64,000 bases of DNA from Devosia sp. XK-2 (GTDB lineage Bacteria; Pseudomonadota; Alphaproteobacteria; Rhizobiales; Devosiaceae), in the NCBI RefSeq assembly GCF_037113415.1, contig NZ_CP146608.1:3567001-3631000 (forward strand), in the 5' to 3' direction. The notes under the pieces were generated by a model. It did not search any database. It worked only from the letters and a program-made list of their open reading frames with translations, and was not told the origin of the DNA. Position 1 is the first letter of the stretch. Every line of letters begins with the position of its first letter. Below are positions 1-64,000 of the stretch, in pieces. The position numbers and the translations under genes are program-made.

Positions 1-67
1 CGGGATTGCCGCCGCGCGCGATCACCCATTCGCGAATGGCCTCTCGATCTGTCAGGACTTTGGACAT
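1..67 (-). CDS. Small hypothetical protein, N-terminal 22 residues only
   Basis: An ATG at 67 opens a leftward frame that runs off the window edge and begins MSKVLTDREAIREWV. Its opening resembles a family of short alphaproteobacterial proteins of unknown function (about 70 residues) that usually begin with a TDxxxIxxWxxxRGGxP motif. That resemblance is from memory and the function is unknown. It is divergent from the DUF4893 gene, with an 80-base gap that would hold both promoters. Confidence 0.5.
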   Translation of the reverse strand, partial: MSKVLTDREAIREWVIARGGNP

Positions 68-147
68 CTATGCCTCCATATTCGCTCTGCTTGAGAAAGC
101 GCTATTGCCGTGCAAGGTTCCTTGATCTGGAACAAGAGAGCCCCGCA

Positions 148-747
148 ATGCGCAAAGTCCCCTTCCGTATCCTCGCCACAGTGTTGGCCGGACTTGCCGC
201 CCAGTCCCAGCTTGCGCCTTTTGCCTGCGAAGTTCCAGCGCAGGCAGCCATCAGCCCCTTCGACGGGGATCGCATGACCGGGTTCGAGACCGCGCGCTAT
301 CGCGGACTTGCCGAGGCGCTGCTGGCGGACAATGCCGCAGACCGGCAGGCCGTTTCGGCGCTGTTCAGCGCTGGCGAAACACCCATCGCCAGCCTTCCCG
401 ACGGCCAATATGATTGCCGCACCATCAAGCTGGGCGGACTGCTCCCTTTGACCGCCTATGCCTATTTCGACTGCGCGGTTTCGCACCAGGGCGCCGTGAT
501 CGAGAAACTGACCGGTTCGCAGCGCTTTAAGGGCGATTTGCTGCCCTCCGATGGCGGCGCGCTCTTTTATCGGGGTGCGCTGCATTATGGCGATGAGCAG
601 CCCATGGCCTATGACGCAGAGGACGAGCGCAGCCAGGTTGGCTGCCTTTACAAGGTCAGCGGCAAGCCGGTGCGCTACCGGCTCGAATTGCCCTTTCCGC
701 GCTTTGAATCCACCCATGACGTCATCGAGCTGGTTCCGGCCCGCTAA
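148..747 (+). CDS. DUF4893 domain-containing secreted protein
   Basis: 199 residues. I chose the ATG at 148 because a purine-rich AAGAGAG lies 7 bases upstream and because it exposes a signal peptide (RKVPFRILATVLAGLAAQ, likely cleaved after the Ala-rich stretch near residue 34). The mature part carries the DUF4893 hallmarks: YDCRTIKLGGLLPL, EKLTGSQR, DERSQVGCLY and a terminal ELPFPRFES. The family is uncharacterised, and an export to the periplasm is inferred from the signal peptide only. An upstream start at 70 would bury the signal and is less likely. The position just before rimM is where rpsP often sits in relatives. Confidence 0.75.
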   Translation: MRKVPFRILATVLAGLAAQSQLAPFACEVPAQAAISPFDGDRMTGFETARYRGLAEALLADNAADRQAVSALFSAGETPIASLPDGQYDCRTIKLGGLLPLTAYAYFDCAVSHQGAVIEKLTGSQRFKGDLLPSDGGALFYRGALHYGDEQPMAYDAEDERSQVGCLYKVSGKPVRYRLELPFPRFESTHDVIELVPAR

Positions 748-808
748 CAAGGGTTTGCGCCCGATGCGGGCGCTGCTATGGAGCCATATAGGCAATAAGA
801 GAAGGTCG

Positions 809-1345
809 ATGGCAGACAAACCATCCCCCGTTTTACTGGGCACGATCGGCGCCGCGCATGGCATCAAGGGCGAGGTGCGGATCAACTCGCACACCCAGGA
901 CCCTGAGGCCATCGCCCATTATGGACCGCTCGCGACCAACCGGCCGGGCCTGACCGTCACCATCGAGGCTGCGCGCCTCAACAAGAATGTGCTGATCGCC
1001 CGTCTCAAGGGTATTGGCGACCGCAATGCCGCCGAGGCCCTCAATGGTGTGGCGCTGTATGTCGAGCGCGACCAATTGCCCGAAATCGAGGACGAGGACG
1101 ATTTCTATCACGCCGACCTGATCGGGCTCGATGCCCAGCTCGATAGCGGCGTTTCCATCGGCGCGGTCAGCGCCATTTACGACCATGGCGCGGGCGACAT
1201 TCTGGAAGTGCGCGATCCGCTTTCCGGCGACACCTTTCTTTACCCATTCACCAAGGCCGTTGTGCCCGATATCCGCCTCGCCGATGGCTATCTGGTCATC
1301 GTGCCGCCGCTCGATGCAGAACCGGGCGAGGAAGAACCGGACTGA
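809..1345 (+). CDS. rimM: Ribosome maturation factor RimM
   Basis: 178 residues. RimM binds ribosomal protein S19 and helps mature the head of the 30S subunit. The N-terminal RimM domain is marked by [14 protein letters not shown] (residues 10-23), and a PRC-barrel-like C-terminal half follows from about residue 95 ([11 protein letters not shown]). The ATG at 809 is preceded by AGAGAAGG (798-805). The TGA overlaps the trmD ATG (TGATG at 1343-1347), so the pair is translationally coupled. In many relatives rpsP lies directly upstream; here a DUF4893 gene does. Confidence 0.97.
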
Positions 1346-2064
1346 TGTTCTCGGCCGATATCATCACGCTCTTTCCCGAGCTGTTTCCCGGGCCCCTGGG
1401 CGCCTCGGTCTTGGGTCGCGGGCTCAATGACGGGCTCTGGTCCCTGCGCGCCACCCAATTGCGCGACTTTGCCACCGACCGCCATCGCACCGTGGACGAC
1501 ACCCCTTCGGGCGGCGGCGCTGGCATGGTGCTCAAGCCCGACATTCTGGCCAAGGCCATTGACGCCGTCGCTCCGGCAAACGATCCACGCCCCCGCATCC
1601 TGATGTCGCCGCGGGGCCGGCCGTTGACCCAGCAGCGCGCGCACGAATTGGCGCTAGGGCCGGGCGCGGTCATCGTCTGCGGCCGCTTCGAGGGCGTGGA
1701 CCAGCGCGTCATCGATGCCCGCAATCTCGAAGAAATTTCTATCGGCGATTATGTGCTCGCCGGCGGGGAAGTAGCAGCCATGGTGCTGCTCGAGGCCGTA
1801 ATACGCCTCATTCCCGGCGTGTTGGGCGCCCTCGATAGCCGCGACGAAGAAAGCTTTGAAAATGGGCTGCTCGAATATCCGCAATATACGCGGCCACAGA
1901 ATTTCGAAGGTCTCGAAATCCCCCCCGTTCTGGTTTCTGGGGATCATGGCAAGATCGCCAAATGGCGGCACGAGCAGTCGTTGGAACTGACGCGGGCGCG
2001 GCGGCCGGATCTGCTGAAGAAGGATAACTGGGATTCCCCCCGCACCGGCCGTCCTCGGACCTGA
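1345..2064 (+). CDS. trmD: tRNA (guanosine(37)-N1)-methyltransferase TrmD
   Basis: 239 residues, normal length. TrmD transfers a methyl group from S-adenosylmethionine to N1 of G37 in tRNAs with G36, which prevents +1 frameshifting. SPOUT-fold knot motifs are visible: MSPRG (87-91), [10 protein letters not shown] (112-121) and [11 protein letters not shown] (132-142), followed by DSRDEES (164-170), where the catalytic aspartate is expected. Coupled to rimM by a TGATG overlap. The last codons and the stop lie inside a perfect 9-bp inverted repeat at 2051-2073, so this palindromic element has been fused onto or selected at the 3' end. Confidence 0.97.
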
Positions 2065-2125
2065 TCCGAGGACCTGCCTCAACACCCAACGCGTTTCGAA
2101 TGGCCCTCGGGTCAGGCCCGAGGGC
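2051..2125. repeat. REP-like palindrome pair (BIME-like), copy 1
   Basis: Two perfect 9-bp stem palindromes. Positions 2051-2073 have arms GTCCTCGGA and TCCGAGGAC with loop CCTGA; 2103-2125 have arms GCCCTCGGG and CCCGAGGGC with loop TCAGG. The second loop is the reverse complement of the first, so the pair is REP plus inverted REP with starts 52 nt apart. The same geometry recurs at 33406/33458 and 39351/39403. The first unit overlaps the trmD stop codon. The rest of the trmD-rplS gap, to 2343, shows no convincing gene. Confidence 0.8.
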
Positions 2126-2343
2126 GGTGCAGCGATTGTTGATCATCCCGGCCCAAACAGCCCAAAACCACTGGACTCTGGCGCAAAATTCCCCTATGAG
2201 CCGCCCATTCGCGTGCCCGGCGTATCGGACCGGCCCGCGACAAGACCAAAAAGACTGCCCTTCCGTTACCAACCAAGACCGGATGACGGGGCCCAAAGCC
2301 CATTAGAGAGTCATCCCTATGAAAAGATCAGAACGGATCGAAA

Positions 2344-2892
2344 ATGAACATCATCGAACAGCTCGAAGCCGAGCAGGTTGCCGCGCTCGCCGCGCAGCGC
2401 GAAATCCCCGAATTCACCCATGGCGACACCGTCAAGGTGTGGGTCAAGATTCGCGAAGGCGACAAGGAACGTTTGCAGGCCTATGAAGGCGTGGTGATCG
2501 CCCGCTCCGGCGGCGGCATCATGGAAAGCTTCACCGTCCGCAAGATTTCCTATGGCGAAGGCGTGGAACGCGTTTTCCCGATCTACTCGCCCAATATCGC
2601 GTCGATCGAAGTGATCAAGCGCGGTAAGGTCCGTCGCGCCAAGCTCTACTACCTGCGTGATCGTCGCGGTAAGTCGGCTCGTATTTTCGAATCGACCAAT
2701 TCGCGTACCAAGAAGATTCAGGACGCCGAGCGCACCGCCGCCCAGGCCGCCCGTGAAGCCCGCGAAGCTGAAAAGATCGCCGCTGCCGAAGCCTTTGCCG
2801 CCGAACAGGCTGCCAAGGACGCTGAAGCCGCCGCTGCTGCTGCCGCCGCCGAACAGGCCGCTGCCGCTGAAGGCGAAGCCAAGAGCGAATAA
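2344..2892 (+). CDS. rplS: 50S ribosomal protein L19 with long Ala/Glu-rich C-terminal tail
   Basis: 182 residues against about 115-125 for typical L19. L19 sits at the 30S-50S interface. Residues 1 to about 115 are canonical ([68 protein letters not shown]). From about residue 125 the protein becomes a low-complexity Ala/Glu/Lys helix with an eight-alanine run near residue 160. Such tails occur in alphaproteobacterial L19 but their role is not known. The gene lies 280 bases after trmD and is followed by a strong terminator, so it may have its own promoter. Confidence 0.97.
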
Positions 2893-2915
2893 GAGCCTTT
2901 GCTCTTTGAGAATTG

Positions 2916-2946
2916 AAAAAGCCCGGCCATTGCGCCGGGCTTTTTT
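2916..2946 (+). terminator. Rho-independent terminator of rplS
   Basis: Stem GCCCGGC (2921-2927) and GCCGGGC (2934-2940) with a 6-base loop, preceded by five A and followed by six T. It lies 24 bases after the rplS stop codon. Confidence 0.9.
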
Positions 2947-2960
2947 GTTTTGTGCGGTTG

Positions 2961-2974
2961 GATTCACGTGAAAC
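2961..2974. other. parS-like site GATTCACGTGAAAC
   Basis: 13 of 14 bases match the bacterial parS core GTTTCACGTGAAAC. Intergenic, between the rplS terminator and xthA, about 16.5 kb from the putative oriC. Confidence 0.65.
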
Positions 2975-3011
2975 GTCGAGCGGGCCGCTAGGTTGTCTCA
3001 TACACCATGCC

Positions 3012-3034
3012 GCCCTCGGGCCCGACCCAAGGAC
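3012..3034. repeat. Degenerate single REP-like palindrome
   Basis: Left arm GCCCTCGGG (3012-3020), loop CCCGA, decayed right arm CCCAAGGAC. It resembles the 2051 and 33406 units, but no partner is found 52 nt to either side. The remainder of 2975-3177 shows no convincing gene. Confidence 0.5.
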
Positions 3035-3177
3035 GGAAGCATGTGCGGTGCTGGGAAGAGCACTCCTGCCACCTCCCGTCAGCAACCAGGCCATCAGCGC
3101 CATTTCCGGCTTTACCCCTGCCCCAGCCTTCGCGATAACAGAAGCTCACGCCAAAACGCGATTCCCCGGACGCCCAA

Positions 3178-3990
3178 ATGACCCATTCCATCGTCACCTG
3201 GAACATCAATTCGGTGCGCCTGCGCCTCAATATGGTGCTCGATTTTCTCAAGCAGTATCAGCCCGATGTGCTCATGCTGCAGGAGATCAAATGCACGAAC
3301 GACCAATTCCCGCGCAATGCCTTCATCGAGGCGGGTTATCCGCATATGGCCGTGCATGGGCAGAAGGGCTATCACGGGGTCGCCATCGTCTCGAAATTTC
3401 CCCTGGCCGATATTTCAAGCCGAGTCTTTTGCGAAATCCCCGAGAGCCGGCACATTTCGGCGCTGATCGATATGGGTCACGGGCCCTTTACGCTGCACAA
3501 TTTCTATATTCCGGCCGGCGGCGACGAGGCCGATCCCGAAATCAACCCCAAATTCAAGCACAAGCTGGGCTTTCTCGACGAGCTCAAGACCTGGTTCAAC
3601 GAACCCATTTTTCAGCGCGGCCACCTGATTGCCGGCGATTTCAATATCGCGCCGCATGAAAACGACGTCTGGAGCCACAAGCAGCTCCTAAAAGTGGTGA
3701 GCCACACGCCGGTCGAAACCGAAGCGCTCGACGCCATTCTCAATGGCGGTCATGGCTGGACCGATCTTGTGCGCAAACATGTCCCCTATGACACCAAGAT
3801 CTATTCGTGGTGGAGCTATCGCAGCGCCAATTGGGAGCTGGCCGACAAGGGAAGGCGCCTTGATCATATCTGGTCAACGGCCGATATTGCCGAACGGTCC
3901 ATTGACGCCGAAATCATCAAGCCGGCCCGCGGCTGGACCGATAAGCCCAGCGACCACGTGCCGGTAATTGCCCGCTTCGTACGGCCGTAA
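3178..3990 (+). CDS. xthA: Exodeoxyribonuclease III
   Basis: 270 residues. This is an endonuclease/exonuclease/phosphatase-fold enzyme that cleaves abasic sites and removes 3' blocks in base-excision repair. Catalytic signatures are present: LQEIK (34-38) with metal-binding Glu36, GDFN (153-156), RLDHIW (227-232) and the SDH triad end (258-260). The start is the ATG at 3178. It precedes the convergent DUF930 gene by only 3 bases. Cytoplasmic. Confidence 0.95.
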   Translation: MTHSIVTWNINSVRLRLNMVLDFLKQYQPDVLMLQEIKCTNDQFPRNAFIEAGYPHMAVHGQKGYHGVAIVSKFPLADISSRVFCEIPESRHISALIDMGHGPFTLHNFYIPAGGDEADPEINPKFKHKLGFLDELKTWFNEPIFQRGHLIAGDFNIAPHENDVWSHKQLLKVVSHTPVETEALDAILNGGHGWTDLVRKHVPYDTKIYSWWSYRSANWELADKGRRLDHIWSTADIAERSIDAEIIKPARGWTDKPSDHVPVIARFVRP

Positions 3991-3993
3991 GGT

Positions 3994-4662
3994 TCAATTC
4001 AGCCAGTCATCATCGGCATTGAGGAAGTGCGCCTCCCACTCGCTTTCCGGGACTGGCGCACCCACGGCATAGGCGAAGGCCGAAACGCTGCGGATATCAG
4101 GGGCTACTTCGCAGGTGTAGCCAATGCGGTACCATTTGCCGGCTGCCCGATAGGCACCGCCCTGGGCCTCCAGCGATAGTCCCGTCACGCTTATTCCCTC
4201 AAAGGCATATCCCACCAGGGCATCGGGGTTGTCCGCAACATTGTCCATCCGCAACTGCTCCAGCGCCTCGATATTGCACAGCTGGATGATCTGCTCCCGG
4301 TCGGCGAGCAGGGGAAAGTTCTGCTGCACCTCGCGGTTGGCCGGGTCAGCGAGGATATCGGCTGCATAAAATTCTGTGGCCGCAACCAGGCCAGTCTCCG
4401 CCGATGCCGGCGGCGCTGGTTTCGGCGCGGGGGCTGCCGGTTTTGGGGTGGGCACCGCTTCGGGTTCGGGCGCCGTCAGCAATGCATAGTCGGCCTCCGA
4501 CAACAGCTCGACCGAGATACTGCTCCCTTCGGCAGGCGCAAAGGGCTCGGGAATGGCCAGCGCAAGCAGCGCCAGGACCAATAGCAGGTGTATGGCGATC
4601 GACGCCGCCAACGCAGCCGAATCGCGCCTTGACCCTGCCCATGCTGTGCTGCCCCGCTCCAC
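3994..4662 (-). CDS. DUF930 domain-containing membrane-anchored protein
   Basis: 222 residues starting at GTG (4662); no ATG, GTG or TTG lies further upstream before a stop. One N-terminal membrane helix (SAALAASIAIHLLLVLALLA) is followed by a Pro/Ala/Lys linker (residues about 63-88) like those of TolA/TonB-type proteins. A DUF930-like domain follows, with LCNIEALEQL, the GAYRAAGKWYRIGYTC stretch, and a VPESEW motif near the end. Function is unknown. The topology suggests a periplasmic domain tethered to the inner membrane. It may be co-transcribed with the two upstream leftward regulatory genes. Confidence 0.75.
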   Translation of the reverse strand: MERGSTAWAGSRRDSAALAASIAIHLLLVLALLALAIPEPFAPAEGSSISVELLSEADYALLTAPEPEAVPTPKPAAPAPKPAPPASAETGLVAATEFYAADILADPANREVQQNFPLLADREQIIQLCNIEALEQLRMDNVADNPDALVGYAFEGISVTGLSLEAQGGAYRAAGKWYRIGYTCEVAPDIRSVSAFAYAVGAPVPESEWEAHFLNADDDWLN

Positions 4663-4783
4663 CTGGGTGACATGCAGAGGATTTGCGGCCCTTTTGCGGA
4701 AGCCCTACAGCTCTTCTTGTTGCGTTTCCGATCCTCGCGTCGAAGCCCGAGGGGCAAACCGTTGCCACTTTGCCAGAAGCGCC

Positions 4784-5257
4784 TTAGCTTCCCCTCATCT
4801 TGCCCCTGAGCGGCTCGAGCGCGTGCATATAGCGTCCCAGCTCCTGCTGGATGCGCTGCGCCGCCCGCTCCGCCAGGTCCGGACTTTGCCGTGCAAGCTT
4901 GAGAAAGGCGGTACGCGGCACGAACAGCAGTTCGCAATCAGTGACCGCCGTAAAAGTGACGGGACGCGGCTTTTCCAGGATCAGCGATGTCGGCGAAATC
5001 ACGCTGCCCGGTTCGGACAGGGCATAGGGTTTTCCTGCTTCCGCACCCTCATGCCTGGCCTTGACTGTGCCCTCGATCAGCACATAGGCGCCGCTGGGTA
5101 CATCGCCGGCCTTATAAATGACGGCGTCGGCCTCGAAATGCTTGCGGTCGCCGGCAAAGCCGAGCATGCGCAATTGTTCATCGTCGCAGATGTCGAAGAA
5201 GTCGGCCCGGGCCAGGACCCCGGCCGCATCATCCATTCTCATCAGCACCAGACCCAT
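4784..5257 (-). CDS. Cyclic nucleotide-binding domain protein without HTH
   Basis: 157 residues if the ATG at 5257 is used; in-frame ATGs at 5242 and 5236 are alternatives, and no start has a strong ribosome-binding site. The protein is a single CRP-type cNMP-binding beta-roll: LARADFFDICDDEQL at the N-terminus, then YVLIEGTVKARHEG, GSVISPTSLILEKPRPVTFTA with TDCELLFVPRTAF, and a C-terminal helix. No helix-turn-helix follows. It lies upstream of nothing but DUF930 and directly downstream of the response-regulator gene. In Brucella an equivalent pair is otpR with a cAMP-binding protein; that parallel is recalled, not tested. Confidence 0.8.
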   Translation of the reverse strand: MGLVLMRMDDAAGVLARADFFDICDDEQLRMLGFAGDRKHFEADAVIYKAGDVPSGAYVLIEGTVKARHEGAEAGKPYALSEPGSVISPTSLILEKPRPVTFTAVTDCELLFVPRTAFLKLARQSPDLAERAAQRIQQELGRYMHALEPLRGKMRGS

Positions 5258-5348
5258 TGCGCCAAAAGGACCGCCCGCTTGGCGCGAACGGCTGTTCGGG
5301 ATCAAGCTATAGTCTGGTTCGCCCGGGAATTAAAAGGCCTTGCGCCGA

Positions 5349-6032
5349 TCAGGGGACGAGACGGTAGCCTCCGTCTTCGGTCACCAGCAATCTTGCATTG
5401 GAGGGATCGCGCTCGATTTTTTGCCGCAGACGATAAATATGGGTCTCGAGCGTATGGGTGGTGACGCGATTATTATATCCCCACACTTCCTTCAAAAGGA
5501 CATCGCGCGTGATGGTTTTGGGACCATGGCGGTAGAGATATTTGAGGATCGAGGTTTCCTTGTCGGTGAGGCGTACCTTGATGCCCTCATTGGTCTCCAG
5601 CACTTTGGCGGCCGGCTGGAAACTATATTGCCCTATAGTGAAGACCGCGTCTTCGCTCTGGTCGCGTTGCCTGAGGGCTGCATTGATACGGGCAAGCAGC
5701 ACCGGATAGCGGAACGGCTTGGTGAGATAATCATTGGCGCCGGCTTCCAGGCCTTTGATTTCATCCGCATCGGTGTCGTGTCCGGTCAGCATCAAAACCG
5801 GGCTCTTATAGCCCTCCTGGCGCATTAGCCTGACGGCCTCGCGTCCATCCATGTCGGGCAGGCCGACATCGAGAATGGTTAGTTCGACATTGTTTTCCCG
5901 CACGGCCCGCAGCGCGTCATTGGCCGTTCCGGCCTGGAGAAGGTCAAAATCAGGCTCGCCCTTGAGTTGCTCGACCAGGGTCTGGCGCAGGTCCGCGTCG
6001 TCATCTACGACAAGGATGCGTCGCTTGTTCAT
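5349..6032 (-). CDS. cenR: OmpR-family response regulator, CenR/OtpR-like
   Basis: 227 residues from ATG 6032, chosen because GGAGAAAACA precedes it; the longer frame adds unrelated sequence. The receiver domain shows acidic residues D10-D12, phospho-acceptor Asp55 (ILDVGLPDMDG), Thr83 (MLTGHD) and Lys105 (LTKPF). A winged-helix DNA-binding domain follows from about residue 130 (VRLTDKETSILKYLYRH, TTHTLETHIYRLRQKIE). The neighbouring cNMP-binding gene and overall sequence suggest the CenR/OtpR orthologue, an envelope and division regulator in Caulobacter and Brucella. No histidine kinase gene is adjacent. The family assignment is firm; the cenR name is inference. Confidence 0.8.
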   Translation of the reverse strand: MNKRRILVVDDDADLRQTLVEQLKGEPDFDLLQAGTANDALRAVRENNVELTILDVGLPDMDGREAVRLMRQEGYKSPVLMLTGHDTDADEIKGLEAGANDYLTKPFRYPVLLARINAALRQRDQSEDAVFTIGQYSFQPAAKVLETNEGIKVRLTDKETSILKYLYRHGPKTITRDVLLKEVWGYNNRVTTHTLETHIYRLRQKIERDPSNARLLVTEDGGYRLVP

Positions 6033-6160
6033 TGTTTTCTCCGGTCTTTTCCGTTCTGAGCCGACCAAGGCCACACTATTGCGACCCAGTTTTGGCCAGC
6101 CAATCACAACGACGTTATTTCAACCCGAGCAACGCGGCAGCAGAGGGAAAAGTTGCACTC

Positions 6161-6240
6161 CGAGCCGTGCCCGAAGGGCAAATTCGGTCCGGCGGACCGA
6201 ATTTAGGGCAGGAGACCATGAGCGCTATACGCGAATGATG
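6161..6240. repeat. Dispersed palindromic element, family B, copy 1
   Basis: A perfect 11-bp stem, AAATTCGGTCC and GGACCGAATTT with loop GGC (6180-6204), is flanked on the left by CCGTGCCCGAAGGGC and on the right by GAGACCATGAGCGCTATACG. Near copies occur at 48477-48558, 17868-17950 and, inverted, 47071-47160. It lies in the cenR-yggS gap (6033-6285), in which I see no other gene. Confidence 0.7.
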
Positions 6241-6285
6241 GAACCGTTAAGCGGTAAGGTCGCTGGCAGAACAAGGGAACGCCCC

Positions 6286-6960
6286 CTATCGCTGCCCGAA
6301 CAGGGCCGAGCCCACCCGGATATGGGTGGCCCCCATGGCAATGGCCGTCTCGAAATCCGCACTCATGCCCATGGAAAGCTGCTCGACCCCGGCGGCACGG
6401 GCCAAGGCGGCCAGATGGGCGAAATAGGGGCCGGGCGGCTGGCCCTCGGGCGGAATGCACATCAGGCCCACAATATTCAAGGCATGAACGGTACGGCAGC
6501 GGCGGACGAAATCCACCGCCTCATCGGCCCCAATGCCGGCCTTTTGCTCTTCGCCCCCGATATTGACCTGCACAAAGCAGGGCAGGTTTCGCTGTGCCCG
6601 GGCCATTTCGGCAGCCAATGCGCCGGCAATCTTGTCCCGGTCCACCGTTTCGATCACGTCGAATACGGCTACCGCCTCGCGCGCCTTGTTCGATTGCAAC
6701 GGGCCGATCAGGTGCAATGTGAGATCGGGATATTTTTCCCTGAGACCCGGCCATTTCTCCTTGGCCTCCTGCACGCGGTTCTCCCCGAAAACGCGCTGGC
6801 CGGCAGCCAGAAATGGCTCCACGGCATCGGCAGAAAAAGTCTTTGAGACCGCTACCAGCTCTACCGCCTGGGACGGCGGCCCGAAACGGCGGCGTGCTTT
6901 TTCCATGCGCGCGCGAATATAGTCCAGGCGCACTTGGGCGCTTTCAGCGCTATCGGCCAT
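6286..6960 (-). CDS. YggS/PROSC-family PLP-binding protein
   Basis: 224 residues from ATG 6960. This is an alanine-racemase-fold, pyridoxal-phosphate-binding protein that buffers PLP and amino-acid pools and has no firmly assigned catalytic reaction. The PLP lysine is Lys40 in [32 protein letters not shown] and the C-terminal [28 protein letters not shown] phosphate-binding region are all conserved. Divergent from leuS, with 132 bases between the two starts. Confidence 0.92.
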
Positions 6961-7092
6961 TTGCCAGCCCCGTTTCTGTTGACCTTGGGAGGGATTTCTG
7001 GTGATGGTCCCGGTAGCCAAAAACCCTTAAAAATGCAAGCTGCGCCGCCCTTTGCGGTCAACAGCGGCACCACTCTTCAAGGACGATTACCA

Positions 7093-9702
7093 GTGAGCGG
7101 CGAACGCTACAATCCGCGCGAAAGCGAACCGAAATGGCAAAAGGTCTGGGACGAGAACCAAAGCTTCGTCACCGCCAATGACGATCCGCGCGACCCCTAT
7201 TACGTCCTTGAGATGTTCCCCTACCCCTCGGGCCGTATCCATATGGGCCATGTGCGCAACTATGCCATGGGCGATGTGGTGGCCCGCTATCACCGCGCCC
7301 GCGGCAAGAATGTGCTGCACCCCATGGGCTGGGATGCTTTCGGCCTGCCGGCCGAAAATGCCGCCATCGAGCGCAAGACCCATCCCGGCTCCTGGACCTA
7401 CCAGAATATCGAGGCCATGAAGGCGCAATTGAAGTCGATGGGCCTCTCCATCGATTGGACGCGCGAAATCGCCACCTGCTCGCCCGACTACTACAAGCAC
7501 CAGCAGGCCATGTTCATCGACATGCTCGAAGCCGGTCTCGTCACCCGCAAGAGTTCCAAGGTCAATTGGGACCCGGTCGACATGACCGTTCTGGCCAATG
7601 AACAGGTGATCGACGGCAAGGGCTGGCGCTCCGGCGCCGTGGTCGAGCAGCGCGAGTTGACCCAATGGTTCTTCAAGATCTCGGACTTCGCAGAGGACCT
7701 GCTCGAGGCCCTGGATGGGCTGACCGAATGGCCCGAAAAAGTGCGCGTCATGCAGCGCAACTGGATCGGCAAGTCCGAAGGCTTGCGCCTGCTGTTCGCC
7801 CTGGAGGCCAGCGACAAGACCGATGCCACCAGCATCGAGGTCTTCACCACGCGCCCCGACACGATTTTCGGCGCCTCCTTCATCGCGCTTTCGCCCGATC
7901 ATCCCCTGAGCGCTCAATTGGCGGCCAATGATCCGGCGCTGACCGAGTTCATCGCCGAATTTCATCGCCAGGGCACCGCGACCGAAACGCTTGAAAAGGC
8001 TGAGAAAAAAGGCGTCTTCACCGGTTTGCGCGTCAAGCATCCGGTAATTGAAGGCCAGACCCTGCCCGTCTATGTCGCCAATTTCGTGCTGATGGACTAT
8101 GGCACAGGCGCCGTTTTCGGCTGTCCCGCCCATGACCAGCGCGATCTGGATTTTGCCCGCAAATATGAGTTGCCGGTGACGCCCGTCGTGCTGCCGCCCG
8201 ACGCGGACCCGGCCAGCTTTGCCATCGGCAATGAGGCCTATACCGACGCCGGCAGCATCTTCAATTCCGACTTCCTCAACGGCCTCTCCATCGAGGACGC
8301 CAAAAAGGCCATTGCCGACCATTTCAGCGCCCGAACGGTCGACGGCAAGCCGCAGGGTAAGGTTGAGGTCAATTATCGCCTGCGCGACTGGGGCATTTCC
8401 CGGCAGCGCTATTGGGGCTGCCCCATCCCGGTGATCCATTGCGAGGTTTGCGGCACCCTGCCCGTGCCTAAAAAGGACCTGCCCATCGTGCTGCCCGAGG
8501 ATGTCACTTTCGACAAGCCCGGCAATGCGCTCGACCATCACCCTACTTGGAAGCATGTCCATTGCCCGCAATGTGGCGGCGCGGCGCGGCGCGAAACCGA
8601 TACCATGGACACTTTCGTGGATTCCTCGTGGTATTTCGCGCGCTTCACCGCCCCGCATGCCGATACGCCCACTGTGCCGACCGTGGCCGATCACTGGCTA
8701 CCGGTGGACCAATATATCGGCGGTATCGAGCATGCGATCCTGCACCTGCTCTATTCGCGCTTCTTCACCCGCGCCATGAAGGCCACCGGCCATGTGGGCT
8801 TGGACGAGCCCTTCAAGGGCATGTTCACCCAAGGCATGGTGACCCACGAGACCTATAAGGGCGAAAGGGGAGAATGGGTGCCGCCCACCGATGTCATTAT
8901 CGAGACCGAGGGCGAAACCCGCACGGCGCGCCATGCCACTACCGGCACGCCCATTGCCATCGGCTCGATCGAGAAGATGAGCAAATCCAAGAAGAACGTC
9001 ATCGATCCCGACGAGATCGTCCGCACCTATGGCGCCGATACGGCCCGCTGGTTCATGCTCTCCGACTCGCCGCCCGAACGCGATGTGCAATGGACCGAAT
9101 CGGGTGTTGAAGGCGCCAGCCGCTTTCAGCAACGCATCTGGCGCCTGGTCAACGATACCATCGAGATTTCCGAACAGTCTTCTCAAACTGTTGCGCAAGA
9201 CAGTTCCGATGCACTCGCCTTGAACAAGATCATTCATCGCACCGTAGCCGGCGTGGCGCAGGATATTGAAGGGCTCGGCTTCAACCGCGCCGTGGCCCGC
9301 ATCTATGAATTGACCAATGCTCTGGTAAAGGCCAAGGAAGGCAAGAACGCCGCCGCGCTTGCCCCCATTTTGCGCGATGGGGTGGAAAAGCTGGTGCAAT
9401 TGATCAATCTGATGATGCCGCATCTGGCCGAAAGCTGCTGGGAAGTGCTTGGAAAACAAGGACTTGTCGCAGACGCGCTATGGCCCGAGGTGGACCCGGC
9501 CATGCTTGTGGACGATGAGGTGACCCTGCCGATCCAGATCAATGGCAAGCGCCGCGGCGAAATCACCGTCGCTAAGGACCTGCCAGCCGCTGAGGTCGAG
9601 GCCCTGGTTCTGATGCTGGACGTGGTGGTCAAGGCCCTGGACGGCAAAGCGCCAAAGAAGGTGGTGGTGGTGCCCAACCGCATCGTCAACATCGTCATTT
9701 AG
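7093..9702 (+). CDS. leuS: Leucyl-tRNA synthetase
   Basis: 869 residues starting at GTG 7093, preceded by AAGGA at 7079-7083; the frame is open further upstream but carries no conserved sequence. Class I synthetase that charges tRNA-Leu. The HIGH motif is HMGH (50-53). The CP1 editing domain includes [16 protein letters not shown], and zinc-knuckle cysteines follow (CEVCG, CPQCGG). KMSKS lies at 628-632. The C-terminal domain ends [14 protein letters not shown]. The stop is 1 base before the holA start. In many relatives lptE lies between leuS and holA, but it is absent here. Confidence 0.97.
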
Positions 9703-9703
9703 C

Positions 9704-10726
9704 ATGACGGCGCTCAAGGCCCATGAAGTGGCGCGCTTTTCAGCGCGCCCCGATCTCAGCGAGGGGATTTTCCTCGCCTATGGGCCCGATGGTGGCCTCG
9801 TCCGCGAGACCGCTCAGCGCCTCATCCGCTTTCTCAGCGGCGACGATCCCGCATCCGCCAATGTGACGATCTTCGATGGGCCGGAACTGGCGTCCGACCC
9901 GTCGCAATTGGTTCTCGAAGCGCGCTCCGTCTCGCTCTTCGGCGGTAAACGCATCATCCGCGTGCGCAATGCCACCAAGGCGCTGGTCATGCCGCTGACC
10001 GAACTGCGCGACGATCCGGGCGGCACCGCTATCGTCCTCGAGGCAGATAATCTGACGCCGCGCGATGCCCTGCGCTCGCTGGTGGAAGCCGCCAAGCTTG
10101 GCCGCGCTTTGCCCTGCTATCCGGATTCGGACGAAACCCTGATGGCGCTGATGCGCGAGACCTTCAACCAGGCCGGCATCAAGGCGGACAGCGACGTCGT
10201 GCCCACATTGCGCGAAATTCTGGGCAATGACCGCGAAGTGACCCGGCGCGAGCTTGAAAAGCTCACGCTTTACGCCGCCGCGAGCAAGGCCCTGACCCGC
10301 GAGGACGTCTTGCTGCTCTGTGCCGACAATGGCGCCCTGGCCATTGACGCCATTCTCGACGCCACGGGCGGCGGCCACGCGGAACGGCTTGAACTGGCCC
10401 TCAACCGGGCCCTGGCAGCCAATGTCAATCCGCAGCAGCTCCTGGCCATGCTGACCAATCACTTTGCCAATCTCCGGCGCTGGCGCACCGAGGTGGATGC
10501 CGGAAAGAGCGCGCGCGCCGTGCTGGACGGGCAGCGCCCCAAGCCGCATTTCTCGCGCATGGGCGCCCTGGAGCAGCAATTGCGCCTCTGGACCGATCCG
10601 GCCCTGGCGCAGGCCAGCGAGCGGCTCTTGCAGGGCGTGTCCGACTCGCGCCGGCGCCCGGCCCTGGCCGAGGCGGTTTTACGCCGCACCACCCTGGCGC
10701 TGTGCATGATGGCCGCTACGCATTGA
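9704..10726 (+). CDS. holA: DNA polymerase III subunit delta
   Basis: 340 residues. The delta subunit of the clamp loader opens the beta sliding clamp. N-terminal domain features are ARPDLSEGIFLAYGPDGGLVRE, VLEARSVSLFGGKRIIRVRNA and LRSLVEAAKLG. The middle shows the conserved REILGNDREVTRRELEKL helix and LLCADNGALAIDAILDA, and the C-terminal collar domain includes QQLLAMLTNHFANL. It is essentially fused in transcription to leuS (ATG at 9704, one base after the leuS TAG). A hairpin terminator and a parS-like site lie just after it. Confidence 0.93.
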   Translation: MTALKAHEVARFSARPDLSEGIFLAYGPDGGLVRETAQRLIRFLSGDDPASANVTIFDGPELASDPSQLVLEARSVSLFGGKRIIRVRNATKALVMPLTELRDDPGGTAIVLEADNLTPRDALRSLVEAAKLGRALPCYPDSDETLMALMRETFNQAGIKADSDVVPTLREILGNDREVTRRELEKLTLYAAASKALTREDVLLLCADNGALAIDAILDATGGGHAERLELALNRALAANVNPQQLLAMLTNHFANLRRWRTEVDAGKSARAVLDGQRPKPHFSRMGALEQQLRLWTDPALAQASERLLQGVSDSRRRPALAEAVLRRTTLALCMMAATH

Positions 10727-10747
10727 TCGCCTCGGCACTGACGCAAA

Positions 10748-10770
10748 AAACCGCCCTATATGGGCGGTTT
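10748..10770. terminator. Bidirectional hairpin between convergent holA and parB
   Basis: Stem AAACCGCCC (10748-10756) and GGGCGGTTT (10762-10770) with loop TATAT; A-run on the left, T-run in the right arm, so it can act on both strands. Its last four bases are also the first four of the parS-like site at 10767-10780. Confidence 0.7.
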
Positions 10771-10780
10771 CACGTGGAAC
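10767..10780. other. parS-like site GTTTCACGTGGAAC
   Basis: 13 of 14 bases match the parS core. Intergenic between holA and parB, overlapping the right arm of the terminator hairpin. Confidence 0.7.
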
Positions 10781-10798
10781 AGCTTTAAATTCAGCGCC

Positions 10799-11674
10799 TT
10801 AATTGGTTCGGCCAGTCAGGCGCAAGCAGATGTCGTCGAGCTGCTCGAGCGTTTTGTAGCGAATTTCGACCTTACCACCCCGTTCAGAGTGATTGAGCGC
10901 CACACTGAGGCCCAATGCGTCAGCGAGGCGCCGCTCTAGCGCCAGCGTGTCGGCGTCACGTTGCGCTGGCTCGGCCACCGGCTTGCGCTTGGGCAGGTCA
11001 CGTTGCTGGCTAAGCGCCTCGGCCTCACGCACCGAAAGGCCTTTGTCGACGATCTGGCGCGCCAGAGTGGCAGGGTCCTCGACTGTGATCAAAGTCCGGG
11101 CATGCCCGGCCGTCAGCGTGCCGCTAGCCACCATGCCCCGCACATCCTCCGGCAAGCGCAGCAGCCGCAAAGTATTGGCGACATGCGAGCGGGACTTGCC
11201 GATCACCTGCGCCAGATCCTGTTGCGTATAATCGAATTGCTCGATGAGCTGGCCATAGCCCAGCGCCTCTTCGAGCGGATTGAGATCGGCGCGCTGCACA
11301 TTCTCGATAATGGCCAGCTCCAGCGCTTCCTTGTCATCGACCTCGCGAACGATGACGGGAACATCATGCAGACCGGCCTTTTGCGCCGCCCGCCAGCGGC
11401 GCTCGCCAGCAATCAGCTCGAATATATTGGGATCATCGGTCGGCCGCACCAGAAGGGGCGACATCACACCCTTCTCCCGGATGGAATTGGTCAATTCCTC
11501 CAATTGCTCGGCATCGAATGTGCGTCGGGGATTAGCGCGGTTGGCAATGATGAAATCCACCGGCAACCGTTTGCTGCCCCCGGCCGATTCGGTGACCCGC
11601 GCCCCCTCCATGGCCGCCATATCGCCAATCAGGGCGGCAAGGCCCCGGCCCAAGCGCGTTGGTTTGTCGGTCAT
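10799..11674 (-). CDS. parB: Chromosome partitioning protein ParB
   Basis: 291 residues from ATG 11674 with GGAGCTT upstream. ParB binds parS, spreads as a CTP-dependent clamp and stimulates ParA. The N-terminus has the ParA-contact LGRGLAALIG (8-17). CTP-binding boxes include GERRWRA (90-96) and ENVQR (124-128). The helix-turn-helix region spans about 150-171 (TQQDLAQVIGKSRSHVANTLRLL), and a C-terminal dimerisation domain ends IRYKTLEQLDDICLRL. It lies 9 bases after parA. Candidate parS sites lie on both sides of it. Confidence 0.97.
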   Translation of the reverse strand: MTDKPTRLGRGLAALIGDMAAMEGARVTESAGGSKRLPVDFIIANRANPRRTFDAEQLEELTNSIREKGVMSPLLVRPTDDPNIFELIAGERRWRAAQKAGLHDVPVIVREVDDKEALELAIIENVQRADLNPLEEALGYGQLIEQFDYTQQDLAQVIGKSRSHVANTLRLLRLPEDVRGMVASGTLTAGHARTLITVEDPATLARQIVDKGLSVREAEALSQQRDLPKRKPVAEPAQRDADTLALERRLADALGLSVALNHSERGGKVEIRYKTLEQLDDICLRLTGRTN

Positions 11675-11683
11675 GGTAAGCTC

Positions 11684-12484
<801 letters not shown>

Positions 12485-12502
12485 ATTGGCCTCCGTCTGC
12501 CG

Positions 12503-13150
12503 CTAACGCATTGTTTTTCGGCGTAGATTCATAATCTCAACGATCACGCCGCTCGGATCGGTATCGCTTTTGCTTATTAGCACGTCATGGTGCCATTGCG
12601 CACCCGATTCCGTTAGCTCTTCAACATGTTCCCGCCCCTTATGCAGCAAGGCGCGGGTTTTCGGTCCAAAGAAAGGCGCCATCCACTCACATAATTGCGG
12701 CATGGCAGCCAAGGCCCGGGACGTGATGACATCGGGAAAGCCTGTTTCACGTGAATCAATTTCGTCGCTGCGCCGGCCGATAACCGTGACATCAAGCGCC
12801 AGTTCGCGGGCGACGGTGCGCAGGAAGCTGACCTTGCGCGCCGTTGGCTCCACCAGAACGAAACGCCGATCCGTGCCCTTGCTGCCGATTGCCAGCGGCA
12901 GTGCCGGGAAACCGCCGCCACTTCCCAGATCCAGAAATAGCCGATCCTCCGCCCCGGTCAGCGTTAAAACCTGCAGACTGTCGGCAAAATGGCGGGTCCA
13001 GACCGCACTCAATGTTTCACGTGAAACCAGATTCTGCACACCCTGCCATTTAGCCAGCAGTTTGGCATAGGATTCCAGATCGCGTCCGACCTCGTCCAGC
13101 GGCCTGGAGAAAGCGGCGGTATAGGGCGCTATCGCGCTATAGTCGGCCAT
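12503..13150 (-). CDS. rsmG: 16S rRNA (guanine(527)-N7)-methyltransferase RsmG (GidB)
   Basis: 215 residues. S-adenosylmethionine-dependent methyltransferase acting on G527 of 16S rRNA; loss gives low-level streptomycin resistance in several bacteria. The SAM motif is DLGSGGGFPALPLA (74-87), with VEPTARKVSFLRT after it and SRALAAMPQLCEW in the catalytic part. Its ATG overlaps the mnmG TGA. Two parS-like sequences lie inside the gene, at 12744 and 13014; both encode the tripeptide Ser-Arg-Glu, so the protein accommodates them. Confidence 0.95.
   Translation of the reverse strand: MADYSAIAPYTAAFSRPLDEVGRDLESYAKLLAKWQGVQNLVSRETLSAVWTRHFADSLQVLTLTGAEDRLFLDLGSGGGFPALPLAIGSKGTDRRFVLVEPTARKVSFLRTVARELALDVTVIGRRSDEIDSRETGFPDVITSRALAAMPQLCEWMAPFFGPKTRALLHKGREHVEELTESGAQWHHDVLISKSDTDPSGVIVEIMNLRRKTMR
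12744..12757. other. parS-like site GTTTCACGTGAATC inside rsmG
   Basis: 13 of 14 bases match the core, and it is the reverse complement of GATTCACGTGAAAC found elsewhere. The coding strand reads Asp-Ser-Arg-Glu-Thr. Confidence 0.7.
13014..13027. other. parS site GTTTCACGTGAAAC inside rsmG (perfect)
   Basis: All 14 bases match the canonical parS core palindrome. It lies in rsmG at the Val-Ser-Arg-Glu-Thr codons, about 6.5 kb from the putative oriC. Confidence 0.85.
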
Positions 13151-15012
13151 CAGCTCGCCTTGGCCAATTGGCCGCGACGAATAACGGCCAGGAGCAAGGT
13201 GATGGCAGCCGGCGTCATGCCATCCATCGCCTGAGCCTGGGCAATAGTCTGAGGCCGGGCATTGGCCAGCTTGTGCCGCAATTCCATCGACAGGCCAGGT
13301 ATCGTCATATAGTCCAGCCCGTCCGGGATGGCCCTTTGCTCATCCCGGCGCACGGCCTCGATATCGGCCTTTTGCCGATCGAGATAGACGGCATATTGCG
13401 CGTCGATCGCGACCTGCTCGAGAATGTCACCATCGATATCGGCCAATTGCGGCCACAGCGGAAGCAGGTCATGCGCGGAAAGATCGGGGTAGGAAAGCAG
13501 GTCGAAAGCCGACCGCCGCTTGCCATCTTCATTCACAGCCAGGCCAGCCTTGCGGGCTTCACTGGGCGAGGCGGACAGTTGATCGAGCAATTTGCGGGTT
13601 TCGGACAAGGACGACGCCCGCGCCGCAAAGACATCGCGACGCTCCACGCCCACCAGGCTGCGTGCCAGGCCCAACGGCGTCAACCGCTGATCGGCATTGT
13701 CGGCCCGCAAATGCAGACGAAATTCCGCCCGAGAAGTGAACATGCGATAGGGCTCGGTGACACCGCGCGTCACCAGATCATCGACCATGACGCCGAGATA
13801 GCTTTCAGTCCGTGACAGAATAAGCGGGTCGGCGCCCTTTGCACTCAGGGCGGCATTCGCCCCAGCAAGCAGGCCTTGGGCGCCCGCTTCCTCATAACCC
13901 GTGGTGCCGTTGATCTGGCCCGCCAGATAGAGGCCGGGTTGCTTCTTGACTTCCAATGTAGGTCGCAATTCGCGGGGATCGACATAGTCATATTCGATCG
14001 CATAACCTGGGCGAATAATGACCACATTTTCGAGCCCCGGCATGGAGCGCAGAAACGCTTCCTGCACATCGGCCGGGAGCGAGGTCGACAAGCCGTTCGG
14101 ATAGACCGTGGGATCGTCCAACCCTTCAGGTTCAAGGAAAATCTGGTGGCTATCACGATCGGCAAAACGCACCACCTTGTCCTCAATGGAGGGGCAATAG
14201 CGCGGGCCGCGCGACTGGATGCGTCCCGAATACATGGCGGAACGATGCAGATTGTCCTCGATAATGCGATGGGTTTCCTGCGTCGTGCGTGTGATGTGGC
14301 ACGAAATCTGCGGTGTGGTTATGGCCGATGTCAGCGCCGAAAATGCCTCCGGTGGATTGTCGCCGGGTTGTTCCTCAAGAACGGCATAGTTGATGGTCCG
14401 ACCATCAAGCCGTGCTGGCGTACCTGTCTTAAGCCGCCCAAGTTGTAGCCCCAGACCTTCCAGTCGCGTCGACAAGCCGAGAACCGGCTTCTCGCCGACC
14501 CGGCCGGCCGGCACAGTCTCTTCGCCGCGGTGAATAAGCCCCCGCAGGAAGGTGCCCGTTGTCAGCACCACCGCCTTGGCGCCATAGCAGCGACCGTCCA
14601 GCAAGCGAACGCCGGTAATCGCCCCGGCGGTAACCTCGATATCGTCGACCTCGCCTTCGATCACGTCGAGATTGGGTTGCGCGCTGATCGCCGCCTGCAT
14701 GGCCTGACGGTAAAGCTTGCGGTCGGCCTGGGCCCGAGGACCCCGAACGGCTGGTCCCTTGCGGCGGTTCAACACCCGAAATTGGATGCCGGCCTGATCG
14801 GCGACGCGACCCATCAACCCATCGAGCGCGTCGATTTCGCGCACGAGATGGCCTTTGCCCAAACCGCCAATCGCCGGGTTGCAGCTCATTTCACCAATGG
14901 TTGCGAAGCGGTGGGTGATCAGGGCCGTTGGGACACCCAGACGCGCTGACGCGGCCGCGGCCTCCGAGCCGGCATGGCCCCCGCCGACGACGATGACGGC
15001 ATAATCAGTCAT
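13150..15012 (-). CDS. mnmG: tRNA uridine-5-carboxymethylaminomethyl modification enzyme MnmG (GidA)
   Basis: 620 residues from ATG 15012; GGAG lies 9 bases upstream, and the longer frame contains the parS sequence at 15047. MnmG binds FAD and works with MnmE to modify U34 of certain tRNAs. The FAD motif is [14 protein letters not shown] (from residue 9), then [17 protein letters not shown] (41-57), with conserved RGPRAQADR and RGLIHRGEE further on. The C-terminal helical domain contains the [18 protein letters not shown] and [15 protein letters not shown] motifs. The stop overlaps the rsmG start. Confidence 0.97.
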
Positions 15013-15046
15013 GGCAATTTCTCCGAGGCGTCTGACATAAGCCAAT

Positions 15047-15060
15047 GTTTCACGTGAATC
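15047..15060. other. parS-like site GTTTCACGTGAATC
   Basis: 13 of 14 bases match the core. It lies 34 bases upstream of the mnmG start, in the 93-base mnmE-mnmG gap, 47 bases from a second identical site. Confidence 0.75.
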
Positions 15061-15093
15061 AATTGTCGATGCCGCCACCGCGGCAATAAGAAT

Positions 15094-15107
15094 GTTTCAC
15101 GTGAATC
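15094..15107. other. parS-like site GTTTCACGTGAATC at the mnmE stop
   Basis: 13 of 14 bases match the core, identical to the site at 15047. Its last two bases fall in the mnmE stop codon. Confidence 0.75.
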
Positions 15108-16398
15108 ATTTGCCGATGCAGAAACTGGCAAAAAGCCGGTCCAGCACCCTCTCCGCATCCAGCCGGCCGATCAACCGTTCAAGCGCCGCCGATGCGCGTC
15201 TCAGGCTTTCGGCTGCCAATTCCCAATTGCCCAGCTGGTTGCGGCATTCGGCCAAAGCATCAAGCGCCGCCGTCAGCGCGGCGCTATCCCGTGCGTGGCT
15301 GACAAGCGCCGGCTCGCCGCCTGCCATATCCGCACCAAGCTCGGCCAATCGCGCAACGAGCGCCGAGAGGCCCTGCCCCGTTTCGCTGGACACCAGCAAA
15401 TCGCATTCTGTGGCCGAGCCGAGATCGGCTTTGGTGCCGATAGTCAGGAGCCGCCCCTTTGTCTCCGGCCTTGTGTCATCGTCAATGTCCGCGGCCCGAA
15501 GCCAGAGCACGATGTCGGCCTCATTTATGGCCTTTTGTGCACGGCGCACGCCCTCTGCCTCGGCCCGGCTGTCGGTGTCGCGCAGGCCGGCGAGATCCAG
15601 AAGGATGAACAATTGTCCGCCAATATCGAGCGGCACTTCGCGCACATCGCGGGTCGTGCCCGCCTCGTCCGAGACGATGGCAATGTCAGAGCGGGAAAGC
15701 GCGTTGATCAGACTGGACTTGCCGGCATTGGGTGGTCCGGCCAGGGCGACGCGAATGCCCTCACGCACGATACGTCCGGATTCAACAGAGGCCAGCGCCG
15801 TGGCAATGGCGAGCTCGAGTTCGGCCATTTGCACCTGCCAGCTTTGCGGCAAGTCCTGGGCAACATCGCCCTCATCGGAAAAATCAAGTCGCGCTTCGAT
15901 CTCAGCGCGCAGATCGAGCAGGATATCGCGCCAATGATCAATTTCCTGCGTCAGGCGGCCGTCATAGCGTGCCAGCGCCTGCTGCCGCTGCTTTTCCGTC
16001 TCAGCCCCTAGAAGATCGCCCAACCCTTCGATTTCGACCAGGTCCAGCTTGCCATTTTCAAAAGCGCGACGGGTGAATTCCCCGGCTTCGGCCAGTCTTA
16101 GACCCTGGTTCCGCAACTCGGCCAGAATGGCCTTCACCCCAGCCGGCGAGCCATGCACATGGAGCTCGGCGCAGTCCTCGCCGGTAAAGCTGTTGGGTCC
16201 TGGAAAAAAGACGACCAGCCCCTGGTCGAGCCGTTTGTTGCGGCCAATATGGCGCAGGCTCATCTGCCGGGGTTTCGGAACGACCCCGGCAAGCTGCTGA
16301 AGCGCCGGTTGCACCAATGGGCCTGAGAGCCTGATAACGGCCACACCTGCCGGCAGGGAGCCGGAGGAGAGCGCCATGATCGTGTCGCCCGCCTGCAT
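15106..16398 (-). CDS. mnmE: tRNA modification GTPase MnmE (TrmE)
   Basis: 430 residues. Works with MnmG in 5-carboxymethylaminomethyl modification of U34. The N-terminal folate-binding domain contains FTGEDCAELHVHGSPA (71-86) and EAGEFTRRAFENGKLDL (104-120). The inserted G domain has Walker A GPPNAGKSS (221-229), TTRD (249-252) and TKAD. The protein ends in the family's FCIGK, whose cysteine is conserved. G3 reads DLAG (268-271) where DTAG is usual. The gene lies in the ori-proximal block rho-mnmE-mnmG-rsmG-parA-parB. Confidence 0.96.
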   Translation of the reverse strand: MQAGDTIMALSSGSLPAGVAVIRLSGPLVQPALQQLAGVVPKPRQMSLRHIGRNKRLDQGLVVFFPGPNSFTGEDCAELHVHGSPAGVKAILAELRNQGLRLAEAGEFTRRAFENGKLDLVEIEGLGDLLGAETEKQRQQALARYDGRLTQEIDHWRDILLDLRAEIEARLDFSDEGDVAQDLPQSWQVQMAELELAIATALASVESGRIVREGIRVALAGPPNAGKSSLINALSRSDIAIVSDEAGTTRDVREVPLDIGGQLFILLDLAGLRDTDSRAEAEGVRRAQKAINEADIVLWLRAADIDDDTRPETKGRLLTIGTKADLGSATECDLLVSSETGQGLSALVARLAELGADMAGGEPALVSHARDSAALTAALDALAECRNQLGNWELAAESLRRASAALERLIGRLDAERVLDRLFASFCIGK

Positions 16399-16422
16399 GA
16401 TCGGCTCCCGCCCTGCCCGGAT

Positions 16423-17688
16423 TTAGGTATTCATCGAATCGAAGAAATCAGAGTTCGTCTTGGTCTGACGTACCTTGTCGGTGAGGAACTCCATCGCATC
16501 GATCGTCCCCATCGGATTGAGGATACGGCGCAAGACGTACATCTTGCGCAGGATATCGGATTCGACGAGCAATTCTTCCTTACGGGTACCCGACTTGTTG
16601 ATGTCAATGGCTGGGAAGACGCGCTTGTCGGCGACCTTGCGGTCAAGGACGATTTCCGAGTTACCCGTGCCCTTGAATTCTTCAAAGATCACTTCGTCCA
16701 TGCGCGAACCAGTATCGATCAGCGCGGTCGAAATAATGGTCAGCGAACCGCCATCCTCGATATTGCGGGCAGCGCCGAAAAAGCGCTTGGGACGCTGCAG
16801 GGCATTGGCATCAACACCGCCGGTAAGGACCTTGCCGGAGCTGGGAACCACGGTGTTATAGGCGCGGCCGAGACGCGTGATGGAATCGAGAAGGATGACG
16901 ACGTCGCGCTTGTGTTCGACCAGGCGTTTGGCCTTTTCGATCACCATTTCGGCGACCTGGACGTGACGCGAGGCCGGTTCGTCAAAAGTCGAGGAAATGA
17001 CTTCGCCGCGCACGGAGCGCTGCATGTCGGTCACTTCTTCGGGGCGCTCATCGATCAGCAGAACGATGAGATAGCATTCGGGATGATTGGTGGCGATCGA
17101 TTGTGCAATATTCTGCAACAACACGGTCTTACCGGTGCGCGGAGGCGCAACAATCAGTGCGCGCTGTCCCTTGCCCAGCGGAGCGACCAGATCGAGCAGG
17201 CGCGCCGAGCGATCCTTGACCGTAGGATCAGGAAGCTCCATGCGGAGCCTCTCTTCGGGATAAAGCGGGGTGAGATTGTCGAAATTGACCTTGTGGCGAA
17301 CCGCCTCGGGGTCTTCGAAATTGATGGTCGAAACTTTGAGAAGCGCGAAATAGCGTTCGCCTTCCTTGGGAGAGCGGATTTCGCCCTCAACCGTATCGCC
17401 AGTCCTGAGGCCGAAGCGGCGAATCTGGCTGGGACTGACATAGATGTCGTCAGGTCCGGGAAGATAGTTCGCATCGGGCGAGCGCAGGAAGCCGAAACCG
17501 TCGGGGAGCACCTCGACCACGCCTTCGCCAACGATGTTAATGTCCTGGGCGGCCAATTCCTTGAGAATGGCGAACATCAACTCCTGCTTGCGCATGGTCG
17601 ACGCGTTTTCGACCTCGAGTTCCTCGGCAAACGCCAAGAGTTCAGCCGGGGATTTGGCCTTGAGCTCACTGAGCTTGATATTCTGCAT
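16423..17688 (-). CDS. rho: Transcription termination factor Rho
   Basis: 421 residues from ATG 17688 ([18 protein letters not shown]); the longer frame adds a non-conserved leader. Hexameric RNA-dependent ATPase that terminates transcription. The N-terminal Rho-N helical domain is followed by a cold-shock-like RNA-binding domain ([22 protein letters not shown]). The ATPase domain has [12 protein letters not shown] (Walker A), [13 protein letters not shown] and [15 protein letters not shown]. Upstream lie a parS-like site and a dispersed repeat. Confidence 0.97.
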
Positions 17689-17852
17689 GTATGCGATGGG
17701 CCCTTGAGGGATATCGATAAGACTGATCAGTCGAATGATGGGGAAGTTCGGCACCGCGCAGCAACCGGGGTGGTCGCGCATAGAGGGGATGCCTTGCCCC
17801 CATGTAGCGTGATCCGTTCACTGTTTCAAGTTGAAAGCAAATTCCGAAAACC

Positions 17853-17866
17853 GATTCACGTGAAAC
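17853..17866. other. parS-like site GATTCACGTGAAAC upstream of rho
   Basis: 13 of 14 bases match the core. Intergenic, about 1.6 kb from the putative oriC, the closest site to it. Confidence 0.7.
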
Positions 17867-17867
17867 T

Positions 17868-17950
17868 TCGGCGTAGCTGCTGCGCAGCAAAGTCGGCCCG
17901 GTGGACCGATTTTAGCACCGAAGGCCATGAGAGCTACGCTAGAATGGCGG
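17868..17950. repeat. Dispersed palindromic element, family B, copy 2
   Basis: Imperfect stem AAAGTCGGCCC and GGACCGATTTT (17889-17913), followed by AAGGCCATGAGAGCTACGC and AGAATGGCG, which parallels the copies at 6161, 47071 and 48477. It fills much of the rho-hemJ gap and directly follows the parS-like site. Confidence 0.65.
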
Positions 17951-17972
17951 GGCACCAGAACAAGCCGAACCA

Positions 17973-18401
17973 TCAAAACGGCTTCACGATCACCGCAATG
18001 ACGATGACGATCGCCATGACAAACGGGATCTCGTTAATGGCCCGGTAGAATGTATGCGGCCGCATGTTGCGGTCCTGCTGGAAGGCCCGCAGCATCGATC
18101 CATACCAGCCATGCACGCCACTGAGCGCGATGACCATCACGGCTTTAAGCCACATCCAGCCCTGCGAAAAATCGACAATGCCGAGGCCGAAGGCCAGCCA
18201 GAGCCCGAAAATCCAGGTCGCGATCATCGCTGGCGTGATAATGCCGCGATAGAGCCGGCGCTCCATGATCTTGAAGGTTTCCGATTTCTCCGAGCCGACC
18301 GCACTTTCGGCGTGATAGACGAAAAGCCGGGGCAGATACATCATCCCGGCCATCCAGGCGATGACCGAAATGACATGCAGCGCCCTGACCCATTCATACA
18401 T
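17973..18401 (-). CDS. hemJ: Protoporphyrinogen oxidase HemJ
   Basis: 142 residues with four predicted membrane helices. HemJ is the oxygen-independent-type protoporphyrinogen IX oxidase common in alphaproteobacteria. The N-terminus YEWVRALHVISVIAWMAGM carries the conserved haem-ligand-type histidine, then YLPRLFVYH, and the central MERRLYRGIITPAM, typical of the family (formerly UPF0093/YPO). Its neighbour hemE acts earlier in the same haem pathway, 42 bases upstream in the same direction, so they probably form an operon. Confidence 0.9.
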   Translation of the reverse strand: MYEWVRALHVISVIAWMAGMMYLPRLFVYHAESAVGSEKSETFKIMERRLYRGIITPAMIATWIFGLWLAFGLGIVDFSQGWMWLKAVMVIALSGVHGWYGSMLRAFQQDRNMRPHTFYRAINEIPFVMAIVIVIAVIVKPF

Positions 18402-18443
18402 GGCAATTCCTCTATAAATCCGGGCTGGACCATCCAGCGGGCA

Positions 18444-19478
18444 TCATTCCGCCTTGACGATCTCGATCAGCCGCTCGACATGCCCGATCGGGGTTTCGGG
18501 TACGATCCCGTGACCCAGATTGAAGATATGCGGGCGATTCTTGAAGGCTGAAAGAATGGCGCGGGCCTGGCTTTCCATCGCCTCACCCCCCACGACCAGC
18601 CGCAATGGATCAAGATTGCCCTGCACCGGCAGGTCCGGGGGCAGATGGGCATTGACGAAATCGATGGGTGTCGAAAAATCGATGCCCAGTGCATTGACGC
18701 CGGTGGTCTCGGCAAAGTGCCGGAGATTACCCGCCGCGCCGCGGGGAAAACCGATCACCGGCGCATTGGGCACACGCTGGCGCAGGCCCTCAACGATACG
18801 GCGATTGGGCTCGATCACCTGCCGGGCAAAACTGGTATCGTCCAGATTGAGCGCCCAGCTTTCGAAAAGCTGCACCACATCGGCGCCGGCCTCGAATTGG
18901 GCCGCGAGGTAATCGATGGACGTTTTCACCAGCACATCGATAAGCCTGTCGAAAGCCTTGGGATGTTCCAGCGCAAACCGCCGGGCGGTCCATTGATCGG
19001 CCGAACCGCGTCCACCCAGCATATAGGTGGCCACGGTCCAGGGCGCGCCGCAAAAGCCAATCAGGGTTTTTTCGGGCGGCAGCGCGGCGCGCAGGCGCCG
19101 CAGCGTTTCAAAAACCGGAGCCAGATGCTCCAAGGCCCGTGCTCCATCCAGCCGATCGATGGCCTTCTCGTCCAGCGGCTCGAGCAGGGGCCCCTCCCCC
19201 GTCGCGAAACGCACGCTTTGGCCCAGCGCATCGGGAATGACCAGAATATCGGAAAACAGGATTGCCGCATCGAGGTCGAAGCGCCGCAACGGCTGTAGCG
19301 TCACCTCGACCGCGAGTTCGGGCGTGTAGCAGAGCTCGAGAAAGTTCGCTGCCTTCGTGCGGGTCTCCCGATATTCGGGAAGGTAGCGACCTGCCTGGCG
19401 CATGATCCACATCGGGGGACGCTCCTGGCGCTGTCCTAGGACAGTGGCCAGAAGAGGTTTGTGCGGCACTGGAGCCAT
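18444..19478 (-). CDS. hemE: Uroporphyrinogen decarboxylase
   Basis: 344 residues. Decarboxylates the four acetate side chains of uroporphyrinogen III to give coproporphyrinogen III. The active-site signatures are WIMRQAGRYLPEYRETR (24-40) and GFCGAPWTVATYMLGG. The DILVIPDALGQSVRF substrate Asp region and the C-terminal FNLGHGIVPETP are also present. In Caulobacter, Rickettsia and rhizobia hemE flanks the chromosomal origin, and here it borders the 440-base AT-richer gap at 19479-19918. Confidence 0.96.
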   Translation of the reverse strand: MAPVPHKPLLATVLGQRQERPPMWIMRQAGRYLPEYRETRTKAANFLELCYTPELAVEVTLQPLRRFDLDAAILFSDILVIPDALGQSVRFATGEGPLLEPLDEKAIDRLDGARALEHLAPVFETLRRLRAALPPEKTLIGFCGAPWTVATYMLGGRGSADQWTARRFALEHPKAFDRLIDVLVKTSIDYLAAQFEAGADVVQLFESWALNLDDTSFARQVIEPNRRIVEGLRQRVPNAPVIGFPRGAAGNLRHFAETTGVNALGIDFSTPIDFVNAHLPPDLPVQGNLDPLRLVVGGEAMESQARAILSAFKNRPHIFNLGHGIVPETPIGHVERLIEIVKAE

Positions 19479-19918
19479 GGAGTCATCCCTTCCAAAACCC
19501 TAAAAAGAGTCTTTCTTGCTTCGCTTCTTTATCTTTATGGCGGTGTTTAGCTGGAATTCCTCTGGACCCACAATCGCGTCCCGAAGTGACACTTGCGCGC
19601 AGCCTATGGTTAACAGCTTGTGAATTGTCCGCAGACCTTACCAAAGTCTTAACGACAGCCCATTCGTTAATGAAAGGTTAAACAGGCCTATGCCGAGTCA
19701 ATGATTCGATTCCGGGTGTGGATGAGCCTGCGAATATCTCGCGCTGCCCTCATCGCGCTTTCCCCACTGCTTTTCACAGCCCCCCATCGGCCAGCGCTGA
19801 AACCAATTGTTAACAAATTCGAAGCGAGGTCGAATAAACCGGGCGTGCCGGCAAACTTGTCAGAGCAAGCCACAGATCGTCCTTGAGCTGGGGATGACAG
19901 TGTGGAAAAACTTGGCCC
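19479..19918. other. Putative chromosomal replication origin (oriC)
   Basis: A 440-base gene-free gap between divergent hemE and maf, locally AT-richer than its surroundings. A perfect CtrA-type box, TTAATGAAAGGTTAA, lies at 19667-19681, and a near match TTAA-N7-TGAA at 19610-19624. DnaA-box-like sequences are TGTGGATGA at 19717-19725 and TGTGGAAAA at 19901-19909, each one mismatch from TGTGGATAA. Weak-box-like TCCCCA is at 19761-19766 and, reversed, 19889-19894. Known: hemE flanks oriC in several alphaproteobacteria. Genes on both sides read outward. The assignment is inference from motifs plus synteny. Confidence 0.75.
19667..19681. promoter_or_regulatory. CtrA-type box TTAA-N7-TTAA in the putative oriC
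   Basis: Exact TTAA, seven bases, TTAA. In Caulobacter, CtrA bound to such sites in the origin blocks DnaA-driven initiation. The role here is inferred. Confidence 0.6.
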
Positions 19919-20521
19919 ATGCTCATTCTTGCTTCCGCCAGTTCGACCCGCAAAGCCTTGTTGCACAAGGCCGGATTGCACTTTGCCGTCCATCCGGCGA
20001 CGCTCGATGAACGCACGCTCGAGCAGGACGCTCTCAATGCCGGCGGCGATGCGCGCGACATTGCCCTGTTGCTTGCCAGGTTCAAGGCCGAGACCGTGTC
20101 GGCTAGCCATCCGGGCGATCTGGTGATCGGCGCCGACCAGACCCTGGCGCTGGGCCTTGAACTTTTGCACAAGCCGGCCACACCCGATGACGCGGCCGCC
20201 CAGCTCGATCATCTGCGCGGCAAGACCCATCGCCTGCATGCCGCCGTCACCCTGGTCAGGGATGGACAATTGCTTTGGTCCGATCTGCAGACGGCCGAGC
20301 TGACCATGCGCGATTTCTCGATGGAGGAGCGGACCTCGATCATGAAGCTCGAAGGGAAGGCCCTGCTCAATTCGGTCGGCAGCTATCGGCTCGAAGGGCC
20401 GTCCATTCGCCTGTTTGAGACCATCACCGGCGACTATTTCACCATTCTCGGCCTCCCCCTGCTTCCCCTTCTGGCGGCCCTGCGCGATATCGCGCCCGAC
20501 CTTCTGAATTTCCAGGATTGA
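19919..20521 (+). CDS. maf: Maf family nucleotide pyrophosphatase
   Basis: 200 residues. Maf proteins hydrolyse nucleoside triphosphates, often modified or non-canonical ones, to monophosphates. The signature ILASASSTRKALL (residues 3-15) and the catalytic GADQTL region (near residue 73, E/D-type metal site) are present, and a SVGSYRLEG loop occurs near residue 150. The ATG at 19919 is the first codon after the putative origin, and aroE begins three bases after its TGA. Maf next to oriC is a conserved rhizobial arrangement. Confidence 0.9.
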   Translation: MLILASASSTRKALLHKAGLHFAVHPATLDERTLEQDALNAGGDARDIALLLARFKAETVSASHPGDLVIGADQTLALGLELLHKPATPDDAAAQLDHLRGKTHRLHAAVTLVRDGQLLWSDLQTAELTMRDFSMEERTSIMKLEGKALLNSVGSYRLEGPSIRLFETITGDYFTILGLPLLPLLAALRDIAPDLLNFQD

Positions 20522-20524
20522 GCA

Positions 20525-21355
20525 TTGACCATTAAGGCCTTCGTCATCGGGCACCCCATCGCCCATTCCCGCTCGCCGCTCATCCATGGGACCTGGCTGG
20601 CCGAGCACGGCATTGATGGCACTTACGACGCTATCGACGCGGTGCCGGAGGCTTTGCCGGGCTTTTTTGAGCGGTTGAGGAGCGGGGCATTTGCCGGCGG
20701 CAATGTCACCATTCCCCACAAGGAGGCTGTTTTTGCCCTCTGCGACAGTGTCGACGACCTGGCGCGCAAGATCGGCGCGGTTAATACCCTGGTGGTCAGG
20801 AACGGCAAGGTGCACGGCACCAATACCGACTATCTCGGCTTTCTGGGTAATCTCGACGCCAACGCACCTGGATGGTCCGATAGTCTCAATGCCGCTCTGG
20901 TCCTGGGGGCGGGCGGCGCGGCCCGGGCCATTCTGGTGGCGCTGCAAAGCCGCAATATTCCGGTGATCCTGCTCAATCGCACGCGGGCTACGGCTGACCG
21001 CCTGGCCCAGGAATTTGGATCGGGCGGATTTACCGTCGGCACGCTGGACGATATCAACCAGCTCGCGCCCCAGGCCGGTCTTGTGGTCAACACCACATCT
21101 TTGGGCATGCATGGTACTCGTTTCGAGCAGTTCGACATCAATGTGCTGCGGCCCGGCACATTGGTGACCGATATCGTCTATAGCCCGCTCGAAACTCCGC
21201 TTCTGGCCGATGCGAGAGCGCGCGGCCTGCCGGTGGTCGATGGACTGGGCATGCTGCTGCATCAGGCCGTACCCGGCTTCGCCGCCTGGTTCGGCGTGGA
21301 GCCAAGGGTGACGCCGGCCCTGCGGGCGCGCATCGAAGCGACCCTGGATCCCTGA
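20525..21355 (+). CDS. aroE: Shikimate dehydrogenase (NADP+)
   Basis: 276 residues, starting at TTG 20525; no in-frame ATG precedes the conserved N-terminus FVIGHPIAHSRSPLIHGTWL. Reduces 3-dehydroshikimate to shikimate in aromatic amino-acid synthesis. The substrate site is NVTIPHKEAVF (catalytic Lys near 66) and the NADP site is LGAGGAARAILVALQSR. VVNTTSLGMHG is conserved near residue 190. It is three bases after maf and three before coaE, in a tight maf-aroE-coaE-dnaQ operon. Confidence 0.95.
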   Translation: MTIKAFVIGHPIAHSRSPLIHGTWLAEHGIDGTYDAIDAVPEALPGFFERLRSGAFAGGNVTIPHKEAVFALCDSVDDLARKIGAVNTLVVRNGKVHGTNTDYLGFLGNLDANAPGWSDSLNAALVLGAGGAARAILVALQSRNIPVILLNRTRATADRLAQEFGSGGFTVGTLDDINQLAPQAGLVVNTTSLGMHGTRFEQFDINVLRPGTLVTDIVYSPLETPLLADARARGLPVVDGLGMLLHQAVPGFAAWFGVEPRVTPALRARIEATLDP

Positions 21356-21358
21356 ACC

Positions 21359-21955
21359 ATGCGCAGAATCGGCATTACCGGCTCCATCGCCACCGGCAAA
21401 TCGACGCTGCTGGCGGCGTTTGAGAAATGCGGCGTGCCGGTTTTTTCTGCCGACCAGGCGGTTGCCGATCTTTATGCCGGCAAGGCGGTCGCTCCGGTTG
21501 AACAGCTCTTTCCCGGTGTCGCGGAAAACGGCATCGTCAACCGCGCCGAACTGTCCAGGCGCCTGGCCGCCGATCCCACCGGTTTCAAACAGCTCGAGGC
21601 CGTGGTTCACCCCCTGGTGCGTGAGACTATCGCTCAATTCCTCGATAGGATGGCGGCGGACGGCCACGCCCTGGCGGCCGTGGAGGTGCCTTTGCTATTC
21701 GAAAGCGGGCATGATTATGGTTTTGACACCATTGCAGTAACCTTTGTGGACGAAACCATCCAGCGAGAGAGGATCATGGCGCGGCCGGGCATGACCGTGG
21801 AAAAGATGGAGAGCCTGCTTGCCCGGCAGATGCCGCAGGCCGAAAAGAAGGACAGGGCCGACTGGCTCTTCGATACGACCCGGCCCATTGCCGCAATCGA
21901 GGCTGAGGTCGCCGAGATCGTAGCGAAAATTCGCACCGAACGGCAGGACCGATGA
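21359..21955 (+). CDS. coaE: Dephospho-CoA kinase
   Basis: 198 residues. Last step of coenzyme A synthesis: phosphorylates the 3'-hydroxyl of dephospho-CoA. The P-loop is GSIATGKST (8-16); FSADQAVADLY is the acceptor-site Asp motif, HPLVRE the next, and EVPLLFESG the core strand. The stop overlaps the dnaQ start by four bases (ATGA), giving translational coupling. The family usually runs about 195-205 residues, as here. Confidence 0.95.
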   Translation: MRRIGITGSIATGKSTLLAAFEKCGVPVFSADQAVADLYAGKAVAPVEQLFPGVAENGIVNRAELSRRLAADPTGFKQLEAVVHPLVRETIAQFLDRMAADGHALAAVEVPLLFESGHDYGFDTIAVTFVDETIQRERIMARPGMTVEKMESLLARQMPQAEKKDRADWLFDTTRPIAAIEAEVAEIVAKIRTERQDR

Positions 21956-22659
21956 TCAGGGAAATCGTGCTCGACACCGAAACCACTGGCCTCTCCCCGC
22001 AGGGCGGGGACCGGCTGGTCGAAATCGGCTGCGTCGAGCTGATCAACCATATTCCCACCGGCAAGACCCATCACGTCTATATCAACCCCGAACGCTCCAT
22101 GCCCGAGGAAGCCTTCCGGGTGCACGGGCTGGGCGACGACTTTCTGGCCGATAAGCCGCTGTTCAAGGCAGTGGCTGAGGATTTCCGCGCCTTTATCGGC
22201 GATGCAACGCTGGTCATCCACAATGCGCCCTTCGATATGGGTTTTCTCAATGCCGAAATGGAATGGGCCGGCCTGCCGCGTCTGACCAATGAAGTGATCG
22301 ACACCGTCATGGTCGCGCGGCAAAAGCACCCCGGCGCCCGCGTTAGCCTGGATGCGCTGTGTAAGCACTACGGCATCGACAATTCCCGCCGGACCCTCCA
22401 TGGCGCCCTGCTCGATAGCGAGATCCTGGCCGAAGTCTATCTCGAACTGATCGGCGGCAAGCAGGTGAGCTTGGCGCTTGTTGCCGAAGTGGAGGCCACA
22501 AGCTTCAGTGTTCAGACGCGTATTGCGGTGGCCCGCCGTCCCACGCCCCTGCCCGGCCGTATCAGCAGTGCCGAGGCTGAGGCCCATGCCGCCTTTGTCG
22601 AGAAAATGGGCGAAAGTGCAATCTGGGCGCAATATGATCAAAGCGCCATTGCCGAATAG
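21952..22659 (+). CDS. dnaQ: DNA polymerase III subunit epsilon
   Basis: 235 residues. The 3'-5' proofreading exonuclease of the replicase. DEDDh residues are visible: Asp8 and Glu10 in DTETTGL, HNAPFD at 90-95 (Asp95), and His150/Asp155 in HGALLDSE. A C-terminal tail after about residue 185 is expected to contact the polymerase. It overlaps coaE by four bases and is followed by a bidirectional terminator that separates it from convergent secB. Confidence 0.96.
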   Translation: MIREIVLDTETTGLSPQGGDRLVEIGCVELINHIPTGKTHHVYINPERSMPEEAFRVHGLGDDFLADKPLFKAVAEDFRAFIGDATLVIHNAPFDMGFLNAEMEWAGLPRLTNEVIDTVMVARQKHPGARVSLDALCKHYGIDNSRRTLHGALLDSEILAEVYLELIGGKQVSLALVAEVEATSFSVQTRIAVARRPTPLPGRISSAEAEAHAAFVEKMGESAIWAQYDQSAIAE

Positions 22660-22681
22660 ATTGCATGACCCCGCAATGATA

Positions 22682-22713
22682 AAGCCCCGGCCAGGACCGG
22701 GGCTTATTTTTTA
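22682..22713. terminator. Bidirectional terminator between dnaQ and secB
   Basis: Stem AAGCCCCGG (22682-22690) and CCGGGGCTT (22697-22705), loop CCAGGA, followed by ATTTTTT on the plus strand. It lies between convergent genes; the minus-strand T-run is shorter. Confidence 0.85.
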
Positions 22714-22730
22714 CCAAGCTGGTGCCGCGA

Positions 22731-23240
22731 TCAGTTCGGCTTGGGCGCCTCGGCGCCTGCGGCGCCACCCTGCTGGGCGGCGAGCTTGGCCAGGTTCTGC
22801 CGATAAATGGCCGAGAAATCCACCGGCTCCATCATCAGGGGCGGGAAACCGCCCTGCTGGGTGACGCTGGCCAGGACCTGACGGGCAAAGGGGAAGATCA
22901 GCCGCGGGCATTCAATCATCAGGAGCGGCGAAAGCTGGTTTTCCGGCACATTCTTGATGCGGAAAATGCCGCCATAGACCAGTTCCACATTGAACAGCAC
23001 GGTCTCTTCGCGATTGGCCTTGGCATTGAGCGTGAGCTCGATGGCGTAGATTTCCTCGTTCTGCTTTTTGACGCCGACCGAGATCGACACATTGAACGCC
23101 GGATTGGCGCCGCCGCCCAGAAGCGTGCCGGGTGCGCCGGGATTTTCGAAGGAAAGGTCGCGGATATATTGACCCACAAGGTTCATGCTGGGCGCGCTGC
23201 CGGGCTGCGGCGCCGCCGCGCCCTGGTTTTCATCGGCCAT
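22731..23240 (-). CDS. secB: Protein-export chaperone SecB
   Basis: 169 residues from ATG 23240, with AAGGGA nine bases upstream. SecB keeps pre-proteins unfolded and delivers them to SecA. Family motifs: LVGQYIRDLSFENPGAP, then PAFNVSISVGVKKQ, ELTLNAKA, VELVYGGIFRI, and the C-terminal PLMMEPVDFSAIYRQNL. A short Gln/Gly/Ala tail follows. The longer frame upstream adds only unconserved residues. Conserved next to dnaQ in rhizobia. Confidence 0.95.
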   Translation of the reverse strand: MADENQGAAAPQPGSAPSMNLVGQYIRDLSFENPGAPGTLLGGGANPAFNVSISVGVKKQNEEIYAIELTLNAKANREETVLFNVELVYGGIFRIKNVPENQLSPLLMIECPRLIFPFARQVLASVTQQGGFPPLMMEPVDFSAIYRQNLAKLAAQQGGAAGAEAPKPN

Positions 23241-23323
23241 TATCTGGTCCCTTTTGACTTCAAGTTCAGGCAATTGTGGCCGTGTGGCTAACACTTTTGG
23301 CTGACGCGAACAAGCGCGCCGGT

Positions 23324-23788
23324 CTAGTCGCGCCCTTCGCGCCAGTCCTCGTCCTTGAGCTCGATGGCCCGGGTGCCACTATCGTCGCCATTTCCCGGTC
23401 CGTCATAGCGGCGATAACTGGTGGTCGTCTCGACCACGCGGACGCGTCCGGCAAGGGTCGCGAACAGCCAGGCACGGACCGGCGGGATCAGCAAGGCCAA
23501 GGCTGCGATGTCGCTGAGAAAGCCGGGCAGCACCAGAAGGATGGCCGCCAAACCGATCAGCATGGCATCGAACATCGTGCGGCCCGGGATGGTGCCGGCA
23601 TTGACGTTGTTTCTGAGGCGCGAAACCACGCCCAGGCCCTGCTGGCGCAGCAGCAGGCCGCCGGCAATGGCGGCAAGAATGACCAGCGCCAGGGTTGCCA
23701 GCACGCCGATGGCGCGGCCAACAATGATGAAGACGGCGATTTCCAACAAGGGCAGAGCCAGGACGGAAAGGGCGATCAGGCGGGGCAC
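23324..23788 (-). CDS. fxsA: FxsA family membrane protein
   Basis: 154 residues from GTG 23788, supported by AAGGAG upstream; the frame is open far beyond it, but only as antisense to neighbours. Two or three membrane helices (IALSVLALPLLEIAVFIIVG, LALVILAAIAGGLLL, LIGLAAILLVLPGFLSD) and the family's PGFLSDIAALALLIPPVRAW. FxsA overproduction relieves F exclusion of phage T7 in E. coli; the normal role is not known. A charged C-terminal tail follows. Divergent from the Tim44-like gene. Confidence 0.88.
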   Translation of the reverse strand: MPRLIALSVLALPLLEIAVFIIVGRAIGVLATLALVILAAIAGGLLLRQQGLGVVSRLRNNVNAGTIPGRTMFDAMLIGLAAILLVLPGFLSDIAALALLIPPVRAWLFATLAGRVRVVETTTSYRRYDGPGNGDDSGTRAIELKDEDWREGRD

Positions 23789-23959
23789 ATGCGGCTCCTT
23801 GCGAGGTCTTTGTTCACCTTGGGGCGCGGCAAAATCGCAACTCGCCCCATCGTGAACTGGTTTCGGGCTAAAGCTTTGCCTATATATAGGCCAGATATGG
23901 CGCGGAACGAGCGCCAGCGAACTTTTTTCTCGACGCCTCACATCTAGGGTGCCCGCTTC

Positions 23960-24682
23960 ATGGCCGAATTTCTCGATCTGCCGACACTCATCGCCATTGC
24001 CGTCGCCGTTTTCGTGCTGTTCCGGCTGCGTTCTGTGCTGGGCACGCGGACCGGCAATGAGCGTCCGCCCATCGACCGTTCTCGCTCCACCCCGACCGAG
24101 AAACAGGCCGCGGCAAACGAGGAGACCGTGGTGCCTATGCGCCCCCGTGCGGCCCAGCCCGATCTTGATGACGAACGCCGGGCCCGGAAACTCGAGGCCG
24201 AAATCGAGCAGGCCGCCGAAGGCAATGCGGACTTGGCCGCAGGGCTCAAATCCGTGGTCGCGGTGGACGCGACCTTCTCCCCCAAGAGCTTCCTTGAAGG
24301 CGCCAAGCAAGCCTATGAAATGATCGTCACCGCCTTTGCCGAAGGTGATCGCCAGACCCTCAAGAACCTGCTCGACAAGCCCATTTTCGACAGCTTCCAG
24401 CGCGCCATTGCCGAGCGCGAGGCCGAAGGCAAAAAGGTGGACTTCACCTTTGTCGGCCTGCCCCGGATCGCCATTGTCGATGCCGAATTCGACAAGAAGG
24501 ACATCAATGTCACGGTCGATTTCCATGCCGAGGTGGTCTCGGCCACGCGCGACAAGGACGGCAATTTGGTTGAAGGCAATGCCGATCAGGTCCAGACCAT
24601 TGCCGATGAATGGACCTTCTCGCGCAATCCCAAATCGCGCGACCCCAATTGGAAGGTCGTGGCCACCAGCCAGCTCGATTGA
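23960..24682 (+). CDS. Tim44/TimA-like membrane-associated protein
   Basis: 240 residues. One N-terminal membrane helix (LIAIAVAVFVLFRL), a charged linker, then a Tim44-like alpha/beta domain (about residues 95-240) with FLEGAKQAYEMIVTAFAEGD and TIADEWTFSRNPKSRDPNWKVVAT. Alphaproteobacterial relatives (TimA) are thought to be the bacterial counterpart of mitochondrial Tim44, acting at the inner membrane. In relatives mltA usually follows; here smr follows directly, 21 bases on. Confidence 0.88.
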   Translation: MAEFLDLPTLIAIAVAVFVLFRLRSVLGTRTGNERPPIDRSRSTPTEKQAAANEETVVPMRPRAAQPDLDDERRARKLEAEIEQAAEGNADLAAGLKSVVAVDATFSPKSFLEGAKQAYEMIVTAFAEGDRQTLKNLLDKPIFDSFQRAIAEREAEGKKVDFTFVGLPRIAIVDAEFDKKDINVTVDFHAEVVSATRDKDGNLVEGNADQVQTIADEWTFSRNPKSRDPNWKVVATSQLD

Positions 24683-24703
24683 TTTGTTGCGGCAGGCCAG
24701 ACA

Positions 24704-25285
24704 ATGTCCAAGCGTGGCTCGAAACGCCTGCCGCATGATTTCCATCTCTGGACTTCGGTTGCCGCAACGGTAGAGCCGCTGCGGCGTAAGGGCCTGCTCA
24801 AGCTTGGTTCGGGCACCCTGCCGGTGCCGGAGGCCGATCCCGAACCTCTGGTCAAAGCGCCGCCGAAACCGCTCAGAGCGGGAAAATCCTTCCTGCCGTC
24901 CTATCAGGCGCCCGCACCGGGTTCGTCGAGCGCCGAGCGCGCCGTCGATCCGGCCATTCACAAGAAGGTCCGGCGGGGACGGATCGAGATCGACGGAAAA
25001 ATAGACCTGCATGGCATGACCCAGAGCGAAGCACGTGACGCTTTGCGCCGCTATATTGGGGCCCGCGCTGCACGCGGGGATAGAACAATTCTGGTGATCA
25101 CCGGCAAAGGCGCGCGCACCGACAATGACTATATCGCCGCCATGACCGAGCGCGGCATTTTGCGCACCATGCTGCCCATCTGGCTGTCCGAACCGGGCCT
25201 GTCGCATCTGGTCTCGGGCTGGAGCGTGGCGGCACGCGGCCATGGCGGAGAGGGGGCGTGGTATGTGCGCCTGAGGCGGCAATGA
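24704..25285 (+). CDS. Smr domain protein
   Basis: 193 residues. The Smr (small MutS-related) domain occupies about residues 95-190: IDLHGMTQSEARDALRRYI and ILVITGKGARTDN are the family hallmarks (DLHG and TGKG), with HGGEGAWYVRLRR at the end. Stand-alone Smr proteins are nucleic-acid nucleases, some acting on stalled ribosomes' mRNA, but the substrate here is unknown. The N-terminal third is Pro/Lys-rich and probably flexible. It overlaps the next gene by four bases (ATGA). Confidence 0.9.
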   Translation: MSKRGSKRLPHDFHLWTSVAATVEPLRRKGLLKLGSGTLPVPEADPEPLVKAPPKPLRAGKSFLPSYQAPAPGSSSAERAVDPAIHKKVRRGRIEIDGKIDLHGMTQSEARDALRRYIGARAARGDRTILVITGKGARTDNDYIAAMTERGILRTMLPIWLSEPGLSHLVSGWSVAARGHGGEGAWYVRLRRQ

Positions 25286-25650
25286 CCCCGCTCGGCGCCA
25301 AATTGCGGGCCATGCGCGAGGCGCGCGCCATTTCCTTGAAGGAAATGGCAGCGGCGCTTAACGTTTCGAGCGCCTATCTCTCGGCGCTGGAGCATGGCAA
25401 GCGCGGCCAGCCCACATCCTTTCTCCTCCATCGCATCATCGCCTTTTTCAACGTCATCTGGGACGAGGCCGAAGAGCTGCAGCGCCTGGCCGAAATCTCC
25501 GATCCCAAGGTCACGATCGATACCGGCGGCATGAGCCCGGAGGCTACCGAACTCGCCAATCGCCTGCGCGATGATATCAGCCGGTTGGGCCCCGAGGACC
25601 TGAAATTCCTGCGCGATGAAGTGGTCAAGCGGGCCGGCAAGAAGCGGTAG
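25282..25650 (+). CDS. XRE-family helix-turn-helix transcriptional regulator
   Basis: 122 residues from ATG 25282, which overlaps the smr stop. A Cro/CI-type HTH lies at residues 1-60: MREARAISLKEMAAALNVSS, then YLSALEHGKRGQPTSFLLHRI, followed by a C-terminal region rich in Asp and Glu (GPEDLKFLRDEVVKRAGKK). Target genes are unknown. The coupled position after smr is conserved in related genomes, and a role with smr is possible but not shown. Confidence 0.88.
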   Translation: MTPLGAKLRAMREARAISLKEMAAALNVSSAYLSALEHGKRGQPTSFLLHRIIAFFNVIWDEAEELQRLAEISDPKVTIDTGGMSPEATELANRLRDDISRLGPEDLKFLRDEVVKRAGKKR

Positions 25651-25667
25651 TCCGAATGCCAGGCTTG

Positions 25668-25722
25668 GTAGGGTGCGCTCCCTCGCCCTTGAGGGGAGGG
25701 AGGCGAAGGCGCGGATGCGTCC
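25668..25722. repeat. Short palindromic intergenic repeat between convergent genes
   Basis: GTAGGGTGCGC near 25670 and GCGTCCTAC near 25715 form imperfect terminal inverted arms; in between, CTCCCTCGCCC and GGGAGGGAG pair around TTGAG. It may serve as a terminator of the XRE gene and of hslU. Confidence 0.45.
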
Positions 25723-27032
25723 TACAGCACGAACTTGGAAAGATCCGTATCGCCGGCCAACACGCCGACCTTGTCCTTCACAAAGGCGGCGTCGATGGTC
25801 ACGGTCTGTCCGGCCTTATCCGGTGCGTCGAAGGAAATTTCCTCGACCAGCCGTTCCATTACCGTCTGCAGGCGCCGCGCGCCGATATTCTCGACGCTGG
25901 AATTGACCTTGACCGCCGCATCGGCGATCGCGTCGATGGCATCCGGGGTAACCGAAAGGGTGACCCCCTCGGTTGCCATCAGCGCCACATATTGCTTGAT
26001 CAGGCTCGCCTCGGTGTCGTTGAGAATGCCGATAAAGTCCTCGCGGGTCAGGGCCTGCAATTCGACCCGGATCGGCAGGCGGCCCTGCAGCTCGGGCAGG
26101 AGGTCGCTGGGCTTTGAGACATGGAAGGCGCCCGAGGCGATAAAGAGGATATGGTCGGTCTTGACCGGTCCATATTTGGTCGCAACGGTCGTGCCTTCGA
26201 TCAGCGGCAAGAGATCGCGCTGCACGCCTTCACGCGACGGCCCGCCCTGAACCCCGCCCTCGCGGGCCGCGACCTTGTCGATCTCATCGATAAAGACAAT
26301 GCCGTGATTTTCCACCAGCTCCACCGCTTCGGCCTTGAGCTGGTCCTGATCGAGCAATTTGTCGGCCTCTTCAGCCACCAGCGGCTCGTAGGCATCCTTG
26401 ACCTTGATCTTGCGCTTGACCCCGCGCCCGCCCATGGCCTGCTTGAACATGTCCGATAGATTGATCATGCCAATGCCGCCATTGGGCATGCCGGGAATTT
26501 CAAACCCGCCAGCGCCCGGCGAGGGCTGCATTTCGATCTCGATATCCTTGTCGTCGAGCTCGTTATTGCGGAGCTTGAGGCGGAAGCTGTCGCGGGTCGA
26601 GGGCGTGGCCGAAGTGCCGACCAGCGCATCGAGAACGCGCTCTTCAGCATTGTGATGGGCCTGGGCCTGCACATCGCGTCGGCGCTTGTCGCGCAGGACG
26701 GTGATCCCGGCCTCGACCAGGTCGCGCACAATCTGCTCGACATCGCGGCCGACATAGCCGACTTCGGTAAATTTGGTGGCCTCCACCTTGACGAAGGGCG
26801 CCTGGGCCAGGCGGGCCAGGCGGCGCGAAATCTCGGTCTTGCCGACACCGGTCGGCCCGATCATCAGGATATTCTTCGGCGTGACCTCGCGGCGAAGATC
26901 GGGCGACAGCTGCTGCCGGCGCCAGCGATTCCGGAGGGCCACGGCAACGGCGCGCTTGGCATCGGCCTGGCCCACAATATGGCGGTCGAGCTCAGAGACG
27001 ATCTCGCGCGGGGAAAAATTGGTTTCACTCAT
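25722..27032 (-). CDS. hslU: ATP-dependent protease ATPase subunit HslU
   Basis: 436 residues. HslU is the AAA+ unfoldase of the HslVU (ClpYQ) protease. Walker A is GPTGVGKTE (59-67); the Walker [15 protein letters not shown] comes later; the pore loop GYVGRDVE is present; and sensor 2 lies in [13 protein letters not shown]. The C-terminal DLSKFVL tail is the expected HslV-activating peptide. An unrelated acetyltransferase gene lies between it and hslV, an order seen in other rhizobia. Confidence 0.97.
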
Positions 27033-27034
27033 TG

Positions 27035-27565
27035 TTATGCTCCAGGTGCCTTGCTGTCGGACCCATCTGAATCCAGGAAGCGCACCATCAGGTGTTCGTC
27101 GATAAATCGACCGTTCACGAAGAGGTAGCGGGGTTCGGTGCCATAGGTTTCAAAACCGAGCCGCTGATACAGTTTGATGGCCGGGACATTTTCCGACCAG
27201 ACGCCGAGATGGAGTTGCAGCACATGGTGCCTGGCATGCTCCACCAGATGCTCGACCAGGGCCTGCGCCATGCCGGTGCCGCGCTGATCGGGCCGCACAT
27301 AGACCTGGATCATCCAGCCGCGATGGCGTTCCTTGGCCCCTTCATTGCGCAAAAACGCATTGATGCCGCCAAGAGTACCATCGGGTAGGACGGCGCCGAA
27401 TATGGTCAGCGCCTCAAGCGTCTGCACGATCTCGTCATCCGACTTCTGCGCAAAACCCTCGGCGGTCGAAACAAAGGCTTCCGGGTGATTTGCCAGCGCT
27501 TCGTGCCTTATGGCGCGATAGGCGGCGGCGTCGCTCGGGCCAAGGCGGCGTATGGTATAGGTCAC
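27035..27565 (-). CDS. GNAT family N-acetyltransferase
   Basis: 176 residues. The acetyl-CoA site is visible in [22 protein letters not shown] (Arg/Gln-x-x-Gly-x-Gly/Ala loop), followed by [16 protein letters not shown], the GNAT C-terminal motif. The substrate is unknown. It is inserted between hslU (2 bases downstream) and hslV (4 bases upstream), so all three probably share one transcript. Whether it acylates protease substrates is not known. Confidence 0.88.
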
Positions 27566-27569
27566 TGGC

Positions 27570-28124
27570 TCAAAGCTCGATGGTTTCGACCGTCACATTG
27601 CCATTGGTATAGACGCAGATCTCTTCGGCAATCTTCATGGCGCGGCGGGCGATTTCCTCGGCATCGAGCTCGGTGGCCTGATGCAAGGCCAGCGCCGCCG
27701 AATGGGCGTAATTGCCGCCCGAGCCGATGGCGATAACGCCGTGATCGGGGGTCAGCACATCGCCCGTGCCGGTCAACACAAGGGTGTCGGTCTTGTCGGC
27801 CACGATCATCATGGCCTCGAGCTTGCGCAGGTAGCGATCGGTGCGCCAGTCCTTGGCCAGTTCGACGGCCGCCCGCATCAACTGGTCGGGATATTGCTCG
27901 AGCTTGGTTTCGAGGCGCTCGAACAGGGTAAAGGCATCGGCGGTCGAGCCGGCAAAGCCGCCGATCACCTTGCCATTGGCCAGGCGCCGCACCTTTTTGG
28001 CGGTATGCTTCATCACCGTCTGGCCCATGGAAACCTGGCCGTCACCGGCCACCACCACCTTATTGCCCTTGCGGACCGAAACGATGGTCGTGCCGTGCCA
28101 GCCGGGGAAATTATTGTCACTCAT
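27570..28124 (-). CDS. hslV: ATP-dependent protease subunit HslV
   Basis: 184 residues from ATG 28124. HslV is the proteasome-like peptidase of HslVU. After the short propeptide, the catalytic threonine is in [39 protein letters not shown] and [14 protein letters not shown] are typical. The longer upstream frame has no conserved sequence. The downstream neighbours GNAT and hslU belong to the same unit. Confidence 0.96.
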
Positions 28125-28153
28125 CGAGAAGAATACTCCGAACTGTTGGCTGA

Positions 28154-28182
28154 TATTTAGGGGTGCGAACCCAGATTGCAAC
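28154..28182 (-). promoter_or_regulatory. Possible heat-shock (RpoH-type) promoter of hslV
   Basis: Read on the minus strand, GTTGCAAT (28175-28182) is followed by a -10-like CCCCTAAATA (28154-28163), 30 bases from the hslV start. It resembles the RpoH -10 pattern but the -35 is weak. Motif reading only. Confidence 0.4.
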
Positions 28183-28323
28183 AGACGTGCCTTTGCGCCG
28201 CACGACGGTCAGCGCCTCGCGGGGTATTATTGTAAGAGCGGAGTCCCGAGAATGACCTGCTAAACCCAATCTTCACGCGATGCTGCCTATCTGCTAGGGA
28301 ACGCCGAATTTCGGAGACCTGCC

Positions 28324-28911
28324 ATGCGCACCGCCAAGATTGCCCGCAAGACCAACGAGACCGAGATTTCCGTCTCGATCAATCTCGATGGCACTGGCGC
28401 ACACAAGATGCAGACCGGCGTGGGCTTTTTCGACCACATGCTCGACCAGCTCAGCCGTCATTCGCTGATCGATATGGAGGTGACCTGCAAGGGCGACCTG
28501 CACATCGATTTCCATCACAGTGTGGAAGATGTCGGCATTGCGCTGGGTCAGGCCATCCGCGATGCGCTGGGCGACAAGAAAGGCATTCGCCGCTATGCCT
28601 CCTGCGACCTGCCCATGGACGGCACGCTGACACGCGCGGCGCTGGACGTGTCCGGCCGCGCCTTTCTCGTGTTCAAAGCCGAGTTTTCGCAAAACAAGAT
28701 CGGCGAGATCGATACCGAACTCTTCCGCGAATTCTTCCAGGCCTTCGCCACCAATGCGGGCATCACGCTCCATATCGAAAACGCCTATTTCGACAACAAT
28801 CACCACCTGGCCGAATCCATGTTCAAGGCGGTGGCCCGGGCCCTGCGCGAGGCCGTCGAAATCGATCCGCGTGCCGCCGACCGGGTGCCCAGCACCAAAG
28901 GCGTGCTGTAG
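28324..28911 (+). CDS. hisB: Imidazoleglycerol-phosphate dehydratase
   Basis: 195 residues, monofunctional form. Dehydrates imidazole glycerol phosphate in histidine synthesis. Metal-binding signatures are [13 protein letters not shown] (37-49), [15 protein letters not shown] and, near the C-terminus, [12 protein letters not shown]. Starts at ATG 28324. It heads the histidine cluster hisB-(DUF2628)-hisH-hisA-(membrane)-hisF-hisE-coaA. A long gene-free stretch with family-D repeats (28922-29086) separates it from the next gene. Confidence 0.96.
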
Positions 28912-28921
28912 CATTTTTGAC

Positions 28922-29086
28922 TGGTGAGCGCCCTCGTCTTTCGAGGCCGCTGTGCGGCACCTCAGGATGAGGGCTTCCGAAGCACCAAAGTTTTGGAAGC
29001 CCTGATGGTGAGGCGCGGAGCGAAGCGTGGCCTCGAACCACGAGGCGGTACGCTCCGCCCTTCCCCCTCTGCGCATTTTGCACTAA
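28922..29086. repeat. Intergenic palindromic repeat cluster after hisB
   Basis: Several imperfect inverted repeats, including CCGCTGTGCGG (28950-28960), ending CTCAGGATGAGGGC, and further on CCTCGAACCACGAGG (29031-29045). Of the type common between genes in rhizobia. Origin and mobility are unknown. No gene is seen in 28912-29119. Confidence 0.5.
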
Positions 29087-29119
29087 GGGGACCCCATCTT
29101 GCCCTTGGAGTGTCCCCAA

Positions 29120-29470
29120 TTGACCCTCTACGCCATTCTCAGATCCGATGCGGGTGCCCTCCCAAGGGCTGTGCCGGAGAAATTTTCGTGGTTCGCCGCC
29201 TTGCTGCCGCCCGTGCATGCGCTGGCCCATCGGCTCTGGGGGCAGTTGGTGCTCTATGTGCTGGGGATCGTGGCGCTGGGTTTTGCCGCCCCCTTTACTG
29301 GGGCCGATGCGGTGATCTGGCTCTATATCCTGCTGGCCATCGCCTGTGGCTTTGCCGCACCCGCAGCGCGGCAACGCGCGCTTGGCCGGCGTGGCTATGC
29401 CAAGGCCGGCTATCGCTTCGCCAGTGACCCGGACCTGGCCCGGATTGCCGCTCTGGAGGATCAGGCATGA
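29120..29470 (+). CDS. DUF2628 membrane protein
   Basis: 116 residues if TTG 29120 is used, which gives the family-like start (M)TLYAILRSDAG with GGAG nine bases upstream; TTG 29099 is possible. Two to three membrane helices follow: FSWFAALLPPVHALAH, LWGQLVLYVLGIVALGFAA and VIWLYILLAIACGFAAPAA. DUF2628 is of unknown function. It lies between hisB and hisH and overlaps hisH by four bases (ATGA), an arrangement also seen in rhizobia. Confidence 0.8.
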   Translation: MTLYAILRSDAGALPRAVPEKFSWFAALLPPVHALAHRLWGQLVLYVLGIVALGFAAPFTGADAVIWLYILLAIACGFAAPAARQRALGRRGYAKAGYRFASDPDLARIAALEDQA

Positions 29471-30120
29471 GCAGCGTCGCCATTATCGATTATGGCGCAG
29501 GCAATCTGCGCTCTGCCGCCAAGGCCTTTGAGCGGGTAGCCGCCGCGCTCGACAATGGGTCCGAAGTGATCGTGACGGACGATCCGGAAGTGGTGCGCAG
29601 GGCCGACCGGATCATGCTGCCCGGCGTCGGCGCCTTTGCCGATTGCATGGCCGGGCTCGAGGCCGTGTCGGGCATGATCGACGCGCTCGATGAACGCGTC
29701 ATCAAGGGCGGCGTGCCGTTTCTGGGCGTCTGCGTCGGCATGCAATTGCTGGCAAGCGAGGGCCGCGAAAAGGTCGTCACCAAGGGTCTGGGCTGGATTC
29801 CGGGTGCGGTGGAAAAAATCACGCCAGCCGACCCGGCTTTAAAAATCCCGCATATGGGCTGGAACACCATTGCCGCGACACGGTCGCATGCCCTGCTCGA
29901 CGGGATCGCCACCGGCCCCGATGGGCTGCATGCCTATTTCGTCCACTCCTATCATTTCAGGACCGATGATCCGGCGCATCTGGTCGCGACCACCGATTAT
30001 GGTGGCCCGCTGACCGCCTGTATCGGCCGCGACAATATTTTCGGCACCCAGTTCCACCCGGAAAAGAGCCAGGCGCTGGGCCTGAAGCTGATCGAGAATT
30101 TTATGAGGTGGACGCCGTGA
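29467..30120 (+). CDS. hisH: Imidazole glycerol phosphate synthase subunit HisH
   Basis: 217 residues. Glutaminase subunit that supplies ammonia to HisF. The class I amidotransferase nucleophile is Cys89 in [10 protein letters not shown]; the His and Glu follow in GTQFHPEKS near residue 197. [11 protein letters not shown] (6-16) and LPGVGAF are typical. It overlaps both the DUF2628 gene and hisA, with the stop TGA inside the hisA GTGA. Confidence 0.96.
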
Positions 30121-30845
30121 TCCTCTTCCCTGCCATCGACCTCAAGGATGGCCAATGCGTGCGTTTGAAGCTCGGCGACATGGATCAGGCCACCGTCTTC
30201 AATGACGATCCGGCTGCGCAGGCAAAGTCGTTCGAGGACCAGGGATTCGAATATCTCCACGTCGTCGATCTCAACGGCGCCTTTGCCGGCGAAAGCGTCA
30301 ATGGCGCGGCCGTCGAAGCCATCCTGAAGACGGTCAAATTTCCGGTGCAGCTGGGCGGCGGCATCCGCAATCTGACCCATATCGAGAACTGGCTCGACAA
30401 GGGCCTGGCCCGCGTCATTCTCGGCACCATTGCCGTGCGCGATCCTGCGCTGGTCAAGGACGCCGCAAAGAAGTGGCCCGGCCAGGTCGCGGTAGGCATC
30501 GATGCGCGCAAGGGCATGGTGGCCGTCGAGGGCTGGGCCGAAACCTCAGAGCTTTCGGTGATCGAGCTGGCCAAGCGCTTTGAGGGCGCGGGCGTCGCTG
30601 CCATTATCTATACCGATATCGATCGGGATGGCGTGCTCGCCGGGATCAATTGGAGTTCGACCCTGGAGCTGGCGCGGGCGACGTCGATCCCGGTCATTGC
30701 CTCGGGCGGCTTGGCGTCCATGGACGATATCGAGCGCATGACGCGGCCCGAATACCAGGTGCTCGAAGGCGCCATTTCCGGCCGGGCGCTTTATGACGGG
30801 CGCATTGATTCACGTGAAGCACTGGCCAAATTGAGGGCGGCATGA
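30117..30845 (+). CDS. hisA: Phosphoribosylformimino-5-aminoimidazole carboxamide ribotide isomerase HisA
   Basis: 242 residues from GTG 30117, which overlaps the hisH stop (GTGA); GTG 30108 is possible but adds only residues not conserved. (Beta/alpha)8 barrel isomerase. [16 protein letters not shown] (2-17) carries the catalytic Asp; [18 protein letters not shown] and the phosphate loop [10 protein letters not shown] follow. A parS-like sequence lies inside its last codons at 30807. It overlaps the next gene by four bases. Confidence 0.96.
30807..30820. other. parS-like site GATTCACGTGAAGC inside hisA
   Basis: 12 of 14 bases match the parS core. It lies at the Ile-Asp-Ser-Arg-Glu-Ala codons near the end of hisA. 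Confidence 0.45.
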
Positions 30846-31171
30846 ACGAGGAGCGGCCAGTGCGATTCCCCTGGTGGATCTACTGGCTGCTGCTGGTGCT
30901 CATCCTGCTCTTTGCGATGGCGCCGGTCTTTTCGGTGCTGCTCGGGGGCTTTCTGGCCGAGGCCAATGGCTGCGTGCTCAATGAAGGATCGATCAATCCC
31001 TGCATGATCGGCGGTGCCGATTGGGGTGGAACGCTCTATATGCTCTTCGTCATGGGCTGGTTTGCGCTGGCGACCCTGCCCCTGGGCGGTGGCGCGCTGA
31101 TCGTCTGGCTGGTTATTCTGATTATCCATCGCATCGCCTGGGGGCGGATGCAGAAGGCTTCAAAACCATGA
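30842..31171 (+). CDS. Small membrane protein in the his operon
   Basis: 109 residues, family not recognised. It has an N-terminal positively charged stretch, then a helix ([17 protein letters not shown]), a loop with two cysteines ([17 protein letters not shown]) that would face the periplasm if disulphide-bonded, and two further helices ([31 protein letters not shown]). Coupled to hisA (ATGA). Its own stop TGA overlaps the ATG of the duplicated hisF fragment at 31168, which suggests that hisF once began there. Confidence 0.6.
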
Positions 31172-31269
31172 GTTTGAAAACGAGAATCATTCCCTGCCTC
31201 GATGTCGCCCGCCCGCGACGCCCGCAGCGCAGCGAGGACGCGCAAATCGAAGAAGGAAGCCGCCGGTGA
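31168..31269 (+). pseudogene. Duplicated 5' fragment of hisF (33-codon leader frame)
   Basis: An ATG at 31168 begins [14 protein letters not shown], the same 14 residues as hisF itself, then diverges ([12 protein letters not shown] and so on) and stops at 31269 inside the GTGA of the true hisF start. Between the two copies the start codon changes from ATG to GTG, and all later codon changes are synonymous (10 of 42 bases differ). The fragment prefers AGT, TTG, AAA and AGA codons, unlike hisF. It is coupled to the upstream membrane gene by ATGA. It may be translated, but a leader function is not established. Confidence 0.6.
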
Positions 31270-32075
31270 GCCTCAAGACCCGCATCATTCCCTGCCTGGA
31301 TGTGGCCGGCGGCCGCGTCGTAAAGGGTGTCAATTTCGTCGATCTGATCGATGCCGGCGATCCGGTCGAGGCGGCCATGGCCTATGACGCGGCGGGCGCG
31401 GACGAGTTGACCTTTCTCGATATAACCGCCAGCCATGAAGGCCGCGACACGATTTTCGACGTAGTGGCGCGCACCGCCGAACATTGCTTCATGCCGGTGA
31501 CGGTAGGCGGGGGCGTGCGCAGCATCGAGGATATCAGGAAGCTCTTGCTGGCCGGAGCGGACAAGGTGGCGATCAATTCGGCCGCGGTGAACGACCCCGA
31601 TTTCATCGCCCGCGCCGCCGACAAATTCGGCAATCAATGCATTGTGGTTTCCGTCGACGCCAAGCAGCGGCTGGGCCTGAAGGTGGGTGGCGACAATCGC
31701 TCCGAATGGGAGATTTATACCCATGGCGGGCGCAAGCCGACCGGCATCGATGCGGTGGAATTTGCCGCAAAAATGGTCGAACGCGGCGCCGGTGAACTGC
31801 TGGTGACCTCGATGGATCGGGACGGCACCAAATCCGGATTCGACCTCGAACTGACCCGCGCGATTGCCGATAGCGTTGAAGTACCGGTCATTGCCTCGGG
31901 CGGTGTGGGAACGCTGCAGCACCTGGTCGATGGGGTGAAACAAGGCCATGCCAGCGCCGTGCTGGCGGCCTCGATCTTCCATTTCGGCACCTTCACCATC
32001 CCTGAAGCCAAGGCCTATATGGCTGAGCATGGCATTGCCATGCGGCGCGACGCAGCCGCTGGCAGGGCGGCTTAA
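31266..32075 (+). CDS. hisF: Imidazole glycerol phosphate synthase subunit HisF
   Basis: 269 residues from GTG 31266. Cyclase subunit that, with HisH, forms imidazole glycerol phosphate and AICAR. Barrel motifs are [18 protein letters not shown] (7-24), with the catalytic Asp in each half, FLDITAS, VGGGVRS and [13 protein letters not shown] (second catalytic Asp), then VIASGGVGT. The protein is intact despite the upstream duplication of its first 14 codons. A 57-base gap separates it from hisE. Confidence 0.96.
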
Positions 32076-32132
32076 GTTCTATTGCAGGCGGCTTTCGTTT
32101 TCGCCAATGGTCCGCACCGAGGAGACCAGACA

Positions 32133-32450
32133 ATGACCCTTGAAGAGCTTGAAGCGCGCATTGGCCTGCGCGCCGCCGCCTCGCCCGAGGACAGCTATAC
32201 CGCCAAGCTGATCGCCCGCGGCATCAACAAGGCCGCCCAGAAACTGGGTGAGGAAGCCACCGAAGCGGTGATTGCCGCGGTGACCCATGACCGGGCCGAG
32301 TTGGTCAAGGAAAGCGCCGACCTGCTCTATCATCTGTTGGTGGTTCTGAAGGCCGAGGGCGTGCCGCTCGCCGAGGTCATGGCTGAGCTCGATGCCCGTA
32401 CCGCCCAGTCGGGCCTGGCCGAAAAGGCGGCAAGGGGGACCAAGTCGTAA
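32133..32450 (+). CDS. hisE: Phosphoribosyl-ATP pyrophosphatase
   Basis: 105 residues from ATG 32133 with GGAGA nearby; the upstream frame is not conserved. All-alpha NTP pyrophosphohydrolase, second step of histidine synthesis. [29 protein letters not shown] carries the Glu-x-x-Glu metal residues, and [16 protein letters not shown] the Asp. The TAA of hisE overlaps the coaA ATG (TAATG). Confidence 0.93.
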
Positions 32451-33400
32451 TGGCCAAGCGTCCCGCCGCCCTCGACCCCTATCGCACCTTCACCAAGGAC
32501 CAGTGGAGCGATCTCCGGAACGGCCAGCCCATGACGCTGACGGCCGAAGATATCGACCGGCTGCGCGCCCTGACCGACCCGATTTCGCTGGCCGAGGCCG
32601 AAGAGGTTTACCTGCCGCTTTCGCGCCTGCTCTCCTATTATGTCGAGGCCATCCAGGGCCTGCACCACGTGTCTTCGCGCTTCCTCAATACGCCGGGCGA
32701 CAAGGTACCCTTCATCATCGGCGTCGCCGGTTCCGTAGCGGTGGGTAAATCGACCACCTCGCGCATTTTGCGCGCGCTTCTCTCGCGCTGGCCCTCGAGC
32801 CCCAAGGTCGATCTTGTGACCACCGACGGCTTTCTCTATCCCAACAAAGTGCTCGAAGCGCGCGGGCTGATGCAGCGCAAGGGCTTTCCGGAAAGCTATG
32901 ACCGCGCCCGCTTCGTCAATTTTCTGGGCGATATCAAATCGGGCCGGTCCAAGGTGGCGGTGCCGGTCTATTCGCACCTGGTCTATGACGTGGTGCCGGG
33001 CGAGGAAGTGATCATCGACCGGCCGGACATCCTCATCGTCGAGGGGCTCAATATTCTCCAGCCCGGCGAATTGCCGCGCGACGGCAAGCCGATTGTCTTT
33101 GCCTCGGACTTCATCGATTTTTCCATCTATATCGATGCTGATGTCGAGGACTTGCGCGACTGGTATCTCACCCGCTTCTTCCGTCTGCGCGACACCGCCT
33201 TCCGCGACCCCACCTCCTTTTTCCGCAAATTTTCGGAAATGAGCGAGGAAGAGGCGGGCGTTTTCGGCCGCAATGTCTGGGAGACGATCAACCTGCCCAA
33301 CCTGCTCGAAAACGTGCTGCCCACCCGCGGCCGCGCCGACCTGATTCTCAAAAAGGGCAAGGATCACCGGGTCGATGAGGTGAAGCTGAAACGGCTTTGA
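32450..33400 (+). CDS. coaA: Type I pantothenate kinase
   Basis: 316 residues. Phosphorylates pantothenate, the committed step of coenzyme A synthesis. P-loop GSVAVGKST (94-102), the acceptor-site [10 protein letters not shown] and [13 protein letters not shown], the [10 protein letters not shown] core strand, and [16 protein letters not shown]-like residues (reading [20 protein letters not shown]) are present. Located after hisE in a typical rhizobial his-coaA order. A REP pair follows. Confidence 0.95.
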
Positions 33401-33405
33401 GCGAA

Positions 33406-33480
33406 GTCCTCGGGCCTGACCCGGGGGACCAAGCCCGGTCGATGGATGCCGCAATTGGCCCTCGGATCAAGTCCGAGGGC
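33406..33480. repeat. REP-like palindrome pair (BIME-like), copy 2
   Basis: Unit one, 33406-33429, has arms GTCCTCGGG and CCCGGGGGAC around CCTGA. Unit two, 33458-33480, has perfect arms GCCCTCGGA and TCCGAGGGC around TCAAG. Starts are 52 nt apart, as in the pairs at 2051 and 39351. Between coaA and the VOC gene. Confidence 0.75.
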
Positions 33481-33506
33481 GGCACGGCGTTTGTCGGGAC
33501 AAACTA

Positions 33507-33857
33507 CTAATACGTCCCCTGCTGCGGCTGGCTGAGGATGATCAGGTTCCCGTCGGGGTCGCGGAGCTTGGCGGTCTTGAAGAAGTCGCCAATCGCCTTG
33601 GCCACCGGCTTGATGCCATGCAGTTCCAGCCTTGCCAGCTCTTCGGCAATATCGTCCACGATCAGCATGACCACGCTGGCCCCGGCCCGGTCCTCATCGC
33701 TCATCACATGCACCCAGCCGCCACCGGGCAATTTCCATTCGGCCACATCGACCATGGTGCGCGCATCGGCCGGGCGGCCGAACAAATATTCGTACCAGAC
33801 CAGCGAATGGCCGAGATCTTCCACGGCAATCCCGGCCAGCACATTGGTAAGAGTCAT
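33507..33857 (-). CDS. VOC family protein (glyoxalase/bleomycin-resistance fold)
   Basis: 116 residues. Vicinal-oxygen-chelate fold: LAGIAVEDLGHSLVWYEYLFG at the start and KLRDPDGNLIILSQP at the end, the family signature with DPDGN. Metal residues are not fully apparent (GWVHVMSDEDRAG). Could be a lactoylglutathione-lyase relative or a binding protein; substrate unknown. It stands alone, facing dapB with 125 bases between. Confidence 0.82.
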   Translation of the reverse strand: MTLTNVLAGIAVEDLGHSLVWYEYLFGRPADARTMVDVAEWKLPGGGWVHVMSDEDRAGASVVMLIVDDIAEELARLELHGIKPVAKAIGDFFKTAKLRDPDGNLIILSQPQQGTY

Positions 33858-33982
33858 GAACAGATCCGTTTGGGTCTTGTTGTTTTGGCCAATCCTAGCA
33901 CAGCCGAAAGGTTCCGGGCATCCCGGTTGGCGGCGCGGCGTGGCGCTGCTATAGGCGAGGGCAATTGCAGGGAGTTTATGGC

Positions 33983-34795
33983 ATGACCAGATTGCGCATC
34001 ATCGTGGCCGGGGCGGGCGGCCGCATGGGCCAGGCCAATATTGCCGCCATTGCCGCCCATGACGATGTGGAACTGGTTGGGGCGCTGGACCGCGCCGGTT
34101 CTGCCTCTATAGGCAAGGACGCGGGAAGCCTGGCCGGGCTCGAGCCGCTTGGTGTGACGGTCAGCGACGATGCTGGGGCACTGTTCGACAATGCCGATGC
34201 CATTATCGACTTCACCGCCCCAACGGCCAGCGTCGCCCTGGCAGAACTGGCCGCAAAAAAGGGTCTCATCCATATTATCGGCACCACAGGCTGTTCCGAG
34301 GCTGATGATGCAGCAATTGCCGCTGCCGCTGTGGCAGGCGCGCGCATTGTCAAATCGGGCAATTTTTCTCCCGGCATGGTGGCCCTGACGGTGCTGGTCG
34401 AAAAGGCGGCCCGGGCGCTTGGCGACTATGATGTCGAAGTGCTCGAAATGCACCACAACAAGAAAGTCGACGCTCCCTCGGGCACCGCCCTGATGCTGGG
34501 CGAGGCGGCGGCGCGCGGCCGCAATATCAATTTGAAGGACCATTCGGTGCGGGTGCGCGATGGCCATACCGGCCCACGCGAAGCGGACACGATCGGCTTT
34601 GCGACCCTGCGCGGCGGCAATGTCATTGGCGATCACATGGTGATCCTGGCCGGACAGTCCGAACGTATTGAACTCAACCATCGGGCCCAGGATCGCACCA
34701 TCTATGCCAATGGCGCGGTCAAGGCGGCACTCTGGGCTGCCGGGCAGAAGCCCGGCCTTTATTCCATGGCCGATGTGCTCGGCCTCAACGACTGA
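33983..34795 (+). CDS. dapB: 4-hydroxy-tetrahydrodipicolinate reductase
   Basis: 270 residues from ATG 33983, with GGAG eight bases upstream. Reduces hydroxy-tetrahydrodipicolinate in lysine and diaminopimelate synthesis. The nucleotide loop is [13 protein letters not shown] (8-20), then [29 protein letters not shown] and the catalytic [47 protein letters not shown] is the C-terminal family region. gpmA follows 27 bases downstream. Confidence 0.96.
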
Positions 34796-34822
34796 ACCTT
34801 TCTCGATTCAAGGGACCAAAAC

Positions 34823-35437
34823 ATGAGCGGTACGCTGATCCTGGTGCGTCATGGCCAGAGCGAATGGAACCTCAAGAACCTCTTCACCGGCTGGCGCAAT
34901 CCGAACCTGACCGAAAAGGGTGAAGGCGAGGCCCGCGCCACCGGCAAGGCCCTTAAGGCCGCCGGTGTGGTGCCGGACTATTACTTCACCTCCGGCCTGC
35001 GCCGGGCCCAGCACACGCTGGACCTGATGCTGGAGGAAATGGGCATCGAGAACGTCACCATCACCCGCAATATCGCCCTCAATGAGCGCGACTATGGTGA
35101 CCTGGCTGGCCTCAACAAGGACGATGCGCGCGAAAAGTGGGGCGAGGAACAGGTCCATATCTGGCGCCGGTCCTTCGACGTGCCCCCGCCGGGCGGCGAA
35201 AGCCTCAAGGATACCGCGGCGCGCACCCTGCCCTATTACGAGGCCGAAATCCTGCCGCTGCTCAAGCAGGGCAAGACCGTTCTGGTCGCCGCCCATGGCA
35301 ATTCGCTGCGTGCTTTGGTCATGGCCATTGAAGGCCTGACCCCGGACGAAATTCTCGCCCGCGAGATCGGCACCGGCGAGCCGACCACCTATAAGATCGG
35401 CCCGGATGGGAAACTGGTCGAGCGCGTGAAGCTTTAG
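34823..35437 (+). CDS. gpmA: 2,3-bisphosphoglycerate-dependent phosphoglycerate mutase
   Basis: 204 residues, the short form found in alphaproteobacteria. Interconverts 3- and 2-phosphoglycerate. Phospho-histidine is in RHGQSEWN (9-16); the second His is in [13 protein letters not shown], and the [15 protein letters not shown] loop carries the catalytic Glu. Located 27 bases after dapB, perhaps co-transcribed. A MITE-like element follows it. Confidence 0.95.
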
Positions 35438-35455
35438 GGTCGGTGGCTGGGGCAT

Positions 35456-35578
35456 CCCCCTCATCCGGCGCTGCGCGCCACCTTCTCCCCGATGGGGAGA
35501 AGAATAGCGGCGAACTCCACTCCTTTTCCTCTCCCCATCGGGGAGAGGTGGCTCGGCGAAGCCGAGTCGGTGAGGGGG
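35456..35578. repeat. MITE-like intergenic element with terminal inverted repeats
   Basis: Ends CCCCCTCA (35456-35463) and TGAGGGGG (35571-35578) are exact inverted repeats. Two internal hairpins: CTTCTCCCC with GGGGAGAAG (35481-35501), and CTCTCCCC with GGGGAGAG (35530-35548). GCTCGGCGAAGCCGAG is a third stem. Size about 123 bases. Similar elements are common in rhizobia and related orders; it has no gene. Confidence 0.7.
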
Positions 35579-35595
35579 CGCTGCAAGGTTTCACG

Positions 35596-35609
35596 GATTC
35601 ACGTGAAGC
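35596..35609. other. parS-like site GATTCACGTGAAGC
   Basis: 12 of 14 bases match the parS core. Intergenic, just after the MITE-like element. Confidence 0.5.
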
Positions 35610-35616
35610 AAAGCCC

Positions 35617-36501
35617 TCAATGCGCGGCCGAGACCACCCCGGCCTCCCAGCCCAGGATCGCCCGCTTGCGCGGCACGCCCCAGTGGTAGCCGGTCAGCGC
35701 GCCTGATGTGCCGACCACGCGATGGCAGGGCACGACAAAGCTGATTGGATTCTTGCCCACTGCGGCACCGACGGCCCGCGAAGCGCTGGGCCGTCCGATA
35801 TGTTGGGCGACGCTGGAATAGGTGGTGGCCTTGCCGCAGGGGATTTTGAGCAGCGTTTCCCAGACCTTGACCTCGAAATCGGTGCCGATCAGCACCACGC
35901 GCACAGGGTGATCCGGCGACCAGCGGCCTGGCTCGAATATGCCGGCGGCGAGCGCGGCAATGCGGGCATCATTGCGGGTGAACCGGGCCTTGGGCCAGCG
36001 ATTGGCGAGATCGGCAAGCGCATCCTCGATACTGGTCTCCGCATCGGCAAAGCCCAGGCCCGAAATGCCATATTCGGTGGCCGTGACCACGGCGGTGCCG
36101 AAGGGCGATGGCGCGACGCCCCAGACCATGTCCAGCCCCTCGCCCTGGGCGCGGAAGATGCCCGGTGGCATGGCTTCATAGGTGACGAAAAGATCGTGCA
36201 GCCGCGAGGTGGAGCTGAGCCCCACTTCATAGGTGGTGTCGAGCACGCTGGCCTTTTCGCGCAAAAGGCTCTTGGCGTGATCGAGCGCGACCGCCTGGGC
36301 GAAGCTTTTGGGGCTGAGGCCGCACCAGCGGCGGAAGAGGTCCGTCAATTGTCGCTCGGTCAGGCCCAGCGCGCGGGAGAAGCGCGCCATATCGGTGGCG
36401 TCGGGGCCATTTTCGCTCAAATAGCGGATGGCGGCGCGGATGGTGTCGTAATCGCTGTCCGGCGTCAGCGTCAGGAGCTGGTTCATGTCCGGGTCTTTCA
36501 T
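35617..36501 (-). CDS. Ada-type HTH / methylated-DNA cysteine methyltransferase
   Basis: 294 residues (start ATG 36501; ATG 36486 is an alternative). Residues about 15-105 are an AraC-type HTH (ALGLTERQLTDLFRRWCGL, SFAQAVALDHAKSLL). Residues about 205-290 are the O6-methylguanine-DNA methyltransferase core with the nucleophile in VVPCHRVVG and SSVAQHIGRPSASRAVGAAVG. The N-terminal Ada zinc (methylphosphotriester-sensing) domain is absent, so activation by that route is unlikely. Repairs O6-alkylguanine; possible autoregulation is inference. Confidence 0.9.
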   Translation of the reverse strand: MKDPDMNQLLTLTPDSDYDTIRAAIRYLSENGPDATDMARFSRALGLTERQLTDLFRRWCGLSPKSFAQAVALDHAKSLLREKASVLDTTYEVGLSSTSRLHDLFVTYEAMPPGIFRAQGEGLDMVWGVAPSPFGTAVVTATEYGISGLGFADAETSIEDALADLANRWPKARFTRNDARIAALAAGIFEPGRWSPDHPVRVVLIGTDFEVKVWETLLKIPCGKATTYSSVAQHIGRPSASRAVGAAVGKNPISFVVPCHRVVGTSGALTGYHWGVPRKRAILGWEAGVVSAAH

Positions 36502-36562
36502 GCAATGGTCCGCACCGTTTTATCCGGCGCAGCAACGCGGTGCGACCCGGATTTGACCGAAT

Positions 36563-37045
36563 TCAGGCCGAACGGCGCGCCTTGCGCAGGGCAGCGCCAA
36601 AGGCCCGGGCAAAGCTCGATTTGTCGGCCGTGGAGAGAAATGCGCCCAGCGCCAGCTCGCCATCCGGCGTTCGCAGGAACACCCCGGTGGTGCGCTCAAA
36701 ACTGTCGCGGACCAGACGCAGGCGGACCTGCGTGGGATTGAAGCGCTGTAGCAGCTTTTCCCGGTCCGGAGAGATGGTAGCGATCTCGATCTGATCGGGC
36801 CAGAGAGTGACCTGCTGGCTGGTCCGCCTCCGGCGCGACTGGCGCAGGCTCAAAAGGGCAAGCGCTGCGGTGCCGGCCCCAAAGGCGGCGAGACCGGGCA
36901 CGACAAATTCGGGAATGGTAATCAGGAACGGCGCGGCGATGATGCCCGCCAGGACCAGACCGAGCCAACCGCCCGCCAGACGCAAGGACCTGTCCGGTCG
37001 CAGCGTCGCGGCAAAGAGCGGACTGGTTGTGGTGGCTTGCATCAT
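36563..37045 (-). CDS. DUF2244 membrane protein
   Basis: 160 residues from ATG 37045; ATG 37042 has the better distance to GAGGA. Two membrane helices near residues 25-45 and 48-68 (GWLGLVLAGIIAAPFLITI, VPGLAAFGAGTAALALLSL), and a cytoplasmic C-terminal domain beginning RRRRTSQQVTLWPDQIEIA, with LRTPDGELALGAFLSTADKSSFARAFGAAL. DUF2244 has no known function. It lies head-to-head with nth, overlapping or touching its upstream region, a common rhizobial arrangement. Confidence 0.85.
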   Translation of the reverse strand: MMQATTTSPLFAATLRPDRSLRLAGGWLGLVLAGIIAAPFLITIPEFVVPGLAAFGAGTAALALLSLRQSRRRRTSQQVTLWPDQIEIATISPDREKLLQRFNPTQVRLRLVRDSFERTTGVFLRTPDGELALGAFLSTADKSSFARAFGAALRKARRSA

Positions 37046-37090
37046 GTGTCCTCTTGGCCGAAATACTGGCAGAAAATCGGGGCCGAGAGA

Positions 37091-37765
37091 ATGGCGAGTG
37101 TCAAAAAAGTGAAAAAGCTCAATCGCGCCGATGCGGAGGCGATTTTTACGCGCTTTCACGAGATCGAGCCCGAGCCCAAGGGCGAACTGGACTATATCAA
37201 TGCCTTTACCCTGCTGGTGGCTGTAGTGCTCTCGGCCCAGGCGACCGACGTTGGCGTTAATAAGGCGACCAAACGCCTGTTCGAATTGGCCCCCACACCC
37301 GCCGCCATGGTGGCTTTGGGGGTCGAGCAGATCACCGAACTGATCAAGACCATCGGGCTTTATCGCGGCAAGGCCAAGAACGTCTTCGCCCTCTCCCAGA
37401 TGCTGATCGACAAGCATGGCGGCGAGGTGCCGGACGATCGCGCCGCGCTCGAGGCCCTGCCCGGGGTGGGCCGCAAGACCGCCAATGTGGTGCTCAATAT
37501 CTATTTCAAGCAGCCCACCATTGCCGTCGATACCCACCTTTTCCGTGTGAGCAACCGCACCGGTCTGGCGCCGGGCAAGACGCCGCTCGAGGTGGAACTG
37601 GCGTTGGCCAAACAGGTGCCGGAGCGGTTCATGCTCCATGCCCATCACTGGCTGATCCTGCATGGCCGCTATATCTGCAAGGCGCGCAAACCTGAATGCT
37701 GGCGCTGCCCGATATCCCAATGGTGCGGATTCGAACCTAAATCGTCCCTGCCCAATCGGGCGTGA
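37091..37765 (+). CDS. nth: Endonuclease III
   Basis: 224 residues from ATG 37091. DNA glycosylase/AP lyase for oxidised pyrimidines. Helix-hairpin-helix LPGVGRK (123-129) carries the catalytic Lys129, and Asp147 sits in AVDTHLFRV. The iron-sulphur cluster cysteines are 196, 203, 206 and 212 (C-x6-C-x2-C-x5-C). A longer frame (from 37037) overlaps the DUF2244 start and has no conserved sequence. Confidence 0.95.
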   Translation: MASVKKVKKLNRADAEAIFTRFHEIEPEPKGELDYINAFTLLVAVVLSAQATDVGVNKATKRLFELAPTPAAMVALGVEQITELIKTIGLYRGKAKNVFALSQMLIDKHGGEVPDDRAALEALPGVGRKTANVVLNIYFKQPTIAVDTHLFRVSNRTGLAPGKTPLEVELALAKQVPERFMLHAHHWLILHGRYICKARKPECWRCPISQWCGFEPKSSLPNRA

Positions 37766-37808
37766 TGGCGTTCAACATGGGTTCAGGTGGCGGCGGGCAT
37801 AAAGGGGC

Positions 37809-38318
37809 ATGACCCAATATGACCCCGACGCGATCTATTTTTATGCCCAGACTGAGGCCTATGCGGAATTTTCCAATTTCGCGCCCTATGGCGTGGCCAT
37901 TGACGATGTGTGGTGGCGCACCGTCGAGCACTATTTTCAGGCGCAGAAATTTGACGATCCGACCTATCGCGAACGGATAAGGGGCTGCACCCAGCCCAAA
38001 CAAGCCAAGGCCCTGGGCATGACCCGCGCTTTGCCTATCAGGGCTGATTGGGACGATGTGCGCGACGAGATCATGCAGCGCGCCGTGACGACAAAGTTTG
38101 CCACCCATGCGGCGTTGGCCGAAATGTTGCTCGCGACGGGCAATCGCCAGATCGTGGAAAACGCGCCCATGGACTATTATTGGGGCTGCGGTGCAGATGG
38201 CACGGGGCAGAACCGTTTGGGCCTGATCCTCATGGCAGTGCGGGAAACCCTTCGCCACTCAGCTCCCATAGCCGCGGGCCATGGTGGCAGCAAAGAGCGG
38301 GATAAAGGCCAGAAATAA
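37809..38318 (+). CDS. NADAR family protein (YbiA-like N-glycosidase)
   Basis: 169 residues. NADAR proteins hydrolyse N-glycosidic bonds of riboflavin-pathway intermediates or of ADP-ribose on guanine. Typical motifs: FSNFAPYGVAIDDVWWRTVEHYFQAQKFDD (23-52), the RIRGCTQPKQAKALG stretch, and DDVRDEIMQRAVTTKFATHAAL with the C-terminal YYWGCGADGTGQNRLGLIL. The C-terminal 20 codons lie opposite the 3' end of the DUF2214 gene. Confidence 0.9.
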   Translation: MTQYDPDAIYFYAQTEAYAEFSNFAPYGVAIDDVWWRTVEHYFQAQKFDDPTYRERIRGCTQPKQAKALGMTRALPIRADWDDVRDEIMQRAVTTKFATHAALAEMLLATGNRQIVENAPMDYYWGCGADGTGQNRLGLILMAVRETLRHSAPIAAGHGGSKERDKGQK

Positions 38319-38711
38319 CGCCTGAAGGTGGATGAACCGCCGGCTTGTTGCAATTTCGGTATTTGAAGGCGCGTAGTTGGCGTCGCCCTGTCCTGCTTTT
38401 GCCCAGCGCCGATAGGCAAGGGTAGGCGGTACGCTGAGCAGGCCCACAATGAGGAATGCACCCATCTTTCCCCAAAAGGCATGATTGCCCCAATAATAGC
38501 TGGGGTCCACAGCGCCGAAAAAGATGCGCAAGAGCCCAATGGCAATGACCAGCACGGCGACGGCCCCATAGGCGCCGTCGATCCGCGCCAATTGCGTGAC
38601 GCGCTGGCCCGACAGGCCCGGGCGCACCAGGGCGAACTCTGCCGCAAAAATCGCGACCAGGGTGAATACGGCCAGGTGGTGCCCGCCGGCCAGAACCAGA
38701 TCCCAATCCAT
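38259..38711 (-). CDS. DUF2214 membrane protein
   Basis: 150 residues, four predicted membrane helices: HHLAVFTLVAIFAAEFALV, YGAVAVLVIAIGLLRIFFG, KMGAFLIVGLLSVPPTLAY and LQALFLAFIPLFAATMA. DUF2214 is of unknown function; a YYWGNHAFWGKMG loop is distinctive. Its start faces the tetR gene across 58 bases that carry three TGTNNACA motifs, so the regulator probably controls it. Its 3' end overlaps the NADAR gene in antisense by 60 bases. Confidence 0.85.
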   Translation of the reverse strand: MDWDLVLAGGHHLAVFTLVAIFAAEFALVRPGLSGQRVTQLARIDGAYGAVAVLVIAIGLLRIFFGAVDPSYYWGNHAFWGKMGAFLIVGLLSVPPTLAYRRWAKAGQGDANYAPSNTEIATSRRFIHLQALFLAFIPLFAATMARGYGS

Positions 38712-38729
38712 TGCTGCCGAACCTTCGAG

Positions 38730-38778
38730 ATGTTAACAGTGCACACATATATGAAAGCACATGTAAACAATGTCAACA
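38730..38778. promoter_or_regulatory. Candidate TetR operator array
   Basis: ATGTTAACA (38730-38738), ATGTAAACA (38761-38769) and ATGTCAACA (38770-38778) share TGTNNACA. The last contains the ATG of tetR. They lie in the divergent DUF2214/tetR promoter region. Confidence 0.5.
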
Positions 38779-39333
38779 TCGGCGTCCAACAGCCCCTATC
38801 ACCACGGCAATCTCCGCCAGGCTTTGCTGGAGGCGGCGCTGGTCATTCTCGAGCAGGAGGGCGAGGCAGGGCTGGGCCTGCGCGATCTGGCGCGGGCGGT
38901 GGGCGTGTCGCCGGCGGCACCCTATCGGCATTTCGCCAGCCGCGCCGCGCTGCTCGAAGCCTTGGCGGTCACCGGTTTCCAGCGCTTTGCCGCGCGCATG
39001 GAGGCCGTGGCGGCTAGCGCTCCGGACGATCCCATGGCGGCTATGGGCAAGACCTATGTGGTTTTTGCCCTGCAGAACGCGAACCTGTTCCGGCTGATGT
39101 TTTCCCCGCAATTGAAGAAGGATGGCCGGCCGGGCCTGCGCATGGCGGCCGATGCCGCTTTCGAGACGCTGCGCCATCTGGTTGGGGGCGATGTTCGGGC
39201 CGGACGCATCAAGGCGCTGGCCGCCTGGGCCAAGGTTCATGGCCTAGCCGTGCTGCTGCTCGATGGCCAGATCGCCATCCGCGCCGGCGAGGACACTGAA
39301 AAGCTGATCGAGGAGATCATTTCCTCGCTTTAG
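38770..39333 (+). CDS. TetR/AcrR family transcriptional regulator
   Basis: 187 residues. HTH at the N-terminus: YHHGNLRQALLEAALVIL, then AGLGLRDLARAVGVSPAAPYRHFASRAALLEALA, close to the TetR/AcrR consensus. A C-terminal ligand-binding half (about 80-187) includes LFRLMFSPQ and a WHG-like AWAKVHGLAVLLLDGQ, a TetR_C_WHG type. The divergent DUF2214 gene is the most likely target; ligand unknown. Its start codon lies inside a putative operator. Confidence 0.9.
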   Translation: MSTSASNSPYHHGNLRQALLEAALVILEQEGEAGLGLRDLARAVGVSPAAPYRHFASRAALLEALAVTGFQRFAARMEAVAASAPDDPMAAMGKTYVVFALQNANLFRLMFSPQLKKDGRPGLRMAADAAFETLRHLVGGDVRAGRIKALAAWAKVHGLAVLLLDGQIAIRAGEDTEKLIEEIISSL

Positions 39334-39350
39334 CCGGTGCCACCCAAATC

Positions 39351-39425
39351 GTTCTCGGGCGCGACCAGAGGAGCACTCCGAACGCTAGCCTTGTAACGGC
39401 AGGCCTTCGGATCAAGTCCGAGGGC
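39351..39425. repeat. REP-like palindrome pair (BIME-like), copy 3
   Basis: Unit one, 39351-39373, is decayed (left arm GTTCTCGGG, right arm CAGAGGAGC); unit two, 39403-39425, has arms GCCTTCGGA and TCCGAGGGC around TCAAG. The 52-nt spacing equals that of the other two pairs. Sits between tetR and the PfkB gene; the rest of the gap shows nothing else. Confidence 0.65.
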
Positions 39426-39532
39426 GGAGCGGCGTACTGGGTGGGCCGGGGAAGCGGCCCAAAAGAATTGCCCCACCCGCCATCATGCTCTAAACCGGCT
39501 CACGGCCTTGTCTCAACTGCCGGAACCCCTTC

Positions 39533-40537
39533 ATGACCCAGACCCGTTTCGATGTGCTCACCATCGGCAATGCCATCGTCGATATCATTGCCCCTGTAGA
39601 GGCCGGCTTCATCGAGCGCGAGGGCATGTCCGAGGGCATCATGCATCTGATCGACACCGATCGGGCCGAGGACCTCTATGCCAAGATGCCGCTCGGCCGG
39701 CAGCAGATTTCGGGCGGTTCGGCCGCCAATACGGCGGCAGGCGTCGCCTCGCTGGGCGGTCGCGCCGCCTTTGTGGGCAAGGTCGCCGATGACCCGTTGG
39801 GCGACGTCTTCGAGGCGGACCTGGACACCATTGGCGTCCACTACAATACCTCCCGGCTCAAGAATGGCGCCCTCACGGCCCGCTCCATGATCTTCGTCTC
39901 TGACGATGGCGAGCGCACCATGAACACCTATCTCGGCGCCTGCCATGAGCTGACCGAGCGTGACATCAAGCCCGACGAAATCGGCGGCGCCGCCATCACC
40001 TATATGGAAGGCTTTTTGTGGGACCCGGTCGAGGCCAAGAAAGCCTTCGTGCTGGCCGCCCACTACGCCCACAAGCATGAGCGCGCTGCCGCCTTCACCC
40101 TTTCCGACCCCTTCTGTGTCGACCGCTACCGCGCCGAATTTCTCGATCTCATCCGCTCAAAGACCATCGACTATGTCTTTGCCAATGTGAATGAATTGAA
40201 ATCGCTCTACGAGACCGACGATCTGGGCGAAGCGGTGCGCGAAATCGCCAAGGATGCGGAAGTGGCCGCCATCACCATGGGCGCCGAGGGCGCCATGGCC
40301 GTCTTCAACGGCGAAGTGGTTTCCGTACCGGCCTTCCCGGTCGACAAGGTTGTGGATGCCACCGGCGCCGGCGATCTTTTCGCCTCAGGCTTCCTGCTCG
40401 GCCTGGCGCGCGGCCAGACCATGGATGCGGCATTAAGGACCGGGTGCCTCGCGGCTTCCGAAGTCATTTCCCATATTGGCGCAAGACCGCAGCTTGATCT
40501 CGAAGAGCTGAGCCAGAGGCATGGTTTGGCGGGGTGA
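39533..40537 (+). CDS. PfkB family carbohydrate/adenosine kinase
   Basis: 334 residues. PfkB fold: FDVLTIGNAIVDIIAPV at the N-terminus, SGGSAANTAAGVASLGG (60-76), and the anion hole with catalytic Asp in VVDATGAGDLFASGFLLG. In alphaproteobacteria this subgroup is usually annotated adenosine kinase, but the substrate has not been shown here. It is the last gene before the accessory cassette, whose codon use differs from it. Confidence 0.9.
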   Translation: MTQTRFDVLTIGNAIVDIIAPVEAGFIEREGMSEGIMHLIDTDRAEDLYAKMPLGRQQISGGSAANTAAGVASLGGRAAFVGKVADDPLGDVFEADLDTIGVHYNTSRLKNGALTARSMIFVSDDGERTMNTYLGACHELTERDIKPDEIGGAAITYMEGFLWDPVEAKKAFVLAAHYAHKHERAAAFTLSDPFCVDRYRAEFLDLIRSKTIDYVFANVNELKSLYETDDLGEAVREIAKDAEVAAITMGAEGAMAVFNGEVVSVPAFPVDKVVDATGAGDLFASGFLLGLARGQTMDAALRTGCLAASEVISHIGARPQLDLEELSQRHGLAG

Positions 40538-40548
40538 CGACCGGTCGC

Positions 40549-40601
40549 CTCCAGGCGATCGATCGCGCCAGCCTCGCAGTTGCCGCGATGAACGCCTGGA
40601 G
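40549..40601. repeat. Large imperfect inverted repeat at the edge of the accessory cassette
   Basis: Left arm CTCCAGGCG-ATCG-ATCGCG (from 40549) pairs with CGCGAT-GAA-CGCCTGGAG (to 40601), 15 bp paired with a small internal mismatch and a 16-base loop. It lies between the PfkB stop and the cassette start. It could end pfkB transcription or mark an insertion boundary. No T-run follows, so a simple terminator is uncertain. Confidence 0.5.
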
Positions 40602-40685
40602 CGCTATGCGCGCTGGGCCGGGTAGTCCAACTTATCCCCGCAGCCCTGGTCAATGAGATCATCCCCTTGCAAAAGGGGATGAGCG

Positions 40686-42050
40686 ATGGTGCGTGCAGAT
40701 GGCGAACAACGACTGATTAGCAAGGCGCGGCGGCGCGCCTTCGACACCTATCTCCGGTTTGGCCACAAGATCGATCCTCTCGCGACGACTGATGGCGAGT
40801 ACAAGGAAGTCGGCTTGGGCCAAGAGCCCGTCGTAGCTAAAACGCGCTTCTATGTGTGGAGAACAGTCGGCGATGATCGCGTTCGCCCTAAACACGAAGC
40901 GCGCGAGGGCCGCATATTTGCCCGGAATGATCCGCCGGATGGCGGACCACCCGGTACCGAGCGCAATTGCCGGTGTTGGGCCGAATCCTATTTCGGCGAT
41001 CCGGGCATAGCGGATGAGCTGCAGCCCCTGCGGCACGTCCGGCAGGTCGCCGCAACCGGTACAGAACTGTGGTCCTCGATCGAATCACTGTCTCGACCGG
41101 ATGGCAGCCTGGCGGAAAGCTTCGTTGCCTTGCGAGACGGCACGCGCATTCAATCGAAATTTTGGCGTACGCTCGTTTCCCGAACGATTACTTTGGCCGG
41201 TGGCGGCAAGGTCCGCATTGACCGCGAAGCCGGACGTCAACAGGTCTATCTAGGCAATGAGTCCGAGCCTCTCTTTCGATCTGCTTGGACGCTGGGTGGT
41301 CCACGTGTGACACACGCCCAAAGGCGCATGGCCTTCATGGGAGACGCGGACACATTGCTGGAGCCGGATTTTCGGCCTGACCGCGTTGATCCATTCCGCG
41401 ATCCTAACCCGCAGATATTGTCGCCCAATCCGATGCTCGACCTGTTTGGGGCCGGCGGCGGCCTGGACCTGCTCGGCGCGGCATTCCTTGCGCTCCACAT
41501 GGCGCAACAGGAAGCTCCGGCGAGCCAGGGCATGGCGGAGGACGAGCGATCCGTCATCAGCTTTCGCGCGTGGAGTGCAAGTGGCGAGCGAAACGCCTTG
41601 CCGCTATTGGTCGACAGTCTGACCGAAGAACGATTGCGCCAATCGTGCAAATACCTACCAGATGCGCAGCGCTGGACAGATGAAGCGGCGCAACTATTGT
41701 CGCAGGAGCGGTGGACCATGAGCGCGCAAACCTGGGGAACCAAGGTGCATCTAGCGGTCAAGAACATGGTGGAGGATCTGAGAAAGAATTCTGCGGAAGC
41801 GGACAAAATCCTTCGAGCAGAACTGAGTATGACGATCGACGAAGAACGTGTGCCCTATGGCACCAGTGGCAGCACACGGCTCGATATCCTAGAGGACCGA
41901 AAGGGAGATATGGGGGCGGTCTGCGTCTATGATATCAAAACCAGCAACTACGGGCTGACCGCCGCGAGGGTTAAGAAAATAGCGGACCTAGTGCGAGAAC
42001 ACTTCGACGCTAAGATGTTCTTCGTCATTGAGCTAAGGCCCAGTCGATGA
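40686..42050 (+). CDS. Putative MuF-like / PD-(D/E)xK nuclease toxin
   Basis: 454 residues; ATG 40686 with AAGGGG upstream. Residues about 55-102 read YVWRTVGDDRVRPKH, then PPGTERNCRCWAES, the C-terminal signature of phage MuF/SPP1 gp7-like head-morphogenesis domains. Residues about 250-275 form a hydrophobic Gly/Leu/Ala stretch. The C-terminal third has Glu379, Asp400 (TRLDIL) and Asp416-Ile-Lys418 (VYDIKTS), the layout of a PD-(D/E)xK nuclease. MuF domains are known to carry toxin domains in prophages, but no phage gene is nearby. Codon use (AGA, CTA, ATA) suggests transfer. A delivery system is not seen. Toxicity is inference. Confidence 0.6.
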   Translation: MVRADGEQRLISKARRRAFDTYLRFGHKIDPLATTDGEYKEVGLGQEPVVAKTRFYVWRTVGDDRVRPKHEAREGRIFARNDPPDGGPPGTERNCRCWAESYFGDPGIADELQPLRHVRQVAATGTELWSSIESLSRPDGSLAESFVALRDGTRIQSKFWRTLVSRTITLAGGGKVRIDREAGRQQVYLGNESEPLFRSAWTLGGPRVTHAQRRMAFMGDADTLLEPDFRPDRVDPFRDPNPQILSPNPMLDLFGAGGGLDLLGAAFLALHMAQQEAPASQGMAEDERSVISFRAWSASGERNALPLLVDSLTEERLRQSCKYLPDAQRWTDEAAQLLSQERWTMSAQTWGTKVHLAVKNMVEDLRKNSAEADKILRAELSMTIDEERVPYGTSGSTRLDILEDRKGDMGAVCVYDIKTSNYGLTAARVKKIADLVREHFDAKMFFVIELRPSR

Positions 42051-42790
42051 CGACCGCTGCAGAAGTGAAGCGCTGGACCAAGTCGATTCTCGCGGAACAT
42101 CCCGATCTTCGCCTGAACAAGCGGGAGCTATACCTCTCTCCCACGCATCACATTCATCGCTTCATTCTCTTCGCCGGCTCGTCAGACAGGACGTTTCCCA
42201 CCCCAGTTGCTAGCTATCGCATTCTATTCATGCCGCCGTCCTACCCGACCGGCTATGCATGGTCCAACCAGCTCTCTGTGGGGTGGTCGACCGATCCGGA
42301 ATTTGCCGAAAAACTGATCGTCTGCGTCCGCCAGGTTGTGAATGAGGCGCTCAGACCCCTGCACAGCATCGAGGGACTGATCAGCCTCAACAATACACAA
42401 GCCGTGAGGGGCTTCGGGACCACCCGTATCGGTCACTACCCGGTACTGCACGCTGTGGTTGAAGCGGCAATGGGGCATCTGGACGAGGTCTGCAACATCG
42501 TTGACGCCCGAGTAGCGGCATTGGAGCCAGGGCTGAACCAAACATTGAGCGCAGGCTTGGTCCTGCAGGCCAAAAGGCCCAAAAGCTCAGATGCCGCTTA
42601 CATGATCAGTGGCGCGATCAAGGGGCTTCAACAACTGGACGAGGTCAAGCAGCTCGCCAACTACGCCCGCAAAGGCGACCGCGGTGCCATCGCTGGCTTG
42701 CTCCACCAATGGGAGGCTAAGCAGGTCCAAAAACTCGGCCTGGAATATGCCTGGCAGCCCACGCCCTTCCCGCTCGAGCTCCACCCCTAA
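42047..42790 (+). CDS. Unknown protein, candidate immunity partner of the MuF-nuclease
   Basis: 247 residues, no family recognised. It starts at ATG 42047 inside the stop of the upstream gene (ATGA), so the two are translationally coupled. The sequence is soluble in appearance, with no signal or membrane helix. Segments [47 protein letters not shown] and [17 protein letters not shown] stand out. Its stop codon overlaps the pyrF stop on the other strand (CTAA at 42787-42790). Immunity is inferred only from position after the nuclease; a chaperone is possible. Confidence 0.5.
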
Positions 42791-43488
42791 GCCACGCTCA
42801 CCCTTTTCCCCGCCATCTCTGCCAGAATCGCTTTCGCCGCTGCGGTCGGGTCGGCTGCGGCGATGATGGGGCGGGCGACGACCAGGTGGGAGGCGCCGGC
42901 GCTGAGCGCATCGGCGGGGGTCATGGCGCGTTTCTGGTCGCCCAGCTCCGCACCGGCCGGGCGGATGCCAGGGGTGACCACGGCCATGTTCTTGCCAACG
43001 ATGGTGCGCACCATTTCCGCCTCGCGGGCCGAGGCGACGACGCCGCCAATGCCGATTTCGCGGGCCTGCTGGGCGCGCAGGGCAACCAGGCCCGCCGCGT
43101 CGCGGGCATAACCGGCTTCTTTGACGTCTTCATCGTCCATGGAGGTGAGGACGGTGACGCCCAGAATGGTTAGCGGGCTGCCTTGGGCCCCCTTCTGGGC
43201 AGCGCGCAGCGCCTTGGGATAGGCATGGACGGTGAGCATAGTGGCGCCGGTCTCGGCAATGGCCGCCACGCCCTTTTCGACCGTATTGTCGATATCGAGC
43301 AGTTTGAGATCGAAAAAGACCTTCTTACCCGCGGCCAGCAGCGCCTTGCCCAGATTAAGCCCATCGGCGCCGTAAAAGCACTGATAGCCGATCTTGTAGA
43401 AATCGACGCTGTCACCCAGGAGTGAGACGATCTCTTCGGCGCGGGCGCGCGTGGAAACATCAAGGCCCACGATCAACTGGCCAGTCAT
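42787..43488 (-). CDS. pyrF: Orotidine-5'-phosphate decarboxylase
   Basis: 233 residues from ATG 43488, with GGGAGAAAGACC upstream. Last step of UMP synthesis. The catalytic [13 protein letters not shown] (Lys and Asp of the DxKxxDI motif) is near residue 60; VTPGIRPAG and [13 protein letters not shown] are the phosphate-binding end. The stop abuts the accessory cassette, so that insertion did not cut pyrF. It faces a MarR gene across an operator-like palindrome. Confidence 0.96.
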
Positions 43489-43552
43489 GGTCTTTCTCCC
43501 GATTTGTGAATTTCCCTCGCCTCGCACAACCAGACCCCAAGGGCAAGCCCTC

Positions 43553-43571
43553 TGTTGATCCTATGTCAACA
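43553..43571. promoter_or_regulatory. Perfect inverted repeat TGTTGA-N7-TCAACA
   Basis: TGTTGA at 43553-43558 and TCAACA at 43566-43571, spaced by seven bases. A typical MarR-operator geometry, placed upstream of the MarR gene and about 70 bases from the pyrF start. Confidence 0.55.
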
Positions 43572-43642
43572 TAATAGTCTTGCGGCGCAATGCTATGGCA
43601 TCATATCAAGCCGCTTTCTGCTTGTATTTACCGGACCTTATC

Positions 43643-44080
43643 ATGCAGCAACAGGCATTGGCGGCCATGGTGGCCTGGATGCGGCTCGACACCGCTCTCA
43701 AGGCCTTTGAGGCCGCACTCAAGCGCGATCACAAAATCACCGCGCTGCAATTGGCCGTGCTGCATATCGTGGCCGAGCGGCCCCATATTCCACTCGCGGC
43801 CCTGCGCAAGGCCCTGCTCGCCCACCCCGCCACTCTGGGTCAGGCCATCGATGATCTGCGGCGCAAGGAGTTGTGCAAGGTGCGCACCAATCCCGATGAC
43901 CGGCGGGCGCGCAATGTGTTTCTGACCGAAGCGGGCGCAGCGCTGGTCCATGCCGTGCCCATGGCCGGGCCGATGCGGCTGCGCGACGTCGAGGGTGAAA
44001 CCGAGCGGCTGGACCGCCTGACCCCCGCGCTCAACGACGCGCTGAACCTGTTTGGGCTGGAGAGCTGGACGGGGCGTTAG
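43643..44080 (+). CDS. MarR family transcriptional regulator
   Basis: 145 residues if ATG 43643 is used (MQQQALAAMVAWMRLDTAL); TTG 43580 or ATG 43595 would add an unconserved segment, so the start is uncertain. Winged-helix core: KITALQLAVLHIVAERPHIPLAALRKALLAHPATLGQAIDDLRRKELCKVRTNPDDRRARNVFLTEAG, ending with the MarR beta-wing pattern DDRRAR. Ligand and targets are unknown. It may control itself and pyrF through the palindrome at 43553. Confidence 0.85.
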   Translation: MQQQALAAMVAWMRLDTALKAFEAALKRDHKITALQLAVLHIVAERPHIPLAALRKALLAHPATLGQAIDDLRRKELCKVRTNPDDRRARNVFLTEAGAALVHAVPMAGPMRLRDVEGETERLDRLTPALNDALNLFGLESWTGR

Positions 44081-44123
44081 GCTATGCTCGAATGGCGCCT
44101 CGCGATCCTGCCGAGGGGCTTGC

Positions 44124-44180
44124 ACCCCTCACCCTAATCCTCTCCCCTGAGGGGCGAGGGAGCGCAGGAGAGCGACCCTG
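44124..44180. repeat. Short palindromic repeat CTCACCCTAATCCTCTCCCC type
   Basis: CCCCTCACCCTAATCCTCTC followed by CCCTGAGGGGCGAGGG makes an imperfect stem around 44148-44162. Similar sequences are widespread between genes in Proteobacteria. It may act as terminator for the convergent MarR and phosphatase genes. Confidence 0.5.
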
Positions 44181-44196
44181 GGCGGAAAGCGTTGGC

Positions 44197-44802
44197 TCAC
44201 TCGAACCAGTCCGCCGCAATCTCCTCCATCGGCGTCCAGTCGGTGAGGAGCTGTTTGGCGGCCAGATCAAAGACAAAACCGTTGCCGCCCCCGGGCGCGC
44301 CGATATGGCCCTGGTCTTCCTCGCGCGAAATGCGGCGATTGCCGATACGGCATTTGAGCAAGGTGCCCACCGCGCCATGGCCGCAAAAAATAGCGGGCGT
44401 ATCGGGTGGCACCGAGGCGCTGGCGGTACGGATAGTGGAGACGATGCGCGCCTGCGCGTCGATGGCCCTCTCCCAGCCATCAATGCTCTGCTGGGGAAAG
44501 GTAAAGAACCGGTCCGCCGTTTCTTCAAACAGAGCCGGAGGCAGGAAGCCGGTCGCCGAGCGATCATTCTCGCCCATCAGATGATCGGCAAAGACCGGCG
44601 TACCGGCCGCCGCTGCGATCAGCTCGGCCAATTCCAGCGCCTTGGTTTCGCGGCTGGAAAACACCATGGCGCCCTTGGGCACCACATTGCGCGCCGCAAA
44701 GGCCTCGGCCCGCGCCCGCCCCTCAGCCGAAAGGCCCCAGAGCGGGACGGGGATGGCCGCATCGATCCTGACCTGGGGATGGGTGAGGTAAAGCGCGCGC
44801 AA
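44197..44802 (-). CDS. Histidine phosphatase family protein with altered RHG motif
   Basis: 201 residues. Phosphoglycerate-mutase fold: GLSAEGRARAEAFAARN, SSRETKALELAELIA, a catalytic FCGHGAVGTLL (second His) and ENDRSATGFLP. The usual N-terminal RHG is LTHPQV (6-11), so the nucleophilic His sits in Thr-His-Pro, without the flanking Arg. A subgroup with LTHPQVxID occurs in rhizobia by recollection. Phosphatase activity may be reduced or altered; substrate unknown. Two bases before it ends the NADPH-dependent reductase gene. Confidence 0.85.
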   Translation of the reverse strand: MRALYLTHPQVRIDAAIPVPLWGLSAEGRARAEAFAARNVVPKGAMVFSSRETKALELAELIAAAAGTPVFADHLMGENDRSATGFLPPALFEETADRFFTFPQQSIDGWERAIDAQARIVSTIRTASASVPPDTPAIFCGHGAVGTLLKCRIGNRRISREEDQGHIGAPGGGNGFVFDLAAKQLLTDWTPMEEIAADWFE

Positions 44803-44804
44803 TC

Positions 44805-45350
44805 CTATCCCCGGCTGAAATGGGTGAGTTCGTGGACCATCTGTTCAACCTTGCGGATGATGGCTGGTTCCACCGGATCCCCCTTTTCGTCGAACGCCTC
44901 TTCGGCCGGGCCGATGCCGAGTAGGGTCGGCACGATCAGCGTCCCCACCTTGGTCAAGCTGTCACGCAGATGGCTCAGGGACCATATGGTGCCATATTTT
45001 CCTGAAGAGACGCCGCCAATGCCGAAAATGGCATGGCGGAAGACGCTGGGCCTCTGACGGCTGAGCCAAGTGACCGTGTTGACCAGGAGCGGCGGCACGC
45101 CGCCATTATATTCAGGGGTCGCGATGAAGACGATGTCATGGCTGCGCCACATCTCGGCCAGCCTGACCGCCGCCTCGGGCACATTGTCGGGTTCGAGATC
45201 CTCGTTGAAGATCGGCATATCGAAATCGGCAAGGCTGATTTCGGTGACGGCGACGCCCGCCTCGGTAAGCTTGCGGCCCATATGCTGCTGCAGCATGCGG
45301 TTATAGGACCCCTTGCGGATGGACCCGGACAGGGTAAGCGCCGTCTTCAT
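44805..45350 (-). CDS. NAD(P)H-dependent FMN reductase
   Basis: 181 residues from ATG 45350, preceded by GGAGGCGAT. Flavodoxin-like fold: LSGSIRKGSYNRML (7-20) for FMN phosphate, then VFIATPEYNGGVPPLLVNTVTWLSR (77-101), the typical quinone/azo-reductase family motif. Quinone, azo dye or chromate reduction is possible; substrate unknown. It overlaps no neighbour and runs into the phosphatase gene. Confidence 0.9.
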   Translation of the reverse strand: MKTALTLSGSIRKGSYNRMLQQHMGRKLTEAGVAVTEISLADFDMPIFNEDLEPDNVPEAAVRLAEMWRSHDIVFIATPEYNGGVPPLLVNTVTWLSRQRPSVFRHAIFGIGGVSSGKYGTIWSLSHLRDSLTKVGTLIVPTLLGIGPAEEAFDEKGDPVEPAIIRKVEQMVHELTHFSRG

Positions 45351-45468
45351 ATCGCCTCCAAATTTGTCGAACGTGTCGAAAGTGACGCGCGCGGCTCGTC
45401 GCTGCAAGACAATTGGCAGGCATATAGGCCTTTGCCAGTCTGACACAGTGTTTCAAGGGAGCAACCCA

Positions 45469-45876
45469 ATGACCACGTCGATCTTCATCAATGTGCCGGT
45501 CCGCGATCTGGCCGCCGCCATGGCCTATTACAAGGCGCTGGGGTTTGATCACAACCCGCAGTTTACCGACGAGACCGCGGCCTCGATCGTCATCAGCGAC
45601 ACCATCTATGTGATGCTGCTCACCCATGAGAAGTTCAGGGATTTTTCCGGCACGCCCATCCCGGACGCGAAAGCCCAGATCGGCGCGCTCTATGCCCTTT
45701 CGCGCGACAGCCGCGAGGCAGTCGATGCCATCGCCGACGCTGCCTTGGCGGCGGGAGGGCGCGAACAGCGCGATCCTCAGGACTATGGCTTCATGTATGG
45801 CCGCGCCATTGCCGACCTCGACGGCCATGTCTGGGAATATGTCTATATGGATATGAGCCAGTTTCCCGCCGGCTGA
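45469..45876 (+). CDS. VOC family protein (glyoxalase-like)
   Basis: 135 residues from ATG 45469, with AAGGGAG upstream; the longer frame overlaps the reductase start and is not conserved. VOC fold: IFINVPVRDLAAAMAYYKALGF at the start, and RAIADLDGHVWEYVYMDMSQFP at the end, the metal-binding His/Glu region (DLDGHVWE). Resembles the 'glyoxalase/bleomycin resistance' group that acts on unknown small molecules. Divergent from the reductase. Confidence 0.85.
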   Translation: MTTSIFINVPVRDLAAAMAYYKALGFDHNPQFTDETAASIVISDTIYVMLLTHEKFRDFSGTPIPDAKAQIGALYALSRDSREAVDAIADAALAAGGREQRDPQDYGFMYGRAIADLDGHVWEYVYMDMSQFPAG

Positions 45877-45933
45877 TTCCGGGGTGATATGGGCAAGCCG
45901 CGATACACTTGCACGATACACTTGGAGGATCAG

Positions 45934-46143
45934 ATGCCATCGAAAATGACCATTAGCCATCTCAGTCACGATATCGGGCTGAAGAAGAGCTTTGTCAGCT
46001 TTGTCTGGGCAGATGATCCATCCAAGCGCCTGGGCCTTGAAGTGCCCTATGGCACGTCCCTGGCCGATGTCGAAACAGCGGCAGAGAAAGCCATTTCCGA
46101 TTTCGTCGGGGAATTGCAGGCTGCCCGGATCGATCTGCCCTAA
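45934..46143 (+). CDS. Hypothetical small protein
   Basis: 69 residues from ATG 45934, chosen because GGAGGATCAG lies just upstream. No family recognised. Sequence: PSKMTISHLSHDIGLKKSF, then VSFVWADDPSKRLGLEVPYG, TSLADVETAAEKAISDFVGE. It looks soluble and alpha/beta. It follows the VOC gene by 57 bases in the same direction and may be part of its transcript. Confidence 0.6.
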   Translation: MPSKMTISHLSHDIGLKKSFVSFVWADDPSKRLGLEVPYGTSLADVETAAEKAISDFVGELQAARIDLP

Positions 46144-46170
46144 AGCAGGTATCGGCCCTAGGGGGCCCGC

Positions 46171-47025
46171 CTAGCGCAGGCCCAGCCAGCCTTTGACCAG
46201 CCGGCTATATTGCTCGCGCCGGTAGCGATAAAAATGCGCATTGGTCATCAGATGCCGATAGGTGCGTTTGAAGGCCACCCGCGTCCAGGGCCACCAGGGC
46301 CGACTGTCGGACGAGTAATGCAGGATATGCGGGTCGAAAACCTCGTGTGCCGGCTCGGGGTTTTGCATGTTCCAGCGCGGATCGAGCTCGAGGAATTGTC
46401 CGCGCAGCACGAAATTGAGGATGTCCTGGTCGTAATAGAACTGCTCCAGCTCCTCGGCCGGCAGGTCCTTGATGCCGGCGATGAAATCAACCTGGCCATA
46501 GCGTTCCAGATCGATCAGCATCACCCCTGCATTGTAATAGGGCTCGGCCATGGAAAAGCAGGACCGCGCCTTGAGATCCCTGCCGGCAATGCAATGCATG
46601 CGGTCCGGCTGCAGAACGGCGGCGATTACCTTGCCCTGCATGTCGATGGCAAACAGATTTTCAATCGGATTGCGCACAAAGGTATCCGCATCGATATAGA
46701 GCACTCGCGCCGTTCCGGCCGGCAGCAGCTCCTTGAGGAACAACCGCACATAAACGATCGGGTTGAGCCGCTTCATGCGAATGCGGGGAAAGGCCGCAAT
46801 CCGCGCGCCCAGAATGTCGGACTGCTTGAGATCGGTCAGATGAAGCGCTGCGCCGTAATCACCGGCGATCGACTGGATGATCGCGCGGTTGTCCGGCCTG
46901 AGGCCGGTGTGAAAGACATGAAAGCGCAGCGATCTCGGATCGGTACTGGTCAGGCAGAGCGAGCGCATGGTCGCATAGGCCGGGCCCCAGAAATTGTCGT
47001 CAAAAGTCAGGACGATATCATGCAC
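46171..47025 (-). CDS. Glycosyltransferase family 8 protein
   Basis: 284 residues from GTG 47025 with GGGGGACCC upstream; the frame continues without conserved sequence. GT-A fold: HDIVLTFDDNFWGPAYATMRSL at the start; the metal-binding DXD is in LYIDADTFV (about residue 113); then EPYYNAGVMLIDLERYG, YYDQDILNFVLRG and the HYSSDSRPWW end. Such enzymes add galactose or glucose to LPS or other glycans; acceptor unknown. It is isolated from envelope operons. Confidence 0.87.
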   Translation of the reverse strand: MHDIVLTFDDNFWGPAYATMRSLCLTSTDPRSLRFHVFHTGLRPDNRAIIQSIAGDYGAALHLTDLKQSDILGARIAAFPRIRMKRLNPIVYVRLFLKELLPAGTARVLYIDADTFVRNPIENLFAIDMQGKVIAAVLQPDRMHCIAGRDLKARSCFSMAEPYYNAGVMLIDLERYGQVDFIAGIKDLPAEELEQFYYDQDILNFVLRGQFLELDPRWNMQNPEPAHEVFDPHILHYSSDSRPWWPWTRVAFKRTYRHLMTNAHFYRYRREQYSRLVKGWLGLR

Positions 47026-47070
47026 GAACGGGTCCCCCAGACCTTTAGCACCGGGCGGCCGACCCGCCCG

Positions 47071-47160
47071 CCCCGCGAGCATAGCTCTTGGGGCCTTCTC
47101 GCCATTCGAGCATAGCTCTCATGGCCTTGAGCCGGGAAATCGCTCCACTGGAGCGATTTC
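47071..47160. repeat. Dispersed palindromic element, family B, inverted copy 3
   Basis: Reverse-oriented copy: GCCATTCGAGCATAGC then TCTCATGGCC (47101-47126), and a perfect 11-bp stem, GAAATCGCTCC and GGAGCGATTTC with loop ACT (47136-47160). The stem bases differ from those at 6180 and 48496 but remain paired. It touches the 3' end of dnaJ. Confidence 0.65.
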
Positions 47161-47169
47161 ACTTCCGGC

Positions 47170-48315
47170 TCAAGCCTCAAACATTTTCTTGAGTTTGTCG
47201 AAGAAGCCGCCTGAATTGGGACTGGTCTCGTCGGTTTCGAGCCGCGCAAATTCCTCGAGCAATTCGCGCTGGCGCTTGGAGAGGTTCTGCGGCGTCTCGA
47301 TATCGAGCTGCACATAAAGATCGCCGACATCCTTGCTTCGGAGCACGGGCATGCCCTTGCCCTTCAGGCGCACGCGCTGGCCCGGCTGAGTGCCGGTTGG
47401 CACCTTCACCTTGGCGCGTGACTGATCAAGCGTGGGCACCTCGAATTCCCCGCCCAGCGCCGCCGTGGTCATGGAAATGGGCACGCGGGCATAAAGATCG
47501 GCGCCATCGCGCTGGAACAGTTCGTGGGGCTTGATGGAGACGAAAATATAAAGATCGCCCGGCGGGCCGCCACGCAGACCGGCCTCGCCCTCATTGGCGA
47601 GGCGAATGCGCGTGCCATCCTCAATGCCCTGGGGCACATCGACCGAAAGCTTGCGGTTCTGCTGCCGCCTGCCCTGGCCACCGCAATCGGTGCAGGGCTG
47701 GTCCATCATTACCCCGCGGCCCTGACAAACCGGACAGGTCCTTTCAATGGTGAAAAAGCCCTGGGCCGCGCGCACCTTGCCATGGCCATTGCATTGCCGG
47801 CAGGTATGGGTGCCGGTGCCCGGCTTGGCGCCCGAGCCATCGCAGGTCTCGCAGGTGGACAGCGTTGGCACGTCGATTTCGACAGTGCGGCCGTCAAAGC
47901 TCTCTTCGAGCGAGATTTCCAGGTTGTAGCGCAGGTCCGAACCGCGCATGCGGGCCGCGCCGCCTCCGCCTCCGCCTCCACGGCGGCCGCCGCCACCCAT
48001 GAAGTCGCCGAAAATATCCTCGAAAATGTCGGACATGGAGGAGGCGAATTCCGGCCCGAAGCCCGGGCCCCCGCGCGGTCCGCCACCATTTTCAAAGGCG
48101 GCATGGCCGAACCGGTCATAGGCGGCCCGCTTTTGCGGATCCTTGAGCGTATCGTAGGCTTCGTTGATTTCCTTGAACTTGTGCTCGGCCTCTTCATTGC
48201 CCGGATTGCGGTCGGGATGAAACTGCATGGCGAGCTTGCGATAGGCGCTCTTGAGGGCCCCTTCATCGGCGCCCTTCTGGCAGCCAAGCACCTCGTAGAA
48301 ATCGCGTTTGGCCAA
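47170..48315 (-). CDS. dnaJ: Chaperone protein DnaJ
   Basis: 381 residues. J domain with HPD at 33-35; Gly/Phe region (about 75-120) with a glycine-rich run near residues 107-118; then four zinc repeats [24 protein letters not shown] and CTDCGGQG; and a C-terminal substrate-binding domain. DnaJ delivers unfolded protein to DnaK and stimulates its ATPase. It lies downstream of dnaK in the same direction but 451 bases away, with a dnaK terminator and repeats between. Confidence 0.97.
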
Positions 48316-48458
48316 GATAAACTCTCTTTGTCGGTCGCGCCGTTCTGGTCGTCGCGCTGGATTGAAATCAAGAAAGGCCGGCTAGGCCGGCGCTCAAACC
48401 CGCATATGGGCAGGCCCGCGGGTATTAGCAAGGGGAGCTGGTGCGATCAACCAGCACG

Positions 48459-48472
48459 GATTCACGTGGAAC
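48459..48472. other. parS-like site GATTCACGTGGAAC
   Basis: 12 of 14 bases match the parS core. Intergenic between dnaJ and dnaK, directly before a family-B element. Confidence 0.5.
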
Positions 48473-48476
48473 ACTT

Positions 48477-48558
48477 CGAGCCGTGCCCACAGGGCAAATT
48501 CGGTCCAGTGGACCGAATTTAGGAGAGAAGGCCATGAGAGCGCTGGGCTCGAATGGCA
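48477..48558. repeat. Dispersed palindromic element, family B, copy 4
   Basis: Perfect stem AAATTCGGTCC and GGACCGAATTT with loop AGT (48496-48520), preceded by CGAGCCGTGCCCACAGGGC and followed by AAGGCCATGAGAGCGCTGGG and CTCGAATGGC. Nearly identical to the copy at 6161. A weaker, partial repeat follows near 48640-48695. Confidence 0.7.
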
Positions 48559-48711
48559 CGGGCCCTGAGCCGAGAAGGCCATGAGACTGCGTGGCGGGCG
48601 CCAAAGGGGCAAGCAGCGCCAGTGGCGCTGCGAAAGCCAAAGCAGGCCACGAAAGCTATGCTTGAGTGGCAGCTCGAATGGCAGAGCCGATCTCCCTTCG
48701 CGTCGTAAACC

Positions 48712-48747
48712 CAAACAAAAAGCCCCGGCGTCTCCACCGGGGCTTTC
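48712..48747 (-). terminator. Terminator of dnaK
   Basis: On the minus strand: AAAGCCCCGG, an 8-base loop, CCGGGGCTTT followed by TTGTTTG. It starts about 20 bases past the dnaK stop. Confidence 0.8.
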
Positions 48748-48766
48748 ATATTCAGTTCGACCAGAC

Positions 48767-50680
<1,914 letters not shown>

Positions 50681-50810
50681 TTACTCTGCCTCTTTCTCAG
50701 CGAACCCGCTTGTGAAAGCCCTCTCAACGAAAGCAGCTTCCTGGCCCTTTCAAAGGCCGGGGTCCCTCATAGGTTTGTTCATACTTGCGCCCGCTAGGGG
50801 CTTCGAGGCG

Positions 50811-50840
50811 TATATAGGGGGGTGTCACCAAGGCTTCAAG
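50811..50840 (-). promoter_or_regulatory. RpoH-type heat-shock promoter of dnaK
   Basis: On the minus strand CTTGAAG (50834-50840) is a -35 element, and after 13 bases CCCCTATATA (50811-50820) a -10 element, close to the RpoH pattern. The start of dnaK is 130 bases downstream. Confidence 0.6.
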
Positions 50841-50908
50841 CATGGCTCTTGGGGAAAATCCGGCCTCGCGGCCAAGGCCGCCGCCGGTTTTGCCGGCGGC
50901 CGCCAGGG

Positions 50909-51241
50909 TTAATCGTTGATGGTATAGGAATTGAGCGTGCAGATATCGATCTGCGGCTCGACCAGCTCGGCGCCGTTTTCCATGACAAAGCGGAAATCGT
51001 AAAGGCACTGGTCCGAGCCATCGCCAATGGTTGCGGTGGCCTGGTATCCCGCTTCGAGAATGCCGCTCTCGCCCAGCAGGTCCTCGCCCCAATTATTCTC
51101 ATTGCTGGGCGTGGTGAAAAAGTAATGCAGGTCGTAGGAGCTATTGTTGATGACCGTGAATTCCACGGTTTGCGCCGCGGCGGGCAGAATGCCAGCCACC
51201 AGCGCCAGGGCGGCAAGGCCACCCAGCAGACAGGTCTTCAT
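50909..51241 (-). CDS. Small secreted protein of unknown function
   Basis: 110 residues from ATG 51241, with AGGGA eight bases upstream. A clear signal peptide, MKTCLLGGLAALALVAGIL followed by PAAAQ, is cleaved near residue 24. The mature part reads TVEFTVINNSSYDLHYFFTT, then WGEDLLGESGILEAGYQATATIGDGSDQCLYDFRFVMENG, with two cysteines that could pair. It looks like a small beta-sandwich. Homologues in rhizobia are called hypothetical periplasmic proteins. The gene sits between dnaK and pabB and faces the latter. Confidence 0.75.
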   Translation of the reverse strand: MKTCLLGGLAALALVAGILPAAAQTVEFTVINNSSYDLHYFFTTPSNENNWGEDLLGESGILEAGYQATATIGDGSDQCLYDFRFVMENGAELVEPQIDICTLNSYTIND

Positions 51242-51358
51242 GATATGTCCCTCAAGCCGGCCGCCTTCTGCGTCCGGACCGGCAATGTCTGCCATTAGTC
51301 GCGGCCCGCGCCAAGCCTGCCCATTTCGCCGACAAAGGAAAATCGCTAGAAGCGCCTC

Positions 51359-53143
51359 ATGATCACGCCCGGCACCGTGCTGCTGCACGACAATCTCAAT
51401 CCCGACGGCCAGAACCTGCTGTTTGAGACTGCGCGCGAGGTGCTGGTGGCCCACACGGCAGATGAGGCGAGGCTTGCCCTTGCCCGCATGGCTGAGGCCG
51501 GCCGGCATGGCCTCTGGGCCGCCGGTTACTTGGCCTATGAACTGGGCTTCTTGTTCGAGGAGCGGCTCGAACCCCTGCTGCCCGCGCGCAGCAAGACCCC
51601 TCTGCTCTGGCTGGGCCTCTATGATGCGCCCAAACGCCTGGCGGCGGGCGCGGTGACGCCTCTCTTGTCGGCGGCGTCGGCGGGGCGCGTCGGCCCGGTC
51701 AGCCCGGCGCTTACCCCGGATGACTATGGACAGGCCTTTGAAAGGGTGAAGGCCCTGATCGCGGCAGGCGATTGCTATCAGGTCAATCTCACTTTCAAGG
51801 CGCATTTTGATCTCGAGGGCGATCCTCTGGGGCTCTACCGCACGCTCGCGCATAGCCAGAAATGCGCCTATGGCGCCTATATTCATGCCGGCGACCATCA
51901 TGTGCTCTCCCGCTCGCCCGAACTCTTCGTATCGGGGACCGGGAATCGCCTGCGGGCCCGGCCGATGAAGGGCACGCTGAAGCGCGGACGCAGTCTTGCT
52001 GAAGACGCGGCGGGACGGGAGGCGCTGGCCTCAGACGAAAAGAACCGCGCCGAAAATCTGATGATCGTTGACTTGCTGCGCAATGATCTGGGCCGCATTG
52101 CCGAAATCGGCTCGGTCAAGGTGAGCGACCTTTTCACGGTCGAGACCTTTTCGACCCTCCACACCATGACCTCGGGCATTGAGGCCCGGCGGCGCGATGG
52201 CGTGGGCATAATCGACGTGCTGGAGAACCTTTTCCCCTGCGGCTCGATTACCGGGGCGCCCAAAGTGCGGGCCATGGAAATCATCGACCAGGTCGAGCAG
52301 GCGCCGCGCGGGCTCTATACCGGCGCGATCGGCTATGTGGCGCCAAATGGCGATTTTGCCTTCAATGTCGCGATCCGCACCGCCGTGATCGATGCGGCGG
52401 GCCACGGGGAAATCGGCATTGGCGGCGGCATCGTCGCCGATTCGGTGGCCGGCGATGAATATCGGGAGGCGCTGCTCAAAATGAATTTTCTCTCCGACCC
52501 TGCCCCGCCGGTGGTGCTGATCGAGACCTTCAAATGGACGCCGGGCGAAGGCTATGCCCTGCTCGACCGGCATCTGGACCGGTTGATTGCTTCGGCGGCC
52601 TATTTTGCCCTGCCTGTGAAGCGGGGCGAGGTCGTATCCTTTCTGTTCGGGAAGGCGCGGGATTGGACCCAAGCCATGCGGGTGCGCCTGACCCTGGCCG
52701 AAAGCGGACTGGATCTGACCGCGGTGCCCCTGCCGCCGAGCCCGGACAAATTCCGCTTCGCCATTGCCGATGCGACCCTTGATTCGAACATGGTCTGGCT
52801 GGCCCACAAGACCACCAATCGCGCCTTTTACGACGCGCCGCGGCAGAAGGCGCATGACGAGTGCGGACTGGACGAACTGGTCTTTATCAATGAGCGCGGC
52901 GAACTGACCGAGGGCAGTTTCACCAATCTGTTTGTCGAGCAGGAGGGACGCCTTTTGACCCCGCCGCTCCACTGCGGTCTCCTGCCCGGAACGCTGCGGG
53001 CCGAGCTGATCGCTCAAGGCAAGGCAGAAGAGCGCGTGCTCACTCTTGCCGATCTGCGGAAAGCCGATGCAATCTGGCTGGGCAATTCGGTGCGCGGCCT
53101 GATCCGCGCGCAATGGATAGACCGGGAGACCGCCAAAGCATGA
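51359..53143 (+). CDS. pabBC: Aminodeoxychorismate synthase component I fused to aminodeoxychorismate lyase
   Basis: 594 residues, a fusion. Residues 1 to about 385 are the PabB chorismate-binding domain: RARPMKGTLKRGRS (PIKGT-type lysine), LFPCGSITGAPKVRAMEII and IGGGIVADSVAGDEYREAL. Residues about 395-594 are a class IV PLP fold (branched-chain aminotransferase/ADC lyase): FKWTPGEGYALLDRHLDRL at the start, then the NERGELTEGSFTNLFV signature. Together they would turn chorismate into p-aminobenzoate for folate. The separate PabA glutaminase is not in this window. It overlaps pncA by four bases. Confidence 0.93.
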   Translation: MITPGTVLLHDNLNPDGQNLLFETAREVLVAHTADEARLALARMAEAGRHGLWAAGYLAYELGFLFEERLEPLLPARSKTPLLWLGLYDAPKRLAAGAVTPLLSAASAGRVGPVSPALTPDDYGQAFERVKALIAAGDCYQVNLTFKAHFDLEGDPLGLYRTLAHSQKCAYGAYIHAGDHHVLSRSPELFVSGTGNRLRARPMKGTLKRGRSLAEDAAGREALASDEKNRAENLMIVDLLRNDLGRIAEIGSVKVSDLFTVETFSTLHTMTSGIEARRRDGVGIIDVLENLFPCGSITGAPKVRAMEIIDQVEQAPRGLYTGAIGYVAPNGDFAFNVAIRTAVIDAAGHGEIGIGGGIVADSVAGDEYREALLKMNFLSDPAPPVVLIETFKWTPGEGYALLDRHLDRLIASAAYFALPVKRGEVVSFLFGKARDWTQAMRVRLTLAESGLDLTAVPLPPSPDKFRFAIADATLDSNMVWLAHKTTNRAFYDAPRQKAHDECGLDELVFINERGELTEGSFTNLFVEQEGRLLTPPLHCGLLPGTLRAELIAQGKAEERVLTLADLRKADAIWLGNSVRGLIRAQWIDRETAKA

Positions 53144-53775
53144 CCATCGCCATTCATGAAGACGACGTGCTGGTTGTCGTTGACGTGCAATATGATTTCC
53201 TGCCCGGTGGCAGCCTTGCCGTCTCGGGCGGCGACGAGATCGTGCCGCTGATCAACAAGCTGGCCGGTCGGTTCAAAAACGTCGTCCTGACCCAGGACTG
53301 GCACCCTTCCGATCATATTTCCTTTGCCAGCCAGCACGAGGGCAAGGCACCCTTCGATACCACCGAGCTCGACTATGGCACCCAGGTGCTCTGGCCCGAT
53401 CATTGCGTCTGGCAGACCAAAGGGGCCGAACTCAGCCGCGACCTCAACATCCCCCATGCCCAGCTCATCATCCGCAAGGGCTATAACCGCGCCATCGATA
53501 GCTATTCCGGTTTCCAGGAGGCCGACCGGCAGACGCTGACCGGCCTGGCCGGTTATCTCAACGAACGCGATGTCGGCCGGCTCTATGTTGTAGGTCTTGC
53601 CACCGATTTCTGCGTCGCCTGGACGGCGCTGGACGGGGCGGCAGGCGGCTTCGATGTCACCGTTATCGAGGATGCGACCCGCGCCATTGATGCCAATGGC
53701 TCGCTGGACCAGGCCTGGGCCGATATGGCAGCGGCAGGCGTGGTCCGCGTGATGAGCCGGGATATTCTGGAGTGA
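53140..53775 (+). CDS. pncA: Nicotinamidase
   Basis: 211 residues from ATG 53140, which overlaps the pabBC stop (ATGA). Hydrolyses nicotinamide to nicotinate for NAD recycling; the same enzyme activates pyrazinamide. Catalytic triad: Asp15 in VVDVQYDF, Lys113 in IRKGYN, Cys158 in ATDFCVAWTA. TQDWHPSDHISFA (51-63) carries the metal ligands. It is followed by, and overlaps, the GFA gene (GTGA). Confidence 0.94.
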   Translation: MTIAIHEDDVLVVVDVQYDFLPGGSLAVSGGDEIVPLINKLAGRFKNVVLTQDWHPSDHISFASQHEGKAPFDTTELDYGTQVLWPDHCVWQTKGAELSRDLNIPHAQLIIRKGYNRAIDSYSGFQEADRQTLTGLAGYLNERDVGRLYVVGLATDFCVAWTALDGAAGGFDVTVIEDATRAIDANGSLDQAWADMAAAGVVRVMSRDILE

Positions 53776-54164
53776 TCGAGGGCGCCTGCCATTGCGGCGC
53801 CGTGTGCTGGCGGTTCGAGAGCGAACCGGACGCGGCCACCGCCTGCAATTGCACAATCTGCCGCCGCTACGGCGCCCTTTGGATTTATGGCCATGAGAAC
53901 GAGGATGTCTTCGTGTCCGGGCCGACAAGCGCCTATATGCGGGGCGAGAAAAGCCTTGCCTTTCACTTCTGCGCCAAGTGCGGCTGCGTGGCCTATTGGC
54001 GCGGGACCCAACCAGGTGCCGATGGCCGGCGGCGTCTGGCCGTCAACGTCCGGCTCGCCGAACCCGATGCGGTGGCCCACATCCCCATCCAGCGTTTCGA
54101 TGGCTTTCATAGCTGGACCGATCTGGCGCGCGATGGCCGCGATGTGGGCGATGTCTGGTTCTGA
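53772..54164 (+). CDS. GFA family (Gfa/CENP-V) zinc protein
   Basis: 130 residues from GTG 53772, overlapping the pncA stop. Zinc ligands of the GFA fold: GACHCGAV (Cys6, Cys8), CNCTICRRYG (Cys25, Cys27, Cys30) and FCAKCGC. Members include glutathione-dependent formaldehyde-activating enzyme, but most have no known substrate. Its position after pncA may reflect co-transcription only. Cytoplasmic. Confidence 0.9.
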   Translation: MIEGACHCGAVCWRFESEPDAATACNCTICRRYGALWIYGHENEDVFVSGPTSAYMRGEKSLAFHFCAKCGCVAYWRGTQPGADGRRRLAVNVRLAEPDAVAHIPIQRFDGFHSWTDLARDGRDVGDVWF

Positions 54165-54182
54165 ATCCTATGGCGCCCGATA

Positions 54183-55412
54183 CTAAATCCTGGCCCCATC
54201 TGCGGTTGTCACTATCCCGCCCGTTCCGATCTGCTTGATCACCAGCGCATAATCGCTCCGACCGTCCGCATATAGCCGGAAAAGGCCGTCTCGCCCGGCA
54301 AAGCCAGCCGGATTGGTGAGCAGGTTCGCCTCGTAAGGCGGCGTCGCCAGCGAGAGCGTGTTCACATTGGCCAGGATCGTGGCCGTATAGGCAATGGTGG
54401 CCATTTGCGGCGGATTGCCACCAAAACGAGCGGCATAATCGGCGCGTATGGCATTGAGCCCCGCCTCATCGACCGCCGGAAAGGTCGCGCCGGCCAAAGC
54501 CGGATTGCGCAACAAGCCGGCATCATGGGCCCAATCGGCCGAGCCGACCAATTGCACGGTCTCGTTGGTGACGCCGGCCTGAGCGAGGAGACCAGCAAAG
54601 GTTGCAGCGCTGGCCCGATCGGGGATGAAGAGGGCATCGATCATGCCGCGCTCGATCAGGGGCTTGGCCTGATCGATGATCTGCTGCGCCTCGGAAATGC
54701 TTGAAAAAGTATAGACCGCACTGGGATTGAAGCCGGCGGCAATGGCCTGTTGTCGAAAGGCGGTGGCCAGCGCTTCGCCATAGGGTGTGGCGGGAAAAAT
54801 GCCGGCCGGTCCGCGCCGCCCCTGATCGCGCAGATAGCGCACCGCGCGCTTCATTTCGGTTTCCGGCAGCACATTGAGCACATAGACACCTGGCCCCGCC
54901 ACCGAACCATTATTGGCAAAGCCGATCAGCGGAATGCCGGCGGCCCGCGCCACATTGCCTGCGGCTGTCACCTGCTCGGCGGTCAGCGGGCCCAGGATCA
55001 GCTTGACCCCTTCGACCACCGCAGCATTGGCCGCGCTTGTCGCACCAGCCGCGCTGTCACCCGTATCGCGTAGCGAGATGGTGATATTCTCCCCAATATT
55101 GGGATTGGCCTCGATGAACCCAATGGCCAGTTTGGAGGCATTGGCCAGCGACTGTCCCAATTGGCTGAGCGCAGCATTACCCGAAAGCGGCAGCAATAGC
55201 GCCACATTGACGCGGCCACGCCCGAACCGTTCCTTCGGTGCGCTGGCGATTGGGGAGAGGCCACCGCCTCCCCCATTATCCCCGCCCCATGGCAGGGAAA
55301 AGGAGCGCGAGCCCCATTGCAGCGAACCGGGCGAACAGGCGGCCAGCGCCGAGGCCAGTCCGGCCAGGATCGCGCGCCGGCTCCAATCTGCTCCTTTGCC
55401 GCCCATTTTCAT
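54183..55412 (-). CDS. LpoA/LppC-like penicillin-binding protein activator lipoprotein
   Basis: 409 residues from ATG 55412; ATG 55448 or ATG 55406 are alternatives. Signal and lipobox: RRAILAGLASALAACS, with acylation at the Cys of LAAC. The remainder is a type I periplasmic-binding-protein fold: VNVALLLPLSG (start), ANPNIGENITISLRDTGDS, ILGPLTAEQVTAAG, and repeated Ala/Gly-rich lobes. Similar proteins activate PBP1A (LpoA) or bind amino acids. It has lost or lacks the N-terminal TPR-like domain of E. coli LpoA. Divergent from rsmI, the usual neighbour in Proteobacteria. Confidence 0.87.
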   Translation of the reverse strand: MKMGGKGADWSRRAILAGLASALAACSPGSLQWGSRSFSLPWGGDNGGGGGLSPIASAPKERFGRGRVNVALLLPLSGNAALSQLGQSLANASKLAIGFIEANPNIGENITISLRDTGDSAAGATSAANAAVVEGVKLILGPLTAEQVTAAGNVARAAGIPLIGFANNGSVAGPGVYVLNVLPETEMKRAVRYLRDQGRRGPAGIFPATPYGEALATAFRQQAIAAGFNPSAVYTFSSISEAQQIIDQAKPLIERGMIDALFIPDRASAATFAGLLAQAGVTNETVQLVGSADWAHDAGLLRNPALAGATFPAVDEAGLNAIRADYAARFGGNPPQMATIAYTATILANVNTLSLATPPYEANLLTNPAGFAGRDGLFRLYADGRSDYALVIKQIGTGGIVTTADGARI

Positions 55413-55496
55413 CCCAAGCCGTTTCAAATCCTCACAATGTGTTAACAAGGTCGCCGCATATGGTTAACCAATGTTTGAGGCAGGCAAGGACGGGCG

Positions 55497-56384
55497 ATGA
55501 ACGGCGAGACACGGGATTATTTCATCGCCGGAACACGCTTCGAGGCCCCGCCCCTGGCCCCGGGTCTTTATGTCGTGGCGACGCCCATCGGCAATCTGCG
55601 CGACATTACCCTGCGGGCGCTCGAAACTCTTGCAGCCGCTGATCTGGTTCTGTGCGAAGACACACGCACCTCGGCAAAATTGCTCGACCATTATGGCATC
55701 AAGGGGCGGCGCCAGGCCCTGCATGAACACAATGAGCGCGACAAGGCCGAGGACATTGCCGCGCGCGTCGCCGCCGGCGCCACCATTGCGCTGATCTCCG
55801 ATGCCGGCACGCCCCTGCTCTCCGATCCCGGCTTTCCCCTGATCCGGGCCCTGGCCGAACAGGACCTGCCAGTCTTTCCCATTCCCGGCGCCTCAGCCCT
55901 GCTCTCGGCGCTGGTGGTGGCCGGCCTGCCCACTGACGCCTTTGCCTTTCATGGATTTCTGCCGCCTAAGGCCGGGGCCCGCGCCAATGCGCTGGAGAAA
56001 CTGAAAGATTCACGTGAAACGCTGATCTTTTATGAATCACCGCGGCGCCTGGGGGCCAGCCTGACCAGCATGGCCGAAATGTTCGGAGAGCGGCAGGCAG
56101 TTGTGGCGCTGGAATTGACAAAGCGTTTTGAGCGAACGTTTCGCGGATCGCTTGCAGAACTGGTCGATCAATTTGCTGAAGCGGAGACAAAGGGTGAGGC
56201 GGTCATCGTCGTGGCCGGTGCCGAGGCACCCAGCGCACCTTCTGCCGAAGATTGGCAGGCTGCGTTGGCAGAGGCCATGGCCGATCAGCCGTTGCGCGCC
56301 GCAGTCGATGAAATCGCTGCCCGCTTCGGTCTCAAGCGCAAGGAGGTCTATGATGCCGCCCTCGCCCGCAAAAACGCCCAGTGA
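55497..56384 (+). CDS. rsmI: 16S rRNA (cytidine(1402)-2'-O)-methyltransferase RsmI
   Basis: 295 residues. Tetrapyrrole-methylase fold; methylates C1402 of 16S rRNA. VVATPIGNLRDITLRALETL is the N-terminal SAM motif; CEDTRTSAKLLDHYGI, LISDAGTPLLSDPG and PIPGASALLSALVVAGLPTDAFAFHGFLPPK follow. A parS-like sequence lies inside at 56007 (Asp-Ser-Arg-Glu-Thr). The end overlaps yraN by 32-35 bases. Confidence 0.95.
   Translation: MNGETRDYFIAGTRFEAPPLAPGLYVVATPIGNLRDITLRALETLAAADLVLCEDTRTSAKLLDHYGIKGRRQALHEHNERDKAEDIAARVAAGATIALISDAGTPLLSDPGFPLIRALAEQDLPVFPIPGASALLSALVVAGLPTDAFAFHGFLPPKAGARANALEKLKDSRETLIFYESPRRLGASLTSMAEMFGERQAVVALELTKRFERTFRGSLAELVDQFAEAETKGEAVIVVAGAEAPSAPSAEDWQAALAEAMADQPLRAAVDEIAARFGLKRKEVYDAALARKNAQ
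56007..56020. other. parS-like site GATTCACGTGAAAC inside rsmI
   Basis: 13 of 14 bases match the parS core. The codons read Asp-Ser-Arg-Glu-Thr, the same peptide that the rsmG site encodes. Confidence 0.6.
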
Positions 56385-56739
56385 GCGGCGCGTCACGGCC
56401 GAACGCCGCGGCCATCGCGGCGAGGCGCTGGCGGCTTTGTTCTTGCAGATAAAGCTCTACCGCATCCGCGACCGCCGGTTCAAAACGCCGATGGGGGAAA
56501 TTGATCTGGTGGTCGAAAAGGGCAACACGGTTATTTTTGTCGAGGTTAAGACGCGCGCCCGGAATGCCGACGAATATCTGACCCATGCCGCGATCAACCG
56601 CAATCGGATCAGCCGCGCCGCGCAATATTGGCTCGCCCGGCACCCCTCTGAAACCGGCAAGGATTTTCGTTTCGACGTGATTTTCCTTGCACCGGGGCGC
56701 TGGCCACGCCATCTCATCAACGCCTTTCCTGCAGCGTGA
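56353..56739 (+). CDS. yraN: YraN family endonuclease-fold protein
   Basis: 128 residues from ATG 56353 (ATG 56350 is possible; AGGAGG is 6 or 3 bases upstream). UPF0102 family: a predicted nuclease-like fold with [41 protein letters not shown] and VIFVEVKTR, which holds the E/D-x-K-like motif (VEVK). Function unknown, though deletion affects natural transformation or DNA handling in some bacteria. Downstream gshB starts within or just after it; rsmI-yraN is a widely conserved pair. Confidence 0.87.
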
Positions 56740-56747
56740 GTCTTGCT

Positions 56748-57692
56748 ATGAAGCTCAAAGTCGCCGTCCAGATGGACCATGTTTCAACCATCAACCCGGT
56801 TGGGGATTCGACCTTCGCCATGATGCTGGAAGCCCAGGCGCGCGGCCATGAATTGCTGCATTACACGCCCGATACACTTTCACTAAAGGGCGATGTGGTC
56901 AGCGCTTTGGCCCAGCCGATCAGCGTGACCGATGCGGAAAAGGGCAAGCATTTCACCTTGGGCGAGGCCAGCCGCGTCGATCTCTCCACCCAGGACGTGG
57001 TGCTGATGCGCCAGGACCCGCCCTTTGACATGAATTATATCACGCTCACCCACCTGCTCGAGCGCATCCATCCCCAGACGCTGGTGGTCAATCCGCCCGC
57101 CGCCGTGCGCAATGCGCCCGAAAAAATCCTCGTCACCGAATTTCCGGACCTGATGCCGCCGACCCTGGTGACGCGCGACCGGGCCGAAATCCACGCCTTC
57201 CGGCGCGAGCACGGCAATATCATCGTCAAGCCGCTTTACGGCAATGGCGGCGCGGGCGTCTTCTTCATCCAGGAGGGCGACCACAATCTGGCAAGCCTGC
57301 TCGAACTGTTCGAAGCCAATTATCGCGAGCCCTTCATGGTGCAGCGTTACCTGCCCGATGTGCGCAAGGGCGACAAGCGCATCATCATCATCGACGGCGA
57401 GCCGGTCATGGGATTGAACCGTATTCCCGCCGATGGCGAGGCCCGAAGCAACATGCATGTGGGCGGTCGGCCCGAACTCTCCCCGCTGACCGAGCGCGAA
57501 AAGGAGATCTGCGCGCGCATCGCGCCGGCGCTCAAAGAACGCGACATGATCTTTGTGGGCATCGACGTCATCGGTGGTTACCTCACCGAAATCAACGTCA
57601 CCTCCCCCACCGGCATCCGCGAGATCAAGCGCTTCGGTGGGCCGGACATTGCGGTGCTGATCTGGGATACGATTGAAAAGCGGCGGGGCTAG
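56748..57692 (+). CDS. gshB: Glutathione synthetase
   Basis: 314 residues from ATG 56748 (GTG 56736, overlapping the yraN stop, is possible). ATP-grasp enzyme joining gamma-glutamylcysteine to glycine. [31 protein letters not shown] is the prokaryotic N-terminus; [39 protein letters not shown] and [13 protein letters not shown] the ATP and substrate sites. Located after yraN. Confidence 0.94.
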
Positions 57693-57754
57693 GCCCTGGG
57701 GTTGGCGGACGGGATCAAATGGCCTAGTGCTGGGTTTTGGGCCCGGGGGCACGC

Positions 57755-58381
57755 ATGAACACATTTCTCGTCGCATTCGCCACGCTGTTCGCCACGGTCG
57801 GTGTGGCCGATATTGCGTTCATTTTTGCCGCCCTGACCAAGGACAATACGCCGGCCCAGCGCCGCACCTTTGCCACGCGCGGCGTGCTGGTGGCTTTGGC
57901 CATCCTTTTGTTCTTCGCCGTCCTGGGCAATGCCATTCTCGATCTCTTCGGCATCACCATCCCCGCGCTGCGCACCGCCGGCGGCGTGCTCTTGCTGCTC
58001 ATTGCCATCGACATGGTCTTTGCCCGCCATTCGGGCGGTACCGGCACCACCGATGAGGAGGAAAGCGAAGCCCGCCAGAGCCAGGATATCTCCGTCTTTC
58101 CCCTGGCCATGCCGCTCATGGCCGGCCCCGGCGCCATTTCCGCCGTTATCCTGCTGACCACCGGCGCCAAGACCGATGTCGAATTCTGGCTGGTCCTGGC
58201 TGCCATTGTGGTCATTCTGACCCTGTGCTGGCTGACCCTGCTCATTGCCATTCCCATCCAGCGTCTTCTGGGCCTGACCGGGCTGTCGGTGGTGTCCCGT
58301 GTCGTGGGCATCCTGCTGGCGGCCCTGGCCGTGCAATTCGTCTTCGACGGCATCAAAGCCAGCGGCCTGCTCGGCGCCTGA
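57755..58381 (+). CDS. MarC/UPF0056 family membrane protein
   Basis: 208 residues from ATG 57755. Six predicted membrane helices; MarC family (formerly linked to multiple antibiotic resistance, now of unknown transport function). FLVAFATLFATVGVADIAFIFAAL, VLVALAILLFFAVLGNAILDLFGI, then MPLMAGPGAISAVILLTTGAKT and VVSRVVGILLAALAVQFVFDGI are typical. The acidic loop between helices (TTDEEESEARQSQD) is cytoplasmic or periplasmic depending on topology. Confidence 0.88.
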   Translation: MNTFLVAFATLFATVGVADIAFIFAALTKDNTPAQRRTFATRGVLVALAILLFFAVLGNAILDLFGITIPALRTAGGVLLLLIAIDMVFARHSGGTGTTDEEESEARQSQDISVFPLAMPLMAGPGAISAVILLTTGAKTDVEFWLVLAAIVVILTLCWLTLLIAIPIQRLLGLTGLSVVSRVVGILLAALAVQFVFDGIKASGLLGA

Positions 58382-58416
58382 TTTCAATCCGTTCAAATTG
58401 CTGAAAATTTTCGGCG

Positions 58417-58431
58417 TTAAGCAAGTCTTAA
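58417..58431. promoter_or_regulatory. CtrA-type box TTAAGCAAGTCTTAA
   Basis: Exact TTAA-N7-TTAA, centred in the perfect inverted repeat GCGTTAAG (58414-58421) / CTTAACGC (58427-58434). It lies 69 bases upstream of the 37-codon gene at 58500. Confidence 0.6.
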
Positions 58432-58499
58432 CGCTGTTCTTGCGTCGGGCCGGTCAGACGCGCAGAGCTATACGCATTCATCCGGACAGGAGTTTTCCC

Positions 58500-58613
58500 A
58501 TGCGTCTTGCTACTGCATTGGCTCTGCTGATCGTCGCCATCCTGGCCACCAATGCGGCCGCTACGGATGCCGCCCGCTCCGAGCTGCTGGCCCCGATCAC
58601 AGCGGCGCTCTAG
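58500..58613 (+). CDS. Small secreted peptide, 37 residues
   Basis: ATG 58500 with AGGAG eight bases upstream. MRLATALALLIVAILATNAA is a signal peptide; the mature remainder, if cut after about residue 21, is only some 16 residues (ATDAARSELLAPITAAL). No homologue recognised. It lies between marC and the SGNH gene, oriented like marC, behind a CtrA-type box, so a cell-cycle-controlled gene is suggested. It could also be a non-functional short frame, but the ribosome-binding site is good. Confidence 0.5.
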   Translation: MRLATALALLIVAILATNAAATDAARSELLAPITAAL

Positions 58614-58633
58614 ACCCGTCTGGGCTCCTGCCG

Positions 58634-59794
58634 CTAGCGCGGCGCATTGAGCGCCTCGGGCGAGCGCCCGAGACCGAAAGCGTCCACCCGACCGGCCGGC
58701 GCATCCACCAATTGCTCGAGCGGAAACAAGGCGGGGGCCTGATCCCTGCTGCCGGAGGTCAAAAGCTCGCTGGCCCGATCCGGCGTCCGGCCCAGTGGCA
58801 TGACGGCGCCGGCCACTTCCAGCAGCCTGATCTGCCCCAGCCCCTGAAAGGGCGGCCGCAACATATTGGCCGCGTCCGTGCCTTGCAGCGGATCGACCAC
58901 GGCCACGCTCACCCGCCCGCCCCGGTAGAAGGTGCGAATGGACTGGCTGATATAAAAGGCCAGCTTGTCCGATCCGGCGGCGGAAAAGTGGATGCCGTCA
59001 TCCTTGCGCATCAGCGCATTCTGCCCATTCACATCCGGACCATAGGCGGCATATTTGCCATCCTCGTCGGCAAAGCGGTCGAAAATATCGAGATATTCCG
59101 CGCCACCGGAAAAGGCTGCCAGCCGGTGCAAAGCGCTGATTTGGCTCATGGCGGCCGAATATTGGCTGCGCGACATGGGGGGCAGGCCCATCCAGATCAC
59201 CGGCTTTCGCGCCGCCCGCAACTGATCCAGAAACCTGTTGAGCCGCGCCTGGTATTGATTGGTCCAGCCCTCGCTCAAGGGCTCGAAGGCCTGCCCGTCC
59301 GCATTGATCTCCTGCCGGTCATTGATGCCGATGATCACCACGGCCAGATCGAAGCTGTCGGCCGCGATCTGTTCGGCGAGAGCGGCATTCCAGTCGAAAT
59401 AATCGTCGCGCACAAAGCCTGACGAGCTAACCCCCTGCCCGATCACCACCAGATTGGGGTCTTCGGCATAAAAGCGCTCCAACGCCTTGCTGAGGTCGAT
59501 GGCCAGGGAATCGCCGAAGACGGCGAGGCGGGTTGCGTCCGGGGCCTTGTCCACCGCCGGTTTGGGCGGCGGCAAAGATGGCGCTGGCGCTGCCTGTGGC
59601 CGGGGGCGGGTTTGCTGGACCTGCGGCGCCGGTTCCGGCTCGTCGCCGAACAAGAGGTCAAACAGGGTCCGGCGGCGCGGCTGCTCGTTCTGGGCCAGAA
59701 CCAGGCGTTCGCCCGTAGCGCTCTGGGCCAGCGCCGGGCCAAGGTCGGCCAGCGCCAGCAAACCCACCAGCAAACAAAGGATAAGCCGCTTCAT
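58634..59794 (-). CDS. SGNH hydrolase-type protein, DUF459
   Basis: 386 residues from ATG 59794 (ATG 59800 would add two). Signal peptide KRLILCLLVGLLALADLGPALAQ. A Pro-rich, Glu-rich linker follows (to about 85), then the SGNH domain: RLAVFGDSLAIDLSKAL (GDS, nucleophile Ser), VIGQGVSSSGFV, VIIGINDRQ (Asn block) and KDDGIHFSAAGSDKLAF (Asp-His). DUF459 members are periplasmic or surface esterases or deacetylases of unknown substrate. The C-terminal tail beyond about residue 290 is not conserved. It is next to a murein transglycosylase. Confidence 0.85.
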   Translation of the reverse strand: MKRLILCLLVGLLALADLGPALAQSATGERLVLAQNEQPRRRTLFDLLFGDEPEPAPQVQQTRPRPQAAPAPSLPPPKPAVDKAPDATRLAVFGDSLAIDLSKALERFYAEDPNLVVIGQGVSSSGFVRDDYFDWNAALAEQIAADSFDLAVVIIGINDRQEINADGQAFEPLSEGWTNQYQARLNRFLDQLRAARKPVIWMGLPPMSRSQYSAAMSQISALHRLAAFSGGAEYLDIFDRFADEDGKYAAYGPDVNGQNALMRKDDGIHFSAAGSDKLAFYISQSIRTFYRGGRVSVAVVDPLQGTDAANMLRPPFQGLGQIRLLEVAGAVMPLGRTPDRASELLTSGSRDQAPALFPLEQLVDAPAGRVDAFGLGRSPEALNAPR

Positions 59795-59866
59795 GCCCAT
59801 ATCCGCACCACAATGGCCGCTTTCTAGCACTCGCGCCCGCTTCTGACCACGCCGCTCCCGTCCCCG

Positions 59867-61069
59867 TTACCGTATGGCCGCATTGAGGGCCTCGTAGGCC
59901 GCGCGGGTCACAAAGCCATCGGCCACCATGCCATTTGCGGCCTGAAAGCGGGCATAGGCGGCCTGGGTGATCGGCCCGATGCGGCCATCGACCACCCCAT
60001 CATAATAGCCAAGGCGTTTGAGCGCCTGCTGTATGGCCTGGCGCTGGACCAGATTGGGGAATTGCGTATCGCGCGGCCAGGGCGTGAGGAAGGGGCCACT
60101 GCCTTTGAGCCGGTCCGTCAGATGGGCCACGGCCATGGCGTAACTGTCGGAGAAATTATAGCCCTTAAGGACCAGGTAATTGCCGGTCATCAGGAATTTG
60201 GGACCTTCTTTGCCGGCCGGAACATAGAGAAAGGCCGGCGTGGAGAGGTCGGAAAATTGCCGCCCGGCGACCCGGCTAATGCCGCGCTCGGCGAAGAAGG
60301 ACACAGGCCGCAATTGCTCGCGCGTGGCCAGGAGATAGTCAAAGCCATCCGGCACCTCGACCTCAAATCCCCAGTCGAGCCCCGGTTGATAACCCAGGCG
60401 TCGGAGATAAACGGCGCTGGTGGCCAGGGCATCGGACAGGGAATTATGGAGGTCCACGCGTCCATCGCCATCCCCATCCGTGCCATGGGCCAGTACATTG
60501 GATGGATTGACCTGCAAATGCCCGATGGCGCCGGCCCAGGAGCCAAGGGGTGAAACCCCGCCATTGGCCACTGCCAGTTTCAGGGCGGCAATGAAATCGG
60601 CCTTGTCCTCGGCAAAGCGGCTGCGCCGTTGCCAGGCGACAGTGGCCAGCGACCGCACGATCGGGCGGATCAGGCTGTCATTGGACAGCACGGCACCATA
60701 GTCGGTTTCCATGCCCCAGATGGCGCCCAGCACATAGGGGTCCACGCCATAGGCCTGCCCCGTCTTGGCAAAGAGGTCGGCATGACGCGCAAGAGCGGCC
60801 TTGCCGCGCGCGATGCGGCCCGATGAGATCCGCCCGTCCAGATAATCCCAGACCGGCGTGGTGAATTCGGGCTGGGTTTCCACCAGGTCCGGCACACGCG
60901 GATCCGGCGTCAATCCCGATATTATGGTGTCATAGAAAGCTTCGTTGACACCGGCCGCCACCGCCTCGCTGCGCATGGCGCGCAGGAAGGTGTCAAAGCT
61001 CTCCGCCGGCTGCGCCAGGGTGGGCGCCACCAGCGCCAGCCACATCGCAGCCATCAGCCGGTAGAGCAT
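59867..61069 (-). CDS. Lytic murein transglycosylase (MltB family) with peptidoglycan-binding domain
   Basis: 400 residues. Signal peptide MLYRLMAAMWLALVAPTLA. MltB-type SLT domain (about 25-330): the catalytic Glu is Glu121 in LGAIWGMETDYGAVL; GAIGHLQVNPSNVLAHGTDGDGDGRVDLHNSLSDALATSA is the MltB core. A C-terminal peptidoglycan-binding domain (about 345-400: RLGYYDGVVDGRIGPITQAAYARFQAANGM). Cleaves peptidoglycan to 1,6-anhydromuropeptides. Located beside galE; regulation not seen. Confidence 0.93.
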   Translation of the reverse strand: MLYRLMAAMWLALVAPTLAQPAESFDTFLRAMRSEAVAAGVNEAFYDTIISGLTPDPRVPDLVETQPEFTTPVWDYLDGRISSGRIARGKAALARHADLFAKTGQAYGVDPYVLGAIWGMETDYGAVLSNDSLIRPIVRSLATVAWQRRSRFAEDKADFIAALKLAVANGGVSPLGSWAGAIGHLQVNPSNVLAHGTDGDGDGRVDLHNSLSDALATSAVYLRRLGYQPGLDWGFEVEVPDGFDYLLATREQLRPVSFFAERGISRVAGRQFSDLSTPAFLYVPAGKEGPKFLMTGNYLVLKGYNFSDSYAMAVAHLTDRLKGSGPFLTPWPRDTQFPNLVQRQAIQQALKRLGYYDGVVDGRIGPITQAAYARFQAANGMVADGFVTRAAYEALNAAIR

Positions 61070-61078
61070 TTAGGTCTC

Positions 61079-62065
61079 CTATCGGTTGCGGGTCATCAGG
61101 TGCCGCTCCCAATTGAATGCGGTATCGACGATTTCTTCCAGGTCGTCATGCTGGGGCACCCAGCCCAGCATCTGCCGCACCTTTTCGCCCGTCGCGGTGA
61201 TCGAGGCCGGATCGCCGGCGCGGCGTGGCCCCTCATCGGCGCGGAAATCGACCCCCGAAACCTTGCGCACCGTGTCGACCACTTCGCGCACCGAATAGCC
61301 CCTGCCATAGGCGCAATTGAGCGTGGTGCTCTCACCCCCGCCGCGCAAATGCTTGAGCAGCAGTGCATGGGCGGCAATCAGATCGGTCACGTGAATATAA
61401 TCACGCACGCAGGTGCCGTCCGGGGTTTCATAATCGGTGCCGAAAATATCCATCTTCTGGCGCTGGCCCAGCGCCGTCTGGCAGGCCACCTTGATCAGAT
61501 GCGTGGCCTCGGGCGTCGACTGGCCCGAGCGCTTGCCTGGGTCGGCGCCGGCCACGTTGAAATAGCGCAAGACGCCATAGGTGATGTCATGGGCCGCCGC
61601 GACATCGGCCAGCATCCATTCGGTCATCAGCTTGGACCGGCCATAGGGCGACATGGGGTTGAGCGGCGTATCTTCCACCACCGGGGCGAGCCCGGTCATG
61701 CCATAAACGGCGGCGGTGGACGAAAAGATGAAATGCTTCACCCCGCCCTTGACCGCAGCCTCGATCAGATTGCGCGAGGTGGCGGTATTGTTGGCGTAAT
61801 ATTTGAGCGGATTGGTCACCGATTCGGGCACCACGATAGAGCCGGCGAAATGGATGATTTCGCTGATATTGTGCTTTTCGATCAGCCCCAGCACACGCTC
61901 TATATCGCCGGCATTGCCGGTTTCGAAAATGGCGCGGCCATCGATGGCCCAGTCGAAGCCGGTCACCAGATTGTCCAGCACCACGACTTTTTCACCCGCA
62001 TCGGCCAGATTGAGCACCATATGGCTGCCGATATAGCCGGCGCCCCCGGTAACCAAGACTGTCAT
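61079..62065 (-). CDS. galE: UDP-glucose 4-epimerase
   Basis: 328 residues from ATG 62065, with GGGAG nine bases upstream. Short-chain dehydrogenase fold: [11 protein letters not shown] (5-15) for NAD; catalytic Ser115/116 in SSTAAVYG; Tyr141 and Lys145 in YGRSK; then [10 protein letters not shown] and the [11 protein letters not shown] loop. Interconverts UDP-glucose and UDP-galactose for exopolysaccharide and LPS sugars. Divergent from galU with 109 bases between. Confidence 0.95.
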
Positions 62066-62174
62066 TATTGCTAACTCCCGGCATTGCAACGCTATTTGGT
62101 TGCAACATTATGTGGCAGATGTTGATTTAGCTTTACGCCGCCTACTCATCGAATGCCACTCAGGAGAGCATCGC

Positions 62175-63059
62175 GTGTCCAAACGTGTCCGTACAGCCGT
62201 GTTTCCAGTCGCCGGGCTGGGAACCCGTTTTCTGCCTGCGACCAAGGCCATGCCCAAGGAAATGCTGACCGTGGTGGATCGTCCCCTGATCCAATATGCG
62301 GTCGATGAAGCCCGCGAGGCCGGTATCGAGCATTTCGTTTTTGTCACCGGCCGCAACAAGGCGGTGATCGAGGATCATTTCGACCGTCAGTTCGAACTCG
62401 AAGCGACGCTGGAAAGCCGAGGCAAGACCCAGGCACTCGAGGAATTGCAGAAGGACCTGCCCTCGGCCGGCCGCACCAGCTTTACCCGCCAGCAGGAACC
62501 GCTTGGCCTCGGCCATGCCGTATGGTGCGCGCGCGACATTGTCGGCGACCAGCCCTTTGCCCTGCTTTTGCCGGACATGATCTTCAAGGCAAAACCCGGC
62601 GTGCTTAAGCAGATGATGGACGCCTACGAAGAGCGTCCTGGCAATATTATCGGCGTTGAGGAATGCGCCTGGGAGGATGTGTCATCCTATGGCGTGGTAG
62701 TGCGCGGCGACGGCCCCGACCAGGGCTTTGCCATCAATGGCATGGTGGAAAAGCCCAAGCGTGAGGATGCGCCCTCGAACCTGTTCATCTCGGGCCGCTA
62801 TATCCTGCAGCCCGAAATATTCACCCTCCTGGCCGAACAGACCCGCGGTGCCGGCGGCGAAATCCAGTTGACCGACGCCATGCAGACCCTGATGGGCCAA
62901 CAGCCTTTCACCGGCGTCAAATATGAGGGCAAGGTCTATGATTGCGGCTCGAAACTGGGCTTCCTGACCGCCAATGTGGTCTTTGCCCTGGATCGTCCCG
63001 ATATCCGCCCCGGCTTCATCGACGAGCTGAAAAAGCTCGATCTCGAAGACCAGCTGTAG
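62175..63059 (+). CDS. galU: UTP-glucose-1-phosphate uridylyltransferase
   Basis: 294 residues from GTG 62175, with AGGAGAGC upstream; the longer frame overlaps the promoter region. Makes UDP-glucose. Nucleotide-binding [17 protein letters not shown] (14-30), then [38 protein letters not shown], and the metal/base [26 protein letters not shown] is near the C-terminus. The nearby epimerase shares its product. Confidence 0.95.
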
Positions 63060-63068
63060 GCCGGCCGG

Positions 63069-64000
63069 TCAGCGCCGCACGGTGACGCCCAGGCTGACCG
63101 TGTGGCTGTCCAGCACGCCGCTGACAGAATTGTCGCGGTGTGCATAAGCGTAATCGGCGGAAATAGCGGTGTGGGCGCTGAGCTTGTAATCAGCGCCCAG
63201 CCCAGCCCCATGCCGCGTTTCGGTTTCGCTGCTGCCCTCCAGCCAGGACCGGCCCCAATCGGCCGACGCGCGCAGGCGCAGCCAGGAATTGACGGTATAA
63301 TCCGCATTGGCCGTCGCGGTGTGCGCCACACGCGCTGTGCCAGCGCTGTCCGCACCCGTGGGTTCCACTGTCGTGGTCAGCTTGGCGGTGAGATTGAGCG
63401 TCGGATCGGGCGTGAAGGTCACGCTGGCATCATAGAGCTGGGTGGTGATGTCATTAAGGCCTGCATCGTCGAAATCATGCCGCCCGACACCGATCGAGGC
63501 GCTGGCGGACAACAGGCCGTTCCAGTTGCCGGCAAGGCCGGCGCGCAGCGCGCTGCTATTGGCATCGGGTTTGATGCCGCCCGAGGCCTGGTCGAACCAG
63601 TCGCGGCCCAGGCTCGCCTCCCCGAAGACCTCGAAAATGGGCGTCGCCTGCAGGCCCAGCCGTAGCTTGGCATCGCCCTCCCAGACATTGCGGCCGCTAT
63701 TGTCGGTGACCCCGGTATCGGTGCGGGTGGTGGGTCCATAGACCGTGCGGGCGATCGTGCCATCAAGGCCCAGATTGAAGCGCCCGAATTGGCGCTCGAT
63801 CCCACCGCCCAAAGTGCCGGTAACCACCAGAGGCGGCTCGGTCACGACCGGGTCGAGCCCGGGCGTCGAGGGGAGGTCGCGCGACAAATCGAGTTTGGCC
63901 GATCCGGTGAGGCTGGTGTCGCGGTCCAGATGCGTCGTCGTTTCAAGGTCGAGATTGAGACCGGTAACGCCCAAAGTGCCGTCAGTGTCGCGGGCGAGCT
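63069..64000 (-). CDS. Outer-membrane beta-barrel protein, C-terminal part (truncated by window)
   Basis: 310 residues visible; the frame stays open to the window edge, so the N-terminus is outside. Repeats of alternating hydrophobic residues: GTLGGGIERQFGRFNLGLDGTIAR, LRLGLQATPIFEVFGEASLGRD, LLSASASIGVGRHDF, and a final SHTVSLGVTVRR with no terminal Phe, all typical of an outer-membrane BBP2/DUF560-like barrel. Passage through the Sec pathway is expected but the signal is not visible. Possibly a capsule or polysaccharide export porin, by context of galE and galU; this is inference. Confidence 0.75.
   Translation of the reverse strand, partial: LARDTDGTLGVTGLNLDLETTTHLDRDTSLTGSAKLDLSRDLPSTPGLDPVVTEPPLVVTGTLGGGIERQFGRFNLGLDGTIARTVYGPTTRTDTGVTDNSGRNVWEGDAKLRLGLQATPIFEVFGEASLGRDWFDQASGGIKPDANSSALRAGLAGNWNGLLSASASIGVGRHDFDDAGLNDITTQLYDASVTFTPDPTLNLTAKLTTTVEPTGADSAGTARVAHTATANADYTVNSWLRLRASADWGRSWLEGSSETETRHGAGLGADYKLSAHTAISADYAYAHRDNSVSGVLDSHTVSLGVTVRR

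Follow-up and report, generated by a model that had tools for sequence, protein, structure and literature searches.

The chromosomal origins of S. meliloti and other Rhizobiaceae are presumably located at hemE, and the origin of E. coli, oriC, has the sites of Dam methylation (GATC) concentrated within it. The criteria for a Caulobacter-type origin, as set out in PMC1914354, are hemE on one flank, sites for CtrA, DnaA and IHF, COG1806 on the other flank and no second intergenic region with a comparable number of sites; the same source gives a length of 404 bp for the origin of Caulobacter crescentus, Cori, and predicts origins for Wolbachia, Ehrlichia, Anaplasma and Rickettsia. GANTC sites are reported in the Caulobacter origin and its relatives (PMC3973325). 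As regards CtrA, the literature describes an S. meliloti origin free of CtrA motifs and of CtrA binding (PMC4433202), a B. abortus CtrA that does not bind its own origin (as stated in PMC2877005) and CtrA binding adjacent to the origin in Hyphomonas (PMC7200025). Among papers judged by their title and the start of their abstract, we found none on the replication origin of Devosia.

In this work, we analyse the intergenic region between hemE and maf in the single-contig genome (3,800,999 bp, 3.80 Mb) of Devosia sp. XK-2, a member of a genus of soil bacteria; the window, that is, the whole stretch of DNA analysed, comprises 64,000 nucleotides (bases 3,567,001–3,631,000), and positions below refer to it unless given as genome coordinates. 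A preliminary description made from the letters of this stretch had predicted that replication starts in this region. The prediction is supported by conservation, by a cluster of parS-like sites, by an antipodal terminus and by DnaA boxes that are enriched ahead of hemE in 68 loci from outside the Devosiaceae, and the sequence evidence indicates that this Devosia chromosome very probably has its origin in the hemE–maf gap. This would place the probable replication start for the genus and adds one more member, new though not surprising, to a class of origin already known, the extra being a well-defined layout of CtrA-type and GANTC sites.

Position, flanks and conservation of the hemE–maf gap

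The putative oriC is a gene-free gap of 440 bp that spans exactly 19479–19918 (3.587 Mb in genome coordinates), with flanking genes facing outward, just as first described. On one side lies hemE, encoding uroporphyrinogen decarboxylase (18444–19478, minus strand; profile match of 392 bits against a cut-off of 303), and on the other a gene for a maf-like nucleotide pyrophosphatase (19919–20521, plus strand), whose best match is to a Maf-like family but scores under the families' curated cut-offs. As expected of a hemE-linked alphaproteobacterial origin, the gap is directly upstream of hemE and richer in A+T than the genome (49% compared to roughly 38%; that is, 51% G+C compared to roughly 62%). 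Further genes on the hemE side are hemJ, rho, mnmG, rsmG and a ParA-family gene, together with an open reading frame between rho and mnmG (15106–16398) that we take, from its place, to be mnmE/trmE; on the maf side, maf is followed by aroE, and two more genes there are, from context, presumably coaE and dnaQ.

We collected 30 same-genus loci, our own included, out of 37 matching same-genus genomes. The gap measures 431–442 bp in all 30, and even the least similar ones, only 54% identical to ours, keep its length and the order of its elements. A second collection consists of 80 named loci, grouped after the titles of their records, of which 79 were usable for the 450 bp upstream of hemE; at least two species of its Devosiaceae are also among the 30 same-genus loci.

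Compared with Cori, the gap has a similar length and shares the hemE neighbour, DnaA boxes, TTAA-N7-TTAA, GANTC sites (PMC3973325) and an A+T content above that of the genome. Unlike Cori, it contains one perfect CtrA site rather than five, has no match to the exact IHF consensus WATCAN5WTR on either strand, and lies roughly 215 kb from dnaA, which is on the maf side outside the window. Judged against the strict Cori-type criteria, CtrA sites are present, whereas an IHF site and a COG1806 flank are absent; the gap is a member of the broader class of hemE-linked alphaproteobacterial origins and not of the strict Cori type, and in all likelihood it works like Cori. The predicted origins of Wolbachia, Ehrlichia, Anaplasma and Rickettsia share with it the hemE flank, DnaA boxes and CtrA sites (0 to 7 of them) but are much more AT-rich and have an IHF site and a COG1253 or COG1806 flank (PMC1914354). 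S. meliloti and other Rhizobiaceae belong to the same order as Devosia, and Rhizobiaceae-like loci likewise have DnaA-type boxes and an enrichment of GANTC upstream of hemE. The maf-side position of dnaA recurs in all 11 other Devosia genomes searched, at distances of roughly 155–506 kb obtained by subtracting positions.

The other flank is maf in Devosia and COG1806 in Cori. Elsewhere in the order, other families have a DUF299 gene placed between their origin and maf: 13 of 16 loci carry its SD[AS]TGET signature there, and one more has a variant of the signature and a PF03618 match at that place in its genome, while the remaining two have a short hemE–maf gap without a DUF299 gene (these 16 are the loci in which hemE and maf were both located; in the set of 24 order-level genomes, hemE went unmatched in one, and seven hemE loci had no reachable maf). 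The corresponding family, PF03618 (DUF299/COG1806 kinase-phosphatase), was found in five of five genomes of other families searched but had no match in any of the 27 Devosia genomes searched. The hemE–origin–maf order is thus most simply explained by the loss of the DUF299 gene in the Devosia lineage, with the origin left in place.

The repeats of the gap amount to two weak direct families, its single-strand DNA fold shows no excess of structure (z = 0.60), and no Rfam family matches between 17000 and 22000 at E values up to 1. One block, ATGGCGGTGTTT (19537–19548), is kept in the Devosiaceae origins that were read but seldom seen outside them: with up to two mismatches allowed, it occurs in all 11 Devosiaceae loci, in 6 of the 68 others and in 2 of 158 control windows; to our knowledge it matches no known site.

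DnaA boxes, CtrA-type sites and GANTC sites

The preliminary description listed two DnaA boxes matching at eight of nine positions. Both are present, but only the one on the maf side is well conserved: TTTTCCACA (19901–19909, minus strand) has this form in 29 of 30 gaps and the form TTATCCACA in the thirtieth, and it starts 18–19 bp before the maf ATG in all of them, whereas the DnaA-like box TCATCCACA (19717–19725, minus strand) recurs in only 6. Weak boxes of the TCCCCA type, also claimed, were found at 19761 and 19889, the former (19761–19766, plus strand) kept in 27 of 30 gaps and the latter, TCATCCCCA (19889–19897, minus strand), exact in 22. To estimate background frequencies we used about 1.25 Mb sampled from the same genome, with 20 kb counted twice and the gap included. 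DnaA boxes with at most one mismatch average 0.034 per 440 bp of this sample, and two or more are reached in 14 of 10,986 sliding windows, of which at least four lie over the gap itself; the TCCCCA-type boxes are less special, with two or more in 209 of the 10,986. The scan, made motif by motif over roughly one third of the genome, shows other windows with as many copies of a single motif as the gap has. As expected of a hemE-linked origin, DnaA boxes are present beyond chance and conserved, through the terminal box. They are also among the most enriched words within 600 bp upstream of hemE in the 68 non-Devosiaceae loci, and DnaA-type boxes occur in the 450 bp upstream of hemE in 11 of 15 Rhizobiaceae-like loci. 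Separately, the words TGTATCAG/CTGATACA and TTCTTAGA, which are not DnaA boxes, are strongly enriched upstream of hemE in the same set (20 and 16 of 68 loci, respectively).

A perfect CtrA-type site, TTAA-N7-TTAA, lies where it had been reported, at 19667–19681 (plus strand), is intact in 29 of 30 same-genus gaps and in these is 177–189 bp from hemE. With 22 such sites in 3.80 Mb, a stretch of 440 bp should contain roughly 0.0025; reversing the pattern as a control gives 21 sites, so that the motif is not enriched genome-wide and the case for it rests on place and conservation. Over the 30 gaps, 42 sites were observed compared to 0.1 after shuffling. A degenerate site, TTAA-N7-TGAA (19610–19624, plus strand; seven of eight positions), begins 57 bp before the perfect one, and its TTAA half is intact in 27 of 30 gaps; at this place, 56–58 bp nearer hemE than the main site, 13 of 30 gaps have a second perfect site, from which our own genome is one letter short. 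A further TTAA half-site, within TGTTAAC (19810–19813, plus strand), is unchanged in 29 of the 30 gaps. CtrA itself has a clear ortholog in this genome (425 bits against a cut-off of 350, the next best match reaching 184).

In the second collection, perfect CtrA sites occur upstream of hemE in 11 of 11 Devosiaceae loci, compared to 1 of 15 Rhizobiaceae-like, 0 of 20 Bradyrhizobium-group, 0 of 9 Sphingomonadales and 5 of 24 other loci. Since the S. meliloti origin has neither CtrA motifs nor CtrA binding (PMC4433202), the parallel with rhizobial origins fails to carry the step to CtrA control. The same report, the statement that B. abortus CtrA leaves its origin unbound (PMC2877005) and the scarcity of perfect sites in the Bradyrhizobium-group, Rhizobiaceae-like and Sphingomonadales loci would all fit an origin on which CtrA is inactive in Devosia as well, the TTAA motif being inherited or serving the expression of hemE or maf. 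We consider this unlikely, since the site persists in 29 of the 30 same-genus gaps and perfect sites occur in all 11 Devosiaceae loci of the second collection, and a second one stands at a fixed spacing in 13 of the 30. Taken together, the counts and the literature make Devosiaceae origins look Caulobacter-like rather than Rhizobium-like as to the CtrA site, and the conservation of the motif suggests that CtrA may place the origin under cell-cycle control. An origin CtrA site conserved in Devosiaceae, though S. meliloti is without one, makes it testable on which branch of the Hyphomicrobiales CtrA acts, or stopped acting, directly on replication.

The gap also contains five GANTC sites, which were not in the earlier list, compared to 0.42 expected from the 1.25-Mb sample; five are reached by only 9 of the 10,986 sliding windows, at least two of which lie over the gap itself. 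Two of them pair up in the centre as GAGTC-N3-GATTC, a doublet whose first base is 28 bp past that of the CtrA site (19695–19699, exact in 29 of 30 gaps, and 19703–19707, exact in 27). The other three are beside the doublet (19708–19712, exact in 14), near hemE (19507–19511, exact in 23 and within eight columns in 29) and at 19480–19484, the last not conserved (1 of 30). A central GANTC-N3-GANTC doublet is found in 27 of 30 gaps and stands 27–29 bp from the CtrA site in 26. In total, the 30 gaps hold 176 GANTC sites (3 to 9 each), compared to a shuffle mean of 51 and maximum of 69. This corresponds to a density of 5.90 per 440 bp, whereas the flanking sequence of these loci has 0.38 (a roughly 15-fold difference) and shuffled gaps have roughly 1.7. 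In the second collection, the density upstream of hemE compared to the rest of the loci is 5.9 and 0.8 in Devosiaceae, 5.1 and 1.0 in Rhizobiaceae-like loci, 5.8 and 0.95 in Sphingomonadales, 2.8 and 0.8 in the mixed rest, and 1.0 and 0.6, thus little enriched, in the Bradyrhizobium group. One RAMA-domain protein in the genome scores over the cut-off, and its open reading frame (378 amino acids) has a DPPY motif; a RAMA domain with a DPPY motif is the build of CcrM, and the genome thus has a methyltransferase gene of the CcrM type. The likeness to E. coli oriC, where methylation sites are likewise concentrated in the origin, is one of analogy only; the methyltransferase and the timing differ.

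It is a distinct possibility, although not the reading we expect to hold, that the gap is the origin while its GANTC sites are passive and CcrM has no role in initiation: Caulobacter lacking ccrM has, in minimal medium, a wild-type-like DNA content profile by flow cytometry (PMC3973325). The same paper cites extra chromosome copies on CcrM over-expression, and the roughly 15-fold density over the flanks, the doublet in 27 of 30 gaps and the excess of GANTC that Rhizobiaceae-like loci and Sphingomonadales also show ahead of hemE speak for an active role of the sites. The regular CtrA–GANTC layout is a compact target for asking whether CcrM methylation times the origin.

parS-like sites, strand composition and the terminus

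As expected around a hemE-linked origin, parS-like sites cluster near the gap. All eight in the genome (at most two mismatches; one match for the control pattern) lie between 46 kb on the hemE side and 49 kb on the maf side, and five of them are 4.6–8.9 kb from the gap on the hemE side. Those in the window are at 12743–12758, 13013–13028, 15046–15061 and 15093–15108 with one mismatch each, and at 10766–10781 and 30806–30821 with two. The ParA-family ATPase gene (11684–12484, minus strand), beside rsmG and mnmG, scores under its family's curated cut-off and is named by context; it is the probable chromosomal par locus. Across 14 Devosia genomes we found 7–11 parS-like sites each, with none for the control pattern among the matches listed, and in the seven of these 14 for which sites were listed in full, all 67 are within 65 kb of the hemE gap.

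Cumulative GC skew had been proposed as a check on the origin. Strand composition does change near the gap, but not at 3.587 Mb: the best break in GC skew is at 3.529 Mb, the positions on that side that fit to within 4 chi-square units spanning 3.343–3.531 Mb, and the fit is worse by 9.8 units at the gap and by 36.6 at 3.674 Mb, all of these, like the octamer intervals below, being rough because the sampling has holes, bins are autocorrelated and chi-square is inflated. Sampled GC skew means are −0.055 and −0.019 on the two sides of the gap; the sides thus differ, yet each arm carries an excess of C on this strand, and the raw cumulative curve has no clear minimum. We thus discarded raw GC skew as a pointer to the origin, as we did AT skew, which is weak and ambiguous (R2 of 0.05). 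A net strand bias of the same sign, in hemE–maf orientation, is seen in the three other Devosia genomes sampled (G010, G029 and G016). The difference in GC skew between the two sides of the gap has the sign of our own genome in G010 and G029 and is slightly opposite in G016, and it is not significant in any of the three (20 samples each). Local GC skew at hemE was compared for those 63 of the 80 named loci that extend at least 5 kb to either side; it is higher on the maf side in 17 of 17 'other', 7 of 7 Sphingomonadales, 9 of 12 Rhizobiaceae-like, 7 of 18 Bradyrhizobium-group and 0 of 9 Devosiaceae loci, counts that are not independent because the loci share gene order.

Octamers of the form GGGNAGGG are polarized, with 34 on the plus and 125 on the minus strand in sampled stretches of the hemE arm and 180 and 96 in those of the maf arm, and the arms have opposite polarity also in all three other Devosia genomes. 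From this polarity we infer that GGGCAGGG is likely to be the KOPS of Devosia; GGGGAGGG, with little polarity (24/23 and 60/45), was left out of later KOPS-like counts and of the fit. A fit with two breaks places the terminus switch at 1.628–1.712 Mb, which brackets the antipode of the gap at 1.686 Mb. The terminus can be bracketed only, since neither an E. coli-type dif consensus nor the same with a free centre gave a match. Near the terminus switch, at genome positions of roughly 1,729,387–1,729,636, four DnaA-type boxes, one of them perfect, occupy a 250-bp stretch that is partly coding, which could be chance or a DnaA-titrating site.

The break on the origin side falls at 3.672–3.680 Mb, roughly 86–93 kb past the gap on the maf side. 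In the stretches read between the gap and +92 kb, one KOPS-like octamer is on the plus and 15 on the minus strand, which is the polarity of the hemE arm, and the 40 kb next to the gap on its maf side have plus/minus counts of 0/10, 0/4 and 2/8 in G010, G029 and G016. Within 10 kb of hemE, 5 of the 11 named Devosiaceae loci are minus on both sides and 3 plus on both, the remaining 3 being uninformative on at least one side; over the 80 loci, the sign is equal on both sides in 31 of the 34 that are informative on both, and it varies by lineage. Aligned over the window, 11 of 25 octamer positions are conserved in the three other Devosia genomes, so that inertia explains part of this same-sign polarity near hemE. 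The E. coli K-12 oriC was of little use as a control, with 4 octamers in the surrounding 40 kb, too few.

This persistence of hemE-arm polarity up to 3.672–3.680 Mb favours an account in which the gap is merely the divergent hemE/maf promoter, with CtrA and CcrM sites timing both genes, and replication starts at another place, such as 3.67–3.68 Mb. However, nothing origin-like was found at the switch: three stretches read in 3.64–3.70 Mb contain seven DnaA-like boxes that are scattered rather than clustered, lack TTAA-N7-TTAA and nowhere exceed 46% A+T over 300 bp. GC skew rejects 3.674 Mb harder than it does the gap, the parS-like sites cluster at the gap, and a search of 19400–19960 for terminators and for sigma-70-like promoters, the one promoter type covered, found none. 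We regard this account as very improbable and retain the gap as the origin because of its conservation, the parS-like sites and the symmetry of the terminus, although the composition signals fall on either side of it. The offset switch cautions against locating such origins through strand composition alone. A further proposal, which we rate as doubtful, is that Devosiaceae keep a rigid Caulobacter-like DnaA/CtrA/CcrM origin while the polarity flip of the FtsK-orienting, KOPS-like octamers reflects segregation and replication axes that are offset; if true, much of the parS zone would lie between the two axes, and the octamers of the maf flank near the origin would be directed back at it. The three Devosiaceae loci with plus polarity on both sides of hemE speak against the generality of such an offset.

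A model for initiation at the gap

We propose, with high confidence in the explanation as a whole, that the gap is an oriC opened by DnaA, silenced by phosphorylated CtrA and marked by GANTC methylation. DnaA would bind the conserved boxes on the maf side (19889–19909) and the weaker ones further inward, and part of the gap would be opened; forks would depart both ways and meet near 1.63–1.72 Mb. In cells not meant to replicate, phosphorylated CtrA on the central TTAA-N7-TTAA and the surrounding half-sites would keep the origin silent. The GANTC doublet 28 bp further on would become hemimethylated as the fork passes and be remethylated by CcrM late in the cycle, and in its hemimethylated state it could label a freshly fired origin.

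The region upstream of ctrA itself (517 bp, genome positions of roughly 2,950,483–2,950,999) has no perfect TTAA-N7-TTAA; it contains eight TTAA half-sites and four GANTC sites, which would fit an autoregulated, methylation-timed ctrA, as expected.
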